Source: Bacteroidales bacterium (GTDB lineage: Bacteria; Bacteroidota; Bacteroidia; Bacteroidales; WCHB1-69). Taken from it: 64,000 bases of DNA. Shown in pieces: positions 1-64,000 of this stretch (positions are counted from its first letter, which is position 1; every line of letters begins with the position of its first letter). The DNA is taken from contig JAFYNM010000029.1 in the NCBI GenBank assembly GCA_017549765.1, positions 219,720-283,719 of the forward strand, read 5' to 3'. The notes beneath the pieces were generated by a model. It saw nothing but the letters and a program-made list of their open reading frames with translations. It was not told the DNA's origin and ran no database searches. The position numbers were made by a program, and so were the translations under genes.

Positions 1-494
1 TCCCGGCAGCGATGGTCACGTTCAGCGAGTGCTTGGTGCCGAACTGGGGGATCTCCACAGCCAGATCACAAAGCGGCAACAAAGCATCCGAGATGCCGAA
101 GACCTCATTGCCCACAATCAGGCACAGTTTTGGGTACTGGGTGAAGTCGATACGAGGCAGCATCACCGACTCGTCGGTCTGCTCCACAATGGCGATGGTA
201 TAACCCTCTTCATGGAGCCGACGGGCCAGCGCTGCCACGTCTTCCACGTATTCCCAGTCCACACTCTCCGTGGCACCCAGCGCCGTCTTGGCAATTTCTT
301 TCTGGGGCGGACAAGCTGTGATGCCGCAAAGATAAAGCTTCTCCACATTCATGGCGTCGCAGGTGCGGAAAACAGACCCCACATTGTTCATGCTGCGGAT
401 ACTGTCCAACACCATCACTATGGGAAACTTGTCCTGACTCTTGAACTGCTCGGGAGTGACACGGTTCAGCTCTTCCATCGACAACTTCTTCATA
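1..494 (-). CDS. SpoU/TrmH-family RNA methyltransferase (3' end cut by window edge)
   Basis: The minus strand from ATG at 494 stays open for 164 codons to the left edge. It carries the three SPOUT (SpoU) methylase motifs: an N-terminal LDSIRSMNNVGSVFRTCDA block (motif 1), IVGNEVFGIS (motif 2) and EIPQFGTKHSLNVTIAAG (motif 3). This trefoil-knot family transfers a methyl group from S-adenosylmethionine to a ribose 2'-OH in rRNA or tRNA. Only the last part of motif 3 and the C-terminus are missing. There is no N-terminal substrate-binding extension, so it is a minimal SpoU protein; the RNA target cannot be told. It follows dnaB by about 20 nt on the same strand, so co-transcription is plausible. 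Confidence 0.88.
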
Positions 495-514
495 TCGATC
501 TCTTTGCTTGCAAG

Positions 515-2110
515 TTAGTATGGAAACTCTTCTGTGAAATTAGAGGCGGGGGGCTCCGGCTCGTCACCATTGATGGAAGACTCCACCACATCGAAGTTGG
601 CGTTGGGACGTATGCCTGTCATGGCGGCCATCGCTGACAAGGCATCCATCGGGGACATCGTGGCTTCCCCTTCATTGCCGTCAAAATAGCCTTCATCCAT
701 ATCGGCGAACTTGGTGTATTGAGCATGGAAGCGCACGCGCAAAGCCCCCGTACTTCCATGACGGTTTTTCTCAAAGATGATCTCCGCCAAGCCCTGTGAC
801 GGAGTGTTGTCTTCAAAGGTATCCAGCTTGTAATACTCTGGACGGTAGATGAAGAGCACCATGTCGGCATCCTGCTCGATAGAACCGGACTCACGAAGGT
901 CGGAGAGCTGCGGCCGTTTGGAGTTGGCACGGTTCTCCGTCTGACGACTCAACTGCGACAAGGCGATGACAGGCACCTCCAGATCCTTGGCCAACGCCTT
1001 CAGGGAACGGGAGATATAACTAATCTCCTGCTCACGGTTACCCGTCTTGTTGTTTTCACCACCGACGGTCATCAGCTGCAGGTAGTCCACCACGATCATC
1101 TGGATGTCATATTGGTGCTTCAGGCGGCGGCATTTGGCACGCAGGTCGAAGATGGAGATGGCCGGCGTGTCGTCGATAATCAGGTTGGAGGTCTCCAACT
1201 TGCCGATCTTGTCCATCAGCCGCACCCACTCTTCATCGCTGAGATCGCCCTTGGCAATCTTCTCAGCATTGATGCCGGACTCCAAGGAGAAGAGACGCTG
1301 GGCCAACTGCTGTGACGACATTTCCAAGGAGAAGAAGGCCACCGGCTTGTCATATTGGATGGCGGCATTGCGGGCCACCGACAAGACGAAGGAGGTCTTT
1401 CCCATACCAGGACGGGCAGCCAAAATAATGAGGTCCGTCTTCTGCCATCCGCCCGTCTTTTGGTCAATGACACGGATACCGGAAGGCACCCCGTGAAGAT
1501 CAGCCCCTGCATTACGTAACTTACTGAGCTCCTCTATGGTAGAGTGCACCACCTGATGTAATGGTTTACTATCTCTTTTGAAGTTTTGTTCTATAATATT
1601 GAAGATGCGAGTCTCTGACACATCCAGCAAATCCAGCACGTCCTTGGACTCGTCGTAGGCATCCTCAATGATGGTGCTACAGTTCTTGATCAGCTCGCGC
1701 AACACATACTTTTCCATCACAATGCGGGCATGATACTGTATGTTGGCTGAAGAGGTGATCCGATTGGTAAGAGAGGCCAAATAGGCGGCTCCCCCGACGA
1801 CATCCAACATCTTGTCTTTACGCAGCTGGTTGGTCACCGACAACAAGTCTATGGGCTGCTCGGCACGGTACAGTTCCTCCATGGCACGGAAGATGTGCTG
1901 GTGCGCCTCTTTGTAGAACATCTGGAAGGTGATTGTGCCCAAAACATTGCTGATTGCCTCGGTGTCAATCATCAAACCTCCCAAGACCGCCTCTTCAAAC
2001 TCGATGGCTTGCGGGGTCAGTTTACCCGTCGTGCCCATCATATTTTCTATACGATTATAGGAGACATTTCTCTGCTGCTTGGTATTGTCGGATGTACGCT
2101 CTTTCTCCAT
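515..2110 (-). CDS. dnaB: Replicative DNA helicase DnaB
   Basis: This is the hexameric replicative helicase that unwinds DNA at the fork and recruits primase. The 531-residue protein has the DnaB N-terminal helical domain (about residues 30-130, with FEEAVLGGLM), a linker, and a RecA-like ATPase domain from about 200. Walker A is ARPGMGKTS, Walker B is MIVVDYLQLM, and the later helicase motif includes LSDLRESGSIEQDADMV. The acidic, Pro-rich C-terminal tail (about 470-531) is an extension of the kind often seen in Bacteroidota DnaB. There is no intein. The start ATG lies about 50 nt below a TACATTTG box at 2169-2176. The downstream neighbour is the SpoU methyltransferase. Confidence 0.98.
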   Translation of the reverse strand: MEKERTSDNTKQQRNVSYNRIENMMGTTGKLTPQAIEFEEAVLGGLMIDTEAISNVLGTITFQMFYKEAHQHIFRAMEELYRAEQPIDLLSVTNQLRKDKMLDVVGGAAYLASLTNRITSSANIQYHARIVMEKYVLRELIKNCSTIIEDAYDESKDVLDLLDVSETRIFNIIEQNFKRDSKPLHQVVHSTIEELSKLRNAGADLHGVPSGIRVIDQKTGGWQKTDLIILAARPGMGKTSFVLSVARNAAIQYDKPVAFFSLEMSSQQLAQRLFSLESGINAEKIAKGDLSDEEWVRLMDKIGKLETSNLIIDDTPAISIFDLRAKCRRLKHQYDIQMIVVDYLQLMTVGGENNKTGNREQEISYISRSLKALAKDLEVPVIALSQLSRQTENRANSKRPQLSDLRESGSIEQDADMVLFIYRPEYYKLDTFEDNTPSQGLAEIIFEKNRHGSTGALRVRFHAQYTKFADMDEGYFDGNEGEATMSPMDALSAMAAMTGIRPNANFDVVESSINGDEPEPPASNFTEEFPY

Positions 2111-2168
2111 AGGTAAATTATTGTGTATTTATAAGTTAAATGAATAGATATATCTTGTTTTCGGCTGG

Positions 2169-2176
2169 CAAATGTA
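2169..2176 (-). promoter_or_regulatory. Putative -7 box (TACATTTG) for dnaB
   Basis: Matches the Bacteroidota primary-sigma -7 consensus TAnnTTTG on the minus strand, leaving a leader of roughly 50 nt before the dnaB ATG. No clear -33 TTG was found. Confidence 0.45.
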
Positions 2177-2202
2177 CACTTTTTTCTATACTCGACACAC
2201 CG

Positions 2203-3261
2203 CTAGCGAAGTTTTATCTTCTGCCCCAACGATAAGATGCTGGTTTCCTTGATGTGATTAATTTTGCACAATTTATCAACAGTGGTGTGATAACGCTTGG
2301 CGATGGAATACAAAGTGTCCCCCTTTTTGACCACATGCACGCTCGGCTTCTTGGAGGATGTCGTCGCTGCCGGCTTGGTCGTGGTCGTGGACTTAGGCGT
2401 GGCTTCCGTGCTGGTATTGGCAGCAGGCGTCTCCACCACCGTGTCGGTATTGTTCTTCCCCTTGTTGATCACCGTTATCTTGTTGGCGGCACGATCGATG
2501 TTCTGATAGGCGGCGCCCATATCGGAAACCGTGATGGAGATATCCTTGTTCACAGTACGGTCCTGCCTATTGTGGCTGAGCAGCCAGCGATAAGTATCAG
2601 GGAGATAGAACATCTTGGCCAGCTGTGAATGGTTGATACCTTTGAAGCGGTCGAAGCGCAACAGCTTGGCAGGACCGCAGGCCTTCATGGCATTGACGAT
2701 CTTCTCAGACTGGGAAATGGGCACCGCGTTGTCGGCAGTGCCGTGGATGATCCACAAGGGAAGTTTGTTCAGGCCGCAGAAGTCGCTACGGGAGCTGCCA
2801 CCACACAAAGCCATCGCGGCGGAGAACTTCTCCGGATAGGTGGCCGCCACCTCGAAAGTGCCATAACCGCCAAGGCTCATACCCACTATGGAGATCCGAT
2901 CCGTGTCCATGCCATACTGGCCCTGCACATATTCGATCACATTCATCACCTTGGCAGCATTCCAAGGCCCTCCTGGGTTCTGAGGCGCAATAATGAGCGC
3001 GTTGATGTCGCGACCCATGGAGATGGCATCAAGACAACCATATTTTCGCACTCTGTTCAGATCGGTGCCGCACAGGCTATGGCCATGCAGAAAGACAATC
3101 ACCGGCATCGTGTCCTGTCCCTCCTGATAGGTATCCGGCACCGACACCCAGAAGTTGTAGCCATTAGGCACCACTCCTCGATAGGCATAAAAAGTGTATT
3201 CGCTCTGAGAAAAAAGCGCAAAGGGTATTAATACGACTAATATCGTCCAAAATTTTCGCAT
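2203..3261 (-). CDS. Secreted alpha/beta-hydrolase (esterase) with C-terminal LysM domain
   Basis: This 352-residue secreted protein has a signal peptide (FWTILVVLIPFALFSQ), a PHB-depolymerase/LpqC-like alpha/beta-hydrolase domain (about 25-225) and, after a Thr/Ala/Lys-rich linker, a LysM module (about 308-352: VKKGDTLYSIAKRYHTT). The catalytic Ser is in GMSLGG, the likely Asp in TADNAVP and the His in GINHSQ. LysM binds N-acetylglucosamine polymers such as peptidoglycan, so the enzyme is probably held at the cell wall in the periplasm; the ester substrate is unknown. The ATG at 3261 is preferred over a TTG two codons earlier. Start-to-stop order with the MORN-like gene upstream (30-nt gap) suggests one operon. 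Confidence 0.85.
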   Translation of the reverse strand: MRKFWTILVVLIPFALFSQSEYTFYAYRGVVPNGYNFWVSVPDTYQEGQDTMPVIVFLHGHSLCGTDLNRVRKYGCLDAISMGRDINALIIAPQNPGGPWNAAKVMNVIEYVQGQYGMDTDRISIVGMSLGGYGTFEVAATYPEKFSAAMALCGGSSRSDFCGLNKLPLWIIHGTADNAVPISQSEKIVNAMKACGPAKLLRFDRFKGINHSQLAKMFYLPDTYRWLLSHNRQDRTVNKDISITVSDMGAAYQNIDRAANKITVINKGKNNTDTVVETPAANTSTEATPKSTTTTKPAATTSSKKPSVHVVKKGDTLYSIAKRYHTTVDKLCKINHIKETSILSLGQKIKLR

Positions 3262-3291
3262 AATCAAAAGTTTTTAAGCGTGAAGAATATA

Positions 3292-4332
3292 CTACTCTTC
3301 AGGCATGGCTGTGTTAAACAAATTCTTGATCATCCTGGCATAGACGCCCTCCGTATAGATCTCCTCGTCGGGTGCCGGGCGCAGCTTCACCGTGATGGCA
3401 TCCTCGGCGCCATCCACCGGCTTGTAGCCGACAATAGCCTCGTTGGAGGAGATGATGCCAGGAGAGATGCGGGTGAAGACGAGAAAGTCGGCCCATGTCT
3501 CCACATCGTCCAGACTCTCGTCAATCAACAGCTTCTTGCCGCTATGCAGCACCACCAGGGTGCTCTGATCATTATATTTCATAAAATAGGCCACCAGGCT
3601 TTGGTTGAGCTTCTGCCCCACTCCCTGACGGTACAAATAGATATAGGTCTTAGGCTCTTTGTCGCCCTCGTAATGAATGGTCGTGCGGATTTTGCCGTTG
3701 GAGTCGTAATAGTCCCAGTCACCGATGCGATGCCCCTTCAGCAACTCACCCGTGGAGGATATCTTCTGCGAAGGATAATAGGCAGTACACCGGCCATTCT
3801 GATGACCTTCCAGGTATTGCTCCTCCAAGCTGACCTTGCCGTCCTCGTAATAGGTCTTGTGAACCCCATTCAGATGATTGTCGAGGTATTGCTTCTCTTC
3901 CAAGAGAATGCCGGTCTGGGCGGAATAGACTTTCCAATCGCCGGATTTCAACCCGCGCTTATAGTTCTCCTCGGCGATCAAGACACCCTGTTGGGAATAG
4001 TAGAGCCACCGTCCGTCTTTGAGCTGGTCCACGAACATACCCTCCGAGGCCTTCTGCCCATTGGGGTGATACATCACCGTCTTGACCTTGTGGACCCCTT
4101 CCACAAACTCCGACTCGCTCTTCAGCTTACCGTTAGGATGATAGTATTTAAAGACTCCGTAGGGAACATCGTTGCGGAACTGTCCCACATAGGCCAATTT
4201 ACCGTTCTCATACTTTTTCCATTCACCTTGTTTGCGCCCCATCGCATCCTTCCTGTTGATGTTGGAGGTGTCCACCTGGGCAAACAAAGTCATTGAACAC
4301 AAGGATAATATAATAAAAAAGAGGTGTTTCAT
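3292..4332 (-). CDS. Secreted MORN-like/YwqK-type repeat protein
   Basis: This 346-residue protein has a signal peptide (FFIILSLCSMTLFAQ) followed by at least eight short repeats of the type G-x-W-x-x-Y-x-x-x-G-x-x-x-x-E (for example GEWKKYENGKLAY, GVFKYYHPNGKLKSE, GDWDYYDSNGKI). These are MORN_2/YwqK repeats, common in exported Bacteroidota proteins. They form beta-hairpin rods and give no enzymatic clue. The last 100 residues do not repeat and contain no motif I recognise. A TATTTTTG box lies just upstream, and the gene is divergent from dnaN. It probably shares a transcript with the downstream esterase. Confidence 0.85.
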   Translation of the reverse strand: MKHLFFIILSLCSMTLFAQVDTSNINRKDAMGRKQGEWKKYENGKLAYVGQFRNDVPYGVFKYYHPNGKLKSESEFVEGVHKVKTVMYHPNGQKASEGMFVDQLKDGRWLYYSQQGVLIAEENYKRGLKSGDWKVYSAQTGILLEEKQYLDNHLNGVHKTYYEDGKVSLEEQYLEGHQNGRCTAYYPSQKISSTGELLKGHRIGDWDYYDSNGKIRTTIHYEGDKEPKTYIYLYRQGVGQKLNQSLVAYFMKYNDQSTLVVLHSGKKLLIDESLDDVETWADFLVFTRISPGIISSNEAIVGYKPVDGAEDAITVKLRPAPDEEIYTEGVYARMIKNLFNTAMPEE

Positions 4333-4353
4333 AAGTCAACGTATACGAAAACG

Positions 4354-4361
4354 CAAAAATA
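4354..4361 (-). promoter_or_regulatory. Putative -7 box (TATTTTTG) for the MORN-like gene
   Basis: TAnnTTTG match on the minus strand, about 22 nt upstream of the ATG at 4332. It is one half of a divergent promoter region with dnaN. Confidence 0.45.
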
Positions 4362-4413
4362 GAAAAATCTATTATACGGGTTGGATTTTTTTTTAAGGGA
4401 TGAAAAAAAAGTA

Positions 4414-4421
4414 TATCTTTG
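4414..4421 (+). promoter_or_regulatory. Putative -7 box (TATCTTTG) for dnaN
   Basis: Perfect TAnnTTTG match followed by GC, 28 nt before the dnaN ATG. The box makes the upstream in-frame TTG at 4419 an unlikely start. Confidence 0.55.
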
Positions 4422-4448
4422 CGCCTTAATTCAAAAATAGGTAAAAGT

Positions 4449-5576
4449 ATGAAATTCATCATTTCACGAAATGTATTATTCCACAATCTGAGCGCTATCA
4501 GCGGCGTCATCGGATCCAACAATTCCCTGCCCATTTTGGACAACTTCCTTTTCACCATCAAAGATGAGAAGTTGTACTTGATGGCTTCCGACATGGACTC
4601 CACGATGACCGCCGTCATTGATTTGGACAATGTGGAGGGAGAAGGTTGTGTGGCTGTCCCGTCCAAGCTTCTGTTGGAAACGCTGAAGTTGATTCCGGAG
4701 ACGCCAATCGTGTTTGCCATCGAGGAAGAGAAGAACATTTTCAAATTCCGGGCTGCGAACGGAGAATATGACGCGCCTTGCTTCAACGGCGATGAATTCC
4801 CGCGTCCCAACGAGATAGAGAACCCGCAATCCTTTGAGATCCCCGCCATGATTCTGCACCGGGCCATCAGCAAGACCCTGTTTGCCACCGGCACCGACGA
4901 GCTGCGTCCTACCATGATGGGCGTTTTCTGCGAGCTCTCCGAGGAAGGCATCTCCTTCGTCTCCACCGACGCGCACAAACTGGTCCGCTACACCAACTCG
5001 TCCATCAAGAATGACGAATATGTCTCTTTCATCCTGCCGAAGAAACCGCTGGGACATCTGAAGAACATCCTGCCGGGCGTCACGGAGGACATCCATGTGA
5101 CCTACTCCAAAAAAACTAACCACATCTGCTTTAGCTTTAGCAACTTCACTCTTTACTCCTCCTTGAAGGAAGGTAAATATCCAGCCTATGAGAATGTGAT
5201 TCCGAAAGAGAACCATAATATATTAACGGTATCGCGCGAGGAGATGATCAAGTCTATCCGAAGAGTGGGCATCTACTCCAACCAGTCCACCTATCAGATC
5301 CGCATCTCGCTTTCTGAAGGCTCCACCAACATCACAGCCGAAGACATGGACTATTCCAACAAGGCAGAAGAGAGTATCACCAGTGAATATACGGGCGAGC
5401 CTATGGAAATCGGCTTCAACGCCAAGTTCCTCCGTGAGATGCTGGAGAATATCGACACGCCGGAGATCCGCATGGAGATGTCCATGCCCAAGCGTGCCGC
5501 CCTCGTCTTCCCAGCCGAAGAGACGGACGACAAGGAGACCCTCCTGATGCTCATCATGCCGGTAATGCTGAACTAA
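4449..5576 (+). CDS. dnaN: DNA polymerase III beta subunit (sliding clamp)
   Basis: This 375-residue protein dimerises into the ring that tethers DNA polymerase III to DNA. It shows the three-fold clamp layout: MKFIISRNVLFHNLSAISGV at the N-terminus, a central domain with SKTLFATGTDELRPTMMGV and SFVSTDAHKLVR, and a C-terminal MLIMPVMLN, the usual ending that forms part of the partner-binding cleft. Length is normal for the family. The ATG at 4449 gives the conserved N-terminus; an in-frame TTG 10 codons earlier lies inside the promoter box. dnaA and recF are not adjacent. rnpB starts about 9 nt after the stop with no terminator between, so read-through into the RNase P RNA is possible. Confidence 0.97.
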   Translation: MKFIISRNVLFHNLSAISGVIGSNNSLPILDNFLFTIKDEKLYLMASDMDSTMTAVIDLDNVEGEGCVAVPSKLLLETLKLIPETPIVFAIEEEKNIFKFRAANGEYDAPCFNGDEFPRPNEIENPQSFEIPAMILHRAISKTLFATGTDELRPTMMGVFCELSEEGISFVSTDAHKLVRYTNSSIKNDEYVSFILPKKPLGHLKNILPGVTEDIHVTYSKKTNHICFSFSNFTLYSSLKEGKYPAYENVIPKENHNILTVSREEMIKSIRRVGIYSNQSTYQIRISLSEGSTNITAEDMDYSNKAEESITSEYTGEPMEIGFNAKFLREMLENIDTPEIRMEMSMPKRAALVFPAEETDDKETLLMLIMPVMLN

Positions 5577-5584
5577 CCGACACA

Positions 5585-5924
5585 AAAGGAACCGCGTTGT
5601 CGCTGCCATCTCCGGATGGGAGAGGAAAGTCCGGGCAACACAGAGCACCATACTTCCTAACGGGAAGGCATCTTCGGATGACAGCCAGTGCCACAGAAAA
5701 GATACCGCCGGCCGCAAGACCGGTAAGGGTGAAATCGTGAGGTAAGAGCTCACGCCGATGTCAGTGATGACATCCGAGGGTAAACCTTATGGGTTGAAAG
5801 ACCAAATAAACCGAGGCTTGAGGGTTGCTCGCCCGACTCGGAGGGTAGGTTGATGGAGACTTGGGGTGACCCAAGTCCTAGATAAATGACAACATAGTAC
5901 AGAACCCGGCTTATAGGTTCCTTT
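5585..5924 (+). ncRNA. rnpB: RNase P RNA, bacterial class A
   Basis: This is the catalytic RNA that removes 5' leaders from pre-tRNAs. The conserved landmarks are in order: GAGGAAAGTCCGGGC (P4 5' strand, CR I), the ACAGAAA segment, AAGGGTGAAATCGTGAGGTAAGAG (CR II/III region, quoted here only as a landmark near 5727-5748), AGATAAATGAC near 5879, and ACAGAACCCGGCTTATAG near 5899. The ends pair (AAAGGAACC at 5585 with GGTTCCTTT at 5916), which fixes the limits at about 340 nt. It lies between dnaN and a perfect intrinsic terminator. Confidence 0.97.
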
Positions 5925-5928
5925 CTAC

Positions 5929-5958
5929 AACGCAGAGTCCCCACTCTGCGTTTTTTTT
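5929..5958 (+). terminator. Intrinsic terminator of rnpB
   Basis: A perfect 10-bp stem (AACGCAGAGT / ACTCTGCGTT) with a CCCC loop is followed by eight T residues, just after the 3' end of rnpB. Confidence 0.92.
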
Positions 5959-5962
5959 ATGG

Positions 5963-6328
5963 TCACCACCTCGGCTTGAAGGAGTCCTCGATATGCCGTA
6001 CGCTGCTCATCCCCTGGTCCATGATGACCGACACGACGTCAAAGCGGACCTCTTTGCGGACCCCATTCTTCAGCACATAGGCATTGGCCGCCCGTATCAG
6101 GTTCCGTTGCTTCTGGAGGGTCACGAAAGACTCCGGCTCTCCGAAGAGGTTGCTCTTTCGCGTCTTCACCTCGACAAACACGATGAAGTTGGCATTCTCC
6201 ACAATAATGTCAACCTCCAGATGCCCCAGGCGGTAATTCCGCTCCACCAGTTTGTAGCCATGCTGCTGTAGATATTCCAAGGCTAGGTCCTCGCCTTTTT
6301 TCCCTTTAATCAAATGCTCGCTTTCCAT
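5963..6328 (-). CDS. YraN family (UPF0102) endonuclease-like protein
   Basis: This 121-residue protein matches the YraN/UPF0102 family, which has a Holliday-junction-resolvase-like nuclease fold. The family core is visible: GKKGEDLALEYLQQHGY near the N-terminus, RNYRLGHLEVDIIVE (catalytic-type Glu and Asp) and FVEVKTRKS (E-x-K motif). The precise role is not established; DNA processing is the usual suggestion. It lies 12 nt downstream of the DUF2851 gene on the same strand, probably in one transcript, and converges on the rnpB terminator. Confidence 0.9.
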   Translation of the reverse strand: MESEHLIKGKKGEDLALEYLQQHGYKLVERNYRLGHLEVDIIVENANFIVFVEVKTRKSNLFGEPESFVTLQKQRNLIRAANAYVLKNGVRKEVRFDVVSVIMDQGMSSVRHIEDSFKPRW

Positions 6329-6340
6329 ACTATGCTAATT

Positions 6341-7624
6341 TTAGGTTATGATTGAAGATTTCACGATATGATCTCCCATGGCGCACTCCAGACAGCGCCC
6401 AGGCTGACAATAGCATGTATACAACTCTATCAGCGCTTGTGAGTCGGCCGCATTCTCTCTGGGAAAAGGCACATCATGAAAACGCCGGGTGACACGGTTA
6501 TTCTCAAAAGGGATCCCATCCAGCATGTCCAAGGTGGTCTCCAACGCTGCCTCCTCGCCTTGGAAATGGTGATAGGCGAAGAGAACCGGCACTATCGTGT
6601 TGATGAAGAGCAACGAAACAGCCATCTCCCCTATCGCGACCCCATGCCGGGACGTCACTTTGTTAAAATGATAGTGGTTCTCCCAATAGGGATCCGCCGA
6701 AACGGCAAAATGCCGCCACCAATACGACATGTCATTACGTGAGGTCAACGTCTGCCACAAATCCGGATTCTCATGCAACAACTCCGCCAACTGTGAGAGC
6801 CGGATACAAGGAAAATTCTGAGGACGAAGACGCAATAGATTCCAATGATGGACCCTTATGGGAGTCAACTGGTACTTATAGCGCAGATAGTCGTATTCGG
6901 ATTTGAGCTGCCGATAATAGTCGTCCCCCTGTTCCACCTCCAGCATGCCCGCCTGACCGAATATCAGCGACTGCACCTGCAGCGCGGAGGCGGCATGTCG
7001 GGACACGATCTTGTAGGGCAAACTCTTCGCCAACAACTCAAAAGCGTCCGCATTCGTCTTCATGCCGAAACCTATGGCCAAATGGCGGTAAAGGGCCTCC
7101 TGCCAGTCGCCCCGGCACTGTCGGACCGTCTCCCGTACTGCCAGCTGTTTGCGCAAGAATCGCTCCATCAACATGGTGTCCATCTGACCACGCACGACAA
7201 CAGGAGAAATCTCTCCCAGAAACGGATGGCACGAGAGATCTTCCAACGTGCCAAGCAGCTGAAGATAACGGCCATACATCTCCTCCCGAATCCTGTCCGA
7301 AAGCTCTAACGTCGGGAAATACTCCCCGGGCATCCGCGCCACCTCCATGTCGTGCTCATAAACGACATGCAAGGTCACCATCTTATACTTCTCATCCGTC
7401 TGATGCTGATGCTTATACCAGTCAGAACTCCGGATGTGGATCTCTACTTCGCCGGCCCAGGTGATGTCGCCGATGCGCACCACCGCCCCCTTGAAGTCGG
7501 GTCCCGCATCCCTGTTCAGACGCCCCGGGTTCAGGATCTGCAAAGGTTCTCCCGCTGTTGTACATAATTCCTCTTTGTCAAACAGCTGATACTGCCACAC
7601 GTAATGTAAAAACGCCTCATTCAT
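6341..7624 (-). CDS. DUF2851 family protein
   Basis: This 427-residue protein belongs to DUF2851, a family found mainly in Bacteroidota and of unknown function. Recognisable features are the N-terminal FLHYVWQYQLFD, then ILNPGRLNRDAGPDFKGA and WAGEVEIHIRSSDWYKHQH, a region rich in conserved acidic and His residues that looks nuclease-like. The C-terminus has a Cys cluster (CYCQPGRCLECAMG) that could bind a metal. There is no signal peptide or membrane segment, so it is cytoplasmic. A TATCTTTG box with a CTTG at -33 spacing sits upstream, and yraN follows in the same operon. Confidence 0.88.
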   Translation of the reverse strand: MNEAFLHYVWQYQLFDKEELCTTAGEPLQILNPGRLNRDAGPDFKGAVVRIGDITWAGEVEIHIRSSDWYKHQHQTDEKYKMVTLHVVYEHDMEVARMPGEYFPTLELSDRIREEMYGRYLQLLGTLEDLSCHPFLGEISPVVVRGQMDTMLMERFLRKQLAVRETVRQCRGDWQEALYRHLAIGFGMKTNADAFELLAKSLPYKIVSRHAASALQVQSLIFGQAGMLEVEQGDDYYRQLKSEYDYLRYKYQLTPIRVHHWNLLRLRPQNFPCIRLSQLAELLHENPDLWQTLTSRNDMSYWWRHFAVSADPYWENHYHFNKVTSRHGVAIGEMAVSLLFINTIVPVLFAYHHFQGEEAALETTLDMLDGIPFENNRVTRRFHDVPFPRENAADSQALIELYTCYCQPGRCLECAMGDHIVKSSIIT

Positions 7625-7644
7625 TTTGTCATCATTTTGAGGCG

Positions 7645-7652
7645 CAAAGATA
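7645..7652 (-). promoter_or_regulatory. Putative promoter for the DUF2851-yraN operon
   Basis: TATCTTTG on the minus strand, with CTTG at 7673-7676 spaced by 20 nt: a full -33/-7 pair. The 7653-7783 stretch upstream is AT-rich and contains nothing else I recognise. Confidence 0.6.
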
Positions 7653-7783
7653 AACTAATTATAAATATTTTGCAAGTATTATTTTAATATAGTCAAATAT
7701 TTACAATATATTGTTAAAAACAAGAGCAATTGACACCTTCTATTTAAACATCGTTTCCGTATTTTCAGCGTGTTTCGGCGACA

Positions 7784-8371
7784 TCAAACGAGCTGTTTCA
7801 GCATTTCCCACAGCAAACGGGTGGGCAAACCCATCACATTATAGAACGAGCCGTCGATAGCTTTGATACCCACACAGCCGATCCATTCCTGGACACCATA
7901 GGCGCCGGCTTTATCATAAGGTTTATAAACATTAATATAGTGTGCTATCTCCTCCTCGGAAAGCTCGGCAAAGGTCACCTCGGTAGCACGATAGTCCGTG
8001 AGCGTCTTTCGAGGTGTAGCCACGGTAAGACCGCTATATACGGTATGTGTTTGTCCCGACAAGGCACAGATCATATTCGTCGCCTCGGTATTATCGCGAG
8101 GTTTTCCCAGCACTTGACCATCCTGCACCACTATCGTGTCGCATGCAATGAAGATGGACTTTTCAGGATATTGGGAGAAATCGACCGGAGACAACTTGAG
8201 ACGGGAGAGATACTTTACCACCTCTGCCGGCGGGAGCTGAGGGTCGTAGGATTCATCCACATCGGTGGAAAGAATCTCAAAATCAATGCCCATATCCTTC
8301 AACAACTCTCTGCGGCGTGGGGATTTGGAGGCGAGATATATCTTGTAGTTTTTCAGTTCTTCTAACAACAT
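7784..8371 (-). CDS. maf: Maf-like nucleoside triphosphate pyrophosphatase
   Basis: This 195-residue protein is a Maf/YhdE-family house-cleaning enzyme that hydrolyses dTTP/UTP-type or modified nucleotides to the monophosphate and pyrophosphate. Signatures are YLASKSPRRRELLKDMG at the N-terminus (substrate loop SPRRxELL), the STDVDES segment, ACDTIVVQDGQVLGKP with the metal-binding Asp, and YDKAGAYGVQEWIG. The DKAGAYGVQ form suits the YhdE (dTTP/UTPase) subgroup. The frame is open to 8422, but the TACATTTG box at 8393-8400 and the conserved N-terminus favour the ATG at 8371. It is divergent from the sialidase gene. Confidence 0.95.
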   Translation of the reverse strand: MLLEELKNYKIYLASKSPRRRELLKDMGIDFEILSTDVDESYDPQLPPAEVVKYLSRLKLSPVDFSQYPEKSIFIACDTIVVQDGQVLGKPRDNTEATNMICALSGQTHTVYSGLTVATPRKTLTDYRATEVTFAELSEEEIAHYINVYKPYDKAGAYGVQEWIGCVGIKAIDGSFYNVMGLPTRLLWEMLKQLV

Positions 8372-8392
8372 AACCCTGGTTTTTAGCGGAGG

Positions 8393-8400
8393 CAAATGTA
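8393..8400 (-). promoter_or_regulatory. Putative -7 box (TACATTTG) for maf
   Basis: TAnnTTTG on the minus strand, 21 nt before the ATG at 8371. It lies inside the longer open frame that would start at 8422, and so argues against that longer start. Confidence 0.5.
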
Positions 8401-8431
8401 CGAAAAATACCATCGTCTTCAATCTTTTTAC

Positions 8432-8439
8432 TATTTTTG
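8432..8439 (+). promoter_or_regulatory. Putative -7 box (TATTTTTG) for the sialidase-TPR gene
   Basis: TAnnTTTG match 18 nt before the ATG at 8458. The in-frame TTG at 8437 lies inside the box and is not the start. Confidence 0.5.
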
Positions 8440-8457
8440 CCTTTTCTTAAGCACAAA

Positions 8458-10710
8458 ATGAAAAACCGACCTTTATACACCAAGCAGACCATCCTCTGGC
8501 ACATTATGGTCCTTTGGATTATCCTCCTGCCCTTCGGATTGATGGCACAGTCTGGCAAATCCTCCGACACGTTGAGACGCACCACCCTGTATCGTCCTGG
8601 CGACTACGACTCCAAAAACTATCGCATCCCGGCCATCGTCACGGCGAGCGACGGCTCGTTGGTGGTGGCCACCGACAAGCGCAAATACAACGACGCCGAC
8701 CTGCCGGAGAACATCGACATCCTCATCAACCGGAGCACCGACGGTGGACGCACGTGGAGTGCGCCTTACACCCTGGCGGAGGGCACGGGCGTGGGTCATG
8801 GCTTCGGCGACTGCGCCCTGGTACGCACCAACGAAGAGGGCGGACTGCTGGCCGTCTTTGTAGGCGGAGTCGGCTTCTGGCAGTCGCGGCCCGACAACCC
8901 CTTGCGCACCTATCTCTGCCGTAGTCATGACAACGGCCTAACCTGGAGCAAACCCCAAGACATCACCCACTTCATCCTCGGTCCCGACTGCGTAATCCCC
9001 GAGCATCGTAGCTGGTGGTCGTCGTTCTTCGCTTCCGGCGCGGGTCTCCGCACCTCGTCAGGCCGCATCCTGTTCGCGGCCGCCGTGCGCGAAGACTCCC
9101 TCTGGACGGCCTGCAACTATGTCTTTTACTCCGATGACGACGGCGAGACCTGGCAGTGCTCCCAAAAGGCATCGCCCAAGGGCGACGAGGCCAAGCTGGT
9201 GGAGCTCTCCGACGGGCGCATCCTGATGAGCATCCGCGCTGACAAGCACCGGCTGTACAACATCTCCGAAGACGGCGGCGTCACCTGGCGCGCCACCACC
9301 TCCGTATGGCCCGAGCTAGAAGCACCCGCCTGCAACGGCGACATCCTCCGCTGCACCGCCCCTGACGGACGTTCGCTGCTGCTGCACTCGCTGCCCTATG
9401 GCCAAGAACGCAAGGATGTCTCCATCTTCGTCAGCTTCGACGAAGGGAAGACCTGGCCGCTGCGCCGCACCATCGTTCCCTACCCTTCTGCCTACTCCTC
9501 CCTCTGCCAGCTCCCAGACGGCACCATCGGCCTCTACGTGGAGGAGGCCCTCAACGACGGTGTGAACTACTCCATGGTGTTCTACAATTTCAGCCTCGAA
9601 TGGCTGCTGGAGGGTATTTTCAACTATCTGTCCAAATACCAGCCCACAACCCCAAACTACACTCTGGCGCTGGAAAGTATGAGACACAGCGACTATGCCG
9701 CCGCCTACGACTACTTGGACAAGGAACTGGCCGAGCACCCTAAAAACGGTTATGCCTGGTTCTACAGAGGCTGGTTATACATTTATTACAAAGATAACAA
9801 GAGAGGTGCCCTCAACGCATTCAACCGATCCACAAAGCTGATCCCCCGCAAGGACAAAGCCTTCCTGTCAGTGGCCTATTCAGGTCGCGGGGTGGCCAAC
9901 CGGAATCTCGGCTATTTCGATGCCGCCTACGCCGACTTCTCCCATGCCATCAAACTCCATCCGAGCTCCCAAGACTACATCAACCGCGGGGAATTGCACT
10001 ACAGTTTCGCAAAATATTCGGAGGCGGGCAAGGACTTCTTCACCGCCTTAGAACTGGATTCCAACAACAAGGATGCTTGGTACAGTGTGGGGAAATACTA
10101 TTACGGCATCAAAGACTATGGAAAATGTCTTGAGTGGCTCGCAGACTGCATCGCCCGTTATCCGGACTATTCGGACTATTACCTGCTCCGGGCCATCTGT
10201 TACCGAGACATGCACGACTATGACCATGTGGCCAAGGATGTGGTCAAGGCTCTGTCGATTGAAGAGACAAACTTGGCCATTGCCATATTGAGGGAACTGG
10301 CGGACAGCGCATACCACCAGACCATCACGGAATTGGAGGCTCATCATCTGGCCGATCCAGACAACACAGGCTGGATCTATTACATCGCGGCCGTCAACGA
10401 ATTGGCCGGCGAGTACGGCAAGGCATTGCTCATGTACAAGAAGCTGTACGACATGGACGACAAAGGCAGCAGGTCGAAGTCGGCCGCGGCTGAGCGGATC
10501 GCCGCCTGCTGGTGGCAGTTGGGCGACTATGGCAACGCCATTCAGTTCCTGGAGGAGGCCATCGCCCTGGAGGAAGACAAAGACGAGAAGGCCAAAATCT
10601 CATCCGAACTGGAATACGTCCGGGAGCAATCTCGCGACCACCAAAACGCTGAAGACAGTACAAACGAGGAGCTGGAGAACATCCGCAGGGCGTTCTTCGG
10701 GGAGAATTAA
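8458..10710 (+). CDS. Secreted sialidase (BNR/Asp-box, GH33-like) fused to TPR repeats
   Basis: This 750-residue protein begins with a signal peptide (LWIILLPFGLMAQ). Residues about 38-390 form a six-bladed sialidase propeller: the YRIP arginine motif, five Asp boxes (STDGGRTW, SHDNGLTW, SDDDGETW, SEDGGVTW, SFDEGKTW) and the AYSSL segment expected around the nucleophilic Tyr. The predicted role is removing terminal sialic acids from host glycans. From about residue 400 to 735 there are some eight tetratricopeptide repeats (for example AWFYRGWLYIYYKDNKRGA and AYSGRGVANRNLGYFDAA). TPRs usually mediate protein contacts, and this fusion is unusual for sialidases. No T9SS tail or lipobox is seen, so the protein is probably periplasmic. 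No sialic acid catabolic genes are nearby. Confidence 0.88.
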   Translation: MKNRPLYTKQTILWHIMVLWIILLPFGLMAQSGKSSDTLRRTTLYRPGDYDSKNYRIPAIVTASDGSLVVATDKRKYNDADLPENIDILINRSTDGGRTWSAPYTLAEGTGVGHGFGDCALVRTNEEGGLLAVFVGGVGFWQSRPDNPLRTYLCRSHDNGLTWSKPQDITHFILGPDCVIPEHRSWWSSFFASGAGLRTSSGRILFAAAVREDSLWTACNYVFYSDDDGETWQCSQKASPKGDEAKLVELSDGRILMSIRADKHRLYNISEDGGVTWRATTSVWPELEAPACNGDILRCTAPDGRSLLLHSLPYGQERKDVSIFVSFDEGKTWPLRRTIVPYPSAYSSLCQLPDGTIGLYVEEALNDGVNYSMVFYNFSLEWLLEGIFNYLSKYQPTTPNYTLALESMRHSDYAAAYDYLDKELAEHPKNGYAWFYRGWLYIYYKDNKRGALNAFNRSTKLIPRKDKAFLSVAYSGRGVANRNLGYFDAAYADFSHAIKLHPSSQDYINRGELHYSFAKYSEAGKDFFTALELDSNNKDAWYSVGKYYYGIKDYGKCLEWLADCIARYPDYSDYYLLRAICYRDMHDYDHVAKDVVKALSIEETNLAIAILRELADSAYHQTITELEAHHLADPDNTGWIYYIAAVNELAGEYGKALLMYKKLYDMDDKGSRSKSAAAERIAACWWQLGDYGNAIQFLEEAIALEEDKDEKAKISSELEYVREQSRDHQNAEDSTNEELENIRRAFFGEN

Positions 10711-10768
10711 TTTTGTATTTAAAACATTACATTTTGTAACTTATACTTGCTTATTGTCAAGAATTGTG

Positions 10769-10776
10769 TATTTTTG
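10769..10776 (+). promoter_or_regulatory. Promoter (TTG-N19-TATTTTTG) for the membrane protein/XRE pair
   Basis: TATTTTTG with a TTG at 10747-10749, spacer 19 nt: a full match to the Bacteroidota -33/-7 arrangement. Confidence 0.6.
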
Positions 10777-10818
10777 CAGCGTCAAAATTATCATCATTCA
10801 TTTTAAAAATTTAAAGTT

Positions 10819-11328
10819 ATGAAAAACACAAAATTCTTGTTACCAAGCGGTTACAAAAAAGCAGGTTGGTGGATATTCGGTATCACTGTTGTGCTGATTA
10901 TCATCCATTCCATCTTCCAAAGCCGATGCGACTTCAGTCTCAACAACATCCGCGAGCTTTTCGGGATGGAACATCTGGAAAGCAATGGGAATCTGTTTTC
11001 CGGCTTTCTTTCTTCCTCTTTCGGTCCGAACGACGACCTTCTGCTGACACTTATCGGCATTTTGCTCATTGTGGCCGGCATCTTCATCGGTTTCTCCCGC
11101 AATAAGGAAGACGATGAATTCATCGAGCTGCTTCGGTATGAGTCACTGATCCTGTCGCTGTACATCAACAGCGGAATCATGCTGCTTTGTCTGATTTTCG
11201 TATGGGGACTTCCTTTCCTGTGGGTGATGATGATCAACATCTTCTCCATCCTTTATGTCTTCATCTTTTGTTTTTATCTTCGTCTGTACCTTAACAAACG
11301 TTCCATGCGCTATGAAAAACAGGATTAA
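10819..11328 (+). CDS. Small integral membrane protein paired with an XRE regulator
   Basis: This 169-residue protein of unknown function has four hydrophobic segments: about residues 17-30 (WWIFGITVVLIII), 72-90 (LLLTLIGILLIVAGIFIGF), 112-132 (LYINSGIMLLCLIFVWGLPF) and 134-156. The loop between segments 1 and 2 is about 40 residues. Its last 17 nt overlap the start of a Cro/CI-type regulator gene, so the two are translationally coupled. Such membrane-protein/XRE pairs are common, and the membrane protein is often the regulator's signal partner or target; here that is only an inference. Confidence 0.75.
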   Translation: MKNTKFLLPSGYKKAGWWIFGITVVLIIIHSIFQSRCDFSLNNIRELFGMEHLESNGNLFSGFLSSSFGPNDDLLLTLIGILLIVAGIFIGFSRNKEDDEFIELLRYESLILSLYINSGIMLLCLIFVWGLPFLWVMMINIFSILYVFIFCFYLRLYLNKRSMRYEKQD

Positions 11329-11512
11329 AGTGGCACGCGCCGAGGTGAACATCACCCAAGGCGAACTGGCGGAAAAGATCGGCGTGACCCGCCAGGCGGT
11401 TAACTCCATCGAATTAGGGAAATACGTCCCCAGCACCCTCCTAGCGCTAAAGATGGCGCAGTATTTCGGCAAAACCGTTGAGGAACTGTTTATGCTGGAA
11501 GAGGGGGATTAA
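11312..11512 (+). CDS. XRE-family (Cro/CI) helix-turn-helix regulator
   Basis: A 66-residue protein that is almost entirely one HTH_3 domain: KVARAEVNITQGELAEKIG (helices 1-2), VTRQAVNSIELGKYVPS (recognition helix region) and LALKMAQYFGKTVEELF. It belongs to the YgzD/HTH subfamily of minimal regulators without a ligand domain. The ATG at 11312 overlaps the membrane protein gene by 17 nt, and the frame upstream of it lies inside that gene. It likely regulates its own operon. A strong terminator follows at 11555. Confidence 0.92.
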   Translation: MKNRIKVARAEVNITQGELAEKIGVTRQAVNSIELGKYVPSTLLALKMAQYFGKTVEELFMLEEGD

Positions 11513-11554
11513 AGTAAAATACCATCTAATAACTAATAACTATTGAGCAAAAGT

Positions 11555-11584
11555 ACGCGCCGGTCTACAAATCCGGCGCGTTTT
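11555..11584 (+). terminator. Intrinsic terminator after the XRE gene
   Basis: A perfect 9-bp stem (ACGCGCCGG / CCGGCGCGT) with a 9-nt loop is followed by TTTT. It is preceded by a stop-rich short repeat (CTAATAACTAATAACTA). Confidence 0.85.
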
Positions 11585-11636
11585 AGATACGCAAAAAAAA
11601 TTTCGCACTATCACTCACTGAAATATCAAAAAAGTG

Positions 11637-11644
11637 TATTTTTG
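11637..11644 (+). promoter_or_regulatory. Putative -7 box (TATTTTTG) for the small ORF/SDH_sah pair
   Basis: TAnnTTTG match 60 nt upstream of the ATG at 11704. No convincing -33 element was seen. Confidence 0.4.
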
Positions 11645-11703
11645 CATGTTGTTATTTCAGCAACAAAAAACTTTAGAAAATAGCAACGAAAAACGTACAT
11701 AGT

Positions 11704-11871
11704 ATGGAAGATTTAGAGAAAATCAAAGAACAAAAAGAACAGGAGGCAGCTTCATTATACGAAATGATTGGCGTTTCATTAAATGATCCTGTTTTAAACA
11801 GCCATGAAGAGCCAGACTATGTCAAGCCCATTACTATTATCTTGTCTCACAACTCTCATCCTTTGTTTTAA
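11704..11871 (+). CDS. Small acidic protein upstream of the ClpP-fold gene
   Basis: A 55-residue open frame from ATG (MEDLEKIKEQKEQEAASLYE at the start, ending with stop at 11869-11871) lies just 6 nt before the next gene. The first 20 residues are charged and helix-forming; the end is hydrophobic (KPITIILSHNSHPLF). It matches no family I know. The tight spacing and shared promoter suggest a translationally coupled partner or leader peptide of the SDH_sah protein. Confidence 0.55.
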   Translation: MEDLEKIKEQKEQEAASLYEMIGVSLNDPVLNSHEEPDYVKPITIILSHNSHPLF

Positions 11872-11877
11872 ATTACT

Positions 11878-12774
11878 ATGCCAAGTTGGAATCAGATTCT
11901 TCAAGACATTGTTGACAAATCAAATACTATAGACAGCACTCGCAGAAAGTACATCAAAGAATTGAGCGACTATACGGGTCGCAATACTATCGTGTATTAT
12001 TCTGCTTTTTTACAAAAATCCGCCTTGGCAAAACAAGGTGTTGATTTTGGCATAAATGACGCCGACAAAAACGGATTTATGGCAGCTATATGCGGGATGG
12101 ACAAATCCAAAGGACTGGATTTAGTCCTTCACACCCCTGGCGGTCTTTTATCGGCTGCCGAATCTATCGTTATATATCTGAAATCAGTTTTCGGGAATAA
12201 TATTCGGGCGATAGTGCCGCAGATTGCGATGTCGGCTGGAACTATGATGGCACTGTCAACAAAGGAGATTGTGATGGGTAAACACTCAAACCTTGGGCCG
12301 ATAGATCCTCAGTTGAACGGACTTGCGGCCCATGCAATCATCGAAGAATTTGACACGGCGAGGAAAGAAATATTGAATAATCCCCAATCTGCACATCTTT
12401 GGCGACCAATTTTAGAGAAATATCATCCTACATACATTGGAGAATGCGCCAAATCCATCACATGGGCAAACACAATAGTAGTAAATTGGCTGAAAGACAA
12501 TATGTTTTCGGCATCTGCGGAAGCTGAGAAGAAGGCAAAAAAGGTGGTGTCAGAATTAGGTAGCCACTCTCTGACATTTTCGCACAGTCGTCACATCCAT
12601 TCGAATGACTTGAAAAACCTTGAAATCAACGTTTTTGATTTAGAAACGGATCCAAAGTTGCAAGATCTCGTTTTAAGTGTGCATCATTCTTCCATCATAA
12701 CTATGACACAAACAAAAACAATCAAGATTATTGAGAATCAGGACGGGAAAGCGTTTATTCAATTGTCTAATTAG
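11878..12774 (+). CDS. SDH_sah family protein (ClpP/SppA-fold serine protease-like)
   Basis: This 298-residue protein belongs to the serine dehydrogenase proteinase family (PF01972), which has the ClpP/crotonase fold and resembles SppA. Evidence: LDLVLHTPGGLLSAAESIV (first Gly-rich oxyanion turn), IVPQIAMSAGTMMALSTKE with the probable nucleophilic Ser in AMSAG, and MGKHSNLGPIDPQ, the characteristic post-nucleophile strand of SppA-like enzymes. A hydrophobic leader is absent, so it is probably cytoplasmic. Substrates are not known. It lies in a region richer in AT than its neighbours, together with a 55-residue leader gene, and could be mobile accessory DNA. Confidence 0.82.
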   Translation: MPSWNQILQDIVDKSNTIDSTRRKYIKELSDYTGRNTIVYYSAFLQKSALAKQGVDFGINDADKNGFMAAICGMDKSKGLDLVLHTPGGLLSAAESIVIYLKSVFGNNIRAIVPQIAMSAGTMMALSTKEIVMGKHSNLGPIDPQLNGLAAHAIIEEFDTARKEILNNPQSAHLWRPILEKYHPTYIGECAKSITWANTIVVNWLKDNMFSASAEAEKKAKKVVSELGSHSLTFSHSRHIHSNDLKNLEINVFDLETDPKLQDLVLSVHHSSIITMTQTKTIKIIENQDGKAFIQLSN

Positions 12775-12980
12775 TGAAAGGACGTATCTTTTAGCCTTTT
12801 ATAAATAACCAGAATTATCAAAATCACCTAAGATAATCAAATTGGAAAGGTGACTTTATAGTACAATAAACGAATACCATGCACTGGGTTAAATATTTTA
12901 ACAGATACAAAAAAGTCGCAAAGGCCGAAGAAGTCTTCAATAAACCATCACGTTAAAACAGTCTTGAAAAGTTGAATGAT

Positions 12981-13517
12981 ATGAAAAATTATTCTATTAT
13001 CCGATTGAGCATCTTAATCATCATGTCTTTTCTACCATGGAACAGCAGGCTTGCCGCACAACACACCGACGATTTTTCTCAACAGGAAAAGCAAAAGGGA
13101 CCCACTGCGGCAGAAATCAAGAGAGATTCCATTGCTCTACACAACATCTCCCATTCCATCAACAAGAGATGCCCCATCAGGATTGACGCGCACACACACC
13201 TTGACTCAACGAGTGTCAGCGACCAGCATTTCATCTATTACTTATCCATATCAACACCTACATCTTCCACTAATGTAGATACTATGCGCGGTATTATCCG
13301 AACAGACCTCAAGAACGGCGATTCCTCAGTCAAACAATTGGTATCTTTATGCATAGAGACAAACAAAGGGTACTGCCACCGCTACTATTATCGGGATTCA
13401 AAATCCAAAGGTGGCAAAAAAGCGAAAATGAAGACAGAAAAAGAAGTCTTGGACATTTGTTTCAGTGTCGAAGAGTTGCAAGAGATTCGGAATTATCAAA
13501 ATCTTTGGAGTCATTAG
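12981..13517 (+). CDS. Exported protein of unknown function
   Basis: This 178-residue protein has a signal peptide (IIRLSILIIMSFLPWNSRLAAQ). The mature part is polar, Ser/Thr/Lys-rich and contains a basic run (SKSKGGKKAKMKTEKE) before a short C-terminal helix (EVLDICFSVEELQEIRNY). I recognise no domain. The ATG at 12981 is preferred over a TTG three codons before. It stands alone: 206 nt separate it from the SDH_sah gene, and the broken receptor fragment follows. Confidence 0.6.
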   Translation: MKNYSIIRLSILIIMSFLPWNSRLAAQHTDDFSQQEKQKGPTAAEIKRDSIALHNISHSINKRCPIRIDAHTHLDSTSVSDQHFIYYLSISTPTSSTNVDTMRGIIRTDLKNGDSSVKQLVSLCIETNKGYCHRYYYRDSKSKGGKKAKMKTEKEVLDICFSVEELQEIRNYQNLWSH

Positions 13518-13529
13518 TTTGCAACGCTA

Positions 13530-13640
13530 TCACACCCCCGTCCGTATCTTCGTCCTATCTTCTCCCTCGACCTTTCCCGCGCCGGCCTTCTTGTAGGCAT
13601 TGAAGTTGTAGCTCACGCCTAACCAGAACTTCCATCCAAC
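13530..13640 (-). pseudogene. Broken copy of a TonB-type receptor C-terminus
   Basis: The minus strand encodes the last ~32 residues of a beta-barrel receptor (FWLGVSYNFNAYKKAGAG then KVEGEDRTKIRTGV and stop). Bases 13532-13633 match 14242-14343, the end of the intact receptor gene 710 bp away, with about seven differences; the last 32 amino acids are identical, so the differences there are silent. Upstream of residue -33 the similarity stops abruptly at a palindromic repeat. It is therefore the remnant of a second, slightly diverged receptor copy, probably lost by recombination or by arrival of the repeat. Confidence 0.85.
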
Positions 13641-13645
13641 GGCCT

Positions 13646-13750
13646 CGTGCCAGAGGCACGATATCCTAATAACCCCATACAAGCGGAACGAAGTGAAGCG
13701 CAGTGTGGGGTAGCAGGTGCGATGCGCGAACATGCGTGTCGAAGACACGC
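13646..13750. repeat. REP-like palindromic element, copy 1
   Basis: Within the 491-bp gene-free stretch 13518-14008. It consists of a hairpin CGTGCC-AGA-GGCACG (13646-13660), a large imperfect palindrome bounded by CCCCATAC (13673-13680) and GTGTGGGG (13703-13710), and a hairpin GCGTGTC-GAA-GACACGC (13734-13750). Three-base loops recur in every hairpin. In reverse complement, its TATGGGGTTATTAGGAT plus hairpin aligns with copy 2. Confidence 0.8.
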
Positions 13751-13767
13751 TACTTAACAGTAATAGT

Positions 13768-13873
13768 TGCGTATCTCCGACACGCAGCCTACCACACGCG
13801 CACGTTCACCCCACACGGCACTCACTTCGTTCGTTTCGTGTGGGGTTACTAAGATGGCGTGCATCCTGCACGC
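13768..13873. repeat. REP-like palindromic element, copy 2
   Basis: An imperfect inverted repeat TGCGT...ACGCA near 13768 is followed by a palindrome bounded by CCCCACAC (13809-13816) and GTGTGGGG (13838-13845), then GGTTACTAAGATG and a perfect hairpin GCGTGCA-TCC-TGCACGC (13857-13873). It is arranged head-to-head with copy 1. The rest of the gap up to the 13974 promoter shows nothing I can identify. Confidence 0.8.
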
Positions 13874-13973
13874 TTCGAGAAAGTCAATAGTGCAGAGTTG
13901 CGTAACGTTCACTCCTCTGGATGCCTGTTGTAATAAGCAATTTCCACCACCTTGCCGTTTGTTGAAAAAAACG

Positions 13974-13981
13974 TATCTTTG
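13974..13981 (+). promoter_or_regulatory. Promoter (TTG-N19-TATCTTTG) for the 64-residue protein
   Basis: TATCTTTG with TTG at 13952-13954 and a 19-nt spacer, 27 nt before the ATG at 14009: a full consensus arrangement. Confidence 0.6.
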
Positions 13982-14008
13982 CGGTGTTAATAAAAGAAGG
14001 GAACCATT

Positions 14009-14203
14009 ATGGCAACGTATACTATCAACATAAATGAAAGAACAACTTTCGGAAAACAGTTGCTGCTGTTTTTGAAAGGTCTTGGAATTATCGTGGAAAC
14101 ACCCAAAAAGGGATATCTCAATGAAGCTATTGCAGACTACAAGACTGGCAACACCACAAAATGCAAAGATTTTGACGACTACCTGAAGAAAATAAACGAA
14201 TAA
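14009..14203 (+). CDS. Small orphan protein, possibly antitoxin-like
   Basis: This 64-residue protein starts MATYTININERTTFGKQLLL, has a helix-rich middle (LFLKGLGIIVETPKKG) and a charged C-terminal tail (KDFDDYLKKINE). The pattern of a short N-terminal beta strand followed by helices and an acidic tail resembles type II antitoxins of Bacteroidota, but no toxin gene is adjacent, so this is a guess. It has its own good promoter and an AGAAGGGA ribosome-binding-like sequence. It lies between the broken and the intact receptor copies, so it may have arrived with the duplication. Confidence 0.65.
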   Translation: MATYTININERTTFGKQLLLFLKGLGIIVETPKKGYLNEAIADYKTGNTTKCKDFDDYLKKINE

Positions 14204-14239
14204 CCATGTAAAACTTGTTGAATTCAATTACAAAAAACA

Positions 14240-16606
14240 TTACACCCCCGTCCGTATCTTCGTCCTATCTTCTCCCTCGACCTTTCCCGCACCAGCCTTT
14301 TTGTAGGCGTTGAAATTGTAGCTCACGCCCAACCAGAACATCCGGCTCTTGCCGTGCAACATATTGTCTAACCGATAGTACTGGTTGTCGGCGAAGATCT
14401 CCCATTTGCGGGTGTTGAAGACGTCCGTGAGCTGCGCGGAGACCGTGAACGCCCCCTTTAGGAACTTCTGGCTGATGCCGATGTTCATGTAGTGCGAGAG
14501 GCGCGTGGTGAACTGCGGGTAATACTGAGGCGTGTTCTGGAAATACTGCAGGTGGATATTCATTCCCTTGATCGGGCGGAAATCGAGGCGGAGGTTGCTG
14601 TTGTTGACCCAGCCGCTATTGGAAATGTCCCACTCACCGATATTGCCCACCGAACGGAGATAGTAGGTGTTCGTACCGAGCGTCGCCGACATCCATTTCC
14701 ACGGGTCGGCCTTGACGCTGAAATCCAACCCAGCCTTGGTCTGCGAGGTGGCGTTGATGTAGGTCATCAGCAGGATGTCGTCCTCAAAACGGGCCACCTG
14801 CGTGATGTAGTGGTGGATATAGTTGCCGTAAACGCCCACATTCACAGCCCATTTCGGCACCTTGAACTGGTAGAGCAGTTCCGCATTGTCGGCGGTTTCG
14901 GGCTGGAGGTGCATGTTGCCCTGCTCGAAGTTGTGCGGGTCGATCATGCTCATGTAGGGATTGAGCTGCGGGTACGTGGGCCGCGTGATGCGCCGCGAAT
15001 AGGCAAACGACAGGCTGTGTTTCTTGGAAATCTTGTACTTTAACGACAGCGACGGTCCGAGGAAGAAATGCTGCGTCCACTCGTCCAGCACCTCCTTCTC
15101 GCTATGCAGGTGCGTGCGACTGTATTCGGCACGGAGACCGGCACTCCAAGTGAAATGGTCGCGCCATTCCGTAGAGGTGAACTGTACGTATGCGGCAGGC
15201 ACGTACTCCCTGTGCAACAGGTCGTTGCTAAACTGATGGGAGTAGTCCCAACCGAGACTGTCACAAGTGTAGAAGTTGTGGTAGATGTTGTTTTGGCGGT
15301 AGGAGAACTTCACACCCGCATCCCAGAAGCCGTATTTCTTGATAATGCGCCAGTCCGTCTGCGCAGAGGTGAGCAGCGGACTTCCGCCCGACACCGACTT
15401 GCTGACCGAATCGCCCTCCAAGAAGTAGTACGACGGACGGTGGCCCCAAATCTTGGAGACATTCGCCTTGACGGAGAAGGTGAGCTTCCCGGGACGGATG
15501 GCGTGCCAATAGGCGAACGTCCCGTCGAGGTTCTCGCGGTTCCAGGTCACGTCGCTGCGATGGTTCTCGTGCGACAGGATGCCGTTGTGGTACCAATCGT
15601 TGGAGAGATCCTGCACGGTGTTGAGGCGGGGCAGGATGAGCCGGAAGTCAGCATCAATCTTGTTCCGCATATCGGGCTTGATGGTGAATCCAAGGGCGAT
15701 GTTGTTGTTGAAGACCGTCCGCAGAGCATGGATCTGCTGGCTGAGGCTATCGCCGATGGTGCGGTAGTAGCGGTATAGGTAGCCATTGTTGAGGTCGTCC
15801 TCGTATTTCACCTGGTAGTTGAAGCGCAGGGCGAACTTGTTGCGGATATAGTTCAGCGCGAGGCTGCCGTTGGTGAAGTGGTTGAAGCCGTAGTTGACCG
15901 CCGCCATCCCGCTGAGTCCCTTCTGCCGACCTTTTTTGGTGACGATGTTAATGATGCCGCCGGTGCCCTCCGCATCATAGCTGGCATTCGGGCTCGTGAT
16001 AATGTCAATGCTAGCCACATTGGAGGACGGTATCGCGTTGATGGAACCAAGGTTCGTGGGCACCCCGTCGAGGAGCAGCAGCACATTGCCGTTGCCGCGG
16101 ATGGAGACATTGCCGTCGGGGTCAACGGTCACGGAAGACTGCTGGCGCAGCACGTCGCCAATGGAACCGCCCATCCAACCCGTCGGGTCCGTATAAGTGA
16201 TTGTAGTATGCGTGGCAGTTGTAATCGGACCGCTCTGTTCACCCAGTGCGACATTCACCTCATCCAGCATTAGCGACGCGGCCTCCATCAGGATATTTCC
16301 CAGCGAGAGTTCTCCCTTGTCGGCCGTAAAATCAAGATGTTTCGTCTTATACCCCATCCATACGACCGTCAGCGTGTAGGTTTTCGGTGATTGCGGCACT
16401 TTCAGTGTAAACTGGCCCTTCTGGTCCGTCAACGTGCCCGCCACCACGCTGTCCTGTAGCGAGGCATACACGGAGACATATTCCATGGGGTTGTTATCTC
16501 CCTTGACCACCTTGCCTGAGACACTGCAAACACGCTGCTGGGCAAAAAGGGAGATGCTGGAAACCAGCAGGACAATGGCGAGGAACAGGTGGCGTTTTGG
16601 CATCAT
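14240..16606 (-). CDS. TonB-dependent receptor-like outer-membrane beta-barrel protein
   Basis: This 788-residue protein has a signal peptide (FLAIVLLVSSISLFAQ), a carboxypeptidase-regulatory-like beta-sandwich (about 25-110: CSVSGKVVKGDNNPMEYVSV), a plug domain (about 130-225, with SIRGNGNVLLLLDGVPT and YDAEGTGGIINIVTKKG) and a long beta-barrel of the OMP_b-brl_3 type ending in a Tyr/Phe-rich strand (WLGVSYNFNAYKKAG). It would import or bind a ligand at the outer membrane. No SusD partner is present, so it is not a typical polysaccharide system; peptides, metals or siderophores are possible. The second Met codon pair at 16606/16603 is used. A C-terminal fragment of a paralogue lies 0.6 kb downstream. 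Confidence 0.92.
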   Translation of the reverse strand: MMPKRHLFLAIVLLVSSISLFAQQRVCSVSGKVVKGDNNPMEYVSVYASLQDSVVAGTLTDQKGQFTLKVPQSPKTYTLTVVWMGYKTKHLDFTADKGELSLGNILMEAASLMLDEVNVALGEQSGPITTATHTTITYTDPTGWMGGSIGDVLRQQSSVTVDPDGNVSIRGNGNVLLLLDGVPTNLGSINAIPSSNVASIDIITSPNASYDAEGTGGIINIVTKKGRQKGLSGMAAVNYGFNHFTNGSLALNYIRNKFALRFNYQVKYEDDLNNGYLYRYYRTIGDSLSQQIHALRTVFNNNIALGFTIKPDMRNKIDADFRLILPRLNTVQDLSNDWYHNGILSHENHRSDVTWNRENLDGTFAYWHAIRPGKLTFSVKANVSKIWGHRPSYYFLEGDSVSKSVSGGSPLLTSAQTDWRIIKKYGFWDAGVKFSYRQNNIYHNFYTCDSLGWDYSHQFSNDLLHREYVPAAYVQFTSTEWRDHFTWSAGLRAEYSRTHLHSEKEVLDEWTQHFFLGPSLSLKYKISKKHSLSFAYSRRITRPTYPQLNPYMSMIDPHNFEQGNMHLQPETADNAELLYQFKVPKWAVNVGVYGNYIHHYITQVARFEDDILLMTYINATSQTKAGLDFSVKADPWKWMSATLGTNTYYLRSVGNIGEWDISNSGWVNNSNLRLDFRPIKGMNIHLQYFQNTPQYYPQFTTRLSHYMNIGISQKFLKGAFTVSAQLTDVFNTRKWEIFADNQYYRLDNMLHGKSRMFWLGVSYNFNAYKKAGAGKVEGEDRTKIRTGV

Positions 16607-16626
16607 ATTCGACAAATATTAGAGCG

Positions 16627-16634
16627 CAAAATTA
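16627..16634 (-). promoter_or_regulatory. Putative -7 box (TAATTTTG) for the receptor gene
   Basis: TAnnTTTG on the minus strand, 20 nt before the ATG at 16606. Confidence 0.45.
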
Positions 16635-16665
16635 CAAAATATACTTTAGCAATGTAGAAAATGTG

Positions 16666-16673
16666 TATGTTTG
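16666..16673 (+). promoter_or_regulatory. Putative -7 box (TATGTTTG) for the lipoprotein gene at 16683
   Basis: TAnnTTTG match ending only 9 nt before the ATG, so if used the mRNA would be nearly leaderless. It is divergent from the receptor promoter. Confidence 0.4.
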
Positions 16674-16682
16674 CCACAAAAA

Positions 16683-17708
16683 ATGAAACGAATTTTCTTC
16701 ATCATATATTCGATCCTTATTTTCTGTGGATGCTCCCGTCACAATACGCCACAAGAAAAATTTGAATCCCTACAGAATTCAGATTTCTCCGAATTTATTG
16801 ACATGGGAATCACTTCCCGACCACCTGTATATATTGTACGGATTCATGACACGTCATATCTTGTGAAAAAGCACTTTCTTTCTAACAGAATCAAGTCTAT
16901 CACCTATTACGGCAATCAAAACACAAACAGCGTAAACTTTACCAAGAACGACAAAAAACATGTAGAACACCTTCTGCATCTATTCGACAATCTTGATGTC
17001 AGGGCCTTATCCGTTGACAAAGAAGGGACTGTTTGGTTTTCATTCAGCTGTAGAGACCGGTGTACTTATAGTTATTTAAAACTATCGCCGACAAGTTCAT
17101 TGGAAGAGTGTGGATTTCCTTATTACAAACAGTACAATGAAAATTGGTTTTATGACGTAGAGTGCTCTGAATATAGACGATATAGAGAAGAAAAAACGGA
17201 GTTAGGCCCTCAAGACGAAATACAAACACCTCTGCCATACCTGCTGCCTATAGACAGTTTGTGGGCATATTATGATGTTGCCTGGACAACCTCTGGACGA
17301 TGCAACAGACCTGACGTTTTCGATGATGATAGCAGCAAGAATCTCTCTTATGGATTTTATGTCGTGTTGGATCATCGTTCGGGTCGCACTTCCAATGTTG
17401 CGGATGTGGTAGTGTCTTACCGTAAGAATGCCTTTTGGGGAAGTTCGGACACGACGCAAAAAATCAGGATCGTTCACGTCAAGGACAAACTGTTTGCTCT
17501 GCCAATGGCTTCTTTTCATGTCGGGGATCCCATCAGCAGTATCAAAAATAAGGCGGTGTTCAAAAAAGGAAACTACCTCTGCTACGCTGGTGAAAAATAC
17601 TGTTATGTGGTTGAAACCTCACAAGATACCATCCGGCATTTTTTTGTTTTTCCTTCTGAACTGAAGGATGATTGGACTCATCTCCTAAAATATGTTGAAT
17701 CCCATTAA
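16683..17708 (+). CDS. Predicted lipoprotein of unknown function
   Basis: This 341-residue protein has a lipoprotein signal peptide (IFFIIYSILIFCGC, lipidated Cys at about 16). The mature part has no family I recognise. It is rich in aromatic residues and beta-strand patterns (VWFSFSCRDRCTYSYLKL; VVLDHRSGRTSNVADVVVSY), with six or more Cys that might form disulfides. The next gene is also a lipoprotein, 31 nt downstream on the same strand, and both are AT-richer than the enzyme genes on either side. Confidence 0.65.
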   Translation: MKRIFFIIYSILIFCGCSRHNTPQEKFESLQNSDFSEFIDMGITSRPPVYIVRIHDTSYLVKKHFLSNRIKSITYYGNQNTNSVNFTKNDKKHVEHLLHLFDNLDVRALSVDKEGTVWFSFSCRDRCTYSYLKLSPTSSLEECGFPYYKQYNENWFYDVECSEYRRYREEKTELGPQDEIQTPLPYLLPIDSLWAYYDVAWTTSGRCNRPDVFDDDSSKNLSYGFYVVLDHRSGRTSNVADVVVSYRKNAFWGSSDTTQKIRIVHVKDKLFALPMASFHVGDPISSIKNKAVFKKGNYLCYAGEKYCYVVETSQDTIRHFFVFPSELKDDWTHLLKYVESH

Positions 17709-17739
17709 CGTTGTTGTCCCGTTGTAATCAAGTTGAAGC

Positions 17740-18357
17740 ATGAAAAGGAAAATAGTGATAGGATTGCTGCTCTCATTGACGATGGTTCTCAGTGGCTGCA
17801 CTAAAGGCACCATCTCGGACAACCTGACAGGTCTTTGGACCGTGGTGAAAATCAGGATTGACGGAGATTTCTGTGCCTATTACGATTTCAAATCCCCTAC
17901 TTTGGAATTATATGAAAATGGAACACTCCTTTTAATGGAACTGGATTCAGAATCACAGATAAGACATCATAACGACTGTGCTTCCCCCTGGAAAGTAGTC
18001 ATGGAGAACGGTCTCCCTTATTTGCAGGTTCAGGGAGGAGAAGGAACGCTTTCCGGTCAATATCGCCTTCAATTTGTCTATGACACTATAGAATCGAGAC
18101 TATTCTTGGAACTCACATCGGATAGTCTGTATTTGCTGGCCTGTCATTTTGACACGGACAATATCGGAGCACCGCCCTCCCACTCCACCTCTTCAGCTTC
18201 TGGCACTGGATTGTCGGAACCAGACTATCAGGAGCCTGTGTTTCAGGTGGCGCGGCCTGAGCGCGAATATCTTTTGAAGAAGGCCCCTCACTTGGTCAAG
18301 ATAACGCATGGCCGTTTCACGACCTTCGGGCATAATCCGTATGACCAGTGTGAATGA
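17740..18357 (+). CDS. Lipocalin-like predicted lipoprotein
   Basis: This 205-residue protein has a clear lipobox (LLSLTMVLSGC). The first mature segment, NLTGLWTVVKIRIDG, followed by LELYENGTLLLMEL and then WKVVMENGLPYLQVQGGEGTLSGQYRLQFV, has the G-x-W plus strand pattern of lipocalin-like beta-barrels. The C-terminal third is low-complexity (SHSTSSASGTG) and then basic. Function unknown. It probably forms an operon with the lipoprotein upstream. Confidence 0.65.
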   Translation: MKRKIVIGLLLSLTMVLSGCTKGTISDNLTGLWTVVKIRIDGDFCAYYDFKSPTLELYENGTLLLMELDSESQIRHHNDCASPWKVVMENGLPYLQVQGGEGTLSGQYRLQFVYDTIESRLFLELTSDSLYLLACHFDTDNIGAPPSHSTSSASGTGLSEPDYQEPVFQVARPEREYLLKKAPHLVKITHGRFTTFGHNPYDQCE

Positions 18358-18373
18358 ACAAAGAGAAAAATCC

Positions 18374-18381
18374 TATCTTTG
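18374..18381 (+). promoter_or_regulatory. Putative -7 box (TATCTTTG) for the GH89 gene
   Basis: TAnnTTTG followed by GC, 25 nt before the ATG at 18407. It lies inside a longer frame open from 18308 and supports the shorter start. Confidence 0.55.
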
Positions 18382-18406
18382 CACCTCCTTTATCACCCAA
18401 AAAGCA

Positions 18407-20632
18407 ATGAGAAAAACTCTTCTCTTCACATTAGCCTGCATGCTGCTTGCCATAAACACTCCCGCGCAACGTCCCATTGACGGATTGGCGCACCGCATCC
18501 TGGGAGACGCAAAGAGCTGCTTCTCCTTTGAATATCAACCTGACACTATCGACTTCTTCGAAATAAAGGCCCTCAAAGACAGCCTGAGCCTCCCTTCTCT
18601 CAAAATCCGCATCACCGGCAACAACGACAACTCCCTCGCCATGGGACTGAACTACTACCTCAAGCACATCGCAGGCGTGCACGTCTCGTGGCTGCTGTGT
18701 GAGCCTGTAGAACTGCCGAATGCCTTCCCCATACCCGACACGACCATCCGCCGCAAGGCCCTCGTGAAAGACCGTTTCTTCCTCAACTACTGCACCTACG
18801 GTTACACGATGCCGTGGTGGAAGTGGCCGCAGTGGGAGCGTTTCATCGACTGGATGGCGCTGAACGGCATCAACATGCCGTTAGCCATCACCGGGCAGGA
18901 GGCCGTCTGGTACGAGGTGTGGAAGGAGTTCGGAATGACCGACGAGGAGATCCGCAGCTACTTCTCCGGACCCGCGCACCTCCCGTGGCACCGCATGGCC
19001 AACTTAGACGGCTTCGGTGGCCCGCTGCCAATGTCGTGGCTGGAGGGACAGAAGGAGCTGCAACAGCAGATTGTTCAGCGCGAACGGGAGTTCAACATGA
19101 CGCCGGTGCTGCCCGCCTTTGCCGGACACGTGCCCAAACGCTTTGCCGAGATGCACCCCGAGGCCGACATCCAGCAGCTGAGCGCGTGGTGCGGCTTCGA
19201 GCCGACTTATTTTCTCAATTCCGCCGACCCACTCTTCCCAAAGATACAAAAGTCCTTCATGGACAAAGAGATAGCCCTCTTCGGCACCGACCACATCTAC
19301 GGTGTGGACCCCTTCAACGAAATGGATCCTCCCAGCTGGGAGCCCGAATATCTCGCCAACGTTTCCGAAAACATCTACTCCTCCCTGCAGCAGGCCGATC
19401 CCGCTGCCCGCTGGCTGCAGATGACGTGGGTATTCTACTACAAACGCAAATCGTGGACCCCCGAACGGCTCCGCGCCTACCTCACCGCCGTACCGCAAGA
19501 CAAACTCGTGCTGCTCGACTACTTCTGCGAGAAGACCGAAGTATGGCGCACCACCGGCGGCTTCTACGGGCAGCCCTTCATCTGGTGCTACCTTGGCAAT
19601 TTCGGCGGCAACACCATGCTGGTGGGCAACATCAACGAGCTGGAGAAGAAGCTCTCCGCCGCGTTGGAGGAGGCCGGTCCCAACATGACTGGCATCGGCT
19701 CCACGTTGGAGTCCTTCGATGTGAGTCCGCATATTTACGAGTACCTCTTCGACCGCATTTGGAACCCGCAACCCGATGTGCATCAATGGATTGATGACTG
19801 GTGTAAAGTGCGTATGGGCACAGACATCCTGAATGGCCAGTGGCGATTGCTCATAGACAGCATTTACAAAGACTGGTCGTTTTACGGTTTGGGCACGCAG
19901 TTGGTGGCGCGTCCCTCGTTAGAGGGCCACGGCACCTATTACACCAAACCTTACTACTCGTACAGCAACGACACACTCAAGAGTATTTGCAAGGCATTCG
20001 TCAGGCAATATGCACACGATTATTCCGATTTCTACAAAACTATTTGGAAAGACACCTACCAATACGATTTAGTCAACTTTTTCTCGCAATGGATGGGCAA
20101 CCACTTTATGGACATCCGCAACAACTTTACGGTGGCCTATAAAAACCGTGATATCAAGGAGATGAAACGGCAGGTAAAGCTTGCCAACCAGCTCTTTGAC
20201 GATGTAGATGCATTGCTCAACACGCATCCCGCCTTCATGTTGGGACCGTGGATCGAGGCGGCACGCGCTTGGGGTACAACAAAGGAAGAAAAAGACTATG
20301 ACGAACAGCAGGCCCGCACGATTCTCACCATCTGGGGCGGTCCGATCCTCAATGACTACGCCAACCAGATGTGGGGAGGCTTGGTGAAGGATTACTACGC
20401 CAAACGCTGGAATCTCTTTTTCAAAGCCGTCATCAAAGCGGCAAAGCAAGGCAAGGAGTTCGACGAGAAAGCTTTTGGGGAGGAACTTTCCAAGTTCGAG
20501 CACGCCTGGACGGAGAGCCATACGAAATATCCTGCGAAGCCACAGAAGGTGAAACAGAAAAACCGTCAAGGAACAAAGGACCCCACCTTCAATGCTGCCT
20601 GGGAGATTTACGAGCGGTGGATGAAAGAGTAG
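18407..20632 (+). CDS. Alpha-N-acetylglucosaminidase, GH89 (NAGLU-like)
   Basis: This 741-residue secreted enzyme hydrolyses terminal alpha-linked GlcNAc from glycans such as gastric mucin O-glycans or heparan sulfate fragments. After a signal peptide (LLFTLACMLLAINTPAQ) come the NAGLU N-terminal domain (about 20-115), the TIM barrel (about 120-470) and the C-terminal helical domain. Family landmarks are NYCTYGYTMPWWKWPQWERF, MALNGINMPLAITGQEAVW, HRMANLDGFGGPLPMSW, VDPFNEMDPP with the likely acid/base Glu, and GIGSTLESFDVSPHIYEY with the likely nucleophile Glu. Length is normal. The first Met after the promoter gives the signal peptide. Together with the sialidase at 8.5 kb it suggests host-glycan use, though the genes are 8 kb apart. 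Confidence 0.95.
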   Translation: MRKTLLFTLACMLLAINTPAQRPIDGLAHRILGDAKSCFSFEYQPDTIDFFEIKALKDSLSLPSLKIRITGNNDNSLAMGLNYYLKHIAGVHVSWLLCEPVELPNAFPIPDTTIRRKALVKDRFFLNYCTYGYTMPWWKWPQWERFIDWMALNGINMPLAITGQEAVWYEVWKEFGMTDEEIRSYFSGPAHLPWHRMANLDGFGGPLPMSWLEGQKELQQQIVQREREFNMTPVLPAFAGHVPKRFAEMHPEADIQQLSAWCGFEPTYFLNSADPLFPKIQKSFMDKEIALFGTDHIYGVDPFNEMDPPSWEPEYLANVSENIYSSLQQADPAARWLQMTWVFYYKRKSWTPERLRAYLTAVPQDKLVLLDYFCEKTEVWRTTGGFYGQPFIWCYLGNFGGNTMLVGNINELEKKLSAALEEAGPNMTGIGSTLESFDVSPHIYEYLFDRIWNPQPDVHQWIDDWCKVRMGTDILNGQWRLLIDSIYKDWSFYGLGTQLVARPSLEGHGTYYTKPYYSYSNDTLKSICKAFVRQYAHDYSDFYKTIWKDTYQYDLVNFFSQWMGNHFMDIRNNFTVAYKNRDIKEMKRQVKLANQLFDDVDALLNTHPAFMLGPWIEAARAWGTTKEEKDYDEQQARTILTIWGGPILNDYANQMWGGLVKDYYAKRWNLFFKAVIKAAKQGKEFDEKAFGEELSKFEHAWTESHTKYPAKPQKVKQKNRQGTKDPTFNAAWEIYERWMKE

Positions 20633-20643
20633 AAACGAAAAAT

Positions 20644-20690
20644 TGTCACAATCCCCGCCATCCTGTCACAAAAAGTGGACATTTTGTCCA
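20644..20690 (+). promoter_or_regulatory. Putative enhancer (upstream activator) sites for the hsp20 sigma-54 promoter
   Basis: TGTCACA occurs at 20644-20650 and 20664-20670. The second copy forms an imperfect dyad TGTCAC-AAAAA-GTGGAC(A), and it overlaps a perfect dyad TGGACA-TTT-TGTCCA (20676-20690). Such dyads 30-80 nt upstream of a sigma-54 promoter fit NtrC-type activator binding; the activator is not in the window. Confidence 0.5.
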
Positions 20691-20720
20691 TCTTTTCGGA
20701 AGATTGGCACGGAAAACGGA

Positions 20721-20737
20721 TTGGCATGCCCTTTGCA
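20721..20737 (+). promoter_or_regulatory. Sigma-54 (RpoN)-type promoter for hsp20
   Basis: TTGGCATGCCCTTTGCA matches the consensus YTGGCACGrNNNTTGCW closely, with the obligatory GG (20723-20724), ten-base gap and GC (20735-20736). It is on the same strand as hsp20, 87 nt before its ATG. A second TTGGCAC at 20704 has no matching -12 GC. No TAnnTTTG box was found for this gene. Confidence 0.75.
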
Positions 20738-20810
20738 TTATTAGACATGTCGCTGAAGCGAGAGCGGAGGCGGCGAGAAAAGGAAAAATCAAAAGTCTAA
20801 CAATAAAAAG

Positions 20811-20817
20811 AAAGGAG
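20811..20817 (+). promoter_or_regulatory. Strong Shine-Dalgarno site (AAAGGAG) of hsp20
   Basis: AAAGGAG sits 6 nt before the ATG at 20824. Strong SD sites are rare in Bacteroidota, so it fixes the start and suggests high-level translation. Confidence 0.75.
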
Positions 20818-20823
20818 TTTATC

Positions 20824-21249
20824 ATGCTACCCGTTATGTTTAAAAACAGTTGGTTTCCTACCATGTTTGAAGATTTCTTGAACAGCGACATCATGCCGCG
20901 CACCAACACTACAGCTCCTGCTGTCAATGTTAGAGAAGACGAAAAGGCCTACACCATGGAGGTGGCCGCCCCCGGCATCAAGAAAGAGTTCTGCCGCGTG
21001 AGCATCAACGACGAGGGCAACCTCTGCGTTGCCATCGAGAACAAGATGGAGCACAAGGAAGAGGAGAAAAAGCACCACTATCTGCGCCGCGAGTTCTCCT
21101 ACACGAACTACGAGCAGAACTACACACTGCCCGAGGACGTGGACAAAGACCATATCGAAGCCAAGGTGGAACACGGCATCCTGACCATCACCCTGCCGAA
21201 GATGGAGAAACAGGAACAGAAGCTTTCCCGTACTATCGCCATCGGGTAA
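20824..21249 (+). CDS. Hsp20/alpha-crystallin small heat-shock protein
   Basis: This 141-residue ATP-independent chaperone holds unfolding proteins for refolding. The N-terminal arm is short (FKNSWFPTMFEDFLNSDIM). The alpha-crystallin domain spans about 38-128: NVREDEKAYTMEVAAPGIKKE, then YLRREFSYTNYEQNYTLPEDV and the A-x-x-x-n-G-I-L signature as AKVEHGILTITLPK. The C-terminal tail lacks an obvious I-x-I motif apart from TIAIG. The frame is open far upstream, through the end of the GH89 gene, but the ATG at 20824 has the SD site and conserved N-terminus. Control by sigma-54 rather than the housekeeping sigma is suggested by the upstream region. Confidence 0.95.
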   Translation: MLPVMFKNSWFPTMFEDFLNSDIMPRTNTTAPAVNVREDEKAYTMEVAAPGIKKEFCRVSINDEGNLCVAIENKMEHKEEEKKHHYLRREFSYTNYEQNYTLPEDVDKDHIEAKVEHGILTITLPKMEKQEQKLSRTIAIG

Positions 21250-21274
21250 TCTTCAACAAAAGTTAATGATTTAG

Positions 21275-21304
21275 AGCCGCAGCTGAAAAGTTGCGGCTTT
21301 TTTT
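21275..21304 (+). terminator. Intrinsic terminator of hsp20
   Basis: A 10-bp stem with one wobble (AGCCGCAGCT / AGTTGCGGCT) and a GAAA loop, then a run of seven T. Confidence 0.9.
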
Positions 21305-21318
21305 ATGTTCTTTTTTTT

Positions 21319-21326
21319 TATTTTTG
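21319..21326 (+). promoter_or_regulatory. Putative -7 box (TATTTTTG) for the T9SS esterase gene
   Basis: TAnnTTTG match followed by C, 22 nt before the ATG at 21349. Confidence 0.45.
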
Positions 21327-21348
21327 CAGACTAAAATCTAGCTAAAAT

Positions 21349-23601
21349 ATGAAAAAAACTCTCCTGCATCTTCTTTTCTGGTGTCTCCTTCTCACCACAC
21401 CTTTGGCAGCCCAGAATCCCGACAGCACTATCGCCATCCCCAACGGCAGTTTTGAGAACTGGTCCACCGGTAACGGTTACAGTGTCACCGTGCTGTTTTT
21501 CCCATTGACTGTTTACAGTAGCTACACCTATCCCACTGGCTGGAGCTACCCCACCTATCCGGTGAACGAGTCCATCACCTATAGCGGTATGAACGTGAAT
21601 GTGAACACCAATCTGCCGCTCCTGAAAGTGTCCAATGAGACCAGCGGTGTCGTGGATGGCTCCCACGCCCTCAAGATGCAGAGCTTCATGCTTTCCGACA
21701 TCATCAGCTCCACCGTCTACAGTCTCGCCGAATCATCGCTGGACCCGATGTACACGAGCACAATATTCCCCACCGTTTTGTCCACCGGAGTGGTCGATAT
21801 CGACAACCTGATGCCGATGATGAGCACGATCGTCAGCAATCTGGGAAGTCCCTCTCAGTTGATGGCCGCCTTTGCCAATGAAGACCTGAACTCTTTCATC
21901 ACCGGCGGGTTGCCTTTGAATGGCGCTGTCCCTGACCGGCTCACGGGCTACTACAAATACACCTCCGCCGTCAGCGGAGACAACGGCGGCATCCTGATTC
22001 TCGGATCCAAATACAACACCACCACGCACAAACGCGAAGTGGTCGGCGCCGGCTATACGACGGCCTTGACCGACATCTCCACATATACACCCTTTGAGTT
22101 AAGCTACACATCTCTTTCCGAAATCGATTCCTCATACCCATATGTGGAGGCTGACTCATTGGTCATCTTACTGTTCTCCTCTGCCAACACCTCACCCCAG
22201 CAAGGCTCAGCCCTTTATCTGGACCATCTCCAACTATGGTCGGTCCTGGACACCGACACTGTCGTGACCGACACTTGCAGCGCCGTCTTCAACCTGCATA
22301 TCATAAACGTGGATTCTACGAGCGTCACTATAGGCTGGGGTTTTGAAGGAGACCCTCACCATTTCGAGGCTGAATATGGCGTACAAGGATTCTCTCCAGG
22401 CAGCGGAACTGTCGTCGGCCTCACCGAAAGTTTTCTACACCTGTCTAATCTACAACCCGACACCTATTATGATGTATATGTACACTGCGTGTGCGACAGC
22501 AACACACAAGGCGACTGGGCCATGATCACCTTCCACACCGACACGCTCGTGCCACCCGTCATCGACGACCCCACGGGTGTACAGACTTTCATCTGGCAGA
22601 ACGTAGAGCGGCAATATCTGGTCAGGACCCCCATCGAGCACAACGGGACACTGCCAGTGGTCTTCTTCCTGCACGGACTGGGCGATGAGATCGTCTCCTG
22701 CGACAACCAATTTCACTTCTCCCAGATAGCCAACGATTATGGATGGGTCATCGTGGTACCCCAAGCCCTTGACCTAGGCATCGGCAGTATGTGGAACGCC
22801 GAGCTGTTCAGCAGCGACGTGGATGATTCCGGGTTTCTCATGGCACTGCTTGACACCCTCATGGTCCACTACCCAATAGATCCCGACAGTGTTTTTTTCA
22901 CCGGCTTCTCCATGGGCGGCTTCATGACACACCGCATGGCCATCGAGCATGGCGACCGTATCACTGCTTGCGCACCAGTCAGTGGCCTAATCACCACCCC
23001 ACTCTCTGCACTGACCCCTGTCGCACCTGTCAAGATGTTGCACATACATGGCACCAGCGACAATGTGGTGGGCTACAACGGCTACTCTTCCACCTTTGGC
23101 ATGACACTTGGTCTCAGCGTGGAAAACATCCTCCAATACTGGCAGAATGCCAACAACTGCTCCGGTGGACCAACCATCGACACCCTGCCGGATCTCCACA
23201 ATGACGGTCTTCGCTTTGTGCGTTTTACCTACAGTGGCAGTGCCGAGTTGCAACACCTCAAGGTGATCGGAGGTACACACAACTGGTATCAAAACGCCAG
23301 CCAGTACGACGTGAGCTATATGGACTATATTCACGACTTCTTCGTCGGTCAGGAGAGCGGGGACCCTGTCGAAGACCACGTCATCCAGACCTTTCAGATT
23401 TGGCCCAACCCAAGCACGGGCATTATCAATATCGTGACAGAAACGGTCTCCACCATTGAGGTTTTAGACATGGCAGGCCGTGTGGTCTCCACCCTTCAAC
23501 TTGAGCCCGGCGCCAACACGCTCCATTTCCAGCATCTTTCCCCTGGAGTCTATCTGCTGACTAGCGATGGCAAACAATTAGCGAAATTGTTGATCCAATA
23601 G
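21349..23601 (+). CDS. T9SS-exported multidomain esterase (LpqC/PHB-depolymerase-like)
   Basis: This 750-residue protein has a signal peptide (LLHLLFWCLLLTTPLAAQ), an N-terminal beta-sandwich (about 25-305) resembling the PCMD carbohydrate-binding type, a fibronectin type III domain (about 315-400: VTIGWGFEGDPHHFEAEYG), an LpqC-like alpha/beta-hydrolase (about 410-665) and a T9SS type A sorting domain (about 680-750: FQIWPNPSTGIINIV...GVYLLTSDGKQLAKLLIQ). The nucleophile is in GFSMGG, the Asp in TSDNVV and the His in GGTHNWY. The oxyanion-side motif is FFLHGLGD. It is predicted to be cell-surface or secreted and to cleave esters, perhaps feruloyl or acetyl esters on plant or host polymers; the substrate is not determined by sequence. 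Confidence 0.9.
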   Translation: MKKTLLHLLFWCLLLTTPLAAQNPDSTIAIPNGSFENWSTGNGYSVTVLFFPLTVYSSYTYPTGWSYPTYPVNESITYSGMNVNVNTNLPLLKVSNETSGVVDGSHALKMQSFMLSDIISSTVYSLAESSLDPMYTSTIFPTVLSTGVVDIDNLMPMMSTIVSNLGSPSQLMAAFANEDLNSFITGGLPLNGAVPDRLTGYYKYTSAVSGDNGGILILGSKYNTTTHKREVVGAGYTTALTDISTYTPFELSYTSLSEIDSSYPYVEADSLVILLFSSANTSPQQGSALYLDHLQLWSVLDTDTVVTDTCSAVFNLHIINVDSTSVTIGWGFEGDPHHFEAEYGVQGFSPGSGTVVGLTESFLHLSNLQPDTYYDVYVHCVCDSNTQGDWAMITFHTDTLVPPVIDDPTGVQTFIWQNVERQYLVRTPIEHNGTLPVVFFLHGLGDEIVSCDNQFHFSQIANDYGWVIVVPQALDLGIGSMWNAELFSSDVDDSGFLMALLDTLMVHYPIDPDSVFFTGFSMGGFMTHRMAIEHGDRITACAPVSGLITTPLSALTPVAPVKMLHIHGTSDNVVGYNGYSSTFGMTLGLSVENILQYWQNANNCSGGPTIDTLPDLHNDGLRFVRFTYSGSAELQHLKVIGGTHNWYQNASQYDVSYMDYIHDFFVGQESGDPVEDHVIQTFQIWPNPSTGIINIVTETVSTIEVLDMAGRVVSTLQLEPGANTLHFQHLSPGVYLLTSDGKQLAKLLIQ

Positions 23602-23620
23602 CTTTTGCCAAAAAATTATT

Positions 23621-23628
23621 TACTTTTG
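23621..23628 (+). promoter_or_regulatory. Putative -7 box (TACTTTTG) for the MscS-family gene
   Basis: TAnnTTTG followed by CC, 36 nt before the ATG at 23665. Confidence 0.45.
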
Positions 23629-23664
23629 CCGTCTCAAACATCAACCCGATAATTCTATATAAAT

Positions 23665-26373
23665 ATGAAGAAGATATTTTTATTCCTCCTCCTTACTCTG
23701 CTGACGGTTTTCCAAGCCCAGGCAGTCCTTAAAGAGAAAGACTTGGCCCAGACGCTGGGCGTGCTGCGTTCGGAACTGGAGATGGCCTACAACGAGCAAC
23801 AGGCCATCTTGGCCCGCTATGAGAAGCGTTACGGGGACCAGCATGCCCGTCTGGTAAGGATGTTGCAGAACAGCAACCAGATCGCCTTGATGCTCTACTC
23901 CCAGCAGGCCGACTTCACCTTCGACATGGCATACGCCTGCCAGGCGGCCACAGAGCAGTACCGGAGCCTCAAACTTTACCACGCTCCCTACGACAAGATG
24001 ATCTTGCGAATCAAAACGGAGATCGAGCGTTACGATGCTTTGATCAAGACATTGGAGAACCTGCCACCCCGCGTCCTGCCCAACGGGGAGCTGGGCACTC
24101 TACCCGACTCCATCCGGGCGATGATGCCCAAGCGGGTCCTCGACACCGCCGCCAAGAGCATCTACATGCTGGATGCCCAAGGACTGGAAGACCGTGAAGC
24201 GTGTCTCGAATATGCCAATGCCCTGCGCGACAACTATATCCAGATGCTGGAGAACACCGAGCGCGACCAAGAGTACTACGAGCGCGTCACCAACCGTGCC
24301 AAGGAACTCAACACCTTCGCCATGTCGAAATACGAGAACATCCAGAAAAGTATCTTCAAGAATGGTGGCGAGAACTACTTCAAGATGCTCCGTCGTTTCA
24401 AATGGCATTATGTGGCCGCCAAGAGAGACGTGGACGAGAAGTACAAATCCTTCAGCCGCAAATCCGAATGGCGCGGGCCTGTCATCTTAGGCATCAGCGT
24501 CTTTACCATCTTCTACATCATCTTTGCCAGCATTCTCAGCTACGTCATCATGAGATGGCTGCTACCGAAAAAGTGGCGCATCCATTTCAAGGAGAACAGC
24601 AAACGGCCCTTCGTCACCATCGCCTGCGGCGTGGCCATCTTCGCCATCTCCATCACCATCGCGCGCTTCTTTGTAAAACAGAACTTCTTGATGATGGCCA
24701 TCAACCTCCTGACCTTCTTTGCCTGGCTGACCGACGTCATCCTCATATCTTTGCTCATTCGTCTTGACGACAAACAGATCCGTGCCGGAGTACGGTCATA
24801 CATGCCGTTCATCTTCATGGCCTTCATCGTCATCGTCTTCCGTATCATCCTCATACCCAACAACCTCGTCAACCTCATCTTCCCGCCCACCATACTGGCA
24901 TTCACCATCTGGCAGTTCTTTATAATGAAACGCAAGATCACCAAACTGCCGGACAGCGACATGGTCTATACTGTCATCTCTCTTATCGTCATGATCATCT
25001 CCTGTGTGGCCTCTTGGTTCGGTTTTGTCCTGCTGGCCGTCCAAATCATGATCTGGTGGATGATCCAGCTGGCTGCCATCCAGACCATCACCTGTTTCTA
25101 CGATCTGGCGAAGATGTACGAGCAACGTCACCTGACACGCAAGATAGCCCTCAGCAAAGGAGAGGAAGTCCCCAACAAGGATGAATTGAAGAAACTCTTC
25201 AAGAAGCTGCAGCCCAAGATGGTCAAAGGCGAGTATATCGGCCAGACCTGGTTTTACGATTTCCTCTTCAAGGCGTTGTTGCCCATCTTGGCAATCCTCT
25301 CCATACCATTCAGCGTCTATTGGGCCACCAGCATCTTCGAGATGTCGTCCATCTGCCGCAAAATCTTCCTCTACGTCTTCCTCAACAAGCCCGGCATCAT
25401 CCAGCTCTCGCTGTTCAAGATCTGCCTTGTCTTGGAGTTATACTTCCTTTTCCGTTATCTCAGCTATGCCACGCATGCCTTCTACAAGCTGTTGCGCAAG
25501 CGTCGCAAGACCGACACGGTGACTCAGGGAAAAGGCAACGCCACATTGGTCAACAACATCATCTCCATACTGGTCTGGGGCTTCTATGTCATCGCTGCCT
25601 TGATGATCTTCGAAGTGTCCAGCAGTGGCATCTCCATTGTGATGGCCGGTCTGGCCACCGGTCTTGGCTTTGCCATGAAAGACCTGCTGGAGAACTTCGT
25701 CTATGGCGTCATCCTCATGACCGGCCGTTTGCGTGTCGGCGACTACATCGAGTGTGACGGCATCCAGGGCAAGGTTGACAGTATCAACTACCAAAGCACG
25801 CAGATTGTCACTCTGGACGGCAGTGTGATTACCTTCCAGAATGCCTCTCTCTTCAGCAAGAACTTCAAGAACCTCACCCGCAACCATGGCTATGTATTGG
25901 TGAAGATCCCAGTAGGAGTAGCTTATGGTGTGAATGTGGAGAAGGTGCGAGCCATGCTGCTCAAGAGTCTGGAGCCACTCATTGCCAAGAACGAGGCCGG
26001 CAAATATGCAGTGGACAACAAGCACGGCTTCAGTGTCGTCTTTGACGACTTCGGGGAAAGCAGCGTGGACCTTTACGTAGTTTGTTGGGTGCTCGTGGAA
26101 GAAAAGGCGGGCGTAGTAGCCAAGATCAAGGAAATCATCTACAACACGTTGAACAAAAACCATATTGAGATTCCGTTCCCGCAGCAAGACATCTACATCC
26201 GTCGTATGGAGATGCCGACGACTACCGGCAAGAATGCGAAAGTGGAGCTTCCCGAAGCGGACATTGTGGAGGAAGAGATGCTGGAGACCGAGGAAAAGCC
26301 TGCCAAGCCGAAAAAGAGAAGTCGTAGAAAACCAGCCAAAAAGGCCAGTGCGGACAAGGCGGAACAAGCGTAA
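23665..26373 (+). CDS. Large MscS-family mechanosensitive channel
   Basis: This 902-residue protein has a signal peptide (FLFLLLTLLTVFQAQA) and a long helical periplasmic region (about 20-265). About eight to ten transmembrane segments follow (starting at GPVILGISVFTIFYIIFASIL), then the MscS pore-lining helix with GISIVMAGLATGLGFAMKD and the beta domain (RVGDYIECDGIQGKVDSINY; VTLDGSVITFQNASLFS). The C-terminal ~50 residues are Lys/Ala/Pro/Glu-rich (KPKKRSRRKPAKKASADK). It resembles the MscK/YjeP class with extra N-terminal domains and should release solutes under osmotic downshock. It is single-gene with its own promoter. Confidence 0.93.
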   Translation: MKKIFLFLLLTLLTVFQAQAVLKEKDLAQTLGVLRSELEMAYNEQQAILARYEKRYGDQHARLVRMLQNSNQIALMLYSQQADFTFDMAYACQAATEQYRSLKLYHAPYDKMILRIKTEIERYDALIKTLENLPPRVLPNGELGTLPDSIRAMMPKRVLDTAAKSIYMLDAQGLEDREACLEYANALRDNYIQMLENTERDQEYYERVTNRAKELNTFAMSKYENIQKSIFKNGGENYFKMLRRFKWHYVAAKRDVDEKYKSFSRKSEWRGPVILGISVFTIFYIIFASILSYVIMRWLLPKKWRIHFKENSKRPFVTIACGVAIFAISITIARFFVKQNFLMMAINLLTFFAWLTDVILISLLIRLDDKQIRAGVRSYMPFIFMAFIVIVFRIILIPNNLVNLIFPPTILAFTIWQFFIMKRKITKLPDSDMVYTVISLIVMIISCVASWFGFVLLAVQIMIWWMIQLAAIQTITCFYDLAKMYEQRHLTRKIALSKGEEVPNKDELKKLFKKLQPKMVKGEYIGQTWFYDFLFKALLPILAILSIPFSVYWATSIFEMSSICRKIFLYVFLNKPGIIQLSLFKICLVLELYFLFRYLSYATHAFYKLLRKRRKTDTVTQGKGNATLVNNIISILVWGFYVIAALMIFEVSSSGISIVMAGLATGLGFAMKDLLENFVYGVILMTGRLRVGDYIECDGIQGKVDSINYQSTQIVTLDGSVITFQNASLFSKNFKNLTRNHGYVLVKIPVGVAYGVNVEKVRAMLLKSLEPLIAKNEAGKYAVDNKHGFSVVFDDFGESSVDLYVVCWVLVEEKAGVVAKIKEIIYNTLNKNHIEIPFPQQDIYIRRMEMPTTTGKNAKVELPEADIVEEEMLETEEKPAKPKKRSRRKPAKKASADKAEQA

Positions 26374-26436
26374 AAAATCGTGATACGGAGACGGGCGATA
26401 AAAAAAAATTCCCGTTGCGCGTATTAATAAATTTTA

Positions 26437-26444
26437 TACCTTTG
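26437..26444 (+). promoter_or_regulatory. Promoter (TTG-N19-TACCTTTG) for gdhA
   Basis: TACCTTTG with TTG at 26415-26417 and a 19-nt spacer; the leader is about 55 nt. Confidence 0.65.
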
Positions 26445-26504
26445 CACCCGCTTTCAAAAGCGATAAAAGATATCACAAAAACCCAAATTTAAAATTTCAA
26501 TAAT

Positions 26505-27848
26505 ATGAAAGTAAATGAAATCATGGCTAACCTGGAGGCCAAACATCCTGGTGAAAATGAGTATTTGCAGGCCGTTCGCGAGGTCCTGGAGACGATTGAA
26601 GAAGAATACAACAAGCACCCCGAATTCGAGGCTGCCAAGATCGTGGAGCGTATTGTAGAACCCGATCGTATCTTCACGTTCCGCGTGACCTGGGTAAACG
26701 ACAAGGGTGAGGTTTGCACGAACCTCGGCTACCGCGTTCAATTCAACGCTGCTCTTGGCGCATACAAAGGCGGTCTCCGTTTCCACAAGGCTGTTAACGT
26801 TTCCATGTTGAAGTTCTTAGGTTTCGAGCAGATCTTCAAAAACTCTCTGACCAACCTGCCTCTCGGCGGTGGTAAGGGTGGTTCCGATTTCGATCCCGTT
26901 GGCAAGAGCGACGCTGAAATCATGCGTTTCTGCCAAGCCTTCATGTATGAGCTTTGGCGCAACATCGGTCCGGATCAGGACAGCCCTGCTGGCGACGTGG
27001 GTGTTGGCGGTCGTGAGATCGGCTACCTCTACGGTGCTTACAAGAAACTGGCCCGCGAACATTCTACCGGTGCCCTCACCGGCAAGAGCTATGGCTGGGG
27101 TGGTTCCCTTATCCGTCCGGAAGCTACCGGCTTCGGCGCTATCTACTATGTGGAGCGCATGGTGAAACAACAGAATGACACGATGGAAGGCAAACGCATC
27201 GCCCTCTCCGGCTTCGGCAACGTGGCTTGGGGTGCTGCTACCAAGGCCCTCGAACTCGGTTCCAAGGTTGTCGCCATCTCCGGTCCCGACGGCGTCTGCG
27301 AACTTCCTGAAGGCATCGACAAAGAGATGATCGACTACATGCTTGACATGCGTGCTTCCAACCGCAACAAAGTGCAAGACATGGCCGACAAATTCCCGGG
27401 CAAAGCCAAGTTCACTGCTAACAAGAAAGCTTGGAGCGTGAAGTGCGACATCGCTATGCCGTGCGCTTTCCAGAATGAGTTGAGCGAAGAAGACGCTAAG
27501 GAACTCCTCGCCAACGGCGTTAAATACGTTGCTGAGGTTTCCAACATGGGTTGCCAACCCGGCGCTATCGCTGCTTTCCAAGCCGCTAAGGTTCCCTTCG
27601 GACCTGGTAAGGCTGTCAACGCCGGTGGTGTTGCCACTTCCGGTCTCGAAATCTGCCAGAACGCCGGTCACATCAACTGGACGGCTCCTGAGGTTGACGC
27701 CAAACTGCACAAGATCATGAACGACATTTACGACATGTGCGTTGAGCACGGTCGTGAGGCTGACGGTACCATCAACTATGTGAAGGGTGCCAACATCGCC
27801 GGTTTCATGCGCGTTGCAAAAGCTATGTTAGCTCAAGGTATCATCTAA
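26505..27848 (+). CDS. gdhA: Glutamate dehydrogenase, hexameric NADP-type
   Basis: This 447-residue enzyme makes glutamate from 2-oxoglutarate and ammonia. Features: N-terminal dimerisation segment; YKGGLRFHKAVNVSMLKFL with the substrate Lys; PLGGGKGGSDFDPVGKSD with the catalytic Lys; a Rossmann domain from about 230 (IALSGFGNVAWGAA); and CAFQNELSEEDAKELL. The pattern around GGSDFDPKGKS-like residues is that of the short hexameric GDHs (about 445-450 residues). Codon use is strongly biased (GCT, GGT, CGT), unlike its neighbours, as expected for a highly expressed gene. Flanked by a good promoter and terminator, so monocistronic. Confidence 0.97.
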   Translation: MKVNEIMANLEAKHPGENEYLQAVREVLETIEEEYNKHPEFEAAKIVERIVEPDRIFTFRVTWVNDKGEVCTNLGYRVQFNAALGAYKGGLRFHKAVNVSMLKFLGFEQIFKNSLTNLPLGGGKGGSDFDPVGKSDAEIMRFCQAFMYELWRNIGPDQDSPAGDVGVGGREIGYLYGAYKKLAREHSTGALTGKSYGWGGSLIRPEATGFGAIYYVERMVKQQNDTMEGKRIALSGFGNVAWGAATKALELGSKVVAISGPDGVCELPEGIDKEMIDYMLDMRASNRNKVQDMADKFPGKAKFTANKKAWSVKCDIAMPCAFQNELSEEDAKELLANGVKYVAEVSNMGCQPGAIAAFQAAKVPFGPGKAVNAGGVATSGLEICQNAGHINWTAPEVDAKLHKIMNDIYDMCVEHGREADGTINYVKGANIAGFMRVAKAMLAQGII

Positions 27849-27872
27849 TCCTGCGCTATCAAGCAACGAAAA

Positions 27873-27902
27873 AACGGGAAGCTTCGGCCTCCCGTTTTTT
27901 TT
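27873..27902 (+). terminator. Intrinsic terminator of gdhA
   Basis: A 10-bp stem with one mismatch (AACGGGAAGC / GCCTCCCGTT), a UUCG tetraloop and a run of eight T. Confidence 0.92.
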
Positions 27903-27944
27903 ATCCTTTTTTTCTTTTCTACACCCTGATTTGGAGAATAATTA

Positions 27945-27952
27945 TATCTTTG
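27945..27952 (+). promoter_or_regulatory. Putative -7 box (TATCTTTG) for the rSAM/lipoprotein pair
   Basis: TAnnTTTG followed by CAC, 25 nt before the ATG at 27978. Confidence 0.5.
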
Positions 27953-27977
27953 CACTTTCATTATCATCGTCACTGTC

Positions 27978-28379
27978 ATGAAAATCATAGAACGTATCCG
28001 CAGCAAGAAGCAACGCATCCTGAGAGCCATCTTCGGCACCTTCTCAGCCACCGCCCTCATGTTCACCTTCCAAGCCTGCTACGGCATGCCGCCGGGCACC
28101 CTCATTCAACCCAGAGGCCAAGTGTTTGATGCCGAAACCGGAGAACCAGTAGAGGGTCTTCAAGTCACTTTATGGGGAAATCCCATCGACACCACTGACC
28201 ACGAAGGCTACTTTGCCGGAAATCTCGAAGAATTCTACCCCAACCTTGATTGTCGTGTACAAGTTGTTGACATTGACAGCACGGAGAATGGCTTGTATGA
28301 GAGACTGGACACTACGGTCTATGCCTCACAGCTACAGGATATGGAATTGAAAGTGCAGCGACTCCATGAAGACTCCTAA
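27978..28379 (+). CDS. Radical-SAM-associated putative lipoprotein
   Basis: This 133-residue protein resembles the lipoprotein partner of the rSAM/lipoprotein system (TIGR04134 type). It has a basic N-terminus (MKIIERIRSKKQRILRAIFG), a hydrophobic stretch and a possible lipidation Cys (LMFTFQACYGMPP). The mature part is a small CarboxypepD_reg-like sandwich (GQVFDAETGEPVEGLQVTLWG) ending in a charged tail. The overlap of 14 nt with the radical SAM gene indicates translational coupling. What the enzyme does to it is unknown; Cys or backbone modification of the lipoprotein is one hypothesis. Family assignment is from memory of the conserved pair. Confidence 0.82.
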   Translation: MKIIERIRSKKQRILRAIFGTFSATALMFTFQACYGMPPGTLIQPRGQVFDAETGEPVEGLQVTLWGNPIDTTDHEGYFAGNLEEFYPNLDCRVQVVDIDSTENGLYERLDTTVYASQLQDMELKVQRLHEDS

Positions 28380-29427
28380 GAGGGCTCCTTTCAAGCGCTG
28401 GCTTTTCCGGATATTCAGAAAGAACGAGACCGCCATCCGCGAGCTCAACTATCTCTTTTGGGAGTGCACCTGGCGCTGCAACCTCTCCTGCCGGCATTGC
28501 GGTTCCGACTGCCAGTCGGAGGCCCACGTGCCCGATATGCCCTTCATAGACTTCCTCCGCGCCCTTAAGCCGCTGGAGAAACGCTATCCCCGCGACACCG
28601 TCATCATCGCCATCACCGGTGGGGAGCCTTTGTTGCGCAAGGATCTAGCCGCCTGTGGCAAGACGCTGCGGGAGCACGGCTTCCGCTGGGGCATCGTCAC
28701 CAATGGCATGCTGTACGATGAAGCCCGCCATCGCGAGCTCGTCGCTGCGGGTTTGTCGTCGGTAACCGTCAGTCTGGACGGCCTGGAGGAGACCCACAAC
28801 TGGCTGCGCGGCCATCCCGAGAGCTACCGTCGGGCCATGAACGCCCTCCGTCTCATCGCGCATACACGGGGGCTCAACTATGACGTGGTCACCTGCGTGC
28901 ACCAGCGCAACATCGGCGAACTGACGCAACTCAAGGAGGAGCTCCTCGCCAACGGCATCCACAATTGGCGACTCTTCACCATCGCCCCCATCGGCCGAGC
29001 CTCCAGCAACGACACGCTGCAACTGACACGGCCGCAACTGGAAGAGATGCTGCAGTTCATCGCCGAGACCCGCCAAGAGGGACGCATCAACATCACCTTC
29101 AGCTGCGAAGCCTATACGGGAAAATATGAGGAAGGCACCCGCGACAGCTATTTCTTCTGCCGTGCCGGTATCAATATCGGCTCTGTCCTGATAGACGGAA
29201 GCATCTCCGCCTGCCCCAACATCAACCGTTCCTTTGTGCAGGGCAACATCTATCAAGACGACTTGATGGAGGTGTGGGATAACAAATTCCAAGTGATGCG
29301 CGACCGCGAATGGATGCGCTGCGGTCCCTGCGCCAAATGTAAAGACTTTAAACAATGCCTCGGGGGCGCCATGCACCTGCACCCCACAGCTGGACAACCC
29401 GTGCTTCGTTGCTATAAATTCAGTTAA
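28366..29427 (+). CDS. Radical SAM enzyme of the rSAM/lipoprotein system
   Basis: This 353-residue enzyme belongs to the radical SAM superfamily. The 4Fe-4S cluster motif CNLSCRHC (CxxxCxxC) lies at about residues 38-45, AITGGEPLLRKDL gives the SAM-contact GGE motif, and VTVSLDGLEETHNWLRG follows. The C-terminal part has a SPASM-like arrangement of Cys: FFCRAGINIGS, ISACPNINRS and CGPCAKCKDFKQC, which would hold auxiliary Fe-S clusters as in peptide-modifying enzymes. It corresponds to TIGR04133-type enzymes of Bacteroidota, always beside a small lipoprotein. Substrate and product are not known. Ends shortly before the convergent hydrogenase-like gene. Confidence 0.9.
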   Translation: MKTPKRAPFKRWLFRIFRKNETAIRELNYLFWECTWRCNLSCRHCGSDCQSEAHVPDMPFIDFLRALKPLEKRYPRDTVIIAITGGEPLLRKDLAACGKTLREHGFRWGIVTNGMLYDEARHRELVAAGLSSVTVSLDGLEETHNWLRGHPESYRRAMNALRLIAHTRGLNYDVVTCVHQRNIGELTQLKEELLANGIHNWRLFTIAPIGRASSNDTLQLTRPQLEEMLQFIAETRQEGRINITFSCEAYTGKYEEGTRDSYFFCRAGINIGSVLIDGSISACPNINRSFVQGNIYQDDLMEVWDNKFQVMRDREWMRCGPCAKCKDFKQCLGGAMHLHPTAGQPVLRCYKFS

Positions 29428-29458
29428 TATATAACAGCTAATGGCTAATGGCCAGTGG

Positions 29459-30838
29459 CTACAGGTTCAGATTCTTCGCTATCGAGGAGCTCGTCTTCTT
29501 CGTTCCCCAGATCTTGGTCATCACCTTCATCGTTTCGGAGATGTCCATCTTGTCGCAATGTTCAAGGATGCGCTGGATGAAGATGCACTGCTCCACCTCC
29601 GCCTCGCCTTTCACGGTCGCCTCGGAAAGAGCTTTACACGACTGGTAGCCACAGATTCGGCAATCGACCTGGGGCAGGTTCTGGTTGATCTCGAAGGCAC
29701 GTTTCATCTTCTGCATCGCGATGGCCAGATCATCGTCCATCTTCTCCATGGAGCGGGGCTCCACATGACCGAGCACGCGCTTATGCTGGGCCAGATAGTC
29801 GGTGTAGTTGAGCAGGTCGTTGTCTTCCGAGTCCACCTCATCTGGCGACTTCTGCATACGTTTGCGTTGGCGTTCCGTCATCAGGAAGCGGTTGTTGGCA
29901 GTCAGGATGCCGCCGCAGCAGCTCTCATCGCAAGCACGCAGCTCCAGAAAGTCGATATCCTGAATATCCTCATCCTCCAGCTTCTCCAAAAACTCAGACA
30001 CATTGTGGATGCCGTCGATGGCCAGGTTGCGGCCCTCCTTCAACATACTGGCCTCACCACCGGTTAAGGTGTAGTTAAGACTGGACTTGGAGAGACGATG
30101 GAAACGGGTGCGCGCATCGTCGCAAAGCTGGTACTCACCCTGCTTGATGACACGCATCACCTTGCTATATAGGAAGTTCATATTGACGACCTTCGTCACG
30201 GGGGATTCCTCTTCCGTGGCAGGACTCTTGATAGCGGCAATCTTGGCGGCGCAGGGCGTCACATAGAAGATGCCGATATCCTCTTCCGGGATATGGTCCT
30301 CTTCGGTCAACAACTTACGGATATACAAGGCCGTGAGGTCCAATGGCGGTTTCATGAGATAGAGGTTCGGCACCAGCACGGGGAACTTCACCTGTATCAG
30401 TCGCACAATGGCGGGACAGAAGGTGGAGATCAAAGGCTTAAGGCCGTCATTCTCATCCGAGGCTTTCTGCATCTCGCCTTTGAGGAAGTCCACGCTCTTC
30501 TCGCACTCGAACACATGCTTGAAACCGATATGGTACAAGGCCGACAGGATGGTCTTCTCCTTGATTTTATCCTCAAACTGAGCCATGAAGATGGAGGGCA
30601 TCAGCAGCACGGGATATTTGCAGTCATAGACCGTCTGGAAGTCGTCTTGCTCGATATAGATGGCGTTGACGGGGCAGGCGATATAGCAGCGGCCACAGTC
30701 CACGCAACGATTCGGGTCCAGACGTGGATGACCGTCATCGACATGGATGGCTCCAGTCGGGCAGGCGCCTGTGCAATGGGCGCAGCCGATGCAGAGATCA
30801 TATTTGAATTTCAGCGCGTGGTGGAAATCTTCTTGCAT
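29459..30838 (-). CDS. [FeFe]-hydrogenase-like iron-sulfur protein, probably sensory
   Basis: This 459-residue protein has two 4Fe-4S ferredoxin motifs (CIGCAHCTGACP; CVDCGRCYIACP), an [FeFe]-hydrogenase large-subunit-like domain (about 70-370) and a C-terminal Fe-S domain (about 400-430, CRICGYQSCKAL...C). Compared with catalytic hydrogenases, the H-cluster motifs are degraded: TSCCP reads STFCP, so the proton-relay Cys is Phe; MPCxxKxxE reads TPCAAKIAAIK; and the third motif reads RACDESCCGG. The four Cys expected to hold the cubane remain. It is therefore likely a redox or hydrogen sensor or signalling protein rather than a working hydrogenase. It is the last gene of an operon with a DRTGG protein and an anti-sigma-type ATPase. 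Confidence 0.85.
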   Translation of the reverse strand: MQEDFHHALKFKYDLCIGCAHCTGACPTGAIHVDDGHPRLDPNRCVDCGRCYIACPVNAIYIEQDDFQTVYDCKYPVLLMPSIFMAQFEDKIKEKTILSALYHIGFKHVFECEKSVDFLKGEMQKASDENDGLKPLISTFCPAIVRLIQVKFPVLVPNLYLMKPPLDLTALYIRKLLTEEDHIPEEDIGIFYVTPCAAKIAAIKSPATEEESPVTKVVNMNFLYSKVMRVIKQGEYQLCDDARTRFHRLSKSSLNYTLTGGEASMLKEGRNLAIDGIHNVSEFLEKLEDEDIQDIDFLELRACDESCCGGILTANNRFLMTERQRKRMQKSPDEVDSEDNDLLNYTDYLAQHKRVLGHVEPRSMEKMDDDLAIAMQKMKRAFEINQNLPQVDCRICGYQSCKALSEATVKGEAEVEQCIFIQRILEHCDKMDISETMKVMTKIWGTKKTSSSIAKNLNL

Positions 30839-30888
30839 AGTAAGTTGCTTTTAGTTATTAGATGATCACGACAAAATCACTTGAGAAA

Positions 30889-31302
30889 TCATGCGAAATA
30901 GTTGACGAACTGGATGGTCGTGCCCACGCCGACTTCGGTATCGATGTGCATCTCATCCGAGTTGTTCTGGATATTGGGCAGGCCCATGCCAGCGCCGAAG
31001 CCCATCTCGCGGACTTTGGGGGACGCGGTGGAGTTGCCCTTCTGCATGGCCCACTCCACATTCGGGATGCCTGGCCCTTCGTCCTTCAGGGTTATCGACA
31101 CCTTGTCCTGTTCCAGATCGACAAAAATGTCGCCACGATAGGCGTGCGCCACAATATTCACTTCCGCCTCATACAAGGCGACAACCGTCCGTTTGACGAT
31201 ATCAGGACGAACCCCTAATTTCTTGAGCATCCTCTTCACCTCGCTGGATGTGGAACCCGCATTGGTAAAGTCTCCGCCCTCAACATGATATTGAAAATCC
31301 AT
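30889..31302 (-). CDS. Anti-sigma-factor-type HATPase (RsbW-like)
   Basis: This 137-residue protein is a single GHKL ATPase domain: ALYEAEVNIVAHAYRG (N box), LKDEGPGIPNVEWAM (G1 box) and MGFGAGMGLPNIQNN (G2 box). Stand-alone domains like this resemble SpoIIAB/RsbW anti-sigma kinases, which phosphorylate a partner protein; no sigma factor or STAS antagonist gene is nearby. It lies between a DRTGG-domain gene and the hydrogenase-like gene with gaps of 14 and 50 nt. The same trio is found near [FeFe]-hydrogenase genes of anaerobes, so it is likely part of one signalling unit. Confidence 0.88.
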   Translation of the reverse strand: MDFQYHVEGGDFTNAGSTSSEVKRMLKKLGVRPDIVKRTVVALYEAEVNIVAHAYRGDIFVDLEQDKVSITLKDEGPGIPNVEWAMQKGNSTASPKVREMGFGAGMGLPNIQNNSDEMHIDTEVGVGTTIQFVNYFA

Positions 31303-31316
31303 AAGCAGTGTTTTTA

Positions 31317-31664
31317 TTAGTAAATGGATGGTATCTCCGCATTGTACAGAATACCCGAAGTTTTATACATAGAATAGGAGGTGGAAAGCAACACGATATC
31401 ATTATCCTGGGCTATTTCAATCATATCTTCCGTCACCACCTTGCCACGGACGACGATGACCATCTGAATATCGGCCATCTCGCATGTCCGCATGGATTGA
31501 AGATTGCAAAGTCCAGTCAACAGAAGCAGTCCGTCATGATCCTTGATGGTGAGCACATCACTCATCAAATCGGAGGCAAACACACACTCCACTTCACGAT
31601 CCAGAAATTCTTCACCCGTAATCACCTTGGCCTGCACCAATGAGGCAATCTCTTGTAATGTCAT
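31317..31664 (-). CDS. DRTGG-domain protein
   Basis: This 115-residue protein matches the DRTGG domain (PF07085), an alpha/beta domain also found beside CBS domains and in phosphotransacetylases. Recognisable parts are LVQAKVITGEEFLDREVECVF, ASDLMSDVLTIKDHDGLLLLTG and the C-terminal DIVLLSTSYSMYKTSGIL. The domain's ligand is not established. As the first gene of the operon with the RsbW-like and hydrogenase-like genes, it has a TATCTTTG box 49 nt upstream and is divergent from the TPR gene. Confidence 0.85.
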   Translation of the reverse strand: MTLQEIASLVQAKVITGEEFLDREVECVFASDLMSDVLTIKDHDGLLLLTGLCNLQSMRTCEMADIQMVIVVRGKVVTEDMIEIAQDNDIVLLSTSYSMYKTSGILYNAEIPSIY

Positions 31665-31713
31665 GATTAAGTCTTAGATTTTGATGTTAATAATAATGAA
31701 TAAATATAATCCG

Positions 31714-31721
31714 CAAAGATA
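31714..31721 (-). promoter_or_regulatory. Putative -7 box (TATCTTTG) for the DRTGG-HATPase-hydrogenase-like operon
   Basis: TAnnTTTG on the minus strand. It is divergent from the TPR gene's box only 12 nt away, so the two promoters are interleaved. Confidence 0.55.
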
Positions 31722-31733
31722 TAAAAAAAGCAG

Positions 31734-31741
31734 TATATTTG
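31734..31741 (+). promoter_or_regulatory. Putative -7 box (TATATTTG) for the TPR-DedA-aroE operon
   Basis: TAnnTTTG followed by CGC, 20 nt before the ATG at 31762. Confidence 0.5.
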
Positions 31742-31761
31742 CGCGCTAAAAAAAATAATCC

Positions 31762-33270
31762 ATGCATACTGAAGACGAGGAAGAAGATTTGGAATTTGAA
31801 GCGTTGCTGGATAGCTTCACGCAAGCATCTGACGAGAATTTTGAGGGTTTTTACATGGACAGTGAAGACCTTTTTGATGTTTTATCCTATTTTATCGACA
31901 CTTTTGACATCATCCGAGCGAATCAAGGTTTTGACATAGCCTTCAAGCTATACCCTGAAAATCCTGTTTTCCAGCTCCTGCATGCCAAATTCACCGCCAT
32001 GCAGGGCTTCTATGAGGACGCGGAAGTCGAGTTGTCCAAGATCAAACATGCCTATCCCGAGGTTCCTGAAACCTATGTGGAAGAGGTCATTCTATCGCAG
32101 ATCACCCACAAGAAGGTGGATGCTTTCCATCTGCTCAACCAGGCATTGTCGCTGAATTACGAACTCCCGGAAGCCCATTCCATGCTGGCACTTGAGTTTC
32201 TCCGCAAAGGGGACGTCGATCAGGCCATGTCACATATCCAGACGGCTATCAGCCAAGACAAATATACGCTCCAGAACTTGGAGATGATGATCTTCCCCAA
32301 CTTCAAGGCCTACAAAGAGGAGGTATTGTTGGACTTCCTGACGCGACTCAGCGACGAATATCCGATGCAGGAGGAGGTATGGCGCCAGCTGGGAATGGCC
32401 TATTTCTGTCTCGGCCGTGACCAGGATGCCCTGAACGCCTTCCAACTACAATACTCGCTCAACCCCGACAATCCGCACACACTCTTCAACCTAGCCGACT
32501 GCTATTATCGCATGCACGAATTCGACAAAGCGCTGCAACAATATGAAGAGTTCCAGCGCGCCAACCTATATCCCGTGGACATCCTCATCGGCAAGTGCTA
32601 CTACCGGATGCATCAGTACGACAAGGCCCTCCAGACACTCATCGACGCAGACTCCAGCGACCCGCTCTACATCTTCAAGTTCGAGGAGATTGTCAAGGTG
32701 TGTCGTGCCATGGGCAACCTCCCGATGGCCCGCAACCTGCTCCGCGATTACCTCTCGAAAGAAAGCCAAGCCCCCATCGTCATCATGCTGGCACCCCGTC
32801 TGCTGTCCCTGCTCCACCCTGTCAAAGACCAAGACGAGATCCTCGAAATCATCGACAAGTTATTCTTGCTGGAAGATTCCGAATACAACTTCTTCCAGTT
32901 CATCGTACAACTTATTTACTATTACAACACGCCGGAAGCCATAGACCTGGGCATCATCCTGGTGGAGAACTATCAGGACTCCGTCATCAACGACACCTAT
33001 ATTCAATATTGTCTGGGCATCTTCTATCTTGAAAAAGGATGGAACGACAAGGGTTGTTTTCATCTCGACAAGGCCTTCAGCGCCCTCAGTCAGGATGAGT
33101 TCGAAGAGTTTTTCTACATGTCCAGCGGTCCTTACACAATACCCGCCGTACAGGAGATTGCCCATCGTTACAACCTGCAGATACCTTCCGAAACCTGCGA
33201 TGCATCAGAACTCTTCAATGAATCCGACGACCTTTCAGAAGACTATTTCTTTGATTTCACTTTTGAATAA
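31762..33270 (+). CDS. Tetratricopeptide-repeat protein
   Basis: This 502-residue cytoplasmic protein opens with an acidic stretch (EDEEEDLEFEALLDSF) and then carries about ten TPR-like helix pairs (EVWRQLGMAYFCLGRDQDALNAFQ; HTLFNLADCYYRMHEFDKALQQY). No signal peptide or membrane segment. It is of a Bacteroidota-specific type usually annotated only as TPR protein, and its partner is unknown. It is followed 8 nt later by the DedA gene and then by aroE in an overlapping arrangement, so it is the first gene of a three-gene operon. Confidence 0.88.
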   Translation: MHTEDEEEDLEFEALLDSFTQASDENFEGFYMDSEDLFDVLSYFIDTFDIIRANQGFDIAFKLYPENPVFQLLHAKFTAMQGFYEDAEVELSKIKHAYPEVPETYVEEVILSQITHKKVDAFHLLNQALSLNYELPEAHSMLALEFLRKGDVDQAMSHIQTAISQDKYTLQNLEMMIFPNFKAYKEEVLLDFLTRLSDEYPMQEEVWRQLGMAYFCLGRDQDALNAFQLQYSLNPDNPHTLFNLADCYYRMHEFDKALQQYEEFQRANLYPVDILIGKCYYRMHQYDKALQTLIDADSSDPLYIFKFEEIVKVCRAMGNLPMARNLLRDYLSKESQAPIVIMLAPRLLSLLHPVKDQDEILEIIDKLFLLEDSEYNFFQFIVQLIYYYNTPEAIDLGIILVENYQDSVINDTYIQYCLGIFYLEKGWNDKGCFHLDKAFSALSQDEFEEFFYMSSGPYTIPAVQEIAHRYNLQIPSETCDASELFNESDDLSEDYFFDFTFE

Positions 33271-33278
33271 GCCTTTTT

Positions 33279-34061
33279 ATGAGAAAAAGATTCTTTTTAG
33301 TCATCTCCTTGACAGCTATATGCTCCCTCCTGTTTTCCCAGACCGACTCCACCCTTCGCAAAGAGGAGAAGCCGTCGGTCACTGACCAGGTGATCAATTG
33401 GTACAACAGCCATCTGAACTACGGCACTGTCACGTTACTGATGACCATTGAGAGTTCTTTCATCCCCTTCCCTTCGGAGGTTATTGTGCCACCGGCCGCT
33501 TACCAGGCCTGCAATGCCGACAACGAGGCGCTCTTCACCACCTCTTCCAAGGTTGTCAACGTATTGCTGGTCATCCTGTTCGCCACTTTAGGTGCTCTTT
33601 TGGGGGCCACCATCAACTACTTCCTGGCCTTATTGCTCGGACGCCCCATCGTCTATTGGTTCGCCGACAGCAAAGTGGGGCATCTCTTGTTGCTGAACAG
33701 CGAAAAGATCAAGAAGGCGGAGGACTACTTCATCGAGAACGGTAAGAGTTCCACCTTGATTGGACGACTCATCCCGGCCATCCGCCAGCTCATCTCCATC
33801 CCGGCGGGTCTCGCCAAGATGAACTTCGGTATCTTCATCCTCTTCACCGCCATCGGCGCCACCCTATGGAACACCATCCTGGCCTTCTTAGGCTATTTCG
33901 CCCACGGTCAGCAAGACCTTATCGAGCGCTACAACGGAGAGCTGAAGATCGCCCTCTGGATACTCTGCTTTGCCTTTGTAGGCTATCTCATCTACAAAGG
34001 TGTCAAGAACTCTCGCGCCCAGAAGATCACACCCGACAATACTGAAAACCTTTCCGAATGA
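33279..34061 (+). CDS. DedA/SNARE-associated family membrane protein
   Basis: This 260-residue protein belongs to the DedA (VTT) family, whose members flip undecaprenyl phosphate or phosphatidylethanolamine-type lipids across the inner membrane. An N-terminal signal-like helix (FFLVISLTAICSLLFSQ) precedes a polar stretch and the VTT domain: MTIESSFIPFPSEVIVPPA (the reentrant E-x-x-x-x-P-x-P-x-E motif), FIENGKSSTLIGRLIPAIRQLISIPAG (second reentrant loop) and four to five membrane helices. The C-terminus is polar. The gene overlaps aroE by 4 nt. Confidence 0.93.
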   Translation: MRKRFFLVISLTAICSLLFSQTDSTLRKEEKPSVTDQVINWYNSHLNYGTVTLLMTIESSFIPFPSEVIVPPAAYQACNADNEALFTTSSKVVNVLLVILFATLGALLGATINYFLALLLGRPIVYWFADSKVGHLLLLNSEKIKKAEDYFIENGKSSTLIGRLIPAIRQLISIPAGLAKMNFGIFILFTAIGATLWNTILAFLGYFAHGQQDLIERYNGELKIALWILCFAFVGYLIYKGVKNSRAQKITPDNTENLSE

Positions 34062-34813
34062 AGACCATCGGGCTCATCGGTCGATCTTTGAAGCACAGCG
34101 CCTCGCAAGCCTATTTTGAAGAGAAGCTTCAGAAAGAGGGCATCCGCGACTGGTCCTACCATCTTTTTGAGTTATCAAGCATAGAAGAGCTACCCGACCT
34201 CCTGGCCGCACATCCGGATCTGGTTGGCTTCAATGTCACGTTTCCTTACAAAGAGCATATCCTGCCTTACCTGGATGCTCTGGACGATACAGCCAAACAG
34301 ATCGGAGCCGTCAACGTAGTGACCGTCCAGCATCAAGACGGCAAGTTCTATCTGACTGGCCACAACAGCGATGCCGCAGGTTTTGCCCAGACTCTGGACG
34401 GCATCTCCTTGCCCTCGCGAGCCCTCTTGTTAGGTACGGGCGGGGCGGCGCGCGCGGTCGCATTTGCACTGCACCAAAAGGGTGTCTCCTGCCAACTCGT
34501 CTCCCGCAGTGGCAAGGCCAGCGCCATCCGTTATCAGGATGTGGACGAAACGCTATTAAGCGCTCATCGGCTCATCGTGAACTGCACCCCCTTGGGCACA
34601 GCGGGACTCCACGAGGAAGAGATACCTCCCCTGCCCTATCACGCACTCACACAGGAGCACAGGCTCTACGACTTGGTCTATAATCCGGCCGTCACCCCTT
34701 TCCTGCGACAAGGGCTGGCTCACAGATGCCAGCTACAAAACGGCTTAGCCATGTTGCATGCTCAGGCCGACATCGCCTGGAAAATCTTCAGCAAAGATCT
34801 ATCTGTCAATTAA
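34058..34813 (+). CDS. aroE: Shikimate dehydrogenase
   Basis: This 251-residue enzyme reduces 3-dehydroshikimate to shikimate with NADPH in the aromatic amino acid pathway. Evidence: GLIGRSLKHSASQAYF (substrate Ser pair), GFNVTFPYKEHI with the catalytic Lys, GAVNVV, GHNSDAAGF with the catalytic Asp, and the Rossmann motif LLGTGGAARAVAFAL. The Asn-Cys-Thr-Pro segment (IVNCTPLG) is typical. It is slightly shorter than E. coli AroE (272). The start overlaps the DedA stop. Tyrosine from this pathway would feed the tyrosine ammonia-lyase of the pigment cluster, though both are general supply steps. Confidence 0.96.
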   Translation: MKTIGLIGRSLKHSASQAYFEEKLQKEGIRDWSYHLFELSSIEELPDLLAAHPDLVGFNVTFPYKEHILPYLDALDDTAKQIGAVNVVTVQHQDGKFYLTGHNSDAAGFAQTLDGISLPSRALLLGTGGAARAVAFALHQKGVSCQLVSRSGKASAIRYQDVDETLLSAHRLIVNCTPLGTAGLHEEEIPPLPYHALTQEHRLYDLVYNPAVTPFLRQGLAHRCQLQNGLAMLHAQADIAWKIFSKDLSVN

Positions 34814-34847
34814 TGACATTTTTTATATCTTCGCCGCCCCATCTGAT

Positions 34848-37778
34848 ATGAAAAAAAATGTCGTTCTGATAATCCTGATCCTTATGGCGTACACCCTGCG
34901 CCTTGCCGCCCAGACCAATGTCAACATGGGCCAAGCAAGCAGTGTCACTGGGTGCGACATTCACATATACGACAATGGCGGGAGCACTGGATCTTACAGT
35001 CCAAATCTCAACCAGACCCTCACGATTTTTCCCACGGCCAACCAGGGCAGCGTCTCTCTGGAGGTGATCAGCGTTGACATCCATCAAAACGACACGCTAT
35101 ACATCTATGACGGTCCAACGGCCAATGGCGCTCCCATGCTTTGGATCAACAGCACCAACCAAGGCACCAACATACAGACATTCACTGCCAGTCCTGAAAA
35201 CGCATCCGGAGCCATGACAATACGTTTTCACACTTCAAACTTCAGCACGACACACGGCGACAATCATGGGACCGGATTCCATATCCACGCCATCTGCACG
35301 CCTGTCTGCCAGACCTACCAGATCAAACTTGACACCGCGCAATGCTCCCATTTGCCCGTTTTGCATCCAGAGGACTCCTATTACTATCTGAACCTCTGTC
35401 CTGGTGAAACCGTCCATTTCAGTGTCAAAGGGCTTTATCCCAACAGCCATACCCATGGTTACGGGCAAGAGGATGCGACCACTCAATACACCTGGAAGTT
35501 AGGCAACGACACGACCATTGTCGGAACGGGAATCACCTCGCTGACATACACCTTCCAAGATGCGAATGGATACGATGTTTCGATACAGGCCTTGGACTCT
35601 CTGACCTGTCCATCTGCCCAACCCATAGCTTTCCGTGTACGCACCTCGCGGAACCCGCTGGAGACCATCCACAACCTACCACAGCTCTGTGTGGGACAAT
35701 CGGTCGCTCCCAGCGTCGGCTACCCCTCCTCCAACCAGTTCCAACTACAGGAGGTCAGCTACACACAACACCCTTCTTTCATCATCCAGGACACCGTTTT
35801 TCTGCCCGACGGCATCAGCTGTCCTCCTTACGGAACCTACTACCGGTCCAATGTGACTTTCACCGACTTCGCTAACGGAGCCACCATTGCCAATGCCAAC
35901 GACCTGCTGTATGTTCGCATCAAGATGGAGCACTCGGCCATCGAAGATCTCAACATCAAGATCTACTGTCCAAACGGACAAAACGCCACCATCCTGCCGC
36001 ATCCCAATTTCGCATCCGACTGGACCGCCGGGATGTACCGCATCAATCTAGGTATTGCCTACCGTCCCGACGGAGGCACCTGCGATCCGGCACTCAACCC
36101 CATGGGCGAACCTTGGAACTACGTCTGGTCAAACAACAGCAATTTAGGATATACCTACGCCACCGGCAACGGCTGTCTATACGACATCTCCAACATACAT
36201 GCCCAGAGCAACCCGCATTGGGACAACGGATCCATCCATCCAAGTGTGGATTCCTCCAATGTGGCGGCTATGACCCAAATCTACCATCCACATCAAAACT
36301 TCTCCTCGCTGATCGGATGCCCGCTCAACGGCAACTGGTACATTCAAGTGCAAGATCTGGAGAGTGAAGACAATGGTTATATAGTGGAGTGGGAATTGGC
36401 CCTCAACCCCAATCTGCTGCCCCAGACATGGTCGTACGATGTCGGGATAGACACCACCTATTTTGTAGGTGATGGCATTGTTGGAAACACCATACATGCC
36501 ACAACCTCCGGGCAACAATCCTACACTTTTCACATCCTCGACGATTTCGGGTGTACATACGATACCTCCTTCACCTTGCAAGTTCATGCCATTCCGGATG
36601 TCAACCTAGGGGAAGACCGTCACATCTGCGAAGAGCAGACCATCTCCTTGGCGCCCACCAATCCCAGCTATCAATACAGCTATCTGTGGAACACGGGGGC
36701 GAACGGATCCAGTATCACCATCTCGGACGCCGGCACATACAGTCTCACCGCCCGAATCATTTATAATGGTCAGATACTCTGTGCCAGCACAGACACTGTA
36801 GAAGTGACCTTGGTAGAGACCACAGAGACCCTATTGACGGATGAGATATGTGCCGGGGAAGCATACAGTGGCTATGGTTTCAGCATCCCAGCCATCACAC
36901 TCTCGGAGCTCGAAGAGTACAACGCCACGCGCACGCTGACAGGCATCGGCGGCTGTGACAGCCTCGTTCACCTGCATCTCCGGATCCTGCCCGTTTATCA
37001 CGAGCACATCCAAAAATTCGCCTGCATGGAATACACCTGGCTCGGAAACACTTATACGGAGAGTGGTGACTATGACAAGCTTTTTCATACAGAGAAAGGA
37101 TGCGACAGTCTCGTCACCCTGCACCTTTCCATTGGCTTCCCGGAAGAGAAGGAGGTATGGGAGACCGTTTGCGGACACTATCCCTGGCATGGAGAGATCA
37201 TCACGGAGTCGGGCGACTACTACCACATCTTCACATCCCAGCACGAATGCGACAGCGCCGTCAGCCTGCATCTGACCGTCATCGACACCATGCTGCAAGT
37301 CTCTTCCACCAATCCTGAATTCTGCACCAACCATGAGACCACCCTGATTGCCGACGGGCTCAACTTCGACCACTATATCTGGAGTACGGGAGAGACATCT
37401 CCTTCCATCTACATCGAACGTAGCGGTCTTTATTCAATCACCGCCAGCAATGTGGCCTGCGAGAGCATCCATCACATCATGATTCCGTATTGTCCTTTGG
37501 TATTAAACTTGCCAAATGCCATCACGCCGAGCAATGGCGACGGTTTGAACGATATGTTCTTCCTTTCTGAGTACCTGCAGCAACAGATAGTGGACTTCTC
37601 CATCAGCATTTACAACAGATGGGGAGAGATAGTCTTTTTCTCCAACGACAAGGACTTCAGATGGAACGGGACCGTAAAAGGAGAAACGATCGCGAACACT
37701 GTTTACAACTATGTAATCCGTTGCACCGACCACAACGGCCGGCCCTATCAGTTTACGGGAAGTATTACGGTTTTATAG
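34848..37778 (+). CDS. Giant T9SS type B secreted protein with CUB-like N-terminus
   Basis: This 976-residue protein has a signal peptide (VVLIILILMAYTLRLAAQ), a CUB-like domain (about 23-160: DIHQNDTLYIYDGPTANGAP), a proprotein-convertase-P-like region (about 280-530, LNGNWYIQVQDLESEDNGYI) and several Ig/PKD-type segments with repeated ESGDY-centred motifs (YTWLGNTYTESGDYDKLF; YPWHGEIITESGDYYHIF). It ends in a CHU_C/gliding-motility-associated T9SS type B sorting domain (about 885-976: LPNAITPSNGDGLNDMFFL, YNRWGEIVFFS). It would be delivered to the cell surface and is likely an adhesin. The ATG at 34848 starts the signal peptide; a longer open frame begins inside aroE. Confidence 0.9.
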   Translation: MKKNVVLIILILMAYTLRLAAQTNVNMGQASSVTGCDIHIYDNGGSTGSYSPNLNQTLTIFPTANQGSVSLEVISVDIHQNDTLYIYDGPTANGAPMLWINSTNQGTNIQTFTASPENASGAMTIRFHTSNFSTTHGDNHGTGFHIHAICTPVCQTYQIKLDTAQCSHLPVLHPEDSYYYLNLCPGETVHFSVKGLYPNSHTHGYGQEDATTQYTWKLGNDTTIVGTGITSLTYTFQDANGYDVSIQALDSLTCPSAQPIAFRVRTSRNPLETIHNLPQLCVGQSVAPSVGYPSSNQFQLQEVSYTQHPSFIIQDTVFLPDGISCPPYGTYYRSNVTFTDFANGATIANANDLLYVRIKMEHSAIEDLNIKIYCPNGQNATILPHPNFASDWTAGMYRINLGIAYRPDGGTCDPALNPMGEPWNYVWSNNSNLGYTYATGNGCLYDISNIHAQSNPHWDNGSIHPSVDSSNVAAMTQIYHPHQNFSSLIGCPLNGNWYIQVQDLESEDNGYIVEWELALNPNLLPQTWSYDVGIDTTYFVGDGIVGNTIHATTSGQQSYTFHILDDFGCTYDTSFTLQVHAIPDVNLGEDRHICEEQTISLAPTNPSYQYSYLWNTGANGSSITISDAGTYSLTARIIYNGQILCASTDTVEVTLVETTETLLTDEICAGEAYSGYGFSIPAITLSELEEYNATRTLTGIGGCDSLVHLHLRILPVYHEHIQKFACMEYTWLGNTYTESGDYDKLFHTEKGCDSLVTLHLSIGFPEEKEVWETVCGHYPWHGEIITESGDYYHIFTSQHECDSAVSLHLTVIDTMLQVSSTNPEFCTNHETTLIADGLNFDHYIWSTGETSPSIYIERSGLYSITASNVACESIHHIMIPYCPLVLNLPNAITPSNGDGLNDMFFLSEYLQQQIVDFSISIYNRWGEIVFFSNDKDFRWNGTVKGETIANTVYNYVIRCTDHNGRPYQFTGSITVL

Positions 37779-37786
37779 TCTGGGCT

Positions 37787-39016
37787 CTACTCCACCTTTT
37801 TCAGAACGACAGCAGAGTTGGTGCCGCCAAAGCCGAAGCTATTGCTCAAAATAGTATGGAGTGGTTTTTCCACCGTCTTGGTCACGATATTCAGCGGGGC
37901 GGATGCCTCGTCGGGGTTCTCGAAGTTGACATTCGGGGCTACGAAGCCCTCTTGCATCATGAGGGTGCAATAGACCAGCTCACTTGCGCCGGCCATCCAG
38001 CACTCATGGCCCGTCATGCCCTTGGTGGAGCTGATGAGGGCCGGTTGTCCGTGGAAGAGGCGATCCAGGGCCAGGGCCTCGAAAGAGTCGCCTTGGGGCG
38101 TGCCCGTGGCGTGGGCATTGACGTAGTCGATATCCGCCGGGGTGACGCCCGCCATCTCCATGGCGCGTGCCATGGCAGTCACGCTGCCGTCATCGGAGGG
38201 CTGGGAGATGCCGCCGCCGTTGGAAGAGAAGCCATAACCAGCCACTTCTGCCAGGATGGGAGCGCCACGGCGCACCGCATGGTCGTAGTCCTCCAGGACC
38301 AGGGCCGCCGCGCCGCCGCTCGGCACGAGGCCATCACGGTCGCGGTCGAAGGGACGGGCCGCACGCAACGGGTCATCCAGACGCTTGGAGAAGGCGCCCA
38401 GGGCGTCGAAAGAAGCCATGGCGAACTGGTTGACCTCCTGGGCGCCGCCACACAGCACGACATCCTGCAATCCCTGCTTAATGAGCAGATAGCCCAACCC
38501 CACGGAATGGCTGCCACTGGCACAGGCCGCACTGACGGTGAAGTTGACACCCCGCAGGTGGAAGATACTGCTCAGGTTCATGTTCACGGTGGAGTTCATA
38601 GACTGGAAGATCAGCCCGGAGCCCAGCAGTTCCGTGTCGGGCCGCGCCACCAGCATACGGTCGGTCTCTATCACCGGCTTCGAAGAAGAGTCGTTGCCGA
38701 AGATGACACCCACCTCATGGTTGAGGAGGTACTCTTCATCCATTCCCGCCTGTTCAAAAGCCTCTTTGGAGGCCATGAAGGCGTAAGCGGCCTCCTGCGA
38801 GAGGCCCGCGCGCAGGCGTCGGTGCAACAAGGGCTTCAGCTCCGGCTCCGGCACAAGGCCCGTCAAATCCGACTGATAACCATAATCCAATCTGGCCGGC
38901 TCGTGGCCGATGCCCACACGACCCATCCGCAACGATTCAGCCACCTCGGCCTTGGACGTGCCGATGCACGACCAAATGCCCATTCCCGTGATAACAACTC
39001 GCTTATTTCTCATCAT
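37787..39016 (-). CDS. Beta-ketoacyl-ACP synthase (KAS II/FabF-like), pigment cluster
   Basis: This 409-residue condensing enzyme has the full KS triad: Cys in SAACASGSHS, His in NAHATGTPQGD and His in KGMTGHECWMAGASE. Also conserved are RRVVITGMG-type N-terminus (KRVVITGMGIWSCIG) and NSFGFGGTNSAVVL at the C-terminus. It elongates acyl chains by decarboxylative condensation on ACP. The frame extends upstream to 39082, but the conserved N-terminus favours ATG 39016 or 39013. It is the left end of the cluster: the T9SS protein gene converges on it with an 8-nt gap, and an AT-rich lipoprotein gene separates it from the ketoreductase. Confidence 0.95.
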   Translation of the reverse strand: MMRNKRVVITGMGIWSCIGTSKAEVAESLRMGRVGIGHEPARLDYGYQSDLTGLVPEPELKPLLHRRLRAGLSQEAAYAFMASKEAFEQAGMDEEYLLNHEVGVIFGNDSSSKPVIETDRMLVARPDTELLGSGLIFQSMNSTVNMNLSSIFHLRGVNFTVSAACASGSHSVGLGYLLIKQGLQDVVLCGGAQEVNQFAMASFDALGAFSKRLDDPLRAARPFDRDRDGLVPSGGAAALVLEDYDHAVRRGAPILAEVAGYGFSSNGGGISQPSDDGSVTAMARAMEMAGVTPADIDYVNAHATGTPQGDSFEALALDRLFHGQPALISSTKGMTGHECWMAGASELVYCTLMMQEGFVAPNVNFENPDEASAPLNIVTKTVEKPLHTILSNSFGFGGTNSAVVLKKVE

Positions 39017-39074
39017 AACATTGTGGTCATTTATCATTCTTTCTGAAAGTTCACAGGCGCCCAGTGCCTCAACC

Positions 39075-40025
39075 TTATTCATATTGATAATAATAGGTTG
39101 TTGGAGTAATATCTAGGGTATCCGTCAAAAACACATTCTCATACCAATATGTTCCCCCTTTAGTAAATCTGGTAGGGAATCCATCTTCTTCATCATAATC
39201 ATACAAAATAGATTCATGCAAGATGTAGCCGTCCTCAATATGTGCAGGGTGTTCAATTGAAGTTATTAACATTTGCTTAACCAGATATCTATTTGTTTGC
39301 AATATGGGTGCCCCTAAAAAATTATAATAAACCAGATGGTAAAAAGGATTCTGGATATTTGTGTAACTATACTGCACATACGTTTTAGAGTAGTCATCCC
39401 CCATCACTGATTCAGAAGCAATGACATTATCATGGTCATAAGTGAAAGTCGTAACATATCTATCCCAAAGCAATTCACCTTTATCGTTCACCGCCTCATC
39501 AGAGATGTTTTCAAATATAGAATTAGGAATTTCTGGGACAAAGAGTTGTAATATGAAAAAATCATCTTTTAAATCTTTCAATTTGTAACATCTGTATATC
39601 TCCAGAATTATTTCTGTAATCAAGCCCTTTGGCGAACGATGAAATTCACAATGCGATCGTGTTTTCCACTCTGCATCAAAATCAACGACATATCGATCAA
39701 TCGCTATCAACTTGCGATGATGCTCGTCATATCGGAACTTATAGTATTCCGACAAGAAAACGCTTTTTGTGACAACTATCGAATCAATTTGATTTCCGTC
39801 ATAATAGATGAGATACTTTTTATTTGCAGCGTTATGATCAACAGATTGGAGTCTATCCCCATCCCAATTGAAAGTGACTCGAAGCCCAAGTTCATTGGAA
39901 GGATATAGAAAATATATTTTTGACAACTTCTTCGCAGGTTTATAGATTCCTTCACGTTCACAAGAAGTAAGGAAAAGCGATGCAAAAGCGATCACCAATA
40001 CAAGTATTTTTTTTCTAAACAACAT
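39075..40025 (-). CDS. AT-rich predicted lipoprotein
   Basis: This 316-residue protein has a lipobox (VLVIAFASLFLTSC) and a mature part with beta-strand, Tyr-rich segments (YKFRYDEHHRKLIAIDRYVV; FTYDHDNVIASESVMGDDY). It resembles YD-type or Rhs-like strand-rich Bacteroidota lipoproteins (DUF4595-like) without a clear match. Base composition is much more AT-rich than the cluster genes on either side (fabG and KS), and codon use differs, so it looks like a recent insertion between the two biosynthetic genes. It lies downstream of the fabG tandem repeats. Confidence 0.65.
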   Translation of the reverse strand: MLFRKKILVLVIAFASLFLTSCEREGIYKPAKKLSKIYFLYPSNELGLRVTFNWDGDRLQSVDHNAANKKYLIYYDGNQIDSIVVTKSVFLSEYYKFRYDEHHRKLIAIDRYVVDFDAEWKTRSHCEFHRSPKGLITEIILEIYRCYKLKDLKDDFFILQLFVPEIPNSIFENISDEAVNDKGELLWDRYVTTFTYDHDNVIASESVMGDDYSKTYVQYSYTNIQNPFYHLVYYNFLGAPILQTNRYLVKQMLITSIEHPAHIEDGYILHESILYDYDEEDGFPTRFTKGGTYWYENVFLTDTLDITPTTYYYQYE

Positions 40026-40060
40026 AGGTTATAAACTATTCACTCCTAACTGACAACTTA

Positions 40061-40086
40061 TAACTCTTAACTCTTAACTCTTAACT
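40061..40086. repeat. Short tandem repeat (TAACTCT)n at the fabG stop codon
   Basis: About 3.7 copies of the 7-mer TAACTCT overlap the fabG stop and continue downstream. On the minus strand the repeat reads GTTAAGA and gives stop codons in several frames. Confidence 0.8.
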
Positions 40087-40809
40087 GTACAGTCCTCCAT
40101 TCACCTGCAACACCTGCCCAGTGATATAGGAGGCTTCGGGGGAGGCGAGGAATGCGACTGCCGCGGCCACCTCTTCGGGGGTGCCGAAGCGGGCGGCGGG
40201 GATCATCTTGCTGAGGGCAGCCTGGTCCAGTTCGGCGGTCATGTCGGTGACGATGAAGCCCGGCGCCACCGCGTTGACCGTGATCTTACGCTTAGCCACC
40301 TCCTGCGCGAGTGCCTTGGTGGCGCCGATGATGGCAGCCTTCGCGGCACTGTAGTTAGTCTGTCCAGGCACACCCTTCAGGCCGGAGAGCGACGCCATGT
40401 TGACGATGCGGCCGTCACGCTTCTGCAGCATGGTCTTCACCACCCGTTTGGTGATGTAGAAGAAGCCATTCAGCGGCGTGTCGATCACGCTGTGCCAGTC
40501 TTGATCGTCCATCATGATCATCAGGTTGTCGCGGCGCGTGCCGGCATTGTTGACCAGCACGGAGATATAATCGTCGGGGTGGGACTCTTCCCACTGCTGC
40601 AAGGCCGCATCCACCGCTTGTGCATCGGCGATGTCGAACTTCAGCAGCTCGCAAGTGCCGCCCTGAGTCTCGACCATCTGCTTGGTCTCCTCAGCGGCAG
40701 CATCGTTGCTGACATAGTTTACAATCACGGGCATCCCGTCACGGGAGAGGCGCAGCGCCACCGCGCGTCCGATACCGCGGGAACCTCCGGTTATGAGTGC
40801 GTATTTCAT
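40081..40809 (-). CDS. fabG: 3-oxoacyl-ACP reductase (FabG-like SDR)
   Basis: This 242-residue short-chain dehydrogenase reduces 3-ketoacyl-ACP with NADPH. The cofactor motif TGGSRGIGRAV, the NNAG segment (VLVNNAGTRRDN), the active-site Ser (MASLSGLKG) and YSAAK (Tyr-x-x-x-Lys) are present, followed by VNAVAPGFIVTDM and the ITGQVLQVNGG ending. It fits the polyketide-like extension cycle of the pigment cluster. A TATTTTTG box lies about 90 nt upstream. Its stop codon lies inside a short tandem repeat. Confidence 0.96.
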   Translation of the reverse strand: MKYALITGGSRGIGRAVALRLSRDGMPVIVNYVSNDAAAEETKQMVETQGGTCELLKFDIADAQAVDAALQQWEESHPDDYISVLVNNAGTRRDNLMIMMDDQDWHSVIDTPLNGFFYITKRVVKTMLQKRDGRIVNMASLSGLKGVPGQTNYSAAKAAIIGATKALAQEVAKRKITVNAVAPGFIVTDMTAELDQAALSKMIPAARFGTPEEVAAAVAFLASPEASYITGQVLQVNGGLYS

Positions 40810-40897
40810 GTTGGGTTAAAAGGTTAGGATTTCAAGTGTAAACAGGTAATTGGTGAAATAATCTGTTGATTATTGTACAAAATCAAATATTGGTTGT

Positions 40898-40905
40898 CAA
40901 AAATA
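40898..40905 (-). promoter_or_regulatory. Putative -7 box (TATTTTTG) for fabG
   Basis: TAnnTTTG on the minus strand in the gap between the PIN gene and fabG. The leader would be about 82 nt. Confidence 0.4.
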
Positions 40906-40910
40906 TTATA

Positions 40911-41366
40911 TCAGAGAACTCTCTGCCTTATATCAACAAACTCAAAGCCAGGCTGGTCCAACAAATCAAACACTTTTTTCGCTTCTGAATCCGCGGAAAT
41001 AAAGCCTATGATATCAGGTTCACTACCTGCTTGTGCAAACATTTTCGTATCATTAGGTATAACTAATCTCGGTTGTATTTCCGCACCTCGTTCTCTTTTA
41101 ACGCGTAAAATCGTTCGCATAAAACGTGCGGCACATTCCGCATGACTATAATGGAAAGGCAAAATTTGCAGATACTGCATCGGGAGATGTGATATCTCAT
41201 CTTTCACACCATATTCAGCCAGTGCAATCGTGGAGACCTTGCAGATCACACCCCGTTCCACATATTCTCGAAAAAAACGCATTGCAACAGGATGCAACGG
41301 TTCCTCTGGATTCATCAAACGGATAAGAAAACCACTATCAAGCAATACGGACTCTAACATTTTCAT
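40911..41366 (-). CDS. PIN-domain-like toxin, paired with a Panacea antitoxin
   Basis: This 151-residue protein looks like a PIN-type ribonuclease: a first acidic residue in VLLDSGFLIRL, a Glu in TIALAEYGV, and a later acidic cluster (IPNDTKMFAQA; GFISADSEAKK), in the order expected of PIN toxins. PIN toxins cut tRNA or mRNA with magnesium. It overlaps by 4 nt (ATGA) with the upstream Panacea-domain gene, so the pair is translationally coupled. Assignment of toxicity is inference; the PIN spacing is only approximate. Confidence 0.75.
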   Translation of the reverse strand: MKMLESVLLDSGFLIRLMNPEEPLHPVAMRFFREYVERGVICKVSTIALAEYGVKDEISHLPMQYLQILPFHYSHAECAARFMRTILRVKRERGAEIQPRLVIPNDTKMFAQAGSEPDIIGFISADSEAKKVFDLLDQPGFEFVDIRQRVL

Positions 41367-41932
41367 CCCTTCCTTAAATCATGAACCCAAACATCAGCAT
41401 CACCAACCCCTTTCCACGAAGGAGCAGAAAGTTTAATTAAACGTCGCATATATTCTTCATCAAAAGTCCGTGTATTCTCATCTGTAATGGTATGGTTGGG
41501 AATCTGAAGGGTCATAAAGTAGTCCCGAATCTCATTTTTGGGAAGCACTTCGCCAATGGCATGCTTCGGCCAAGGACCTGAAGAATGGGTCATCTGCATC
41601 AAGGCAACCGCCGAATATCGACTATATTCAAGATATACTTTGTCAAACAAGGCGGATTTCTGCGGTTCTAACTTTAAATCATCCGTAATTCCTGCGGTAT
41701 TAATATCTCTTTTACGATACTTTTTATATGTATTATACACGACAGGCACTACCGGCCCGTATGTCCACGCAACAATATCTTCAGAAAACAGCGCTTCTCC
41801 AAAATAAGCCAAATGGTATCCTTGCACATAATACAATATTTTTTGGAGCTTAAGATTCGAAATGGTATCCCCATGTTCAACATCTACGCGCGCCAATATC
41901 TTACGAGCAATATCTAAAGCTTTAAATGCCAT
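41363..41932 (-). CDS. Panacea (DUF4065)-domain antitoxin
   Basis: This 189-residue protein carries the Panacea/SocA-like DUF4065 domain: ISNLKLQKILYYVQGYHLAY (hallmark KLQKxxYYxQ), then FSEDIVAWTYGPVVPVVY (the WxYGPVxPxxY motif) and a variable C-terminal half. Panacea domains are known promiscuous antitoxins that neutralise unrelated toxins (the PanAT systems). Here the downstream overlapping gene encodes a PIN-like protein. It has a TATATTTG box 33 nt upstream. AT-richer than the cluster, so probably acquired. Confidence 0.88.
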   Translation of the reverse strand: MAFKALDIARKILARVDVEHGDTISNLKLQKILYYVQGYHLAYFGEALFSEDIVAWTYGPVVPVVYNTYKKYRKRDINTAGITDDLKLEPQKSALFDKVYLEYSRYSAVALMQMTHSSGPWPKHAIGEVLPKNEIRDYFMTLQIPNHTITDENTRTFDEEYMRRLIKLSAPSWKGVGDADVWVHDLRKG

Positions 41933-41965
41933 CTATTTCTTTTTAAACTATGATGTTTAACGCGG

Positions 41966-41973
41966 CAAATATA
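41966..41973 (-). promoter_or_regulatory. Putative -7 box (TATATTTG) for the Panacea/PIN pair
   Basis: TAnnTTTG on the minus strand, 33 nt before the ATG at 41932. Confidence 0.5.
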
Positions 41974-42014
41974 CATAAATTATACATTACCTCATCTTTC
42001 TTGATTGAATTCTG

Positions 42015-43541
42015 TTAAAAGCCTATACGTTGTTGACGCAAAAACTTCTCCACATCCCTAATGTCCTCGTAGAAGGGCGTGTCCTCCACAAACACGGGGC
42101 AGATTTCGCGCACTTGCTTGTAAATCTGTCGGGAAATCGGGGCTAGTTTGTCCGCAATGCCCAAACAATCGACAGCCTGTGCAAGGGCAATGTACTGGAT
42201 GGCGAGCACCTGCCAGGCGTTGTCAATAACGCGGCGGGTGAGCAAGGCGGTGTTGGTGCCCATACTCACAATATCCTGATTGTCATTGTTGTTCGGGATG
42301 CTATGCACATAGTTGGGCATCGCCAAGGTCTGGCACTCGGCAGTGGTGGACGTAGCGGTGAACTGGCACGCCTGCATGCCGTAGTTGAGACCTAACTTGC
42401 CCATGTTGAGGAACGGCGGCAGAATGCCGTTGATGCGGTCGTGGAAGAGATAGTTGAGCTGCCGCTCGGCGGTCATCACGAGACGCACCATCGCGATCTT
42501 CACCTTGTCCTGCTCGAGGGAGATGTAGTCGCCATGGAAATTGCCCCCGTGATAGACGTTGCGGGTCTCGGGATCCACAATCGGGTTGTCGCAGGCGGAG
42601 TTGACCTCTTCTTCGAGCACGCGGCGACAATTGGCCAGCGTTTCGTAAATCGGGCCCAGGATCTGCGGCACACAACGCAACGAGTAGTAGGGCTGCACCT
42701 TGTGGTCGAAAGTCTCCTCCGTGTGGTTGCCATCATAGAGCTGGTGCTCGCGCTGTTGCAGGCATTGGCTGTCGCGGGCGAGTGTGCGCATCCGCATGGC
42801 GATGACCTGCTGTCCTTCGTGACGGCGCACCTCGTTGAGTGGCGCGGCCATCAGGTCGTCGTAGGAGCCGGCAATCTCGTTCATCATCACGGCGGCCAAT
42901 GTCGCCCAGTCCAACAGCTGCTCGGCCATAAACTGGTTGACCATCGCCACGCCGGTCATCACGCCGGTGCCATTAGTGATGGATAGTCCTTCGCGGATAT
43001 GGATTTTGAACGGCTCCAATCCGTTCTCTTTCAGCACTTCCGCCGCAGGACGCCATTCACCGCGGTAGTGAACGCTCCCCTCTCCTATCATGGCCAAGGC
43101 AAGGTGCGCCAGCTGCACGAGGTCGCCGCTGGCCCCCACGCTGCCGTGCTGGGGAATCATCGGGAGGATGTCGCGGTTGATCATCTCCACAAGGAGCTTC
43201 ACCAAGTCGGGATGGACACCCGAGCGCGCCTGTAGGAAGGTGCCGAGACGGGCCACCATGGCGGCCTTGACACACGCGTCTGGCAGCGGCTCGCCCGCAC
43301 CCGTGGAGTGACTGCGGATGATATTGTATTGCAAGGCGGTAAGGTCGGCATCATCGACACGCCACTGTGCCATCGGACCGAAGCCGGTGTTGATGCCGTA
43401 GATGATCTTGTCTGCGCTGAACTGCTTCAGAAAGTCGTAGCATTCCGACACCTTCTGCATCGGGAGTTCCGAAAGCTCGATCTTTCGACCACCGTAAACG
43501 ATCTTTTCGATATCGTTGAGCGTAAAAATCGGATTATTCAT
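42015..43541 (-). CDS. Tyrosine ammonia-lyase (aromatic amino acid lyase)
   Basis: This 508-residue enzyme belongs to the MIO-containing lyases. The cofactor-forming triad is in GSVGASGDLVQLAHL. The sequence follows the F. johnsoniae TAL closely at several places I can recall: VIYGINTGFGPMAQ, LQYNIIRSHSTGAGEPL, EGLSITNGTGVMTG, YSLRCVPQILGPI, QFTATSTTAECQ and SIPNNNDNQDIVSMGTN. It would convert L-tyrosine to 4-coumarate and ammonia, the starter of flexirubin-type pigments. The RSH selectivity pair is also seen in histidine lyases, so HAL is the alternative, but no other hut gene (hutU, hutI) is visible. Its start overlaps the small GldL-like gene by 8 nt. Confidence 0.88.
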   Translation of the reverse strand: MNNPIFTLNDIEKIVYGGRKIELSELPMQKVSECYDFLKQFSADKIIYGINTGFGPMAQWRVDDADLTALQYNIIRSHSTGAGEPLPDACVKAAMVARLGTFLQARSGVHPDLVKLLVEMINRDILPMIPQHGSVGASGDLVQLAHLALAMIGEGSVHYRGEWRPAAEVLKENGLEPFKIHIREGLSITNGTGVMTGVAMVNQFMAEQLLDWATLAAVMMNEIAGSYDDLMAAPLNEVRRHEGQQVIAMRMRTLARDSQCLQQREHQLYDGNHTEETFDHKVQPYYSLRCVPQILGPIYETLANCRRVLEEEVNSACDNPIVDPETRNVYHGGNFHGDYISLEQDKVKIAMVRLVMTAERQLNYLFHDRINGILPPFLNMGKLGLNYGMQACQFTATSTTAECQTLAMPNYVHSIPNNNDNQDIVSMGTNTALLTRRVIDNAWQVLAIQYIALAQAVDCLGIADKLAPISRQIYKQVREICPVFVEDTPFYEDIRDVEKFLRQQRIGF

Positions 43542-43722
43542 CGTTTTGATCCTCTTGTTTGCTGAAATGCCAAGCTATTGCGAAAGCGGTGATGGGAATG
43601 AGCCCCCCGCAGGTCAACATCAACAGGATATTTCCGCCGGGCCAGTGCATAATTTTGAAAAGCAAAGACAAACTCAGTAAACTGATGGCGGTGGCCCCCA
43701 ACTTGTAAATGGTCTTTATCAT
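43534..43722 (-). CDS. Small GldL-like membrane protein
   Basis: A 62-residue protein with two membrane helices (about 7-25 and 30-50) and the segment LLFKIMHWPGGNILLMLTCG, which matches the LFKIMHWPG motif of the N-terminal helical hairpin of the T9SS/gliding motor protein GldL. The long cytoplasmic C-terminal part of real GldL is missing; the tail is 10 polar residues. It lies between a GldM-N-like gene (25 nt upstream) and the tyrosine ammonia-lyase gene, with which it overlaps 8 nt. A complete GldKLMN set is not in the window, so this is a partial paralogue. Confidence 0.72.
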   Translation of the reverse strand: MIKTIYKLGATAISLLSLSLLFKIMHWPGGNILLMLTCGGLIPITAFAIAWHFSKQEDQNDE

Positions 43723-43747
43723 AATGCAATAATAATTCTTATGGTTA

Positions 43748-44425
43748 TTATTTGTTATCCACGACAACTTCCTCGTAGTCTGTGAGTCTCCGAAGTATAT
43801 CCCAAGCCTCCATCATCACCTGCTGTTTGAACAGGTCTAGCTGGCTGACGACCTCAACGGCCATGGCATGGGAGAAGTAGTAGACCTCCCAGCTCACTCG
43901 CTCGCCATAGAGCATGCGGTCCTCAAAATCAATGTAGAGCTTTGTAGTGTCTCTTCCGAAGCGACACGGCGGCAACTGGGAAATCTGCTCCTGATATTGA
44001 CGCAGATGGTCTTTCAACGCGCTGGCATTCCCCAAGCCTATCATAAAATATTCCGAGCCGCTTATATCATCCCAGCGCATAAGCTGATCACTCACCTCGC
44101 CATTCACATCCATGATGAACGTCTTGCGCAAAGAATCGATGTAATCCGTCATTTCCTTCTGAGCAGAATACAACTCCTCAACCTTGGAACGGGTGATGCT
44201 ATCCAAAAACACATCGTCCATAACACGTTGATACTCTTGATCCAAAAGCTGTGATAGCTGGTCGTTGGTCTGAGTCTGGGTGCTGGAGAATGTCTTATAA
44301 GAGGTGAGTACGTCGCGGGAGTTGAGGTTGAGAGAAACGCCCAGCAGAACACCGAGCAGCAAACAGACAATAGCGACCGTGCAGCAAAGGATTCTATAAT
44401 TTGACAGCTTTTTTGATAATGACAT
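43748..44425 (-). CDS. GldM N-terminal-domain-like membrane-anchored protein
   Basis: This 225-residue protein has one N-terminal membrane helix (ILCCTVAIVCLLLGVLLGVSL) followed by a helical periplasmic domain. The helix pair with EELYSAQKEMTDYIDSLRKTF and the segment SGSEYFMIGLGNASALKDHL resemble the first periplasmic domain of the T9SS motor component GldM, which pairs with GldL in the membrane. The last three GldM domains are absent. Gene order is GldM-like then GldL-like then TAL, with small gaps, preceded by a TACTTTTG box. The upstream open frame beyond the ATG at 44425 is not coding-like. Confidence 0.62.
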   Translation of the reverse strand: MSLSKKLSNYRILCCTVAIVCLLLGVLLGVSLNLNSRDVLTSYKTFSSTQTQTNDQLSQLLDQEYQRVMDDVFLDSITRSKVEELYSAQKEMTDYIDSLRKTFIMDVNGEVSDQLMRWDDISGSEYFMIGLGNASALKDHLRQYQEQISQLPPCRFGRDTTKLYIDFEDRMLYGERVSWEVYYFSHAMAVEVVSQLDLFKQQVMMEAWDILRRLTDYEEVVVDNK

Positions 44426-44446
44426 AGGAGATGTATATTGAAAACG

Positions 44447-44454
44447 CAAAAGTA
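44447..44454 (-). promoter_or_regulatory. Putative -7 box (TACTTTTG) for the GldM-like/GldL-like/TAL operon
   Basis: TAnnTTTG on the minus strand, 22 nt before the ATG at 44425. Confidence 0.5.
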
Positions 44455-44559
44455 TGATTTTTTTTTGACTCAACCAACCCTTATTTCGTGCTCTGGGCGG
44501 CCAATCCGGAACTGATGGTAAAAGAGTAAGAAGCAACGAGCACCTGTCATACATAGTGT

Positions 44560-44632
44560 TGGCCAATAGCTATTGGCCATTAAGGAAGATGGCACGGGCA
44601 CGGCGTGCTCAATGCAGGCCGTAGGTCTGCAT
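44560..44632. repeat. Hairpin-rich intergenic element, possible degenerate REP copy
   Basis: Inside the 223-bp gap 44426-44648: a perfect 20-bp palindrome TGGCCAATAGCTATTGGCCA (44560-44579), then TTAAGGAA, a hairpin GCAC-GGC-GTGC (44598-44608) and a hairpin ATGCAGGCC-GTA-GGTCTGCAT (44612-44632). The three-base loops, the TTAAGGAA and the following GGGTTAGTAG resemble the elements at 50.94 and 57.60 kb. Confidence 0.6.
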
Positions 44633-44648
44633 GGGTTAGTAGTTGTTT

Positions 44649-45521
44649 TTAATGTTTGATGATCATCAACACCGCCGCCAGAATCAGCACGATGCCACAC
44701 ACTAAGCGGACGGTGAAGAGGCCGTCGAAGACGAGGACGGAGATGCAGACCGCCGTGACGGGCTCCAACGCACCCAGGATGGCCGTGGGCGTGGAGCCGG
44801 CGTGTAAGATGCCGATATTGAGCATGGTCATGGCGATGATGGTCGGCACGATGGCCACCATGCAGATCCAGCCGAGAGCCGTCCAGCTCGGGATGGCCAT
44901 AATGCGACTGCCGGGCACGCAGAACGAGTAAATACCGATGACGACCGCCGCGAATGCCATGATGTAGAAGGTCATCTTGAAGGGCGGCATCGAGATCTGC
45001 GTGCGGTTCACGACCACGATATAGACGGCATAGGTGAGCGAGGAGATCAGCACGAGGATGACTCCCCACAGCGACATCTTCGCCTCACCATCCCCTTGAT
45101 ATAGCAGCAATATTCCAATGATACTCAGGACAATAGACAAAATCATCATCATCGAGGCCCGCTCCTTGAAGAAGACCGCCATGATAACAGCCACCATCAC
45201 AGGATAGGCGAAGAGGATGGTGGAGGCCACCCCGGAGTCGAGATGCTTGAAGGAGGTATATAGCGACAGCGCGGAGGCCGCGAAAAGCACTCCGAGCGAC
45301 AACAGCACCTTGAACTCGAACTTGTTGATCCGGAACGGCACCTTCTTCACTAACAATATGATAGCCAATATAATGACCGCAAAGGTGAAACGGTAGAAGA
45401 TCACGCTCGGCGGGTTGAAGCCCTCTTGATAGAGAAACAAGGCCCCCAACGGATTGGTTCCGTACGCCACCGCCGCAATGATGCCGGCAAGATATCCTTT
45501 GAATTTCGATGATTCAGTCAT
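44649..45521 (-). CDS. EamA/DMT-family transporter
   Basis: This 290-residue inner-membrane protein has about ten membrane helices and two EamA repeats: first half AGIIAAVAYGTNPLGALFLY and SLGVLFAASALSLYTSFKHL; second half GVILVLISSLTYAVYIVVVN and LGALEPVTAVCISVLVFDG (the conserved E-P-V-x-A motif). It would export or import a small metabolite, possibly an aromatic or amino acid; the substrate is unknown. Its own TATTTTTG box (45536-45543) is 15 nt before ATG 45521; the open frame upstream of this Met overlaps the promoter. It may not belong to pigment synthesis. Confidence 0.9.
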   Translation of the reverse strand: MTESSKFKGYLAGIIAAVAYGTNPLGALFLYQEGFNPPSVIFYRFTFAVIILAIILLVKKVPFRINKFEFKVLLSLGVLFAASALSLYTSFKHLDSGVASTILFAYPVMVAVIMAVFFKERASMMMILSIVLSIIGILLLYQGDGEAKMSLWGVILVLISSLTYAVYIVVVNRTQISMPPFKMTFYIMAFAAVVIGIYSFCVPGSRIMAIPSWTALGWICMVAIVPTIIAMTMLNIGILHAGSTPTAILGALEPVTAVCISVLVFDGLFTVRLVCGIVLILAAVLMIIKH

Positions 45522-45535
45522 GATGAAAACGGCGG

Positions 45536-45543
45536 CAAAAATA
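45536..45543 (-). promoter_or_regulatory. Putative -7 box (TATTTTTG) for the EamA transporter
   Basis: TAnnTTTG on the minus strand, 15 nt before the ATG; very short leader. Confidence 0.45.
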
Positions 45544-45571
45544 ACAAAGATTTCGATTGAGTACAATGCTC

Positions 45572-46906
45572 CTACGAGCGCAGATCCACAAACTTGACGG
45601 GCTTTCTTGCGCTGGGCGGGAAGTTGATGCGCTGCACCTCATCCACGGGCAAGATCACCACAGAGGGTGCCACCCGCACATGCGCACGGAAGCGGTTCTT
45701 CAGCTCGTTGACGATCTCCTCGGGATGGTTTTGGAAGCGCTTGTTCTCCTCAATGGCCTCTGCGTTCAGGCCCACCTTCACCACCACCTCGTCGGTACCT
45801 TGCTGGGAATCCTGCACATAGATGACGTAGTTCTGCACAAAGGGCGTGTTGTTGAGCACATCCATTAGCGCCGGCGGGTAGAGGGTGGTGCCCTTCAGCT
45901 TGATCATGTTGTTCTTGCGGCCCACCAGCGGGGTAAGACGATAACTATTTCTTCCACAGCGACATTGATCGGTAATCTTCGCACACATGTCGCCCGTGCG
46001 GAAGCGCAACAGTGGCATACCCTCCACGCCGAGGGTTGTCACGACCACCTCGCCAGTCTCGCCATCAGCCACCGGCAGATTGTCCTCGCCGATGATTTCC
46101 ACGATGATGAGCTCGGGGTGCACATGACCGCCCACGCCATACTCGCACTCGCTGAAAGTCGCTCCCATCTCGGTCGAAGAATAGGTGGCGTAGAGCTCCA
46201 CGTCCCATTTCGACTTGATTTGCTCACCCAAAAGGTTGAGCGAGAAGTCCTGATTGCGGAGGCTCTCCCCTATCCCGATGATTTTGCGGATGCTGGAGTG
46301 CTGATAGTCAATGCCGTGATCTTCAGCATATTGAATGAGACGCGGAATGAACGAAGGCACACACATGATGCTGTCGGGCTTGATGCGCTGGATGGTGTCC
46401 CACTGCAACTCGGGGATGCCATTGCCCACGCGGATGACGGAGGCGCCTAACTCGCGCAGACCGAGGAAGTAGGCCAGTCCGGCCATAAAGCGCTTGTCAA
46501 GGGTGACCATCAACTGGAGGATGTTGCCCGGCCGTAAGCCGGCACACTCGAAACTCTTCTTCTCGTTGTAAGCCAGTCTCTTCAAATCTTTCTCCGTACA
46601 GCAAAATGTCACGGGGTCGCTCAGCGTGCCACTCGTGGTGATGTAGTCGATGACCTTCTCCTTGGGCACACAAAGGAAATCCTCATTGAAGAGCTGCAGA
46701 TCTTTCTTCTCCGTAAAAGGAATGTTCACCAAATCTTCGATGGTGCGGATTTTGTCTATCCGGATGCGGTAGCGCTCAAACATGCGCTGATAGTACCGTG
46801 AATGCTGATGCAGATACTGCAACGCATCGCGCATCTTTGCCTCCTGAAACTGCTTGATCTCCTCGGCGGAGGCGAACTCTATATCGTTTATGTTGTTTTT
46901 CATCAC
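45572..46906 (-). CDS. PaaK-like adenylate-forming ligase (aryl acid:CoA/ACP ligase)
   Basis: This 444-residue enzyme belongs to the phenylacetate-CoA ligase-like AMP-binding family. Motifs are YITTSGTLSDPVTFCCTE (P-loop), ATYSSTEMGATFSECE (A5), RFRTGDMC (A7/A8) and the C-terminal lid from about 340 (GRKNNMIKLKGTTLYPPAL). Size is typical for PaaK (about 430). In flexirubin-type clusters such a ligase activates 4-coumarate onto CoA or an ACP for chain extension, which fits the TAL gene 2 kb away. The exact substrate is inferred from context. It has its own TATCTTTG box (46933-46940) and stands between the EamA and M14 peptidase genes. Confidence 0.87.
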   Translation of the reverse strand: MMKNNINDIEFASAEEIKQFQEAKMRDALQYLHQHSRYYQRMFERYRIRIDKIRTIEDLVNIPFTEKKDLQLFNEDFLCVPKEKVIDYITTSGTLSDPVTFCCTEKDLKRLAYNEKKSFECAGLRPGNILQLMVTLDKRFMAGLAYFLGLRELGASVIRVGNGIPELQWDTIQRIKPDSIMCVPSFIPRLIQYAEDHGIDYQHSSIRKIIGIGESLRNQDFSLNLLGEQIKSKWDVELYATYSSTEMGATFSECEYGVGGHVHPELIIVEIIGEDNLPVADGETGEVVVTTLGVEGMPLLRFRTGDMCAKITDQCRCGRNSYRLTPLVGRKNNMIKLKGTTLYPPALMDVLNNTPFVQNYVIYVQDSQQGTDEVVVKVGLNAEAIEENKRFQNHPEEIVNELKNRFRAHVRVAPSVVILPVDEVQRINFPPSARKPVKFVDLRS

Positions 46907-46932
46907 CTTATCTTACTAAAAAAAAGAAGCGG

Positions 46933-46940
46933 CAAAGATA
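46933..46940 (-). promoter_or_regulatory. Putative -7 box (TATCTTTG) for the PaaK-like ligase
   Basis: TAnnTTTG on the minus strand, 26 nt before the ATG at 46906. Confidence 0.5.
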
Positions 46941-46968
46941 ACAAAAAATGTGTTCCATTTTTGTCAAC

Positions 46969-49900
46969 CTACTCCTTTACAAACTTCACCACGCCAGACC
47001 TATTGTCGGCGCAACGCATGTGCAAGACATAGGTGCCAGATGGCAAAGAGGAGACATCCAGGCGGTCTATGGGAGTGCCCTGGCGTAACAACACAAGCTT
47101 CCCGCAGGAGTCATAGACTTCGATGGCTGTGATGATGCCGTCTGCTTCCAGAATCAGAAAATCGCCAGCGGGGTTCGGGAAGACGTTAAAGACGAACGGA
47201 TTCCCTGGATCAAGCACAGCACTGGTCGTAGTGTCAATCACATATACCGTCACCGAACTGCGCGGACTGACGCACCAGAGCGTATCGTCCTGATAGACCT
47301 CTTCCAAATAATAGGTGGTCGTATCATACAATTCGGGAGTGGTAAAATAGTGACCCGTTGCGATGGGGGTGACCGCGGTGTCGGAATCGTACCACAGTAC
47401 CTCCTGTTGTGCCAACGCGACTATCGTGGTCTGCATACCCGAAAAGATGTACTGATCGAAAACCACGGGTGCAACCACCTGTGGCTGCAATGCGACATCG
47501 CAACGCACTTTGGCGCCCGGCTTTGTTGTCACCGTGAACGTGGCAGTCTGATAGCAGGGCGCAGACACCTCCACCGTGTAGGTCCCTGCCATAATCGGGC
47601 GGTGATAGGCTCCAAACGGAAGATGGGAGAAAACCTCGGAGTGGAATTTGTCGTGGCCTACGACTCTGACCATCGCCTCCACGGGCTCATGGGTGACCGC
47701 ATCGGTGACTGTGCCCCAGAAGCCATAGTCGCTCTCCATCACATAGCTCAGCAACGCATCCTTGGTGTCGGTCCAAAACGACTGCAACTTCACTGGGTCT
47801 CTGACCACATGGGTAAGGCTTGTCTCGATGGTAACCTCGCGGCACCGCTGGTAGTAGGTCATGTAGTCCTGGCGGCTGCCTGAGACCGGGTACCAGTCGC
47901 CGCCATCAATGACAACCTTGCCGTTACTACCGTACATAAACGAGGTGTCCTGCGCGTGGCACAGAGTTGCATAGTTCTGGCAGATGTAACGGAACCAGTC
48001 GGCATCGGCATGGGCGCGCTGACTCGTGGTCCACGAATCCCACGGATAGTTGAGCAACTCCGCACCGCAGTGAAAATTGACCGACATGACAAAGTGGATG
48101 GGCGTCACCCAATCCATAATCGCCTGTGTCTCAGGCTGTATATTGGCAGTCGTGCCCAGTCCCGGCAGATGCGGATAGTTACGGTTTAGCTGCACATCGT
48201 TGTAGTTGTGATACGTAGAATAGCCATCGCCCTGCCATATCACATTGTTGGACAGATGGTAGGTGCCATCGGGATTCTCTAGCGGACAGATGTACAAATC
48301 CACATGGTCGAGGATCTGCATCACGGCGGAATCCGTGGTGGCGTTGTGCAAGATATAGTCGGCCAGATGGAGCATCAAGAAATAGCCCACAACCTCGGTA
48401 CCGTGCATGGTCGAGGAGTACAGAAAAGCGGGCTTGGTGGTTGCCTGCCCCAACGTGTTGCTGATATGGATAGCGAAGATGGAATGATGAAGCGTTGGAT
48501 GCGGCGTAGTGTCGAGTATGGTGTCGATTCTGCATAAAGTCGGAAACGAATCCTGGAAATACTGCAACAGTTGCGTATAGACATCGTAGCTGGGGTACTT
48601 GTTCCAGTCAAACATCGCCTCCAACGTGGTGGCGATGTGGCTGCTGTCCACATTCACCCCCTTGCTCGGCGAAAGCAGCTCGTAGGGGATATATTCCCTT
48701 CCCGAAAACCAGTTTTTTATCATCTCCGAAACACTGTCAATAACAACCGACATATCAGAAGCGACCGCCTTCGCACTCGGTTGGCCGACCACGACACAAA
48801 CCGTATCAGAGAAAGCGGATTCAACAGCAAGGCTACAATTATACGTTATCGTATAACAATGGCTTCCAGAAGTTGCAGTCGTGTCCGTATAGGTAGAGTC
48901 GGCGATGTCGGAGGCGATCAGTGCCCCATCGCGATAGACGTTGCAGGTGTGACCAGAAATGACGTTACCACTTATGGATAAATCATCCAGGCACAAGATA
49001 TACTGGTTGAAGGAGATGCAGTGAATGGCGACATATTTCGCTTGTGGCGGCACCAGGAATGAATACTCCGTCCAGGTGGTCGTAGTGGTGATGGGATCGC
49101 AGTGAAGCGGGATAAAGCTGGCGGCATTGGTGTCCGTCAGTGAGTATGATGCCACGAACTGTTCATTCGTATATTGCGAGGAAAAACTGCGGGCATAAAA
49201 AGAGAACTCGAAAGCCTCGGAAAAATACAGTTCCGGACTCAAAATCCAGTCATCGTTATGGATGGTATAATGGAATGGAAAACCGAAAAATTTGTGGCCG
49301 GAATGCGCTTGAATAATATTGTCGCCCGTTCCGTAAATCAATTCGTCATCCAGCACAATATAAGACATTGTTGCCCCTTCGTGCAGGAAGTTCAACGAAG
49401 AGAAATTGGACGTCGGCTCACCATCTCCGTCAATGTAGCCCCACCCCACTGTTCCAGGCGAATTAATCGCACCGTATTCGTGGCCTTCCACATCATCGAA
49501 AAGCGTGACAACATGAGAACTGAAGCCACCATTCCACGTTAGCGTGACATCGTTTCCGATCACCTCAGCCGTTAATCCGACCGGTGCATCACAAGGAACG
49601 ACTGGGGGATTCAGCAGGATACCGGCGGGCATGGTCAGATCATCCATCCACACACAGTCGGAACCTTTCTTCTCATTCGTAATCTTGCGGTAGCTAAACT
49701 TCAGCACATGATAGCCAGCGGACACATTACATTGATATTCAGACCAGTCGGCATATCCCGTCAACGTATCCATCTGCTGACCATCAAGGAAGAAATAGAA
49801 CACTCCACCACCGGGTGCGGAGAATATCTTGCGAAAATAGGAAATCGTTCCTCCTTCGGTCAGATATACAGAGAGTTGCAGCGTTGACGCAACATTGTCT

Positions 49901-50112
49901 TGATAATAATTCCCGCTACGAGCACAATAGCGACCGTTGTGAGCCCCTTCGCTGGTCACCTCCCAAAGAGATTGTGTTCCCACGCGTTCCCACTGCAGCG
50001 TGGTAAAGTCGCCGGATTCCCAGTCCTCAACCATCAACTGTGTAGTGTCCTGGGCGAACAACGGCGAGATTCCTACCGCAACAACAATCCATAAAAGGAG
50101 AATCTGTTTCAT
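46969..50112 (-). CDS. T9SS-secreted M14 zinc carboxypeptidase with adhesin domain
   Basis: This 1047-residue protein has a signal peptide (ILLLWIVVAVGISPLFAQ), an N-terminal MAM/sandwich-like domain (about 25-180), a cleaved-adhesin-type domain (about 200-400, DDWILSPELYF; WTEYSFLVPPQAKYVAIHC) as in gingipains, and an M14 peptidase domain (about 490-820). There HGTE supplies zinc ligands His and Glu, FHCGAELLNYPWDSW the third His, and REVTIETSLTH the catalytic Glu. A regulatory beta-sandwich (GTVTDAVTHEPVEAMVRV) and a T9SS type A sorting domain end the protein (FNVFPNPAGDFLIL...SGTYVLHMRCADNRSG). It would be cell-surface and remove C-terminal residues. Start at ATG 50112. Confidence 0.92.
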   Translation of the reverse strand: MKQILLLWIVVAVGISPLFAQDTTQLMVEDWESGDFTTLQWERVGTQSLWEVTSEGAHNGRYCARSGNYYQDNVASTLQLSVYLTEGGTISYFRKIFSAPGGGVFYFFLDGQQMDTLTGYADWSEYQCNVSAGYHVLKFSYRKITNEKKGSDCVWMDDLTMPAGILLNPPVVPCDAPVGLTAEVIGNDVTLTWNGGFSSHVVTLFDDVEGHEYGAINSPGTVGWGYIDGDGEPTSNFSSLNFLHEGATMSYIVLDDELIYGTGDNIIQAHSGHKFFGFPFHYTIHNDDWILSPELYFSEAFEFSFYARSFSSQYTNEQFVASYSLTDTNAASFIPLHCDPITTTTTWTEYSFLVPPQAKYVAIHCISFNQYILCLDDLSISGNVISGHTCNVYRDGALIASDIADSTYTDTTATSGSHCYTITYNCSLAVESAFSDTVCVVVGQPSAKAVASDMSVVIDSVSEMIKNWFSGREYIPYELLSPSKGVNVDSSHIATTLEAMFDWNKYPSYDVYTQLLQYFQDSFPTLCRIDTILDTTPHPTLHHSIFAIHISNTLGQATTKPAFLYSSTMHGTEVVGYFLMLHLADYILHNATTDSAVMQILDHVDLYICPLENPDGTYHLSNNVIWQGDGYSTYHNYNDVQLNRNYPHLPGLGTTANIQPETQAIMDWVTPIHFVMSVNFHCGAELLNYPWDSWTTSQRAHADADWFRYICQNYATLCHAQDTSFMYGSNGKVVIDGGDWYPVSGSRQDYMTYYQRCREVTIETSLTHVVRDPVKLQSFWTDTKDALLSYVMESDYGFWGTVTDAVTHEPVEAMVRVVGHDKFHSEVFSHLPFGAYHRPIMAGTYTVEVSAPCYQTATFTVTTKPGAKVRCDVALQPQVVAPVVFDQYIFSGMQTTIVALAQQEVLWYDSDTAVTPIATGHYFTTPELYDTTTYYLEEVYQDDTLWCVSPRSSVTVYVIDTTTSAVLDPGNPFVFNVFPNPAGDFLILEADGIITAIEVYDSCGKLVLLRQGTPIDRLDVSSLPSGTYVLHMRCADNRSGVVKFVKE

Positions 50113-50117
50113 TTCTT

Positions 50118-50915
50118 CTATCGTAATGTATTTTCCAACCATGCCAAGAAAGTATCTGGCCAGTAGTTCAAGGCATAGTCATCGTATTTCCAGATCTTTT
50201 CCTGATTCACCCCAAATCCATGCCCTCCTTTTTTGGCATGAAGATAAGCAAGTTCAACATCGCAGTGGGCCTTCAGAGAATCAGCCATCATCTGCGCGTT
50301 GTGCCAATCCACCGTAGGGTCATCCTCGCAATCGAGCAAGAAGACGGGGCAGCGTACCTTGTCGGCGTGCAGTTCCATGGAAAGGGAGTCCTGCATAAAA
50401 GGATCGTGTTGACGGCGCTCGCCGAGCAGGCCACGGCGGGAGCGCTTGTGCACGTAGGGCTCGCGCATGGTCACTACGGGGTAGATGGCCGCCACGAAGT
50501 CAGGTGCCGTACTGTCGGGCAGCAACTCCGCCCCACTGAGCACCAGATGTCCGCCCGCGGAGAAGCCCATCGCCCCGACAGTCCCGTAGCCTTTCGACTT
50601 AACGGTTTTTAACGCATCCTCCAAGGCATTCAGCTGACCCGGATATTGGGTGCAGCAGCTCCGACGGATATGGGTGAACCAAGACCACCAGCCCGAGACA
50701 GGATACTCCAGCACGTAGGCGGCATAGCCATTCTGGTTGAGCCACTGCGCCACCTCGCTGCCTTCCCCCCGCTTCGCCAGCCAGTAGTAGCTGCCGCCCG
50801 GACAAACGACCACGGCGGTGTCGGCGGGTTTTTCAGGCAGATATTCGGTGATCTTTTGGGCTTTCATCCCCACGACCACCCATATCGTGAGAGCCATTAT
50901 GAGTATCTTTTTCAT
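50118..50915 (-). CDS. Secreted alpha/beta-hydrolase (BD-FAE-like esterase)
   Basis: This 265-residue protein has a signal peptide (ILIMALTIWVVVGMKAQ), then an alpha/beta-hydrolase fold. The motifs are VVCPGGSYYWLA (oxyanion loop), GAMGFSAGGHLVLS with the nucleophilic Ser, LLDCEDDPTVDW with the Asp and KKGGHGFGVNQ with the His. The layout fits acetyl-xylan or feruloyl esterases of the BD-FAE/esterase-lipase group; length 265 is typical. It lies 6 nt upstream of the M14 peptidase gene, so the two may be co-transcribed. A REP-like element separates it from the oxidoreductase gene. Confidence 0.87.
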   Translation of the reverse strand: MKKILIMALTIWVVVGMKAQKITEYLPEKPADTAVVVCPGGSYYWLAKRGEGSEVAQWLNQNGYAAYVLEYPVSGWWSWFTHIRRSCCTQYPGQLNALEDALKTVKSKGYGTVGAMGFSAGGHLVLSGAELLPDSTAPDFVAAIYPVVTMREPYVHKRSRRGLLGERRQHDPFMQDSLSMELHADKVRCPVFLLDCEDDPTVDWHNAQMMADSLKAHCDVELAYLHAKKGGHGFGVNQEKIWKYDDYALNYWPDTFLAWLENTLR

Positions 50916-50940
50916 TTCTTCTATATTTTCGTTTCTTCAT

Positions 50941-51022
50941 CCCCACACTTGCTCCTTCCAGTCGCTTGTGTGGGGTTAATTGCACTTCGTGCGTGTTGCC
51001 TCTTCGAGGCTGTTTAAGGAAT
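50941..51022. repeat. REP-like palindromic element, copy 3
   Basis: 82-nt element in the gap 50916-51028: arms CCCCACAC (50941-50948) and GTGTGGGG (50968-50975), the linker TTAATT, hairpins GCAC-TTC-GTGC (50982-50992) and GCCTC-TTC-GAGGC (50998-51010), then TGTTTAAGGAAT. It matches the copy at 57599-57673 throughout except for 7 extra bases inside the palindrome loop. Confidence 0.88.
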
Positions 51023-51028
51023 ATATCA

Positions 51029-52528
51029 TTATAACCTTCGTACTATCGCATCGGTCTCCCCCATCACAGCCTCGGCTGTCATCACAGCGGTGAGCGGCAC
51101 CCCACAGCAGCCATGCAGATAGACATTCTGACCGGTCACAAAGAGGTTGTCGGCTTTCGTGCGCACGGGCACATAGCCGGAATAGGGGTTCTCACAGTCC
51201 TTTAGCAGACCATAGAGCGACCCGTCAGGCTCATTGCCATAGTCGCGGATGGTCAGCGGCGAGGAGTCATAGACCTGCGCCACACAACTGCGAAATCCCG
51301 GGTAGCGACGCTCCAGCTTCTGCAACACCCTGTCGGTATGTTGCTGTTTCCAAGCCTGATAATCAGCCCCACGACGTCCCGTCACCGTATCTTCCCAACG
51401 TTCGCAGACAGAGAACGGCATGAACTGGATGACCTGCATGCCATGGGCATACTCGCCCTGATGGCGCACACAAGGGGTCAGGTAGGCGAAGCTCTGCGGC
51501 CACCCTTTCTTCACATATTGTCCGTATTGCCAGACGCTGTCGTAGTTGTCCAGATAATAGCATGGGTGGTTGATATAGGGGAAGGTGCCGGGCTTCAGCA
51601 CGATATATACACAATAGGCTGAATAGTTGTTCGGGGCAGCCTCCACACGGACGCGAAAGGCCCTGGTAAAGAGCTCCGTATCAGCGATCTTCATCATCAC
51701 CTGCGGATGAAGGGAGGAGATGTAGTGGTCGGCATGGAAGCTGCAGCCGTCAGCGGTGACGACAGACGCCACGGACTTGCCATCCGCCACTATGCGCACC
51801 ACCTCGGCATGGGTGAGCACCTGGCCGCCATGCTGCTCAATGAACTGCACCAGCGCGTCAGCCATCTGGGAGGCAGGACCTTCAAAGCGATAGTGCCCGT
51901 TGATATAGAGGCAGTTGATGAGCGCGAAGACATAGGCGGGCGTATGCCCGACAGCACCGCCACACAGCGAGCTCATATAGCCCAGCAGATCACGTAGTCT
52001 GGGATCCTGGACATGTCGGGCTATCAGCTGCTCTGAAGGCTCGTAGAACTCGCCGCCATACTCGGTATATCCCTGACTGCCAGGACGAAGATGGAAGAAA
52101 CCCACCTGGTCGGTCAGCGCATACAGGGCATCCATATAGCGAGAGAGACGGTCCTTCTCTTCAGGAAAGAGCTGCTGAAAATAATGGGTAAACGCCTCCC
52201 GCCCGCCAGGCACGCGGTAGGTCTGGCGATCCTCGTGGCAGTAGATCTCATCCATGCAGTCAACATCCACCGGACGTACATGGAACTGGTCGCGGATGCC
52301 CAGATAGCGGCATATCCTGTCCACGGAGCCGCCGGGCTGCAGGCCACCCAGCACATGCATGCCCGCATCGAAGTCCACCCCGTCACGGCGGAACGACTGC
52401 AGCCCGCCGCCGGCCCGCGCGCTGCGCTCCAGGACGGTCACCTGGTAACCCTCCTTGGCCAACAACGCGGCTGTGAACAGGCCCCCAACGCCGCCACCCA
52501 TGATCACGACATCCTGATGGTTATGCAT
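51029..52528 (-). CDS. CrtI-like FAD-dependent oxidoreductase
   Basis: This 499-residue flavoprotein belongs to the phytoene-desaturase/retinol-saturase superfamily. The N-terminal FAD-binding motif is VVIMGGGVGGLFTAALLAKEG, followed by VTVLERSARAGGGLQSF. The C-terminus has NLFVTGQNVYLHGCCGVPLTAVMTAEA, where the CrtI type has a related G-x-x-x-x-G-x-x-G-x. In flexirubin/aryl-polyene clusters such enzymes may adjust the oxidation level of the polyene or its aryl head; the substrate is not known. The start overlaps the stop of the MMPL-PlsC gene by 8 nt. Following gene order it is downstream of the exporter gene. Confidence 0.87.
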   Translation of the reverse strand: MHNHQDVVIMGGGVGGLFTAALLAKEGYQVTVLERSARAGGGLQSFRRDGVDFDAGMHVLGGLQPGGSVDRICRYLGIRDQFHVRPVDVDCMDEIYCHEDRQTYRVPGGREAFTHYFQQLFPEEKDRLSRYMDALYALTDQVGFFHLRPGSQGYTEYGGEFYEPSEQLIARHVQDPRLRDLLGYMSSLCGGAVGHTPAYVFALINCLYINGHYRFEGPASQMADALVQFIEQHGGQVLTHAEVVRIVADGKSVASVVTADGCSFHADHYISSLHPQVMMKIADTELFTRAFRVRVEAAPNNYSAYCVYIVLKPGTFPYINHPCYYLDNYDSVWQYGQYVKKGWPQSFAYLTPCVRHQGEYAHGMQVIQFMPFSVCERWEDTVTGRRGADYQAWKQQHTDRVLQKLERRYPGFRSCVAQVYDSSPLTIRDYGNEPDGSLYGLLKDCENPYSGYVPVRTKADNLFVTGQNVYLHGCCGVPLTAVMTAEAVMGETDAIVRRL

Positions 52529-55500
52529 TTTCCGTTGGAATCTTATAATACGACTGATATTTCCTGAAGAAACGCCAGTAGTCGGGCGTCTCTATCTTTT
52601 CACACAACTCCGCATAATGCTCCTTGTAATAACGGCGCATCTGCTTGGTCACCTCGCGATCCCGCTCAATGTCGCTGTCCGCCTGCTCCTCTTCATACGG
52701 ACGCATCCGTTGGGCGATCTCTATCAGGATCTCACCCTGACGGAACGCCAGCTCCTCCTTCGGCAGCACATGACCTGAACCATGCAGGAAGACAGGCAGA
52801 ATGTCGGCATCCAACTCGCGTGCCAACGTGAAGGCCCCCTTGTGGAAACGCAGGATCTCACAATCCGGGGAGCGCGTGCCCTCGGGGAAGATGCAGATAC
52901 TGTAGCCTCTCTCATACAAATCCTTCAGCCGTGGCAAGTTCTTTTCCATCCCGTCGCTGGCCGGATAACACTCCGCCTTGCGGATGACTAACCCATAGAA
53001 GGGATTCCTCCACACCCAGTCATTGGTCAGAAAGACAATCTTCGGGGTCAGCGACATCATACAGACCAGATCCAGATGGCTTTGATGGTTGGATATAATG
53101 ATGGCGGGCTTTTCAAAGGTCTCCGCCGAGCTATTATCTGTTTCAAACTTAAGAAATGGTAGGTATCTGACATAGAACCTGGCCATTTTATTCAACAAGG
53201 TGTGATACCGCAACTTCTTTTCTTCCGTATTCTTACCAAAGAGAAAATAGATGGCCGTGAAAGGTATCAGGAACAGGAAGAGTAGCAGGAAACAGACGCC
53301 AATAAAGAGCGAGTAGAGAATGCGCCCCAAAGTCAAGGGGGTCTCGCGCATCTTCCCTTTCTTCTTGACGAGCCAGTCGAAGATGAGCGGCGGGAGGAAG
53401 GTCGCCATCAACACCACCATCGCCATGCCGACGATCGTCACCAAAGCCAAAGAGCGCAAGGCAGGATGCTTGGCGACAATCAGGCAGCCTACACCCGCGA
53501 ACATGATCAACGCGGAGATGACCACACTGTGCTTATAGGAGGCTAAACGAGGCTTTCCGGTCGAGTATTCATATAGCAATCCTTCTGTGATGTAAATCGT
53601 ATAATCGTCTCCCTGACCGAAGATAAAGGTGGCCAGGATGATGTTAACGATATTGAATTGGATACCAGTCAGATGCATGATGCCCAAAATCCAGATCCAG
53701 CTGACAGCCAACGGAAGGAAGGCCAACAGGGCAAGCTCTATTCTTCTAAAAGAGAGTAATAAGAAGATGAAAACGACAATACTGCACACCAGCCCGATGT
53801 AGTTAAACGAGCCGCGCAGCATGTCCACCAGTTGATGCCCCACATCACTTCCTGAGAAAGCGAAGAAGCTCTCGTCCTTATCGTCCAACAGGGCATGCAC
53901 CGCCTCTGGATCCGAAGCCTTCACATAGTTGACAATTCTCCATCCCTCATCCGAAGCGTAGATATACTTGTTGGTGAAAGGTTCTATGATGTCATCAAAC
54001 TCCTCTATATCTGGAATCTCCACTGATTCCGATGCCCTATTCACAAAGGGCAGGAAAGCTTGTTCCTGAAAACCATGTTCCGCCGCCTTGCGCTGGAACA
54101 CGCGCAGGAAGGCTTGCCGTGACTCATCTTGCCAGAAGTCATTCCAACGGACGGCAGCACGCTGCAGCTGTTGCTGGGATGGCAGCAGCTCCCCCACTCC
54201 GCTGACCGTCTCCACGGCCGCACAACTTTTGAGTTGCTCTATCAAGGCCGCATTGTGGTCCACGACCTCCTGCAGGGTGGCGCCCTCCGAGACGGCGTAC
54301 ATCATATCGGAAGACTGCACCTGAGAGAGAATCTCCAGATTCTGACGCTGGGATGGGGTCATATAGTTGATATGTGACAAGTCGCTGTCGAAGGATATCT
54401 TTTTGGAATAATGACCTAGAATAATCGTCACCACCAAGCCGACAAGAAGGATCCATGGACGAGCCTTGCTGCGTGACAGTTGTAGTCCGGCCAGCTTTTC
54501 AAAGAGGAGATGCTCGGAGGGTTGCGGGCGGTGGCGCATAAACTGCGGCAGGAAGATCAGCACAAAGAGGATCGTGCCTATCAGCATCAGCGAGGCGAAG
54601 AGGCCAAGGTCGCGCATAGCCTGGGCATCGAGCCACAGCAGGCAGAAGAAGGCGGCCACGGTCGTCAAGTTGCCGATGAAGAGCGGCAAGATCATCTCGC
54701 GCAGCGCCTCCCGCCGATTGCCGACCTCCTTGTATGTGTCCAAAAAATGCAACGGATAGTTGGCCACAATACCGATGATGACCGATCCGATGCCCAGCAC
54801 GATGACGGAGATGCTACCCCGGAAAAGGGCGATTCCCGCCAGCGCGAACAAGGCCCCGAAGAGGATGGACGCGCCCACCCAGAGGATGTCGGAGACGCGG
54901 CGATAATGCAACAGCAGGATCGTCAGGATCAAGACCAACGCAATGGAGACCGCCAGCAAGGAGTCGCGCTTGATCTGCTTGGCGTTGGCGGCGGCAATCA
55001 AGGGCGCACCCACGGCGGCCATCTCGACACCGGGGACCTGCGCCTGCACCTCGGCAATCTTCTTATCCAGGAACTGGGACAGGAGCCCGTTGTCGCGACT
55101 CTCGTTGGAGCCGTAGGGACTGTCAAAGGTGATGATGCCGTGCTGCTCGTCCGCCGTGAAGAGATAGCCATCTATCACCTGGAAGGATTCATTCAGCTTC
55201 AACGAGTTCAGACGCTGCAGAGCCGGAGTGAAGAGCTGCAGCGGGTCGTTGCACATACTATTGCGGAACATGCCAGACGTGGGGAACATCAGCATCCTCT
55301 CAATGGTCTCCAGACGATCATCGATGAGGTTGGGAGTCTGCATCAAAGAATCTATCCGTTGATAATCTGTATCTTCTAACAAAAAAGGCAGATGGTTATA
55401 TACCGCATTCATCAGATCCAGGAACTGCATCTCATCCACCGTTGTCGCCAGGTTCTCCACCATCTCACAATCGGCCAAGCTGTCGCCAAGACGCTGCATC

Positions 55501-55769
55501 ACATCTTCCATCTCATACAAAGCATGGAGCGTGTCCGTCCCCGTGGCCGAGAAGACGATGACGACCCTGTTCTGGGCAGCAAACTGCTGATATACATCCT
55601 GATACTTTCGACTCTTCTCATCCCGGGGGAGAAACTTGGCAATGTCCTCCTCATAGTGCACACGACTGGCCAAAAAGGCGAACAAAGCCGTCAGGACAAC
55701 AGCCAAGGTCACCGCAAACCAGCGTCTTTTTTCAAGGAAATCGAAAATATGCAGAAACAGTTTCTTCAT
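52521..55769 (-). CDS. MMPL/RND-type exporter fused to a PlsC-type acyltransferase
   Basis: This 1082-residue protein has an RND fold with two blocks of membrane helices and periplasmic loops (about 15-820; VSIALVLILTILLLHYRR; FIFGQGDDYTIYITEG in the second block). Residues about 890-1060 are a lysophospholipid acyltransferase domain: the NHxxxxD-type motif NHQSHLDLVCMM and FPEGTRSPD, then the later motif LPVFLHGSGHVLP. The exporter would move a lipid or the polyene toward the outer membrane, and the acyltransferase would act on the cytoplasmic face, perhaps attaching or esterifying the product. The fusion links both steps. A TATCTTTG box lies 17 nt before the start. Confidence 0.9.
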   Translation of the reverse strand: MKKLFLHIFDFLEKRRWFAVTLAVVLTALFAFLASRVHYEEDIAKFLPRDEKSRKYQDVYQQFAAQNRVVIVFSATGTDTLHALYEMEDVMQRLGDSLADCEMVENLATTVDEMQFLDLMNAVYNHLPFLLEDTDYQRIDSLMQTPNLIDDRLETIERMLMFPTSGMFRNSMCNDPLQLFTPALQRLNSLKLNESFQVIDGYLFTADEQHGIITFDSPYGSNESRDNGLLSQFLDKKIAEVQAQVPGVEMAAVGAPLIAAANAKQIKRDSLLAVSIALVLILTILLLHYRRVSDILWVGASILFGALFALAGIALFRGSISVIVLGIGSVIIGIVANYPLHFLDTYKEVGNRREALREMILPLFIGNLTTVAAFFCLLWLDAQAMRDLGLFASLMLIGTILFVLIFLPQFMRHRPQPSEHLLFEKLAGLQLSRSKARPWILLVGLVVTIILGHYSKKISFDSDLSHINYMTPSQRQNLEILSQVQSSDMMYAVSEGATLQEVVDHNAALIEQLKSCAAVETVSGVGELLPSQQQLQRAAVRWNDFWQDESRQAFLRVFQRKAAEHGFQEQAFLPFVNRASESVEIPDIEEFDDIIEPFTNKYIYASDEGWRIVNYVKASDPEAVHALLDDKDESFFAFSGSDVGHQLVDMLRGSFNYIGLVCSIVVFIFLLLSFRRIELALLAFLPLAVSWIWILGIMHLTGIQFNIVNIILATFIFGQGDDYTIYITEGLLYEYSTGKPRLASYKHSVVISALIMFAGVGCLIVAKHPALRSLALVTIVGMAMVVLMATFLPPLIFDWLVKKKGKMRETPLTLGRILYSLFIGVCFLLLFLFLIPFTAIYFLFGKNTEEKKLRYHTLLNKMARFYVRYLPFLKFETDNSSAETFEKPAIIISNHQSHLDLVCMMSLTPKIVFLTNDWVWRNPFYGLVIRKAECYPASDGMEKNLPRLKDLYERGYSICIFPEGTRSPDCEILRFHKGAFTLARELDADILPVFLHGSGHVLPKEELAFRQGEILIEIAQRMRPYEEEQADSDIERDREVTKQMRRYYKEHYAELCEKIETPDYWRFFRKYQSYYKIPTENA

Positions 55770-55785
55770 ACGCGCAAAAAGCGGG

Positions 55786-55793
55786 CAAAGATA
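55786..55793 (-). promoter_or_regulatory. Putative -7 box (TATCTTTG) for the exporter operon
   Basis: TAnnTTTG on the minus strand; the exporter ATG is 17 nt downstream, so the exporter may be transcribed separately from the synthesis genes. Confidence 0.55.
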
Positions 55794-55839
55794 TACTTTT
55801 TTTTGGCTCCCGCCTCACGCCGATCATGGGGAAAAAGCA

Positions 55840-56619
55840 CTATCGGAAGCAAGACCTTATGGCGCGTATCAGTCTTACCGGCAGATAATAAAACAGGGCG
55901 CCGAAGGTAAGTACGCTGTTGAGCACGCTAATCCTGAAGAAATCCCAGAAAGGACGGAAATGGCTCACGCGCTCGCTCTCGGGCGGGTAATAGACGCGCA
56001 CGGGCACAGACACTACGGGCGTCCCGCGCCACGCAGAGAAGACCAACAGCTCCAATTCCGCCTCGTAACGCGGCGTGATAGGCCAATGAAGGTTGATACG
56101 CTCCAAGGGATAGAGACGATAGCCGCTCTGCGTGTCCTCCAAACGGATGCCCGTCTGCAGATGAAACCAGAAATTGGAGAATTTGTTGGCAAAGGTATTC
56201 TGAGAAGGCATGTTGTCGGCCGTCAGGTTGCGCGCCCCGACAATCAGCGCATCCCGGTGTTGCAGAAAACACTCCATGAACAGCGGTATGTCCTCGGGAA
56301 AATGCTGCCCGTCAGAGTCGATGGTAATGGCATAGCGATAACCCATCTCAACAGCCCAAAGAAAGCCCGACTTCAGCGCATAGCCTTTGCCCATGTTAGG
56401 AGAATAGGACACGATCAACCGTGCGTCATCTTCCTCATCAAAAGCAGCCACGATGGCCTTCATCGTCTCCTGCGTGCTGCCGTCGTTCACCACGATGATC
56501 TGATTGGTGAAGACTTGGATGCGCCGCAGCACATCCGTGATCGTCCGCTCGTTGTTGTAGGTCGGGACGACCACACAGACTTTCTCCGCCTCAAAAACCG
56601 ATCGCCAATCCCGACTCAT
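55840..56619 (-). CDS. Family 2 glycosyltransferase (dolichol-phosphate-mannose-synthase-like)
   Basis: This 259-residue GT-A enzyme has CVVVPTYNNERTITDVL at the N-terminus, IIVVNDGSTQETM, the metal-binding DxD-like ITIDSDGQHFPED and YEAELELLVFSAWRG. The C-terminus has one or two hydrophobic segments (ISVLNSVLTFGALFYYLPVRL) that could anchor it to the membrane. It would transfer a sugar, probably to a lipid carrier or to the pigment head. It overlaps the dehydratase gene upstream by 4 nt (ATGA), so it belongs to the synthesis operon. It is followed by the exporter gene after a 70-nt gap. Confidence 0.92.
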   Translation of the reverse strand: MSRDWRSVFEAEKVCVVVPTYNNERTITDVLRRIQVFTNQIIVVNDGSTQETMKAIVAAFDEEDDARLIVSYSPNMGKGYALKSGFLWAVEMGYRYAITIDSDGQHFPEDIPLFMECFLQHRDALIVGARNLTADNMPSQNTFANKFSNFWFHLQTGIRLEDTQSGYRLYPLERINLHWPITPRYEAELELLVFSAWRGTPVVSVPVRVYYPPESERVSHFRPFWDFFRISVLNSVLTFGALFYYLPVRLIRAIRSCFR

Positions 56620-56972
56620 ACTCGTGCAAAAATAAGGGAAAACTTCGTATAGACCTTCTCATCGGCCATCACCACACCATTCGTCCTCAGGCGAATTCCA
56701 TCTTCCTCCACTTTGTCGAAACACACTATAACATCTTGGTTTGCATCGGGTTTCAGAACTGCCAAGTATTTGACATTGCGTGCCTCGGAGAGGGTCAGCC
56801 GGCATCCTTTCATCCGTTCCACCAACTCCTCCACCATGCCGACGATGCAGACCCCCGGCATGATCGGATTATCCGGAAAATGGGCCTGAAAGATCACACT
56901 CTCGGGCTTCAACCGGACACACACCGTATTGTCGGTGGTCTCAAGGACCGTATATAACTCGTGCTCTAACAT
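56616..56972 (-). CDS. Hotdog-fold 3-hydroxyacyl-ACP dehydratase (FabZ-like)
   Basis: This 118-residue protein has the FabZ-type signature HFPDNPIMPGVCIVGMVEEL with the catalytic His, and the paired Glu in the central helix. It removes water from 3-hydroxyacyl-ACP to give the trans-2-enoyl thioester, the step that creates the conjugated double bonds of an aryl polyene. It is shorter than E. coli FabZ (151) and sits between LolA-like and GT2 genes in the operon. A stop-rich tandem repeat (about 56973-57002) precedes its start. Confidence 0.9.
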   Translation of the reverse strand: MLEHELYTVLETTDNTVCVRLKPESVIFQAHFPDNPIMPGVCIVGMVEELVERMKGCRLTLSEARNVKYLAVLKPDANQDVIVCFDKVEEDGIRLRTNGVVMADEKVYTKFSLIFARV

Positions 56973-57003
56973 TAACTATTATCTATCAACTGTTATCTAT
57001 TAA

Positions 57004-57705
57004 CTATCCTAATTTTAGATTGTTAAAGGTGATGGTCGTCACGTCCCCGTTCGCCTCATTCATCTCCACTTTCGTCACAGCGTTATGTTTTTCGTTGAAA
57101 TAGAGATAGATATTGGCAAACATCTTCTTGAGTTTCGGCTGGTTGGGGGTGAGTTTGGCCACCCATTGGTTGCCTTGGGTGTACATCTCGACAGAGAAGT
57201 CTCCATTGTCGGAGAGGGCCGTGCCCGTGACGCTACCCATCACGATCTGCGCGATGCCCTTGAAGAGCTGCCCGCTCTGTCCGTCCGCCTTCCTGGTCTT
57301 GCCATCCTGCTGGATATAGACCTGTTGCTGCCCATTCTCTTCCTTCACAATGAGGGCAAACTTATTGGGCTCGGTGTATTCCCACTGGAGATTTTTGCCC
57401 GAGAAGGACATCTTGCCTTTGGAGGTCTGCTTCTCTTTGAGCATGGTGGACTGCCGCGCCTGCGTGAAGTCGCACTGGATACTCTTCACGGTGGCAGTGG
57501 CCTTGTTGACTGCCTCCACCATCTTCTTGGACTGCTCGGGAGTCGCCTTCTTCAGCGTCTGCGCAGATGCCGAGGTGACGAGCAATAGCATCATCACACC
57601 CCACACTGCGCTTCGCTTATGTGGGGTTAATTGCACTTCGCGCGTATTGCCTCTTCGAGGCTGCTTAAGGAATGTATTCTTCATTTTAAATACAGAATTC
57701 ATCAT
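57004..57705 (-). CDS. LolA-like outer-membrane lipoprotein carrier with repeat-derived signal peptide
   Basis: This 233-residue protein has a LolA fold pattern: ATVKSIQCDFTQARQSTMLK, KGKMSFSGKNLQWEYTEPN, QVYIQQDGKTRKADGQ and NAVTKVEMNEANGDVTTITF. It would carry a lipid-linked cargo, here perhaps the pigment, across the periplasm. The likely start (ATG 57705) overlaps the SMR-like stop by ATGA. The N-terminal part is odd: the 75-nt repeat 57599-57673 lies in frame between MMNSVFKMKNTF and MMLLLVTSASAQ, giving a long basic n-region (KQPRRGNTREVQLTPHKRSA) before a short hydrophobic core. The mature protein seems intact. Confidence 0.88.
   Translation of the reverse strand: MMNSVFKMKNTFLKQPRRGNTREVQLTPHKRSAVWGVMMLLLVTSASAQTLKKATPEQSKKMVEAVNKATATVKSIQCDFTQARQSTMLKEKQTSKGKMSFSGKNLQWEYTEPNKFALIVKEENGQQQVYIQQDGKTRKADGQSGQLFKGIAQIVMGSVTGTALSDNGDFSVEMYTQGNQWVAKLTPNQPKLKKMFANIYLYFNEKHNAVTKVEMNEANGDVTTITFNNLKLG
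57599..57673. repeat. REP-like palindromic element, copy 4, inside the lolA-like gene
   Basis: 75-nt element with arms CCCCACAC (57599-57606) and ATGTGGGG (57619-57626), hairpins GCAC-TTC-GCGC (57633-57643) and GCCTC-TTC-GAGGC (57649-57661), then TGCTTAAGGAAT. Same order and sequence as the copy at 50941. Its length is a multiple of three, so it leaves the reading frame open and encodes 25 residues of the signal peptide region. Confidence 0.88.
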
Positions 57706-58055
57706 TTCGCAATAAAATAGCACCCCGCCATGATCAGCAGCACGCCCAGCCAGCGGACGGCCGGCACCGACTCGTGAAAGACCAGCACCGCGGCGATCAT
57801 CCCGAAGACATAACTCATCGAGATGAGCGGATAGGCCATGGAGAAGGGGTGATTTTTCAAAATATAAAACCAAAGAACTGCTGCTCCGCCATACATGACC
57901 CCACAACCAAGCCACCACCAATTCGTAAGCTGCGAGCCGAAAAAGGACCATTTCCACGCAAACGGGCCCATCTTTTGGAGGGCCAACTTCAAAAACACCT
58001 GCCCGGAGCAAAGCAAGACAGATTGTATGATTGCCAAAAAGATTAGTCTTATCAT
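57702..58055 (-). CDS. SMR/EmrE-like small multidrug-type transporter
   Basis: A 117-residue protein with four membrane helices, in the size range of SMR transporters: FLAIIQSVLLCSGQVFLKLAL (helix 1), WWLGCGVMYGGAAVLWFYIL, SMAYPLISMSYVFGMIAAVLVF and VPAVRWLGVLLIMAGCYFIAK. The Pro in helix 3 and the Ser/Tyr after it fit the family, but the SMR Glu of helix 1 is replaced (a Gln is near), so it may not be a proton-coupled exporter. It overlaps the CLF-like gene upstream by 4 nt and the LolA-like gene downstream by 4 nt. Confidence 0.82.
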   Translation of the reverse strand: MIRLIFLAIIQSVLLCSGQVFLKLALQKMGPFAWKWSFFGSQLTNWWWLGCGVMYGGAAVLWFYILKNHPFSMAYPLISMSYVFGMIAAVLVFHESVPAVRWLGVLLIMAGCYFIAK

Positions 58056-58669
58056 AACTTTTTATGTATTACAGCGCGATCTTCCGCGCCTGGTTCATGG
58101 ATTATCTCTACATTCTCTATCTCAAAAAGGGGATGCTCGCCGGGTTCTACCGACAACATCCATGCCTCCGACCTGTCTTCCACCTCGATATGCCCAAAAT
58201 AACCGGGATGTGCCTGTTGGAAGTCGGTCAACTCGTCATTAACACAGACCAATGCGGTGCGCAGACGGCCTGCCTTCATCTGCAGGAAAGCATCGTGCAA
58301 GGCACACTCGAAAGAGATGGCCCGATGGGCGTAGGTCGTATTGTATCCGTGGTTGTGCGTATAGATGGCTATCTGCGCCGCCACGGTGTTGTGGGTGGAC
58401 TGCATGAAGCTGGTCGGCATACTGACCACCTCACCCTCCTCATGAAGTCCCTGAAGCAATTTGATGGTGTGGTCCATACAACCCAAAGCCGTACCGTTCA
58501 ATATAGCATTCGGCACATCTATTCCGCTAATATCCATCGCTTTGAGAGCTGTAACTAAAGCTCTTCTTTGCAGCTTGCCCATCCGGCGCGACTTCATCGG
58601 AGGAAGGTACTGATTGTACTCCTCGGCAGGCACATCCTTGACTATGGCGACAACAAAGACCTTATTCAT
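58052..58669 (-). CDS. Half-length, cysteine-less ketosynthase-like protein (chain-length-factor type)
   Basis: This 205-residue protein is a short homologue of the N-terminal ketosynthase half. The segment MPTSFMQSTHNTVAAQIAIY matches the KS substrate-gate region. In the position of the nucleophile, YAHRAISFECAL has no Cys in the usual elbow, so it cannot catalyse condensation. Such proteins (Ketoacyl-synt_2 type) pair with a true KS as a chain-length factor. It follows directly after the intact KS at 58662-59843 (8-nt overlap), as would be expected of a KS/CLF dimer. The missing C-terminal half carries the two His of a real KS. Confidence 0.82.
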   Translation of the reverse strand: MNKVFVVAIVKDVPAEEYNQYLPPMKSRRMGKLQRRALVTALKAMDISGIDVPNAILNGTALGCMDHTIKLLQGLHEEGEVVSMPTSFMQSTHNTVAAQIAIYTHNHGYNTTYAHRAISFECALHDAFLQMKAGRLRTALVCVNDELTDFQQAHPGYFGHIEVEDRSEAWMLSVEPGEHPLFEIENVEIIHEPGAEDRAVIHKKL

Positions 58670-59843
58670 AGCGAGATAGTATTATAGATGAATCATTACC
58701 GCCAAAGCCAAAAGAGTTGCACATCAGATGACGCCATTCCCCGCGCGGGCACTCATTTCCAGAAAGCGGCGTAATGCATTGTTCATCAATATTTTCAAAC
58801 TCTTTTTGGAAAGGCAGGAAGCCGTGGCGCATCGACAGCAGACAGAACACCGACTCGATAGAGCCTGACGCGCTGGTGGTATGTCCGGTATAGGATTTTG
58901 TGGAGGACACTGGTGGCACTTTCCCACTGAAGACCCGTCTCAGTGCGGCGCTCTCGGACGCGTCGTTGTTGGGCGTGCCCGTGCCGTGCGCATTGACATA
59001 GTCGATCTGCTCAGGAGAGAGTCCGGCGTCTTGCAAAGCCTTCCTCATAGCCTGAAACGCACCCTCGCCATCCTCTGAAGAGGCTGTCTGATGGAAGGCA
59101 TCGCAGGCATTCCCCGTGCCGCTGAGCACCGCAAAGATGTCGGCGCCCCGTCTGTGGGCCAACTCCTCGTCCTCCAACACCAGGAAGGCTGCCCCCTCCC
59201 CCAGATTCAGGCCCCTGCGTTGTTTGTCGAACGGCCGACATGGCTGCTCGTCCAGGATCATCAGGGATTTGAAGCCGTTAAGGTGGAACAGCGAGAGCGC
59301 CTCCGCACCACCCGCCACCACGATGTCACGCTCGCCCGTCTCTATCAGCAACTTGCCCAAGATCATGGCGTTCATGGCCGAGGAACAGGCCGTGGAGACG
59401 GTGGAAGCATAGTCGAAGAGCCCGAAATAGTCGGCCATCGCCTGGGTGGACGCCCCACAATCGTGAATATCCATCTCGCTGGCAGGCAACGGGTTGGGAT
59501 AGTGCTGTTCCGTGACATCCATGCCGCCGACCGTGGTGCCGGAGACAAGGGCCAGATGGGGATGGTTCCGCAGATGGGCATGGTCCAGCGCCTCTCGCAA
59601 AGCCATGGTTCCCAGCAAGAAGGTGCGGGAACAGGGTTGACCATCCGGGATGCCCAGCTGGAGACGCAGCGCCTCATTGCTCAGCTTGACCTCCCCAACG
59701 GGAAACTCATGATGCTCGGTGGGCAGATACCGCACCTCCCCAATGCCAGAAAGACCCCGCATCAAGGCTTGTGCGTTCTCTTCCGCCCCGACACCGAGCG
59801 CCGAGACCACCCCATAGCCGGTAACCACCACCCTACGAGACAT
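58662..59843 (-). CDS. Beta-ketoacyl-ACP synthase (intact triad), pigment cluster
   Basis: This 393-residue KS has Cys in VSTACSSAMNAMI, His in NAHGTGTPNNDA and His in KSYTGHTTSASGS, and the usual N-terminal VVVTGYGVVSALG and C-terminal NSFGFGGNDSSII. The gene overlaps the ACP gene upstream by 1 nt and the half-size partner downstream by 8 nt. It is probably the condensing subunit for polyene elongation. Confidence 0.95.
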   Translation of the reverse strand: MSRRVVVTGYGVVSALGVGAEENAQALMRGLSGIGEVRYLPTEHHEFPVGEVKLSNEALRLQLGIPDGQPCSRTFLLGTMALREALDHAHLRNHPHLALVSGTTVGGMDVTEQHYPNPLPASEMDIHDCGASTQAMADYFGLFDYASTVSTACSSAMNAMILGKLLIETGERDIVVAGGAEALSLFHLNGFKSLMILDEQPCRPFDKQRRGLNLGEGAAFLVLEDEELAHRRGADIFAVLSGTGNACDAFHQTASSEDGEGAFQAMRKALQDAGLSPEQIDYVNAHGTGTPNNDASESAALRRVFSGKVPPVSSTKSYTGHTTSASGSIESVFCLLSMRHGFLPFQKEFENIDEQCITPLSGNECPRGEWRHLMCNSFGFGGNDSSIILSRYE

Positions 59844-60100
59844 TATTTCGTGCGGTTAGCTGCCACATAGTCAGCCATCGTGCGCACGGAGGCGAAGATC
59901 TCCTTGCCCGCCTTCGGGTCCGTGATCTTGATGCCATAGTTGCGCTCCAGCAAGACGATCAGTTCCAGAACGTCGATGGAGTCCAGACCCAAGCCCTCCT
60001 CGCCAAACAGCGGGGCCTCATCGGCGATATCCGCCGGGGTCATCTCTTCAAGGTTCAGCACCTCGATCATTTTGGTTTTCAATTCTTCTGTAAGTTCCAT
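59843..60100 (-). CDS. Acyl carrier protein
   Basis: This 85-residue protein has the phosphopantetheine attachment Ser in GLGLDSIDVLEL, with an acidic helix II typical of ACPs. It carries the growing aryl polyene intermediates. Its coding region overlaps the KS start by one base. A stop-rich direct repeat lies just upstream (about 60110-60140). It is one of two ACPs in the operon. Confidence 0.94.
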   Translation of the reverse strand: MELTEELKTKMIEVLNLEEMTPADIADEAPLFGEEGLGLDSIDVLELIVLLERNYGIKITDPKAGKEIFASVRTMADYVAANRTK

Positions 60101-60118
60101 ATTGATGTTTATTAGTGA

Positions 60119-60682
60119 TCAGTGAACAGTGATTAGTGAACAGGATGCTTCAAACTCCTTTTCAGAAAGCGCTTCCAGCCAACCGGTGAGGAGGCTGGAG
60201 GTTCCGGGAGCGAGAAAGGCGCGTTCAATCGCCTGATCCATCGCTTGTTCCGAATATTCCGGCAGGAGGATAAAGTTGCTTTCTCCATGGTATTTGTTGC
60301 GGATGGCAATCTCTCCCGTCACGATGTTGGGCAGCGTATATACGAAGACCGAAGGCTTGGGATAGAAGTCCTCTGGATGGGCAATCGTCTCCTGGAAGGT
60401 CTGGTCGGCATGCATGGAAGAGTACCTGTTGAAGAGCAGCACGGCGCGGTCGTCACGAGGCACGAAGCGCTCGCCACCCTCCTGCTCCAGCAGAAATTCA
60501 GAAGCCAAGAAGCCCACCTTGCTGAGAATGTCCATCTTAAAGAATTTCGGATAATCCAACCCAAGACGACGATACAGGTCCGTGAGGAAAGAGGTCTCAC
60601 CGCCAGCTTCCGCGATGCGATTCCCGTCAACCTCCAGATGAGACGGACAGAGTTTCACAGTATGTAGCACCTTGTATTTCAT
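60119..60682 (-). CDS. Second half-length, cysteine-less ketosynthase-like protein
   Basis: This 187-residue protein resembles the N-terminal ketosynthase half (KPSVFVYTLPNIVTGEIAI; NKYHGESNFILLPEY). At the position of the nucleophilic Cys there is no Cys (ESNFI), so it is non-catalytic. It follows the intact KS at 60679-61839 with an ATGA overlap, repeating the KS plus half-KS arrangement seen at 58-60 kb. Annotated by position and pattern; the alignment is loose. The ATG at 60682 is preferred over TTG 60691. Confidence 0.7.
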   Translation of the reverse strand: MKYKVLHTVKLCPSHLEVDGNRIAEAGGETSFLTDLYRRLGLDYPKFFKMDILSKVGFLASEFLLEQEGGERFVPRDDRAVLLFNRYSSMHADQTFQETIAHPEDFYPKPSVFVYTLPNIVTGEIAIRNKYHGESNFILLPEYSEQAMDQAIERAFLAPGTSSLLTGWLEALSEKEFEASCSLITVH

Positions 60683-61839
60683 CGTCTGCAAGCATCATTC
60701 GTGAAGGCTGCAGCGGCATTGCAACCGCCAAAACCCGACAATAGTTTGACAAAAGCCGTCTTCGAGATCTTCACACTCGAAGAGGACAACGACAGGGTCA
60801 TCGTGACTCCGTTCTCCTCGTAGCCGCGAGTGGCGGGCACCACACCCTGCTCTACGGCATGCATGGTGAGCAACGTCTCCAGTATTCCCGCCGCGCCCAA
60901 GGTGTGTCCATAGTAGCCCTTCAGCGCATTGACAGGCACCCCGGCGAGACCGGCACGATGAATGGCCACCGCCTCCATCTCGTCATTGTAGAGCGTGGAG
61001 GTACCATGCACATTCAAGCAGGCCAGATCCTCGACGGTCAGGGCTGCGGACTGGAGCACGGACATCAGTGCCCGGTAGCTGCCCTCACCTGTACGGGAAG
61101 GGCCAGAGATATGGTTGGCATCGTTGGCCATGGCGCCCGCCAGCATCTGCCAACCTTCAGCATTATCATCCCCGACGGCATAGACCACCGTGGCAGCCGC
61201 CTCGCCCAGGTTCAGCCCTTTGCGGACAGAGCTGAAGGGATGGCACTGCTCATCGGAGAGCGCCTTCAACGACTGGAAACCTGAGACGATGAAGGGCGAC
61301 AGCACATCGGCCCCAACCACGACTGCCGCATCGAACTGACCGGACTGCAGACAGCGATAAGCCTCGATCTGCGCACAGAGCCCGGAAATGCAGGCGTTGG
61401 AGACCACGATGGGCATGTTAGGGTTGCCGAAATAGCGGGCTAGGAGTTGAGCGGTATGTACAGGCGTCACCCGCTCGATGTCTGGATGCGCGTCCGCCAG
61501 CAACGAGACATTTCCCTTGGTGGAAGAGAGTATGAACATCACCCGTGGCGAAGAGGGGTCCAGCGACGTTGACTGCAAGGCTTTCGTAGCAGACAAAAGG
61601 GTGATTTTCTCAAAGCGCGTACACGGCTTCTTCGGCAAGCATGCCTGATCAACTTCTTGAGTAAAAGCTTTATCCAAGATGTCGTCAGGGAGCAAGGAGA
61701 CAAAGCAGGGAAAAGGAAGGCCCCAGAGATGGTCATAGTGTTGCAAGGCGGAACGACCATCCATGACAGCCGCGAAATTCTCCGCAACGGAAAAGCCCAA
61801 AGGGGAGATGATATTTTCACCTATCTTCCTGACAATCAT
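60679..61839 (-). CDS. Beta-ketoacyl-ACP synthase (intact triad), second of the pair
   Basis: This 386-residue KS has Cys in VSNACISGLCAQI, His in NVHGTSTLYNDE and His in KGYYGHTLGAAGI. The C-terminus LLSGFGGCNAAAAF is standard. It overlaps the hotdog dehydratase gene upstream by 4 nt and its half-size partner downstream by 4 nt, so these are strictly coupled. It resembles KS enzymes of aryl polyene clusters. Confidence 0.94.
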   Translation of the reverse strand: MIVRKIGENIISPLGFSVAENFAAVMDGRSALQHYDHLWGLPFPCFVSLLPDDILDKAFTQEVDQACLPKKPCTRFEKITLLSATKALQSTSLDPSSPRVMFILSSTKGNVSLLADAHPDIERVTPVHTAQLLARYFGNPNMPIVVSNACISGLCAQIEAYRCLQSGQFDAAVVVGADVLSPFIVSGFQSLKALSDEQCHPFSSVRKGLNLGEAAATVVYAVGDDNAEGWQMLAGAMANDANHISGPSRTGEGSYRALMSVLQSAALTVEDLACLNVHGTSTLYNDEMEAVAIHRAGLAGVPVNALKGYYGHTLGAAGILETLLTMHAVEQGVVPATRGYEENGVTMTLSLSSSSVKISKTAFVKLLSGFGGCNAAAAFTNDACRR

Positions 61840-62276
61840 ACATCTATCCTTTCTCCCGAGAGGGCGATTTTCATCTCAGCCGAGGCTATCAGACGTTCCC
61901 CGACAAAGGATTCAGCCGTCACGAGCTTCATATCCAATATGTCTTGCAAAACCGTGATGCGGGTACGCAAGGTTTCCCCCACCCTCGGCAGAGATTCCAC
62001 CTTCAGATTCTTGATGGAACCGATATAACCGATTCTCACCCCATCATGTCCATGGATATACTTGTCTACATATCCCAGCTGAGCGGCACAAGTCTGGGCC
62101 ATATTCTCTATCAACGCATAAGCCTTCAGCATGCCATGCTCCACAAAGATATTGTCAGGACGCACCAGCAGAGAGGTCTCGGCCGTGATCATGTCTGCAA
62201 CAACAAGACGGTCAACCATGACTACAGGGGGCTGTTGCGGCAGCAGCGTGCGAATATCAATATCTTGCGGATTCAT
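61836..62276 (-). CDS. Hotdog-fold dehydratase/thioesterase-like protein (FabA/FabZ type)
   Basis: This 146-residue protein has LLPQQPPVVMVDRL at the N-terminus and a helix with YALIENMAQTCAAQLGYV, the ApeP/FabZ-like hotdog pattern. The His of the FabZ motif is not obvious at the expected place (FVEHGMLKAYALIE gives Glu and His). It is likely a dehydratase in the polyene cycle. The ATG is 2 nt after the stop of the acyltransferase gene. Confidence 0.82.
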   Translation of the reverse strand: MNPQDIDIRTLLPQQPPVVMVDRLVVADMITAETSLLVRPDNIFVEHGMLKAYALIENMAQTCAAQLGYVDKYIHGHDGVRIGYIGSIKNLKVESLPRVGETLRTRITVLQDILDMKLVTAESFVGERLIASAEMKIALSGERIDV

Positions 62277-62278
62277 GA

Positions 62279-63157
62279 TCAGTCGTTCCAAAATTCGTAA
62301 TAGTTAAACCATTGCTCTGGATAGAGATGCAGTACCTCTTCCAGACGACCGGCATATTGCCGGACGTAGCTGTCAATGCGCTCCTCTCTCTTTTCGCCCT
62401 CTTTCTGCAATCGGTTGACATACACCTTATAGCGTTTTGGCGAGGCTTTCATTACATTCACGGTGAGTACCGGCAGGTCGCGTTGTGCCGCAAGGGCGAA
62501 CGGTCCCATCGGGAACTGCGCCGGCGCGCCCAGGAACTCGCAAGTGACGGTACGCTGTTTGCCCACCAAGCGGTCGCTGGGGAAACTCACGCTCTCGCCA
62601 TTGTCCAAGGCGTTGTTGATGGCAAAAAGGTGCGACAGGTCGTCTTTCACCGGGATGATGTTGATATTGGTGTCCTCGAAGAGTCGTTGGCGGTTCTCCA
62701 CGATGGTCTCGGCCTCCTCACCGAAGGCAAGCGCATTGAAGCGCTTTTTCGTCGCCACCAGCGAGTAGCCGGCCAGTTCATAGCAGCCGACATGAGCACT
62801 GAGGATGATGAAGCCGTCTTCACCATCCGCCAACTCCTGATAGAGGTTATAGTTCTCTACATCCAACTCGAACTTGCCGCCGCTGAACATATAAAAACGG
62901 TCGAGGATGACCTGCGAGAAGCGGCAGTGGTTACGATAGACCATGAAAAAGGCGCTCACGGGGTTATATCCCATCCGCCGGCGAAAATAGTGGTATGTGG
63001 GCTTATAGCCTTTGGAAAACACAAAATAGAAGGGCACCACAAAAACGGCCACGAAACCATACATCAGCCACAACGGCACGTGGCGAACGATACGCACGAG
63101 TGCCCTGTGCATCCACGAGGTTCCGTCAGTACCGCCTTGCCAAGCCCGCTCTGCCAT
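62279..63157 (-). CDS. LpxL-like lysophospholipid/lipid A-type acyltransferase
   Basis: This 292-residue protein has an N-terminal membrane helix (WLMYGFVAVFVVPFYFVFS) and the acyltransferase motif LSAHVGCYELAGYSL (H-x4-E), then FPSDRLVGKQRTVTCEFLG and FPMGPFALAAQRDLPVLTVNV. This fits the lauroyl/myristoyl acyltransferase (LpxL/HtrB) family. In pigment clusters such a protein would attach the polyene acyl chain to a lipid acceptor. It lies 9 nt downstream of the ACP gene. Confidence 0.92.
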   Translation of the reverse strand: MAERAWQGGTDGTSWMHRALVRIVRHVPLWLMYGFVAVFVVPFYFVFSKGYKPTYHYFRRRMGYNPVSAFFMVYRNHCRFSQVILDRFYMFSGGKFELDVENYNLYQELADGEDGFIILSAHVGCYELAGYSLVATKKRFNALAFGEEAETIVENRQRLFEDTNINIIPVKDDLSHLFAINNALDNGESVSFPSDRLVGKQRTVTCEFLGAPAQFPMGPFALAAQRDLPVLTVNVMKASPKRYKVYVNRLQKEGEKREERIDSYVRQYAGRLEEVLHLYPEQWFNYYEFWND

Positions 63158-63166
63158 ACTATACCG

Positions 63167-63409
63167 TTAGGCAATCTTGCTGGTTATATAATCGTAAAAC
63201 TGCGACAAGGTCTTCACAGACTTCATCTCTTCCGGCTTGATTTTAAAGCCGAAAAGATCATCCACAATCACGACGATATCGACAAAATCGAGGCTGTCAA
63301 TACCCAGGTCTTCTTTCAAACGAGCCTCAGGTTTGATCTTTTCCTCCTCGATTTCCAACTCATCAACTAAAAAAGCATTTACTTTTTCTTCAATCTCGTT
63401 ACGATTCAT
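63167..63409 (-). CDS. Acyl carrier protein (first gene of the synthesis operon)
   Basis: This 80-residue ACP has Ser in LGIDSLDFVDIV, the DSL motif for 4'-phosphopantetheine. The surrounding acidic residues are typical. A TATCTTTG box (63509-63516) lies 100 nt upstream, and the remaining cluster genes down to the glycosyltransferase follow in tight or overlapping succession, so this promoter probably drives the whole block 55.8-63.4 kb. Confidence 0.95.
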   Translation of the reverse strand: MNRNEIEEKVNAFLVDELEIEEEKIKPEARLKEDLGIDSLDFVDIVVIVDDLFGFKIKPEEMKSVKTLSQFYDYITSKIA

Positions 63410-63508
63410 TGCTGTATTTTACTCAAAACAAAGTGGGCTTTCACCTGATGATTCCGACACTCTGCGGGCAGCCCAGACATCCCGCAGCACGTAACATAAA
63501 ATAGGGCG

Positions 63509-63516
63509 CAAAGATA
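63509..63516 (-). promoter_or_regulatory. Putative -7 box (TATCTTTG) for the ACP-to-glycosyltransferase operon
   Basis: TAnnTTTG on the minus strand, about 100 nt upstream of the ACP ATG. The leader between them is C/A-rich with no hairpin I would call. Confidence 0.55.
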
Positions 63517-63566
63517 ACACTATTTTTGGACATAGACTATGACCTCTCGCCACTTTCCTCAATTGT

Positions 63567-64000
63567 CTATTTTCTACGGCATACTATCAGCGTATGTCCC
63601 AGTCCTATAGCATCTTCCATCGACTCAACCTTCAATCCAGCCTCCTCTATCAGCCTGATAAAATCATCAGAATGATACATTTTGCTGTTTCCGTTAGCCA
63701 TCACGGTGAAATAGAGGCTGATCTGGGTAAGACAAATGGCCGCGGTATCGAAGTTCTGACGGTCCCACAAAGTCTCCATGATACACAGACGCGTCTCCTC
63801 TGTCATCACTTCTGCCATACGGACAAGGATGCTCTTGATCTGTTCCTCGCTGAAGCAGTCCAGAAACTGGCTCATCCAGATAACATCAAAATCCCTCTCT
63901 GGGGGAAGCGGGCAGTGCTCGTCCAAGAGGTTGGCAGCAAAGCCATCGATACGATCCGCACCTGGCTGACCATCAGTCTGTTGCCGCATCAGTCCAAGCT
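63567..64000 (-). CDS. SAM-dependent methyltransferase (5' end cut by window edge)
   Basis: The minus-strand frame is open from the right edge to a stop at 63567 (about 144 codons). DFDVIWMSQFLDCFSEEQIKSIL (the methyltransferase post-motif II/III segment), ILVRMAEVMTEETRLCIME and the C-terminal GLGHTLIVCRRK are typical of class I SAM methyltransferases of the O-methyltransferase type. Motif I lies outside the window. In flexirubin-type clusters such an enzyme would methylate the aryl head or polyene. The Met at 63989 is probably internal. Confidence 0.85.
   Translation of the reverse strand, partial: LGLMRQQTDGQPGADRIDGFAANLLDEHCPLPPERDFDVIWMSQFLDCFSEEQIKSILVRMAEVMTEETRLCIMETLWDRQNFDTAAICLTQISLYFTVMANGNSKMYHSDDFIRLIEEAGLKVESMEDAIGLGHTLIVCRRK

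Follow-up and report, generated by a model that had tools for sequence, protein, structure and literature searches.

A leader repeat of Bacteroidales with relatives beside Y1 transposase genes, probably absorbed repeatedly as the basic n-region of signal peptides

Several kinds of bacterial repeat are known to enter coding sequences. Among the REP/RAYT systems, the account in PMC6006769 includes in-frame REP insertions inside the tnpA_REP genes of subclass 2.4 (Cyanobacteria and Bacteroidetes), as well as some Bacteroidetes subclasses with atypical structures that lack GT[AG]G. The passages of PMC3733652 on REP location place these repeats mostly downstream of ORFs, with others within ORFs and at NH2 ends, many of the latter being possibly extragenic. 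One Yersinia signal peptide partly made by a MITE (YPAL/RU-2, in YPO1552) figures in sections of PMC2759123 and PMC2229807, and sections of the latter also describe Rickettsia palindromic elements (RPEs), which lie in frame, with translation demonstrated in at least one of the cases tested. Portions of PMC5896051 belong to the same literature.

The locus considered here lies in a window of 64,000 nucleotides, the whole stretch of DNA that was analysed, from a Bacteroidales bacterium. Its relevant features are:

57004-57684, minus strand: lolA-like gene, 226 aa counted from MKNTF, with a LolA domain
57705 and 57702, minus strand: in-frame upstream ATGs (ATGATG) that overlap the EamA-like gene's stop codon
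57702-58055, minus strand: EamA-like gene upstream of lolA, its stop codon overlapping ATGATG
57599-57672, minus strand: REP-like element of 74 nt with three hairpins, found as a profile match
57591-57606, minus strand: possible downstream starts, GTG at 57606 (VWG, in hairpin 1) and ATG ATG at 57594/57591
50941-51021, minus strand: second copy of the element (L004), its ends read from the sequence

The product of the lolA-like gene contains a LolA domain (PF03548, E 9.6e-13, 48.6 bits against a cut-off of 23.6), and the neighbours are, by domain, FabA-like, glycosyltransferase, MMPL/acyltransferase and ketosynthase-like genes, a neighbourhood that we take to be typical of aryl-polyene or flexirubin clusters. 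The first-pass annotation had placed a repeat in frame inside this coding sequence, and the match at 57599-57672, obtained with a profile seeded with this lolA copy itself, bears that out. The element reads as FLKQPRRGNTREVQLTPHKRSAVWG, in frame between MKNT and VMMLLLVTSASAQ, the reading after it continuing as VMMLLLVTSASAQTLKK, and the gene stays open throughout, as had been stated. Of the residues MKNTF previously assigned to the host gene, MKNT stands and the F is the element's own. On the minus strand hairpin 3 is 5', hairpin 2 in the middle and hairpin 1 3'; a search of 57400-57900 against Rfam returned no match up to E 5.

A start at 57705 or 57702 would give the lolA-like protein the N-terminus M(M)NSVFKMKNTF. 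From either upstream ATG the signal peptide comprises 41-47 residues with a net charge of +6 or +7, and its uncharged stretch, SAVWGVMMLLLVTSASA, is followed by a cleavage site between ASA and Q (all by simple count). The features of a type I Sec signal, namely a basic n-region, an uncharged h-region and an A-x-A site, are all present. The element had been proposed to supply part of the n-region; this fits its basic stretch but not its terminal SAVWG, which falls in the uncharged stretch. Starts at GTG 57606 or at the MM (57594/57591) would leave a signal peptide without any basic residue. Twin-arginine signals have the form S-R-R-x-F-L-K, and such a signal was rejected here, the RR of QPRRG lying far from the hydrophobic core and lacking this form.

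A search of its own genome gives 16 matches to the element up to E 10, and 11 of these fall below 1e-5, so that the match is not due to chance. At E <= 0.001 the element is matched in 33 of 60 relatives; all 33 are among the 36 genomes of its genus, a count that includes the own genome, as against none of the 24 from the order's remaining families. Among named records, those nearest that have a relative of the gene come from uncultured Bacteroidales (MAGs), and several take their names from rumen or other ruminant stomach samples. Within the window, the copy at 50941-51021 is 92% identical to the lolA copy over 65 nt and is untranslated, lying 25 nt ahead of the start of a 265-aa gene that begins MKKILIMALTIWVVVGMKAQ; as the leader of a secreted-looking gene it offers a direct contrast to the lolA copy. 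Elsewhere the window contains a 105-nt direct repeat (13529-13633 and 14239-14343, 92% identical), between whose units lie two CCCCACA..TGTGGGG hairpins resembling hairpin 1 (about 13670-13711 and 13809-13846).

The minus-strand RNA of the element is predicted to fold into three hairpins (-27.8 kcal/mol, z -3.64), with 1 of 200 shuffles folding equally well. Across 90 different 74-nt copies, standard pairs account for 1779 of the 1800 stem cells, and two-sided pair changes are seen in all three hairpins, e.g. G-C 53/A-T 34 in hairpin 2, T-A 78/C-G 12 in hairpin 3 and C-G 76/T-A 10 in hairpin 1. G.U pairs on the sense strand occupy 30 cells, as against 11 with A.C, which would be G.U on the other strand only (p 0.004, to be taken as a guide, the copies being related).

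Y1 transposase genes were found in 9 of the 10 genomes tested. Thirteen RAYT loci were examined among the 22 matches listed, and at five of these relatives of the element lie within 500 nt, in three cases on both sides. The five fall without exception in a single subgroup of six loci (54-97% identical), whereas the seven loci outside it are all unflanked (p 0.005, for a subgroup drawn post hoc). These flanking relatives are weaker, scoring 19-43 bits, and the 5' box is missing from them (at least the first 10 model positions). Inspection of the 74-nt consensus by eye revealed no GT[AG]G tetranucleotide at the hairpin feet. The element is a short palindromic repeat with many, mostly intergenic copies (149 of 155 near-full copies lie outside called genes); since it has RAYT-flanking relatives but no GT[AG]G foot, we call it REP-like rather than a canonical REP. 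The element of this genus is probably mobile, and its relatives beside these genes suggest RAYT as the putative mobilising enzyme.

To describe its genomic placement we scanned 100 stretches of 14 genomes (1.72 Mb) with the profile, the stretches having been picked around matches ranked by similarity to the lolA copy, together with a few others of the same contigs, and genes having been called by a simple in-house caller. The scan gave 181 hits, of which 26 were dropped as too short, leaving 155 of near full length. Copies between co-directional genes number 137, with 129 in sense and 8 in antisense orientation (p 3e-29); of the remainder, 7 lie between divergent and 2 between convergent genes, 6 within a called gene and 3 beside the end of a stretch. 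The survey offers 625 co-directional, 135 divergent and 89 convergent spaces of at least 60 nt. The start codon lies a median of 39 nt downstream of the element. Most copies are untranslated 5' leaders in sense orientation.

The FLEQ frame (frame 0) is open through the element in 140 of the 155 copies, and in 39 of these 140 it runs into an ORF of at least 80 codons. The excess of open frames is by itself small (36 versus 26 and 16 in the shifted frames); being too weak alone, it was complemented by tests based on upstream ATGs and on orthologs. In 22 of the 39 long-ORF copies an in-frame ATG occurs upstream, ahead of any stop, as against 13 of the 101 others (p 4e-7), and the ATG is there in all 10 copies that are followed by a hydrophobic core and have no internal ATG that would leave a basic residue. 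The excess of hydrophobic N-termini is modest (15/22 versus 42/112, p 0.01), and that of synonymous changes in translated copies weak (39/87 versus 117/350, p 0.06).

Ortholog clusters include six families in which every member is translated, with 10 cross-species pairs: an APH/RapZ-C family (cytosolic), two lipoprotein families without a Pfam match, a CCP_MauG lipoprotein, an alpha-L-fucosidase and a TolC-type OEP. Three pairs are discordant, all from one ABC-transporter cluster in which the element is in frame in one species only. This family is a false positive of the translation criterion, as are L122 and L170, which have a usable internal start. Among untranslated ortholog pairs 18 of 44 share a frame, close to one third. 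The element lies in the ORF in 7 of 30 examined orthologs of the cytochrome-c-peroxidase lipoprotein (CCP; matched in 37 of 40 genomes; seven were left out, the own genome among them) and in 9 of 26 of the TolC family.

Taken together, the lolA, CCP and TolC families have 28 sense matches, of which 24 are in-frame parts of the ORF with an ATG upstream; the remaining four, 5' half elements spanning model positions 1-33 to 1-37, lie outside the ORF. The 24 include partial elements in the G002 peroxidase and the G006 TolC gene, and one copy with an additional weak, overlapping antisense match. The distance from the element to the mature protein takes 16 distinct values among the 24, all multiples of three, in counts whose orthologs are not independent of one another. 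In the lolA genes of G010 and G021 and the TolC genes of G009 and G021 the nearest ATG lies 29 codons upstream, inside another shared leader. This leader, MNKIDE..RST.., is found ahead of the element in both lolA (L022, L025) and TolC (L256, L260). The two genes are unrelated, which suggests a composite repeat of leader and element.

Two further lipoprotein loci may be mentioned. A second in-frame copy of the own genome lies in a lipoprotein gene (L005, 989-1594) that reads MKENIFLEQPRRGKTHEVQLTPHK..ITACDPGY (MKENIFLEQPRRGKTHEV...ITACDPGY), the protein resembling lipoproteins in L208 and L173. The peroxidase lipoprotein of L223 (G020) has five SAVWG units in a row in its signal region, as if the hairpin arm had grown by in-frame tandem copies.

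More than half of the element, in the frame of the gene and behind an upstream ATG, is present in 8 of 21 lolA orthologs, the carriers of the element or of a diverged form being G000, G011, G031, G007, G012, G021, G009 and G010. The comparison with element-free relatives that had been proposed at the outset shows short, ordinary signal peptides (e.g. MNMTMNMRKLTILLMLIALWFGGSAQ in G062), and the lolA orthologs compared do not all share an extension dissimilar to the repeat, an outcome that had been named as contrary to an insertion. The lolA gene of G063 reads MFVKISNILK followed directly by MFFLLLFVTSASAQ, where G012 has MFVKSPNILK, then FFFKQSRRDKCSKSSVTPHKRRRSAMWVGV, then VMLLLFVTTGSAQ; judged from this alignment G063 looks like an empty site, and could also represent a deletion of the element. 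When presence of the element is placed on a tree of the mature proteins (21 rows), at least five changes are needed, and the sister species G010/G014, G031/G062 and G007/G003 differ in it. A single clean insertion with vertical inheritance is unsupported in view of this number of changes; these and the differing sister pairs point to a lolA 5' end that was often lost, regained or exchanged, exchange between species being our guess. The earlier description of an apparent insertion thus holds for a dispersed repeat within signal-peptide coding sequence, but not for a one-off or clearly new event, as eight lolA orthologs and several other families have the element. Several element-free species (L089, L026-L029) have a different hairpin leader ahead of lolA, e.g. 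GGGCTGAAAGCCC..TTAGCCTGGGGTGAGCGTAGCGAGCCCTAGGA in G062.

We consider it likely that a RAYT-associated leader repeat has repeatedly been absorbed as the long basic n-region of signal peptides, a reading that draws on features visible in the sequences themselves: the repeat family, its sense orientation, hairpin covariation and RAYT linkage, the element-free relatives, the conserved frame and the upstream ATG. The main competitor would be an element that is only a 5' leader, with lolA starting inside or after it (GTG 57606 or ATG ATG 57594/57591) and the open upstream frame arising by chance. Such an arrangement would agree with most copies, in which the element is an untranslated leader and the gene begins downstream of it; the consensus frame is open by itself in the great majority of copies, and for this open-frame reason a passage of PMC3733652 cautions that an extragenic position is possible for many of the REPs at NH2 ends. 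The constant frame from element end to mature protein fits a start at a GTG or ATG in hairpin 1 equally well, so that it is the upstream ATG and the open frame, not the length test, that disfavour the hairpin 1 GTG. All 24 in-ORF copies of the three families have the upstream in-frame ATG before a stop, as against the 13 of 101 frame-0-open copies without a long ORF. The downstream starts would moreover yield signal peptides devoid of basic residues, lengthened elements (77 and 80 nt) remain in frame, and 76-nt elements keep the frame by reading hairpin 1 in another stop-free frame. We therefore regard a downstream start, which the first-pass annotation had raised as an alternative, as unlikely, and lolA as probably translated from an upstream ATG.

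Within the preferred reading, the chances are about even that the translated extension is neutral, n-regions simply tolerating long basic additions. The sister species that lack the element would agree with neutrality, as would the in-frame protein inserts of Rickettsia, called neutral or slightly harmful in a section of PMC2229807; hints of use come instead from persistence in eight lolA species and from the basic KR that most of these keep ahead of the core, although the kept charge may just reflect the need for any n-region. As the first-pass annotation suggested, the long basic n-region may alter export, or the element may act as a regulatory hairpin; the hairpins themselves do fold and covary. 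It is also conceivable, though improbable, that the sense bias stems from a preference for one replication strand during insertion and not from a function as RNA. Genes often point the same way as replication. IS200/IS605 relatives favour the lagging-strand template (also noted in part of PMC6006769). However, the strand of the element follows that of the flanking genes (69+60 agreeing, 4+4 opposed), and both orientations occur in 17 of 37 multi-copy stretches of at most 20 kb each, which makes a pure replication-strand cause unlikely; as the sole cause it was rejected on the latter count.

Under absorption of the leader repeat into signal peptides, the usual site of the element would be a transcribed leader just ahead of a gene, in sense orientation and folded into three RNA hairpins. 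One of its sense-strand frames, FLEQPRRGKTHEVQLTPHKRSAVWG, has no stop, and where a copy comes to lie in that frame between a start codon and the hydrophobic core of an exported protein, it would be read through by the ribosome. The element would then provide a long basic n-region and the first residues of the h-region to a signal peptide of the Sec or lipoprotein type. The site of cleavage would stay as it is, and the element-bearing LolA-like protein is predicted to be exported normally and cut between ASA and Q as in its relatives. The lolA arrangement, common to eight species, is old, its frame kept while lengths and hairpins changed. More speculatively, a sense-oriented, self-spreading leader RNA might carry in its open frame a portable basic n-region that was domesticated many times in signal peptides and lipoprotein signals, growth of the SAVWG arm and swapping of 5' ends making it a fast-evolving, exchangeable module selected for export or expression; we hold this wider version only tentatively.

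If lolA is translated through the element, peptides from FLKQPRRGNTREVQLTPHK are expected. The system would amount to a repeated natural experiment, complete with element-free relatives, in which selfish repeats turn into coding sequence, and it would mark the signal-peptide n-region as a place where added length is tolerated and positive charge rewarded. It also becomes testable whether untranslated copies work as leader elements through the same RNA hairpins. Automatic start-codon calls around the element will err both ways in these genomes.

The open-access full texts searched yielded no paper in which a Bacteroidales repeat acts as a signal-peptide n-region. Like the REPs of REP/RAYT (TnpA_REP) systems and REPtrons, as these are characterised in the sources cited, the element is short, palindromic, multi-copy and intergenic, with relatives beside Y1 tyrosine transposase genes. 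Unlike them it packs three hairpins into 74 nt, has no GT[AG]G foot visible in its consensus and is used in frame in several families of exported proteins, and its strong sense orientation in leaders differs from the mostly downstream position reported in the relevant part of PMC3733652. The Yersinia YPAL/RU-2 case, in the accounts cited, concerns one main locus, YPO1552, coding for a putative exported protein whose hydrophobic part is supplied by the repeat; the present element occurs in several families, including lolA and the TolC-type proteins, supplies mainly the basic n-region, and has element-free orthologs. With the Rickettsia RPEs it shares the placement of a palindromic repeat in frame in protein genes. 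The RPEs differ in being 105-146 bp long and in occupying various parts of mostly cytosolic proteins, and the sections of PMC2229807 that describe them make no mention of a RAYT link. Measured against these sources, mobile repeats placed in frame are already known, as is one signal peptide derived from a MITE; use as an n-region, proposed here for one Bacteroidales genus, would be a new form of this kind.
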